This document shows positions 1 through 14,862 of a stretch of 14,862 bases of DNA, one piece after another. The stretch lies in NCBI GenBank assembly GCA_002343715.1, contig DDSA01000034.1, positions 6,623-21,484 of the forward strand, read 5' to 3'. Both the position numbers and the translations under genes were made by a program. The notes below the pieces were generated by a model that was given only the letters and a program-made list of their open reading frames with translations, searched no databases and was not told the origin of the DNA. Origin of the DNA: Phycisphaerales bacterium UBA2402. Lineage in GTDB: Bacteria; Planctomycetota; Phycisphaerae; Phycisphaerales; UBA1924. The number at the start of each line of letters is the position of its first letter. Positions within the stretch are counted from its first letter, which is position 1.

Positions 1-1
1 G

Positions 2-373
2 GCCGGCCGCGGCACCGACATCAAACTCGACGCCGCGGCACGAGAAGCTGGGGGGCTGCACGTGATCCTGACCGAGATGCACGGGGCCAAGCGCATCGAC
101 CGCCAGTTCATCGGCCGTGCGGGCCGGCAGGGCGATCCCGGTTCGTCGCAGATTTTTGTGTCGCTCGAGGACGATCTTGCGGTCAAGTTCCTGCCCCTGC
201 CCGCCGGCTTGCTCCGTGATCGCCCCGGATCTCCCGAGTTCGCTCACACCGGCGTGCTCGCAAGGCTTTTCCGACTCGCCCAGCGTCGCAGCGAGGCCAA
301 GGACCGCCGCAACAGAACCGCCGTGCTGAAGCAGGACGACTGGATCGATAAGAACCTTCCCGGCGTGGGGTGA
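2..373 (+). CDS. SecA-family protein, C-terminal end (5' truncated by window), short form
   Basis: Only the last 123 residues are visible; the frame is already open at base 2. They contain the end of the SecA motor core: GRGTDIKL (ATPase motif V region), GGLHVI, and the motif VI block ending [12 protein letters not shown], followed by SLEDDL. Canonical SecA uses these residues to hydrolyse ATP while pushing preproteins through SecYEG at the inner membrane. In Escherichia coli SecA more than 300 residues (helical scaffold, wing and zinc-binding tail) follow motif VI. Here only about 75 residues remain, ending in a basic helix-like stretch with AQRRSEAK and the tail [12 protein letters not shown], then TGA. 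This therefore looks like a short SecA homologue, not the housekeeping translocase, although a 3' truncation cannot be excluded. Family assignment is secure; the exact role is not. The next gene is ligA, 129 bp downstream on the same strand. Confidence 0.85.
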
Positions 374-2686
<2,313 letters not shown>

Positions 2687-2689
2687 GCT

Positions 2690-3178
2690 TCAATCGTCGT
2701 CCTTGATGCCCATTTCCTTGTGCGCTTCGAGTTTCAACGTCTGAATGTCGGCGAGTAACGTTGTCGCGTCTTCGTTCTTTCCATCCAGGATCGCGACCTC
2801 CAGATCGAGCAGTTTCCGCGTCAGCGCGATCAGGTGCCGGCGGTACGGCTCGAGCGCCTGAGCCTGCTTCGCCGCATCGGTCTCTTCGGACCATGGGCCA
2901 CGGGGGATCGCCCCCTTCGCCGACACCGCACCGCGCTGCGCCTCGTTCACCAGTTTGAGGTTGTCCACCTTCTTGGTTGAGTCCGCGGCCTGCCGCTGCA
3001 GACGGCGCAGATTCCGATTGATCTGGTTCATTGCCTGCTCGGCGGAGACGGCTGTCTCGGCACGCGCGGGGCGTTCACCGGGCGCGGGAGGCGGCGGCTG
3101 CGCGGGCAGCGGGGCGGAGATCGCGGCCAGCAACAGCGAGGCGATCGAAAGGGGGAGGGTCATTCGGTTGAATCGCAT
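2690..3178 (-). CDS. Exported cytochrome b562-like four-helix protein
   Basis: This is a 162-residue protein. A signal peptide is evident: basic start MRFNR, hydrophobic core SIASLLLAAI, cleavage likely near Ala22-Ala26, then a Pro-rich stretch (27-35). The mature part is highly helical and charged. Its first helix, MNQINRNLRRL from Met50, lines up residue for residue with the first helix of E. coli cytochrome b562 (METLNDNLKVI), where the Met is the axial haem ligand. Near the C-terminus, TLKLEAHKEMG places His153 where b562 has its second ligand His (TTRNAYHQKY). Both ligands are therefore present, supporting a periplasmic haem-b protein of the CybC family. Overall identity is low and there is a longer insert between helices 2 and 3 (about 88-104), so haem binding is inferred. 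It is divergent from the glucan phosphorylase gene across a 128-bp gap and convergent with ligA. Confidence 0.65.
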   Translation of the reverse strand: MRFNRMTLPLSIASLLLAAISAPLPAQPPPPAPGERPARAETAVSAEQAMNQINRNLRRLQRQAADSTKKVDNLKLVNEAQRGAVSAKGAIPRGPWSEETDAAKQAQALEPYRRHLIALTRKLLDLEVAILDGKNEDATTLLADIQTLKLEAHKEMGIKDDD

Positions 3179-3203
3179 AAACGAGACTCCAGAGCGGGCA
3201 ACT

Positions 3204-3224
3204 GCCGACCGACATCGGATCGGC
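3204..3224. repeat. Inverted repeat in the divergent promoter gap
   Basis: GCCGACCGA (3204-3212) faces TCGG-A-TCGGC (3215-3224) with a 2-nt loop and one bulged A. It lies midway in the 128-bp gap between the cytochrome b562-like gene and the phosphorylase gene, where both promoters must sit. It could be an operator or just a hairpin. I could not identify -35/-10 boxes with confidence for either gene. Confidence 0.3.
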
Positions 3225-3306
3225 GGAATGACCGTACGCGCAGATCACTCGGATCGTTACGGCCGACTACGCTCCACGCTCGCCGAATCTCACGCACGGA
3301 GGACCT

Positions 3307-5043
3307 ATGCCAGACCCGCACCGCATCGCCTATTTCTCGATGGAGATCGCCGCCGATCCTCGATTCCCCACCTACAGCGGGGGGCTGGGCATACTTGCCG
3401 GTGACTGCATCCGTTCCGCCGCGGACATCGGCCTGCCGCTTGTCGCGGTCACCCTCGTACACCGCGAAGGGTACTTTCACCAGTCGATCGATGCGAGCGG
3501 GATGCAGCACGAGTCTCCTTTCCCCTGGAACCCTGCCGAACACCTCTCGAAGACCGAAGCCCGCGTGGCGATCACCCTTCAGGGTCGCAAGGTTCATATC
3601 GCCGCGTGGAAACTCGAAGTCAAACCGACCCATCCTTCCGGCCGGGCGGTCCCGCTCTATTTTCTCGACACCGACCTGCCCGAGAACCACGATGATGATC
3701 GAGCCATCACGGCCCGTTTGTACCTGGGCGACCTGCGGATGCGCATCCTGCAAGAGGCCGTTCTGGGCATCGGCGGGGTTCTCGTTCTTCGTGCGCTGGG
3801 CTACAAGGACATCGGCACCTACCACATGAACGAGGGGCACGCCGCGCTCCTGACGATCGAACTTCTCGCCGAGCGCAGTTTTCACTATCGATCCGATCCT
3901 GAAGATCCACGAGTTCAGCACGAGGTCAAGTCGCTTGGGGTATTCACCACCCACACTCCCATCGCCGCGGGCCACGACCGTTTCCCGCTCCACCTGGTCG
4001 GCGAAGTTCTCGGCGTGCAATCAGCCATCCACGAAGGAGCGCCGTTCGTGGAGCACGGCCACCTGAATATGACACTGCTCGCCATGCACCACAGCCGGTT
4101 CGTCAACGGCGTGGCCAAACGCCACGGCGAGGTGTCGCGCGACATGCTCGGCGATCCTCGCATTGACTTTGTCACCAATGGTGTCCATGCTCCCACATGG
4201 GCCTGCCCGGAGGTTGCCGCGCTCCTCGACGCGTACAGCCTCGGCTGGCGTGCCGATGAGCGCGCCATCATGCGGGCGCTCTTCATCCCCGACGACGCGT
4301 TACAACGAGCCCGCGCCGCCGCTAAAAAGCGGCTGATCGACCGTGTGAATGCCCTCACCGGGGCCGGACTGGACCCGGCCGCGTTCACCATCGGCTTCGC
4401 GCGGCGCGCCACGGGGTACAAGCGTGCCGACCTGATGCTGCGTCGCCCCGATCGTCTCCGCGACATCGCCCGGAAACTCGGGCCGATCCAGATCATCTAC
4501 GCAGGCAAGGCCCATCCGCACGACCACCAAGGCAAGGAGATCATCCGACGCGTGATCGAGTCGCTCCGCGCCCTGGCGCCCGATGTGAAGGGGCTCTTTT
4601 TACCCGAGTACGATTTCGCGAACGCCCAGCCGCTGGTCGCCGGCGTGGACCTCTGGGTCAACACGCCCGTGCCGCCTCTTGAAGCCAGCGGGACCAGCGG
4701 CATGAAGGCGGCCCTCAACGGCGTACCGAGTCTCTCCACGCCCGACGGGTGGTGGCTCGAAGGAGAAGTGGAGGGGCTGACCGGTTGGACGATCGGGCGG
4801 GACATCTACGCGCACGACCCGTTGACCGATCCCGAGGCACGGGCCGCACGCGATGCGGAAGCACTGTACGACAAACTCGAGCACGCGATTCTGCCCGTTT
4901 ACAAGAACGACCGCGCCATGTGGATCTCCATCGTCCGCCATGCCATCGCGCTCAACGGTTCCCGTTTCAATACCAACAGAGTCATGCGTGAATACCGCGA
5001 TCTGGCGTACTCGTCATCGCCCGGCGGTTTCGATGCGGCCTGA
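3307..5043 (+). CDS. glgP: Alpha-glucan phosphorylase (GT35 family), short form
   Basis: The 578-residue enzyme is expected to remove glucose units from glycogen or maltodextrin with inorganic phosphate, giving glucose-1-phosphate in the cytoplasm. Hallmarks of the TIGR02094-type alpha-glucan phosphorylases: N-terminal YFSMEI and the glycine loop YSGGLGILAGD; TYHMNEGH (His173, His178) around the active site; FTTHTPIAAGHDRF; the phosphate/PLP-site motifs FARRATGYKR and IIYAGKAHPHD; VNTPVPPLEASGTSGMKAALNG with Lys467 as the expected pyridoxal-phosphate Schiff-base lysine; and DGWWLEG. It is much shorter than the roughly 800-residue E. coli GlgP/MalP because the N-terminal regulatory extension is absent. 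A good Shine-Dalgarno sequence, GGAGG at 3298-3302, sets the ATG start. No other glycogen genes adjoin it. It converges with the next gene across 9 bp. Confidence 0.9.
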   Translation: MPDPHRIAYFSMEIAADPRFPTYSGGLGILAGDCIRSAADIGLPLVAVTLVHREGYFHQSIDASGMQHESPFPWNPAEHLSKTEARVAITLQGRKVHIAAWKLEVKPTHPSGRAVPLYFLDTDLPENHDDDRAITARLYLGDLRMRILQEAVLGIGGVLVLRALGYKDIGTYHMNEGHAALLTIELLAERSFHYRSDPEDPRVQHEVKSLGVFTTHTPIAAGHDRFPLHLVGEVLGVQSAIHEGAPFVEHGHLNMTLLAMHHSRFVNGVAKRHGEVSRDMLGDPRIDFVTNGVHAPTWACPEVAALLDAYSLGWRADERAIMRALFIPDDALQRARAAAKKRLIDRVNALTGAGLDPAAFTIGFARRATGYKRADLMLRRPDRLRDIARKLGPIQIIYAGKAHPHDHQGKEIIRRVIESLRALAPDVKGLFLPEYDFANAQPLVAGVDLWVNTPVPPLEASGTSGMKAALNGVPSLSTPDGWWLEGEVEGLTGWTIGRDIYAHDPLTDPEARAARDAEALYDKLEHAILPVYKNDRAMWISIVRHAIALNGSRFNTNRVMREYRDLAYSSSPGGFDAA

Positions 5044-5052
5044 TCCGGCGCT

Positions 5053-6258
5053 TCATTCGAGCGGCCACCGCATCACCAACTTCGACGACATCGGCGGGTG
5101 ACGCATGACCACGCGCACCCCGCGGAAGGCGGTGGCGTCCCACGACATCCGCCCGCAGACGTGCTCGAACATCCGCGCCAGCCGCGGCACCAAAGGGGTC
5201 GCGATCGCCGGGGGTGAGCCTGTGAGTTCGATCAGCGGTTCATTGAGGGGGAGCAGATTCCGGGCGGTCTGCGCCGACGGGTCTTCCGGCCCGCCATGAG
5301 GAAACCCGTGGAGCGAAACTTCCAAACCCTTGGGCATCGGCAGGTCTCGGTGGACTAACAGGTCAAACACCGCGGACTCCACCGGCAGGGTGATCGTCGC
5401 GGCGGTCGAGCCGTGGGTGTTGTCCGCTCCCCGGGTCAGGGGCAAGCCTCGGAAGATGTACCCGAAGAAACAGTCGAACGCGCCCCGGTTGCCGACCTGA
5501 CCGCCGGGCAGGCAGAACTCCCTGCCATCGGGGCCGTCGAAAGACACGATCGCCGGCATCCCGGCGGTGCAGAAGCCACGCAGCAGAAAAGGAAGTTCGG
5601 TCGGCGGATCAGGATCGATCGTTTCGAGATGCCCTCCCGAGGCGAGTGGACGGCCATGATCGTCGTGCATCTGCGCTCTGTAGAGGCGCCACCGGGCCGT
5701 GGGCCGCAGGCGTCTGAAACCGACCAGGCCGGAGACCAGCGCATAATCGCACTCCCCGGCGTTGGCCGAAGGCCCCAGAATCGTCAGCGCCACGCGCGTC
5801 TTGGCCTGCACTCCCCAGACCATGCTGTTCCCGCGGAAGGCGAGTTCTCTGCCGCTGGCCGCCGCCGCATCGCTCTCGAACAACCCCATGCTCTCGAGCG
5901 TGAGTTGCAGGTGTTCACGATCGCCGGCGTGCTCGACAACCATGCGCTGGAATGTCTCAACCGCGTCCCGCACCGCGTTGGTCGTCGCGGCGGGAACCCC
6001 GGATTGTTCCATGCCTCTCAGTGTCAACTCCATCCCCTGGGGGCCGGGAAGGTGGTTCAGCGAGGCGAACGGATCGGTCGCGTTGACGATGCGGGATAAC
6101 TTCCACGCCATGTTGCGATGAAGACCGAAGCGTTTCGCGATCTCCTGGGGTACGGCCGGATTCACGCCCTCCGACTCGAAGAGATCCATGAGCGAGGAGC
6201 GCACACGCTGCAGAGCGATGCGGCAGTCTTCGACAAGATGAATGGTGTCCGTGAGCAT
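5053..6258 (-). CDS. Unknown 401-residue protein with N-terminal HTH-like segment
   Basis: I do not recognise the family. The ATG at 6258 (MLTDTIHLVED) is preferred because the frame upstream of it reads as low-quality, cysteine/arginine-rich translation that overlaps the neighbouring gene's start; no strong Shine-Dalgarno sequence is present. Residues about 36-57 (PQEIAKRFGLHRNMAWKLSRIV) look like a helix-turn-helix: 'EIAKRFGL' as the first helix and 'NMAWKLSRIV' as the recognition helix. Residues 60-130 are helical; the C-terminal two thirds look like mixed alpha/beta with no signal peptide or membrane segment. A cytoplasmic transcription regulator with a sensory C-terminal domain is possible but inferred. 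The protein is transcribed away from the DUF900 lipoprotein gene across 93 bp, so it might regulate that gene. Coding is supported by sustained high third-position GC. Confidence 0.7.
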   Translation of the reverse strand: MLTDTIHLVEDCRIALQRVRSSLMDLFESEGVNPAVPQEIAKRFGLHRNMAWKLSRIVNATDPFASLNHLPGPQGMELTLRGMEQSGVPAATTNAVRDAVETFQRMVVEHAGDREHLQLTLESMGLFESDAAAASGRELAFRGNSMVWGVQAKTRVALTILGPSANAGECDYALVSGLVGFRRLRPTARWRLYRAQMHDDHGRPLASGGHLETIDPDPPTELPFLLRGFCTAGMPAIVSFDGPDGREFCLPGGQVGNRGAFDCFFGYIFRGLPLTRGADNTHGSTAATITLPVESAVFDLLVHRDLPMPKGLEVSLHGFPHGGPEDPSAQTARNLLPLNEPLIELTGSPPAIATPLVPRLARMFEHVCGRMSWDATAFRGVRVVMRHPPMSSKLVMRWPLE

Positions 6259-6288
6259 TGGGTTACGAGTTCGGTGGTTCGAGTCATG

Positions 6289-6294
6289 ATTGTA
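6289..6294 (-). promoter_or_regulatory. Possible -10 box for the HTH-like gene
   Basis: On the minus strand the hexamer TACAAT lies 30 nt upstream of the ATG at 6258, in an AT-richer patch of the 93-bp divergent gap. No matching TTGACA-like -35 is found at 16-18 nt, so this is only suggestive. Confidence 0.25.
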
Positions 6295-6351
6295 CGCGAT
6301 TCCGTCTTGGACACGCCCGGCAAATACCGTGCAAGTGAGTAGAATCCGCCA

Positions 6352-7728
6352 GTGACAACGAAGGAACAAACACGATTGAGCACCCCGTACTACGCGTTTA
6401 TTCGGATGCTGTTCCCTCTCGTGCTCCTGCTGGGTGCCTGTTCGGAGAAACTCATTACGTCGCCGTATGTCATGAGGGGCGAAGCGGGGCGGCGGACCTA
6501 CGCGAGTCTCGATCCCGCCCTGCAAACCCCGGAAATAAACGTTGTCTATGTCACGGATCGGGGGCCGACTCCTCCAGACAAGTCCGGGCCGCGATACGGC
6601 CACGAACGCAGCGATCTCACGTCGTACGGGAACGCCACCGTTGAACTCTCGCCGCGTCCCACCTGGGATGAACTGGTCGAGATCAGCACTTCAGGACAGC
6701 GATCCCGCTCGTACACACTGCGGGTGTCGCGGGTGGAGGAGCGGGGGCGATTCACACCGATCACCGAGTACATGGAGGTGAAAGGCAATCGCATCGGCGG
6801 CAAGATCGGCGCACGCGACGCGATCGACGCCGAAAACCGGGCCTTCGGAGATGTGCTCCGCGAGCGCCTTGTTCGCACGGACCGCAAGGAGGTTGTGATC
6901 TTCATCCACGGCTTCAACAACTCGTTCGATGACGCCGTGATCCGGCTCGCGCAGGCCTGGCATTTCTCGGGGCGGCGCGGGGTGCCGATCGTGTACACCT
7001 GGCCGGCGGGGTTCGGCGGGCTGGCGGGGTACGCCTATGACCGGGAGAGCGGTGAGTTCACCGTCGTGCACCTCAAACTCCTGCTGCGAGCGGTCGCCGC
7101 GTGCCCGGAGGTGGAGAAGATGCACATCGTGTCCCACAGCCGCGGCACCGACGTGGCCACCACGGCGCTGCGGGAACTGAACGCCGAGTTCCGCGGCATG
7201 TCCGGGAAGAGCCTGTTCAGCACGCTGGTGCCGGAGAGTTCTTCTCCCGTGGTTCCACCCGACTTTCCCACCGCGGCGGAGGTGCTGAAACTCGGCACCG
7301 TGGTGCTCGCCGCGCCCGACCTGGACGTGGACGTGTTCAGGCAGCGATTCTTCGGCGAGAATCTCGTCGGAGTGGCGGACCGGTTCGTCCTGTATTTTTC
7401 CAAGGAGGATGAAGCGTTGGGACTGGCAAACTGGCTGTTCAGCGGCCGCAGCCGCATCGGTTCACTTCATGTCAAGGACCTCAAGCCGGCCGCCCTGACC
7501 GTCTTCGCCTCGTTGCCCCGGCTGGAGGTCATCAACTGCGAGGTCAGCGGGTTCACCACACACGCCTACGTATTTCAACACCCCGCAGCGCTCTCCGACC
7601 TGATTCTCGTGCTCCGGGATGGTGCAACTCCGGGCGCGCACAACGGCCGCCCGCTCTCGAGCCCGGAGATCGGTGTCTGGGAGATGGACAACACGTACCT
7701 CCGACCCGCGAGCAAGACGGCACGCTGA
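6352..7728 (+). CDS. DUF900-type alpha/beta-hydrolase, predicted lipoprotein
   Basis: The protein has 458 residues. N-terminus: a hydrophobic run LFPLVLLLGAC forms a lipobox with Cys30, so the protein is probably lipid-anchored on the outside of the cytoplasmic membrane. The hydrolase domain follows: VIFIHGFNNSFDDAV (oxyanion region), HIVSHSRGTD with nucleophile Ser263, VLAAPDLDVDVF with the probable acidic residue, and a late His in HAYVFQHPAALSDLI. This order and the APD.D.DVF motif fit Pfam DUF900 (PF05990), a family without a settled substrate. The serine elbow is S-H-S-R-G rather than the usual G-x-S-x-G. The GTG at 6352 gives a basic n-region; a TTG at 6376, preceded by GAAGGA (6360-6365), is an alternative start. 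An ATG at 6406 would leave almost no n-region. It converges with the next gene across 25 bp. Confidence 0.85.
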   Translation: MTTKEQTRLSTPYYAFIRMLFPLVLLLGACSEKLITSPYVMRGEAGRRTYASLDPALQTPEINVVYVTDRGPTPPDKSGPRYGHERSDLTSYGNATVELSPRPTWDELVEISTSGQRSRSYTLRVSRVEERGRFTPITEYMEVKGNRIGGKIGARDAIDAENRAFGDVLRERLVRTDRKEVVIFIHGFNNSFDDAVIRLAQAWHFSGRRGVPIVYTWPAGFGGLAGYAYDRESGEFTVVHLKLLLRAVAACPEVEKMHIVSHSRGTDVATTALRELNAEFRGMSGKSLFSTLVPESSSPVVPPDFPTAAEVLKLGTVVLAAPDLDVDVFRQRFFGENLVGVADRFVLYFSKEDEALGLANWLFSGRSRIGSLHVKDLKPAALTVFASLPRLEVINCEVSGFTTHAYVFQHPAALSDLILVLRDGATPGAHNGRPLSSPEIGVWEMDNTYLRPASKTAR

Positions 7729-7753
7729 AACTGATGATCCGCGGGCTTTGGTG

Positions 7754-8605
7754 TCAGGAGAGACCGGCGACCTTGCGGAGGAGGTCCTTGCGCTGGTCCA
7801 ATGTCATGGAGGACATGGCCTGCTTCACGGCGGCGATCTTCTCATCGCGGGTCAGATCGGCCTTGATGCCGGGGAGTTCCTTGGAAGCTTCCAGCAGCAG
7901 TTCGTTGTACTCCATGATCTGCTCGCTCATCGTGTTCCGGAGTACATTGCGGAGCATCGCGTTGATGCGGTCTTTGTCCGCACCCCCATCGGCCTTCGCG
8001 GGGGGGCTGGTGGCCTTGTCATAGGCAGAGGTGATCTGCGAGTTGAAGCCGGCGGCCTTGTCGTCGATGATGCCGCGGTTCTTGAGGTCCACGGCGAGGC
8101 GCGTGACGTTGAGCGGTTTGGTGACCCGCATAAGGTCGCCGACGCCGGATTTGTCTCCGCTGGCGAGGGTCACTTTGTCGAACGCGTTTTCCAACTGCTC
8201 GGACAGGTCGAGATTGTCGATGACGACACGCCGCACCGACTTTTTCCGCTCGGGAAGATACGCCTCCATCTTGGACTGCATCTCCGGCGTCATGTACGGA
8301 TTGCGGCGGAGCGCTGCGAGTTCGAGCGGTTCGTTCAGCGGAAGCACAACACCGTTGGTGTCTTTCTCCCATTCCTTGTACGGCAGAGCGGGTACCGGTT
8401 CTTTCTTGACCGGCGTCGCCCGGACAGGGGGCGGCATCGACGGTGGGATCTCCGCGGCAGGAGGCGGCGGGGGAGCCTTGGGTATGTTGGCATCGATCTG
8501 CGGGTTTGCGGCTGGGGGTGGCGTGACCAACTGGGCAGTGGCCACCGCGGCAAAGCCGAGAGATGCCAGGGTAACAAACATCAAGGACCGATTGGGCATG
8601 GGCAT
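7754..8605 (-). CDS. Secreted proline-rich protein of unknown function
   Basis: This is a 283-residue protein whose family I do not recognise. The signal peptide is clear: NRSLMFVTLASLGFAAVATA, with likely cleavage after Ala24 (ATA|Q). Residues 28-75 form a Pro/Ala-rich extended linker with a PPPPP run. The remainder is predicted helical and charged: a conserved-looking block PLNEPLELAALRRNPYMTP (about 90-108), a basic patch ERKKSVRR, and a C-terminal helical bundle ending TLDQRKDLLRKVAGLS. No cysteines or catalytic motif stand out. It is probably periplasmic, perhaps attached through the linker to envelope material (inference). There are two possible ATG starts, at 8605 and 8599; neither has a strong Shine-Dalgarno sequence. 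The upstream gap is 289 bp. Confidence 0.75.
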   Translation of the reverse strand: MPMPNRSLMFVTLASLGFAAVATAQLVTPPPAANPQIDANIPKAPPPPPAAEIPPSMPPPVRATPVKKEPVPALPYKEWEKDTNGVVLPLNEPLELAALRRNPYMTPEMQSKMEAYLPERKKSVRRVVIDNLDLSEQLENAFDKVTLASGDKSGVGDLMRVTKPLNVTRLAVDLKNRGIIDDKAAGFNSQITSAYDKATSPPAKADGGADKDRINAMLRNVLRNTMSEQIMEYNELLLEASKELPGIKADLTRDEKIAAVKQAMSSMTLDQRKDLLRKVAGLS

Positions 8606-8762
8606 TGTCTCGTGAATGAGTCGGTACTGTGGTCGAAAGGGACCAATGGTAGGTGAGTGGAGTTATTCACGTATCGGCGGGCAAGCGCTCGGGCATCCTC
8701 GCGAGCATCGGGTACAAACCATGAAGTAGGCAAATGTGTTATAGGACTTATTGTGGTACTCA

Positions 8763-8799
8763 AAAAGACCGCGACCCCGAGCGCGGCGTTCGGGGTCGC
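8763..8799 (-). terminator. Intrinsic terminator on the minus strand, no gene assigned
   Basis: GCGACCCCGA (8771-8780) pairs perfectly with TCGGGGTCGC (8790-8799) around a 9-nt loop. Read on the minus strand, the stem is followed after GGTC by a run of five T. This is a textbook rho-independent shape for transcripts moving left. The plus strand has no T-run after the stem. No minus-strand gene lies directly upstream: the lyase gene there is on the plus strand, and serS ends about 1 kb away. Confidence 0.65.
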
Positions 8800-8809
8800 T
8801 GATCGAGGA

Positions 8810-8854
8810 GCGTGTGTGTCCTCGGAGAGTGATACACGCCTGCCAACAAGGCGT
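8810..8854 (+). other. Mutually exclusive hairpins in the lyase leader
   Basis: GCGTGT (8810-8815) can pair with ACACGC (8834-8839), while ACGCCT (8836-8841) can pair with AGGCGT (8849-8854). The two stems share 8836-8839, so only one can form at a time. The region ends 41 nt before the predicted lyase start. It matches no riboswitch class I know; it could be a cis-regulatory leader, or part of a minus-strand RNA ending at the terminator next to it. Confidence 0.3.
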
Positions 8855-8894
8855 TACGTGTCGGTTGCTTGGCGGCATGGCTTCATAGTTCGAG

Positions 8895-9827
8895 ATGAGC
8901 GGGGACGAGTACGATGGATGGATGATGAGTCTGAACGAGAACTCGGGTGTGAGGCTCCGTGGATTGATGAACGTCGGGTGCATCGCGGCACCGGGGGCGT
9001 TCAACGCGCTGGCGGCGAGAGCGATCGCGAAGGCGGGGTTTCAGGCGGCATACGTCTCAGGCGCTGCCACGAGCGTGAGCGCCGGCGTGCCGGATGTGGG
9101 CCTGTTGACGCTGGAGCATTTCTGCCGTGTGATCCGGGAAGTGGCGGATGGCAGCGGCCTCCCCGTGCTGGCGGATGCGGACACAGGCTTCGGCGAGGCC
9201 GAGATGGTCCGGCGAACCGTGATCGAGTACGCCCGCGCGGGCGCGGCGGGGCTTCACCTCGAAGACCAGAAGTTTCCCAAACGCTGCGGCCACCTCGACG
9301 GGAAGGAACTCATCCCGACGGATCACATGGTTGAGAAGGTGCATTGGGCGGTGAAGGCGGCCGCGGAGCACGCGCCGGGGTTCATCGTGTGCGCCCGCAC
9401 GGATGCGCGGGGCGTCGATGGTTTTCAGGCCGCGGTGGACCGTGCCGCGGCGTACGTCTTCGCGGGCGCGGACATGATCTTCCCGGAGGGGCTGACGAGT
9501 GAAAAGGAGTTCGCGGAGTTCGCGGCGGCGATGCGCGGTCTGCGCGGCCCGAATCCCGCGGGCGGGCCCTACCTGCTGGCGAACATGACCGAGTTTGGCA
9601 AGACCCCGATGATCCCGGTGGAGCGGTTCGGCGCGATGGGGTATTCGTGCGTGATTTTCCCCGTGACGCTCCTTCGGGTCGCGATGGGGGCCGTAACGCG
9701 GGCGCTGGAACACCTTCGCACCACGGGATCGGCCGAAGGGTTGCTCGGGCAGATGCAGACGCGCCAGGAGTTGTACGACCTGGTGGGCTACAAACCCGGC
9801 ACCCCGTGGGAGTTCGGGAAGCACTAA
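8895..9827 (+). CDS. prpB: Methylisocitrate lyase family enzyme (PrpB-like)
   Basis: The protein has 310 residues from the ATG at 8895 (300 from the ATG at 8925, which would give an N-terminus MSLNEN closer in length to E. coli PrpB). PrpB splits 2-methylisocitrate into pyruvate and succinate in the methylcitrate cycle. Visible signatures of the isocitrate lyase/PEP mutase superfamily: AAYVSGAATS, LADADTGFGE (metal-binding acids), GAAGLHLEDQ, the active-site loop PKRCGH with catalytic Cys131, CARTDARGV, GADMIFPEG, NMTEFGKTP, and the C-terminal QTRQELYDLVGY typical of PrpB. KRCGH rather than the KKCGH of isocitrate lyase and the TEFG block favour methylisocitrate lyase. No prpC or prpD is nearby, so a relative such as dimethylmalate lyase or an oxaloacetate-acting member remains possible. 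It converges with serS across 22 bp. Confidence 0.85.
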   Translation: MSGDEYDGWMMSLNENSGVRLRGLMNVGCIAAPGAFNALAARAIAKAGFQAAYVSGAATSVSAGVPDVGLLTLEHFCRVIREVADGSGLPVLADADTGFGEAEMVRRTVIEYARAGAAGLHLEDQKFPKRCGHLDGKELIPTDHMVEKVHWAVKAAAEHAPGFIVCARTDARGVDGFQAAVDRAAAYVFAGADMIFPEGLTSEKEFAEFAAAMRGLRGPNPAGGPYLLANMTEFGKTPMIPVERFGAMGYSCVIFPVTLLRVAMGAVTRALEHLRTTGSAEGLLGQMQTRQELYDLVGYKPGTPWEFGKH

Positions 9828-9849
9828 CGAGGGACGCGGATGAACGGAC

Positions 9850-11277
9850 TCAGCCGATCCGGTCACGCCCGCCCATGTAGGGGCGCAGGGCGGCGGGGAC
9901 GGTCACGCTGCCGTCCTTGTTCTGGTGCATTTCGAGCAGCGGGATCAGGAAACGCGGGCTGGCGAGGACGGTGTTGTTCAGCGAGTGGCAGAACGTGGTA
10001 TCGCCCTTGCCACCCTCGCCGCCCGAGCGGTACCGCATGTTGAGTCGGCGGCACTGGAAGTCGTAGAGGCGGCTGGCGGAGTGCGTCTCGCCGTACGCGC
10101 CGCGGGGGCGACCCTCGGCATCGAGTTCGCCGCGGCCGGGCATCCAACTCTCGATGTCGATCATGTCGGCGTTCTTGAATCCCAGGTCGCCGGTGCAGCA
10201 TTGGAGCAGGCGGTGGGGGATCTCGAGCGCTCGCAGGATCTCCTCAACGAAGCCGATCATCTTCTGGTGCCAGGTTCGGCTCTCGGCCTCATCGGCGCGG
10301 CAGATGACCACCTGCTCAACCTTGTCGAACTGGTGGATGCGGTACAGCCCGGCGGTGTCCTTGCCCGCGGCGCCGGCCTCGCGGCGGAAGCAGGTACTCA
10401 CAGTGACATAGCGGAGCGGGAGCGCCGCTTCATCGAGAATCTCCCCCTGGTGGATTCCCATCAGGCCGACCTCGCCGGTGCCGGTGAGGAAGAGGTCCTG
10501 ACCCTTGCCCGCCGCATCGGGACCGGCCCGGTGGGACTCGTCCACGAGGTAGGCCTGCTCCTTGCCCGCTGGGAAGAAGCCCGTGCCGAGCATCGCCTCT
10601 TCCCGGACGAGCACGGGCACGCTCGTGGGAGAGAAGCCCTGTTTTTCGACCATGAAGTCAAGGGCGAAGCGCTGCACCGCCAGGTGCAGGCGCATCCCGT
10701 CGCCGGTCAGGATGTACGAGCGTGCGCCCGCGAGTTTGACACCGCGCTCGAAGTCGGCCAGATGCAGGTCACGCACCAGTTCAAGGTGGGTTTTGGGCGT
10801 GAACCCCTTGTTCTCCCGGAAAGACCGGGCGGTGTCGAACCAGGCCGGGTTCCATCGACGCAGTTCGATGTTGTCGTCGCTCCCCGCGCCGATGGGCACA
10901 TCGGGATCGGGTGGAAGGGGCACTTGGATGAGGATCGTGTTCAGTTCCGGCTCGAGTGCCGCCAGTTGAGTCTCGAGGTCTGCGATCTGGCCCTTGAGCG
11001 CCGCGGGCCGGGCGGTCAGGTCGTCGAGTTCTTTCTGGATCGCGCCTGCCTGCTCGGGCGGGGCCTTTTTGAGCGAAGCCTTGAGTTGTCCGATTCTGGG
11101 GCCGCACTCCTTTGCCATCTTGTTCTGCTCGGCGCGAAGACTCTCGGCACGGGCGAGCAGGGCGCGGCGCTGCTCGTCGAGCGTCAGGAGACGGTCGATG
11201 TCCGCGGGGATGCGCTTCTTCGCGCACCCATCGCGGAAACGCTGGGGATTCTCACGCAACGCCTTCAGGTCGATCAT
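9850..11277 (-). CDS. serS: Seryl-tRNA synthetase
   Basis: The 475-residue class II enzyme charges tRNA-Ser (and tRNA-Sec where present) with serine. The start ATG at 11277 gives the typical N-terminus MIDLKALRENPQRF. Residues about 28-115 form the antiparallel coiled-coil arm that grips the tRNA variable arm. The catalytic core shows the TxE loop (TGTGEV, Thr267/Glu269), motif 2 (CFRREAGAAGKDTAGL then HQFDKVE) and motif 3 (HSLNNTVLASPRFLIPLLE, Arg442), ending PAALRPYMGG. It is longer than the usual 420-430 residues, partly because of an insert at about 248-262 before the TxE loop. The normally conserved E-I-S-S-C-S-N block is replaced by ETHSASRLYDFQCRR, and the motif 3 serine in NGSG is NNTV here. 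The arm and all three motifs are intact, so it is probably functional. Its start codon overlaps that of the divergent polyvalent-protein frame by 2 bp. Confidence 0.95.
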   Translation of the reverse strand: MIDLKALRENPQRFRDGCAKKRIPADIDRLLTLDEQRRALLARAESLRAEQNKMAKECGPRIGQLKASLKKAPPEQAGAIQKELDDLTARPAALKGQIADLETQLAALEPELNTILIQVPLPPDPDVPIGAGSDDNIELRRWNPAWFDTARSFRENKGFTPKTHLELVRDLHLADFERGVKLAGARSYILTGDGMRLHLAVQRFALDFMVEKQGFSPTSVPVLVREEAMLGTGFFPAGKEQAYLVDESHRAGPDAAGKGQDLFLTGTGEVGLMGIHQGEILDEAALPLRYVTVSTCFRREAGAAGKDTAGLYRIHQFDKVEQVVICRADEAESRTWHQKMIGFVEEILRALEIPHRLLQCCTGDLGFKNADMIDIESWMPGRGELDAEGRPRGAYGETHSASRLYDFQCRRLNMRYRSGGEGGKGDTTFCHSLNNTVLASPRFLIPLLEMHQNKDGSVTVPAALRPYMGGRDRIG

Positions 11278-14200
11278 GGGGCGGAGTGTAGGGGATGAGG
11301 GTGTGGCGCGGGCCGTGGAGGCCCTGGCCGATGATCCGCAGGTCGCGTCCAGGCTGACCGCGGACCCGGGGCTGTTGGCCCGTCTGCGCGCCTTTGTCGC
11401 CGACACGCTCGCGCGGCTGGGGTTCAAGGGGACCATCGGCAGGCACCGGATCGCGGTGCGGGACGCGGTGCTGAGGGCGTTGGATGAGGCCGCACGCGAC
11501 CGCCGGGCAGAGACGGATTCGCCCCGCTTCTCCATCGCCGAGAGCGCGGATGCCGGGTACGGCGATCGCACAGCCAGGATCGAGCGCAACTGGGAGCGGT
11601 TGCAGCGCCGCGCGGATGTGCCCGAGCCGATGGAGACGGTCCTGAGAACCCGCCGGTTCTCGGCGATGCCGCCCCGCACGCGGATGCTCGCGGCTTTCCG
11701 TCACGTCATGGACCATCTGCGGGACGAATACACCAACGAGTCCACCGGATGGACCATCCGCGTGAGCAAGAGCAGCGCCAAGGAACTCTCCGGCAAACGC
11801 GATGATCCGTGGAGGCTCGACGCGCTGGATGTGCTGCCCGACCTGATCCGCCGGGCCGTGCTGGGCGATTCCCACCCCGACACCAAGGGGCGGCCCGAGG
11901 TCAAGGCCGTGCATCACCTGTACGCGCCTATGCGAGCGCCCGATGCCGGTCTGGAGACCGGCTCCACCAGGAGCAGGCCCGATCGGCGTTTCGTGGTCGA
12001 GTTGACCGTGTTCGAGTTGCAGGACGGGCGCAAACTCTACAATCACGACCTGGTGGAAATAAGCGACCCCGCGGAATCTCCCCCCGGCGGTCGCGTGAGC
12101 GACTCCCCGGAGAGCATCGCGGGGTCGGAGAATGATACGCCGCCGGAGGCGGATATCAGGTTCTCCATCGCCCCGCTCGTCGAGAGCGAGGCGTTCAAGC
12201 GCTGGTTCGGCGACAGCAAGGTCGTGGACAAGGACGGCAAGCCGCTGGTGGTGTACCACGGTGGCCGCCGATTCAATCGTTTCGATGCGGCAGCGCAGCC
12301 GCAATCCGGTGCCGCGCATCCCGCTTTTTTCTTCACGTCGAGCCGTGCCAACGCGATGTTCTACGAGGACGGTGAGATCAAGCAGGTCTACCTGTCCATC
12401 GAGAATCCACGGGTGTTCGAGGGTGAGGAGGCTTCGGAACATTCACCGGCGGACTTGGTGAGAGAGACGTTTGCGCAGGTCATGCGCGGGGAGGCCGAAT
12501 GGGACGGGGTCATCATCCGTGATGTCGTGGACGGGCGGACGCGATCCGACATTTACGCGGTGTTCCCGGATGCTGACGGCGCCTCCGCCCAAATCAAGAG
12601 CGCCACCGGCAACCGGGGCACCTTCGACCCAGAGAACCCGGATATCAGGTTCAGCGTGGGGCGGGCGGGGGACGGCAGGAAGCGAGGGAGGCTTGGCCCG
12701 ATCTTCGAGCGCTTCAAGGGGCGTGCGCGCAGCGCGATCAACTTCCTTCGACGCCAGAAGGAGGGAGAAGCCGTGGGCGTCCTCACACACCCGGATGTCC
12801 GTCTGCCGGACGGGAGGCCAGCGCCCATCAGCCTGGTGGTTGGTCGCGGCGGAGAGCAGGGCATGGGCATCCGGCACATCGACGAGAAGCACCCCGGCGA
12901 TCTGGATGCGCTCCCCGATGTCTGGAATCGGCTCCGCCTCAACAAGGCCAAGAGCGATGCCCATCGGGCCGTGCTGGACGGGGACGGATACCGGGCCGTG
13001 GTCCATGACCGATACAACGACCAACCGCCGCACTGGGTTGTGACGTTCTTCGCACGCGATGCGCAGGGAGAAGGTTCCGCTACCGGGCGAAGGTCACCAG
13101 TGCCCGGATCCGCCGTTCCCGGCGGGGATGGGACTCCCCCATCCGCAGAACCTTCACCGGATGATACGCCCGGTAGCGGGCCGCGGTTCTCCATCGCCCC
13201 GCTCGTCGAGAGCGAGGCGTTCAAGCGCTGGTTCGGCGACAGCAAGGTCGTGGATGAGGACGGCAAGCCCCTGGTGGTGTACCACGGGACACAGAACGTC
13301 TTTACGGCGTTCAACACGGTGGCCGATGGTGATCTCGGATCCCACTTCGGTACACGCGACCAGGCGGCGGCGTTTGCGGGCGGGAGTGCCTACGGGCGGA
13401 TGATGCCCGTTTATCTCTCCATCCAGAACCCCGTCCGTCTGATCGACACGGGCGAGTGGAGCGATGCCGAGGTTCTGCCGCAGTTGGAGCGTCTTGGTCT
13501 GATCGACTCCGTCGAGGAGGCCGGTGAGCGTTCGGCCCGTGAGATTCTGCAACAGGCCGGGTACGACGGCGTCGTGTACATGAACCGCCGCGAGGGGTTC
13601 GGCAAGCCGCTGATCCAGCGCATCGGCCAGGACGCTCACGATCGGGAGTTGCGCAAGCCCATGTCCGATGCGGCCTTCCGCCGGTTGGTCCCCGAGGCGA
13701 CGGACTCGTACATCGCCTTCGACCCCGCGCAGATCAAGAGCGCCACCGGCAACCGCGGCACCTTCGACCCTGGGAACCCGGATATCAGGTTCAGTGTGGA
13801 GCGGGCGGAGGACGGCACGCGGAGCGGGCCGTTCGGCCCCATCTACACCCGCTTCAAGGGGCGGTTCCGCAACGCCCTCAACTTCCTCCGCCGCGAGCGG
13901 GACGGCGAGGCGGTCGGCGTGCTGGATCACCCCGATGTGCCCGGGCCGATCAGCCTGGTGTGGGGCAAGGTCGGCACGGCGGCCAACAGGTACGAGGACG
14001 GGTACGGCATCGCCAAGATGGACGTGAAGCACCCCGGCGTGGTCGATGTGTTGCCGAGCATTTTGCCTTCGCTGCGCGGGGTGAGATCGTCGGCGGACCC
14101 ATCCAAGATCGTGCTCCGTGGCGATGAACACACGGTCGTTGTTCAGCATGGGTGGAACGGGCGTGGCAGCTACTGGCTGGTCACGGCCTACCGCAAAACG

Positions 14201-14862
14201 GGCGAAGGTCCCGCCCTCGGGCAAACGGCTGGCGTGCCCGAAACGCCCGTCGCCGGGCGGGGTGAGACTTCCTCACCCGCGAAACCTTCGCCGGATGATA
14301 CGCCCGAAGGCGGGCCGCGGTTCTCCATCGCCCCGCCCGTCGAGAGCGAGGCGTTCAAGCGGTGGTTCAAGGACAGCAAGGTCGTGGATGAGGACGGCAA
14401 GCCGCTGGTGGTGTACCACGGCAGCCCGGATGTGCGGGGCATCTTCGCCAAAGGGTTCGGTCGTTACACCTCGGACGGCACCTGGTTCGCCGCGGCGGAC
14501 TATCGGGTGGCCGATTCGTACGCCGATGATCGTCGCGCGTTCGACTATCAGAACGCGGAGCCGCAGACGATCCCGCTGTATCTCTCCATCCGCAACCCGC
14601 TCATCGTCGATGCCGAAGGACGCACCTGGAAGCACACACAGAAGTACATCGACCAGGCCAGGGCGGCGGGCCACGACGGGATCATCATCCGCAACACCGT
14701 CGATTACTACCTGACCAGCAAGGGGAGCGGCCAGAAGCCCACCACCGTCTACGCCTGGTTCATGCCGTCCCAGGCCAAGTCCGCCGTGCAGGGGCAGTTG
14801 CGTTCCCGCATCGATGGCAAGCCCATCGAAGGGGCCACCGGCAACCGCGGCACGTTCGACCC
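11276..14862 (+). CDS. Polyvalent-type multidomain protein: LPD3-like, ART, PBECR, ART, PBECR, ART (runs off window)
   Basis: At least 1195 codons without a stop. From the ATG at 11276: residues 1-80 are helical; 84-90 carry PRFSIAE; about 123-266 resemble the large-polyvalent-associated domain LPD3 (STGWTIRVSKSSAKE, VHHLYAPM, FVVELTVFE, KLYNHDLVEI). Then alternate modules: ART-PolyVal (296-457, 638-837, 1016-end), each starting FSIAP.VESEAFKRWF and reaching VVYHG, with [YHW]DG(I/V) and QIKSA..GNRGTFDP; and PBECR nucleases (474-595, 854-974) with ERFKG/TRFKG, ISLVWG-like and KHPG. Such proteins are co-injected or transferred by phages and conjugative elements to modify the new host (Iyer/Aravind polyvalent proteins). 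Here the usual N-terminal domains are missing. The frame is open upstream to 10970, antisense to serS. GTG 11303, preceded by GGGGATGAGG, is a likelier start by ribosome-binding signal. It may be the surviving C-terminal part of a longer gene. Confidence 0.8.
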   Translation, partial: MGRSVGDEGVARAVEALADDPQVASRLTADPGLLARLRAFVADTLARLGFKGTIGRHRIAVRDAVLRALDEAARDRRAETDSPRFSIAESADAGYGDRTARIERNWERLQRRADVPEPMETVLRTRRFSAMPPRTRMLAAFRHVMDHLRDEYTNESTGWTIRVSKSSAKELSGKRDDPWRLDALDVLPDLIRRAVLGDSHPDTKGRPEVKAVHHLYAPMRAPDAGLETGSTRSRPDRRFVVELTVFELQDGRKLYNHDLVEISDPAESPPGGRVSDSPESIAGSENDTPPEADIRFSIAPLVESEAFKRWFGDSKVVDKDGKPLVVYHGGRRFNRFDAAAQPQSGAAHPAFFFTSSRANAMFYEDGEIKQVYLSIENPRVFEGEEASEHSPADLVRETFAQVMRGEAEWDGVIIRDVVDGRTRSDIYAVFPDADGASAQIKSATGNRGTFDPENPDIRFSVGRAGDGRKRGRLGPIFERFKGRARSAINFLRRQKEGEAVGVLTHPDVRLPDGRPAPISLVVGRGGEQGMGIRHIDEKHPGDLDALPDVWNRLRLNKAKSDAHRAVLDGDGYRAVVHDRYNDQPPHWVVTFFARDAQGEGSATGRRSPVPGSAVPGGDGTPPSAEPSPDDTPGSGPRFSIAPLVESEAFKRWFGDSKVVDEDGKPLVVYHGTQNVFTAFNTVADGDLGSHFGTRDQAAAFAGGSAYGRMMPVYLSIQNPVRLIDTGEWSDAEVLPQLERLGLIDSVEEAGERSAREILQQAGYDGVVYMNRREGFGKPLIQRIGQDAHDRELRKPMSDAAFRRLVPEATDSYIAFDPAQIKSATGNRGTFDPGNPDIRFSVERAEDGTRSGPFGPIYTRFKGRFRNALNFLRRERDGEAVGVLDHPDVPGPISLVWGKVGTAANRYEDGYGIAKMDVKHPGVVDVLPSILPSLRGVRSSADPSKIVLRGDEHTVVVQHGWNGRGSYWLVTAYRKTGEGPALGQTAGVPETPVAGRGETSSPAKPSPDDTPEGGPRFSIAPPVESEAFKRWFKDSKVVDEDGKPLVVYHGSPDVRGIFAKGFGRYTSDGTWFAAADYRVADSYADDRRAFDYQNAEPQTIPLYLSIRNPLIVDAEGRTWKHTQKYIDQARAAGHDGIIIRNTVDYYLTSKGSGQKPTTVYAWFMPSQAKSAVQGQLRSRIDGKPIEGATGNRGTFD
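11945..11962. repeat. Perfect 8-bp palindrome inside the LPD3-like domain
   Basis: GCCGGTCT (11945-11952) and AGACCGGC (11955-11962) are perfect inverted copies around GG. The bases encode AGLETG in a segment (about RAPDAGLETGSTRSRPD) that interrupts the expected run from YAPM to the FVVELTV strand, so it looks like an in-frame insertion of a small palindromic element. Confidence 0.45.
12064..12152. repeat. Linker 1: inverted repeats before the first ART module
   Basis: CGACCCCGCG (12064-12073) and CGCGGGGTCG (12118-12127) are a perfect 10-bp inverted repeat. Inside it GTCGC-GTGA-GCGAC forms a hairpin (12090-12103). After a TGATACG motif comes CCGCC-GGA-GGCGG (12140-12152). All of it is translated as a Pro/Ser/Gly-rich linker ending DIRFS. 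It is related to linkers 2 and 3 but lacks their 35-nt twin hairpin. Confidence 0.55.
12161..13060 (+). repeat. Repeat unit 1: ART module plus PBECR module
   Basis: This is the first of three repeated units, 1026 nt before the start of the second. Bases 12161-12261 match unit 2 with 3 mismatches in 101 and unit 3 with 7. Bases 12590-12676 match unit 2 (13730-13816) with 7 mismatches in 87. The ART core between these edges is divergent: 328 nt here against 442 in unit 2. ART residues visible: YHGG, FFFTSS, WDGVIIRDV, SDIYAVF. PBECR (12695-13060) has GIRHIDEKHPG with both His. Confidence 0.75.
13070..13180. repeat. Linker 2: nested and abutting hairpins between units 1 and 2
   Basis: CCGCTACCGGGCG (13077-13089) is the perfect inverse of 13167-13179; GAAGGTTC (13070-13077) is the inverse of 13148-13155. 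The middle 35 nt hold two abutting hairpins: CCGCCG/CGGCGG (13110-13115, 13120-13125, 4-nt loop) and GGATGGG/CCCATCC (13126-13132, 13138-13144, 5-nt loop). GATGATACG (13160-13168) is followed by CCCG-GTAG-CGGG. The bases are translated as a Pro/Gly/Ser linker ending PRFS. Confidence 0.7.
13187..14196 (+). repeat. Repeat unit 2: ART module plus PBECR module
   Basis: Second unit, with the next unit starting 1134 nt later. ART residues visible: YHGT, HFGT, YDGVVYMN, TDSYIAF, then QIKSATGNRGTFDP and NPDIRFS. The ART core is longer than in unit 1. PBECR (13835-14196) has SLVWG and KHPG, but the first His of the family's H-I pair reads Lys-Met (GIAKMDVKHPG). Confidence 0.75.
14201..14314. repeat. 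Linker 3: hairpins matching linker 2 in geometry
   Basis: CCCGCCCTCGGGC (14210-14222) is the inverse of 14302-14314 with one mismatch; GGCGAAGG (14201-14208) is the perfect inverse of 14285-14292. The middle 35 nt hold CGCCCG/CGGGCG (14244-14249, 14254-14259) directly followed by GGGTGAG/CTCACCC (14260-14266, 14272-14278), with the same stem and loop lengths as linker 2. GATGATACG (14294-14302) overlaps the hairpin CGCC-CGAA-GGCG (14301-14312). Confidence 0.7.
14321..14862 (+). repeat. Repeat unit 3 (partial): ART module
   Basis: This third ART module is cut by the window end within its GATGNRGTFD motif. Bases 14321-14421 match unit 2 with 6 mismatches in 101. Residues visible: YHGS, TWFAAADYRVADSYA, HDGIIIRNT. 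The segment before the QAKSA motif reads PTTVYAWF, without the Asp seen in units 1 and 2. Whether another PBECR module follows cannot be seen. Confidence 0.75.

Follow-up and report, generated by a model that had tools for sequence, protein, structure and literature searches.

Compensatory changes in two in-frame palindromic linkers of a Phycisphaerales polyvalent-protein gene

Two linkers in a polyvalent-protein gene of Phycisphaerales bacterium UBA2402 each hold a pair of adjoining hairpins whose stems have changed between the copies in a compensated manner, and this covariation of the twin hairpins is real and not due to chance. The hairpins are part of a larger palindromic element of 92 nt, translated in frame between a PBECR-type and an ART module. 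Our best explanation, which we hold tentatively and with slightly less than even confidence, is that template-switch correction keeps the arms of this coding palindrome symmetrical, and that selection on structure may contribute.

The gene lies in an analysed stretch of 14,862 bases, here called the window, as an open frame at 11276-14862 on the plus strand, with a start codon placed by comparison with the relative P0122 and a 3' end that enters an assembly gap. Contig C128 holds the 3' part and, after it, genes for an SNF2-type helicase and for household functions (named from reading their translations), and a divergent serS adjoins the 5' end. Pfam recognises, all above cut-offs, LPD3 (57.7 bits), ART-PolyVal in three stretches (191.9 bits) and a single PBECR1 (31.4 bits), the first PBECR-like module being assigned only through its similarity to the second; the product is thus a polyvalent protein, with several effector domains of the ART-PolyVal, PBECR and LPD families in one large chain. 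Two PBECR-linker-ART units within it are homologous over their full length, and their linkers, numbered 2 and 3, align without gaps and differ at 31 of 114 sites over 13066-13179.

In linker 2, hairpin H1 occupies 13110-13125 (6 bp, 4-nt loop) and hairpin H2 13126-13144 (7 bp, 5-nt loop); in linker 3 the hairpins of the same dimensions lie at 14244-14259 and 14260-14278. Both 35-nt blocks (13110-13144 and 14244-14278) described in the first-pass annotation are therefore present with this architecture, as is their equal spacing to GATGATACG, with 15 nt between in either linker. The H1 stems read CCGCCG/CGGCGG in linker 2 and CGCCCG/CGGGCG in linker 3, and the H2 stems GGATGGG/CCCATCC and GGGTGAG/CTCACCC, so that four of the 13 pairs differ, each altered on both sides, and none is broken, exactly as had been claimed. 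Neither hairpin contains a wobble pair, and two of the compensated pairs are C-G/G-C swaps, which have no G-U intermediate. Folded alone, the blocks reach -22.8 and -22.7 kcal/mol (z -3.3 and -3.7), and neighbouring perfect hairpins (stems of at least 6, loops of 3-7, gap of at most 3 nt) occur in the window at just these two places.

That eight changes among 26 stem bases should land as four compensated pairs has a probability of 5.7e-6, and when linker 2 was given 31 random changes in each of 200,000 simulations, all 13 pairs survived in 712 (G-U allowed) and in one of these were joined by at least four double changes; the figures of 5.7e-6 and 1 in 200,000 are post hoc, the stems having been chosen since both copies form them. 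Column shuffles of the linker alignment never attained the observed seven covarying pairs, two of which have base 13083 in common (0 of 1000 shuffles; mean 0.2), and a control repeat of the same gene, D2 (47 differences in 219 nt), yielded no covarying helices. Among 20,000 synonymous recodings, 11 and 27 retained all 13 pairs for the two linkers, so few that neither the peptide nor codon usage can be said to dictate the stems, and none matched the number of pairs held over four helices.

The palindromic elements, at 13067-13158 and 14201-14292, each fill the linker between the PBECR-type and the ART module and fold into a three-armed cloverleaf; neither they nor their helices are assigned to a strand. 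In linker 2 coordinates, a closing stem common to both copies (13067-13080 with 13145-13158) encloses H1, H2 and a third arm, Hc, at 13083-13107 (6 bp, 13083-13088 with 13102-13107, and a 13-nt loop). The outermost pair of Hc covaries from C-G in linker 2 to T-A in linker 3 (14217-14241), and a seventh pair is G-T in linker 2 and A-T in linker 3. An alternative long-range helix, Hb, spans 13077-13179 (13077-13089 with 13167-13179), excludes the closing stem and Hc, and pairs at 13 of 13 positions in linker 2 and 11 of 13 in linker 3. Positions 13083, 13107 and 13173 form a linked triple change (C, G and G in linker 2; T, A and A in linker 3), in which one base with two alternative partners has kept its complementarity to both.

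The minus strand of either copy, whether modelled as RNA or as DNA, has this same cloverleaf as its minimum-energy fold; the plus strand adopts it in linker 3 and, as DNA, also in linker 2, whereas plus-strand RNA of linker 2 prefers Hb. Of the 66 pair cells in the cloverleaf of the minus strand, 65 are standard; three pairs show a one-sided change to G-U, one is U-U against C-G, and five of the 33 pairs covary between the two sequences, which 12 of 500 column shuffles also attain. Sliding the partners by 1-3 columns lowers the pairing to 39-53 per cent. When all helices are extended by one rule, eight cells are not Watson-Crick: five are G-U on the minus strand (two of them in an extension of the closing stem that was added because the minus-strand fold pairs it), two are G-U on the plus strand and one is neither. 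The strand bias of folding energy at the linkers is not unusual for this gene. The H1 loop reads GGAA (linker 2) and GCGA (linker 3) on the minus strand, each fitting the GNRA pattern. Changes fell on 15 of 66 paired and 13 of 26 unpaired sites (Fisher 0.022), or on 13 of 58 and 15 of 34 when only the earlier-known helices are counted (Fisher 0.036).

Linker 1 (12065-12126, strand unassigned), before the first ART module, forms a single long hairpin of unrelated sequence; its z is -2.9 to -3.4 over 110-113 nt and -1.4/-3.0 over 93 nt, and its DNA has little similarity to linkers 2 and 3. Rfam covariance models gave no match at E ≤ 1 on either strand of 11200-14862, a tRNA search found none, and a promoter consensus scan returned one weak match, at linker 1, with a weak -35-like partner (0.4 expected by chance). 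At 13160-13168 and 12132-12159, GATGATACG reads on the minus strand as CGTATCATC and holds a -10-like TATCAT just before the cloverleaf; of these, the consensus scan returned the linker-1 copy only.

The linker peptide is under no visible constraint, pN being close to pS: over 13067-13159 the two units share 70% DNA identity with pS 0.316 and pN 0.295, against pS 0.426 and pN 0.151 in the control repeat. Since the stems covary although the linker peptide is free to change, something acts at the level of the nucleic acid, be it selection or palindrome correction; the earlier suggestion that one of these two is at work, on RNA or single-stranded DNA structure in the case of selection, is thereby supported. 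Codon adaptation is 0.39 in linker 2, the lowest of the gene windows (mean 0.70), and 0.56 in linker 3. The preceding PBECR part, at 12860-13045, has 52% identity with pS 0.65 and pN 0.42 when a 6-nt gap near 13046 is allowed, and the following block on the plus strand, 13160-13290, from GATGATACG through the ART 5' end, is nearly identical (91%). Identity between the units thus climbs stepwise, and with the 6-nt gap in place the border of the element is not marked by any sharp jump. The lower divergence of the linker DNA, relative to the PBECR DNA that precedes it, reflects either a younger exchange or constraint on the DNA.

How strongly the linkers fold depends on the yardstick. Against dinucleotide shuffles, the 120-nt windows of the linkers take second and third place among 369; the one at 8721 (-3.67) comes first, and those at 11121 and 10441 are close. 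Inside that most strongly folded window (8721, z -3.7) lies a perfect 10-bp hairpin with a 9-nt loop (8771-8799), apparently intergenic and perhaps terminator-like. For linker 2, a 93-nt window on the element gives z -6.6 on the plus and -5.0 on the minus strand; for linker 3 the values are -5.0 and -6.7. Had many unrelated linkers of the genome folded equally well, the first-pass annotation would have counted this against structure; in fact one of 56 Pro/Gly-rich windows from the own genome and the relatives' loci attained z -3 on either strand, as compared with -5.0 to -6.7. In this comparison only the windows on the elements had been positioned for the best fit; the 56 controls had not, and they include two windows of linker 3 in shifted position, which gave -2.7 and -2.5. 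Of 4178 own-genome windows of 94 nt, drawn from 141,929 bases with overlapping loci counted, three equalled linker 2 in stability on the better strand, two of these being linker 3 itself. The third, L097:14323 on contig C128, reaches -61.2 kcal/mol on the plus strand.

The element was sought elsewhere with covariance models of its short and long forms (R1 and R2). In the own genome, whose assembly is 87% complete, and with search filters strict enough to lose some weak matches, the search for further copies of the architecture that had been proposed recovered the two linkers and no others at E ≤ 1. Among 40 relatives, R1 gave four weak matches in four of them (E 0.48-0.75) and R2 none. A dispersed element family was rejected on these grounds, the own genome holding two copies and the weak R1 matches being taken as chance. 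Neither of the two exact linker patterns matched a viral contig, no viral relative of the N-terminal part of the protein was found, and the ART-PBECR stretch was matched in two of 200 genomes and ART-PolyVal in four of 392 genomes of the phylum, the own genome included in both counts.

Nor do folded linkers appear to be a general feature of polyvalent genes or of ART modules. The survey covered the window and 37 loci with 41 ART starts, three of them in the window and excluded from the means; L047 and L049 lay outside it, and L062, L063, L065, L069, L081 and L083-L087 contributed no row (no motif match, short upstream sequence or repeated sequence). Upstream of the 38 other ART modules the mean folding z was -0.19, against -0.22 in the background, and the idea of a general linker feature was accordingly rejected. 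The share of windows with z below -2.5 was 0.044 upstream of ART modules (n=114) and 0.012 in the background (n=164), and single strongly folded ART linkers do exist (L070 at -3.8, L041 at -3.3 and L071 at -3.1). Cupriavidus pampae carries 11 ART-like module starts at L039:1504-10944, one with an in-frame stop upstream, and none of the linkers has twin hairpins; one start has a window of z -4.0 in one scan and -2.5 in the ART-upstream survey.

The closest relatives found, P0121, P0122 and P0017, are known as proteins only, and the collections searched yielded no third copy of the element at the DNA level. P0121 is identical within the region searched. P0122 has modules in common with the own genome, at 87-96% identity and in a different order: its PBECR module keeps linker 3 nearly letter for letter (GVPETPVAGRGETSSPA identical) and then continues into another domain, and its ART2 core is preceded by a different linker. 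P0017 has the N-terminal part in common with the window gene and another module order; it tracks the window through linker 1 as far as DIRFS, where a different domain begins. Compared with 11276-14862, the three look like alleles with common ends and a shuffled middle, the junctions being seen at an xRFS motif after the linkers, within the near-identical block. In the single case of P0122, the linker travels with the preceding module and the junction falls 3' of the hairpins. In a blastn search of the linker region against phages and plasmids, matches were confined to the ART 5' end (13160-13290 and 14294-14424), with 80-85% DNA identity over about 60-85 nt. The phage matches come from five records (two of Pseudomonas F116, USP_18, USP_25 and Dolichospermum Dfl-JY45), and the plasmid matches from another five; the ART cores differ. 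This conserved 5' end may be a general recombination handle.

We propose that each linker, joining a PBECR-type to an ART module, is a coding palindrome of some 92 nt read in frame, and that the two copies descend from one ancestor, duplicated or homogenised during module shuffling. Common ancestry is shown by the 70% identity of the linkers, the 91% identity of the ART 5' ends and the other module orders of the relatives. Because the peptide is an unconstrained spacer, the DNA would be free to stay palindromic. When the replicating strand folds, the polymerase could copy one arm from the other in short-loop hairpins, by template switching or quasi-palindrome correction, so that a mutation in one arm would be transferred to the other or erased; distant arms, to judge from the pattern, would be corrected less often. 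The outcome would resemble covariation under selection and would need no RNA function, though the folded strand may in addition be under a degree of selection. Template switching has been reported to create and maintain hairpins (PMC8794818) and to homogenise the arms of inverted repeats in coding genes (PMC8604942).

In favour of template-switch correction, compensation is far commoner in short-loop than in long-range helices: five of six changed pairs are fully compensated in H1, H2 and Hc and two of nine in the long-range helices under the uniform extension rule (Fisher 0.041), or five of five and two of eight with the helices as first drawn (Fisher 0.021), a contrast over 15 pairs that are not all independent, alternative helices having bases in common. 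The C-G/G-C swaps and the lack of wobble in H1 and H2 also count for template switching, as does the triple change, which no single fixed fold requires, and the near-equality of pN and pS, the codon dip of linker 2 and the failure to find the element elsewhere in the genome fit the same explanation. Reverse-complement footprints of at least 7 nt were not significant, their coverage being attained in 63 and 24 of 200 column shuffles, and direct-copy footprints did better (6 and 15 of 200). With two copies only, neither polarity nor the order of events can be read. Against pure template switching stand the lower rate of change where bases are paired and the loop that has stayed GNRA, both of which leave room for selection on the fold.

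Alternatively, the linker may encode a nucleic acid that works through its structure, such as an antisense RNA or a single-stranded minus-strand DNA with a three-armed cloverleaf, a GNRA tetraloop and an alternative long-range pairing, whose fold selection would keep while the sense peptide drifts. We regard this as unlikely: the shared minus-strand cloverleaf with its 65 of 66 standard cells, the passage from GGAA to GCGA within the GNRA form, the slower paired sites and the element z of -5.0 to -6.7 all agree with it, but the strand evidence is weak (five minus-strand against two plus-strand G-U cells, two of the five in a drawn extension), the plus strand also gives the cloverleaf for linker 3 and for linker 2 as DNA, Rfam is silent at E ≤ 1, the promoter-like match is weak and lies at linker 1, no copy was found outside the gene, and there are two sequences only. 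Hardly probable is the more elaborate form, a dual-coding linker whose plus strand would specify a spacer peptide and whose minus strand would be a selected, possibly bistable cloverleaf RNA or single-stranded DNA with a GNRA loop, travelling with PBECR-type RNase modules in a shuffling locus, for example as a gene regulator or an exchange mark. We also give little credence to the idea that the ribosome is held back between modules by mRNA structure and rare codons, which would give every domain time to fold ahead of synthesis of its successor; the position between domains, the codon dip of linker 2 and the strong plus-strand fold would suit it, whereas plus-strand energy is no better than in synonymous recodings, the 38 other ART linkers show no mean excess and the dip in linker 3 is mild (0.56).

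The first-pass annotation had offered, as a speculation, that the hairpins mark a recombination or exchange site between modules. On this view, single-stranded or cruciform linker DNA would start strand exchange and so create new ART/PBECR orders. The support is circumstantial: modules switch directly 3' of the linkers in P0122 and P0017 and identity between the units steps from 47% before the linker to 70% within it and 91% after it. Against it, the near-identical block of about 130 nt is enough for homologous recombination, identity has no sharp edge at the element, none of the 11 Cupriavidus ART starts has twin hairpins, and linker 1, likewise a swap boundary, folds differently. An exchange site is therefore neither excluded nor needed to explain the pattern, and we consider it distinctly unlikely. 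That GC-rich Pro/Gly/Ala codons (CCN against GGN) give rise to the stems as an ordinary side effect, the covariation being coincidental, was already disfavoured and seems to us very improbable. This idea draws on the total folding energy of the 120-nt linker windows, which does not stand out from that of synonymous recodings (z -0.13 and -1.20) because a Pro/Gly/Ala-rich peptide makes any coding fold strongly; recoding at the level of pairs, the 0 of 1000 column shuffles, the probability of 5.7e-6 and the 56 windows of like composition all weigh against it.

Protein-coding palindromes are known as Rickettsia palindromic elements (RPEs; reviewed in PMC10969869). Like these, the linker elements are palindromic DNA, of the order of 100-150 nt in the RPEs, translated in frame inside a bacterial gene; unlike the RPE families, which are dispersed over many genes, here there are two copies in one gene, with none found in unrelated genes elsewhere in the genome by R1 or R2 at E ≤ 1, and no empty site is known for the element. 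Hairpins maintained by template switching (PMC8794818), including coding cases in yeast (PMC8604942), likewise have perfect short stems, multi-base compensation and non-synonymous coding effects, and multi-base compensation in short-loop stems is found here as well (five of six changed pairs in H1, H2 and Hc). They differ in that our elements lack a significant reverse-complement footprint and that two copies preclude ancestral reconstruction. Coding palindromes of Nematomorpha mitochondria (PMC6649704) are similarly stringent inverted repeats in translated sequence; they are long and perfect and fall in parts of the protein that are conserved, whereas the linker elements are short-armed and lie in an unconstrained linker. 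The mosaic gene jhp1044 of Helicobacter (PMC5512222) offers a parallel: domains, including PBECR and LPD3, are duplicated and rearranged among orthologous polyvalent genes. The main text of that paper never uses the word linker; here linker DNA is the folded element at module boundaries. Among the titles and starts of abstracts that our partial coverage took in, which is no proof of absence, we found no report of folded linkers in polyvalent-protein genes.

Compensatory change is usually taken as strong evidence for functional RNA structure. Here the translated linker that shows it has no visible constraint on its peptide, and a single gene holds both copies; from two alone, the pattern could be a habit of palindrome copying and need not signify an RNA at work. 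Comparing further alleles could tell structural selection apart from correction by template switching, a question still open for RNA evolution. Were the exchange-site or the antisense-RNA reading true, the element would provide a nucleic-acid handle on module rearrangement in polyvalent effector genes.
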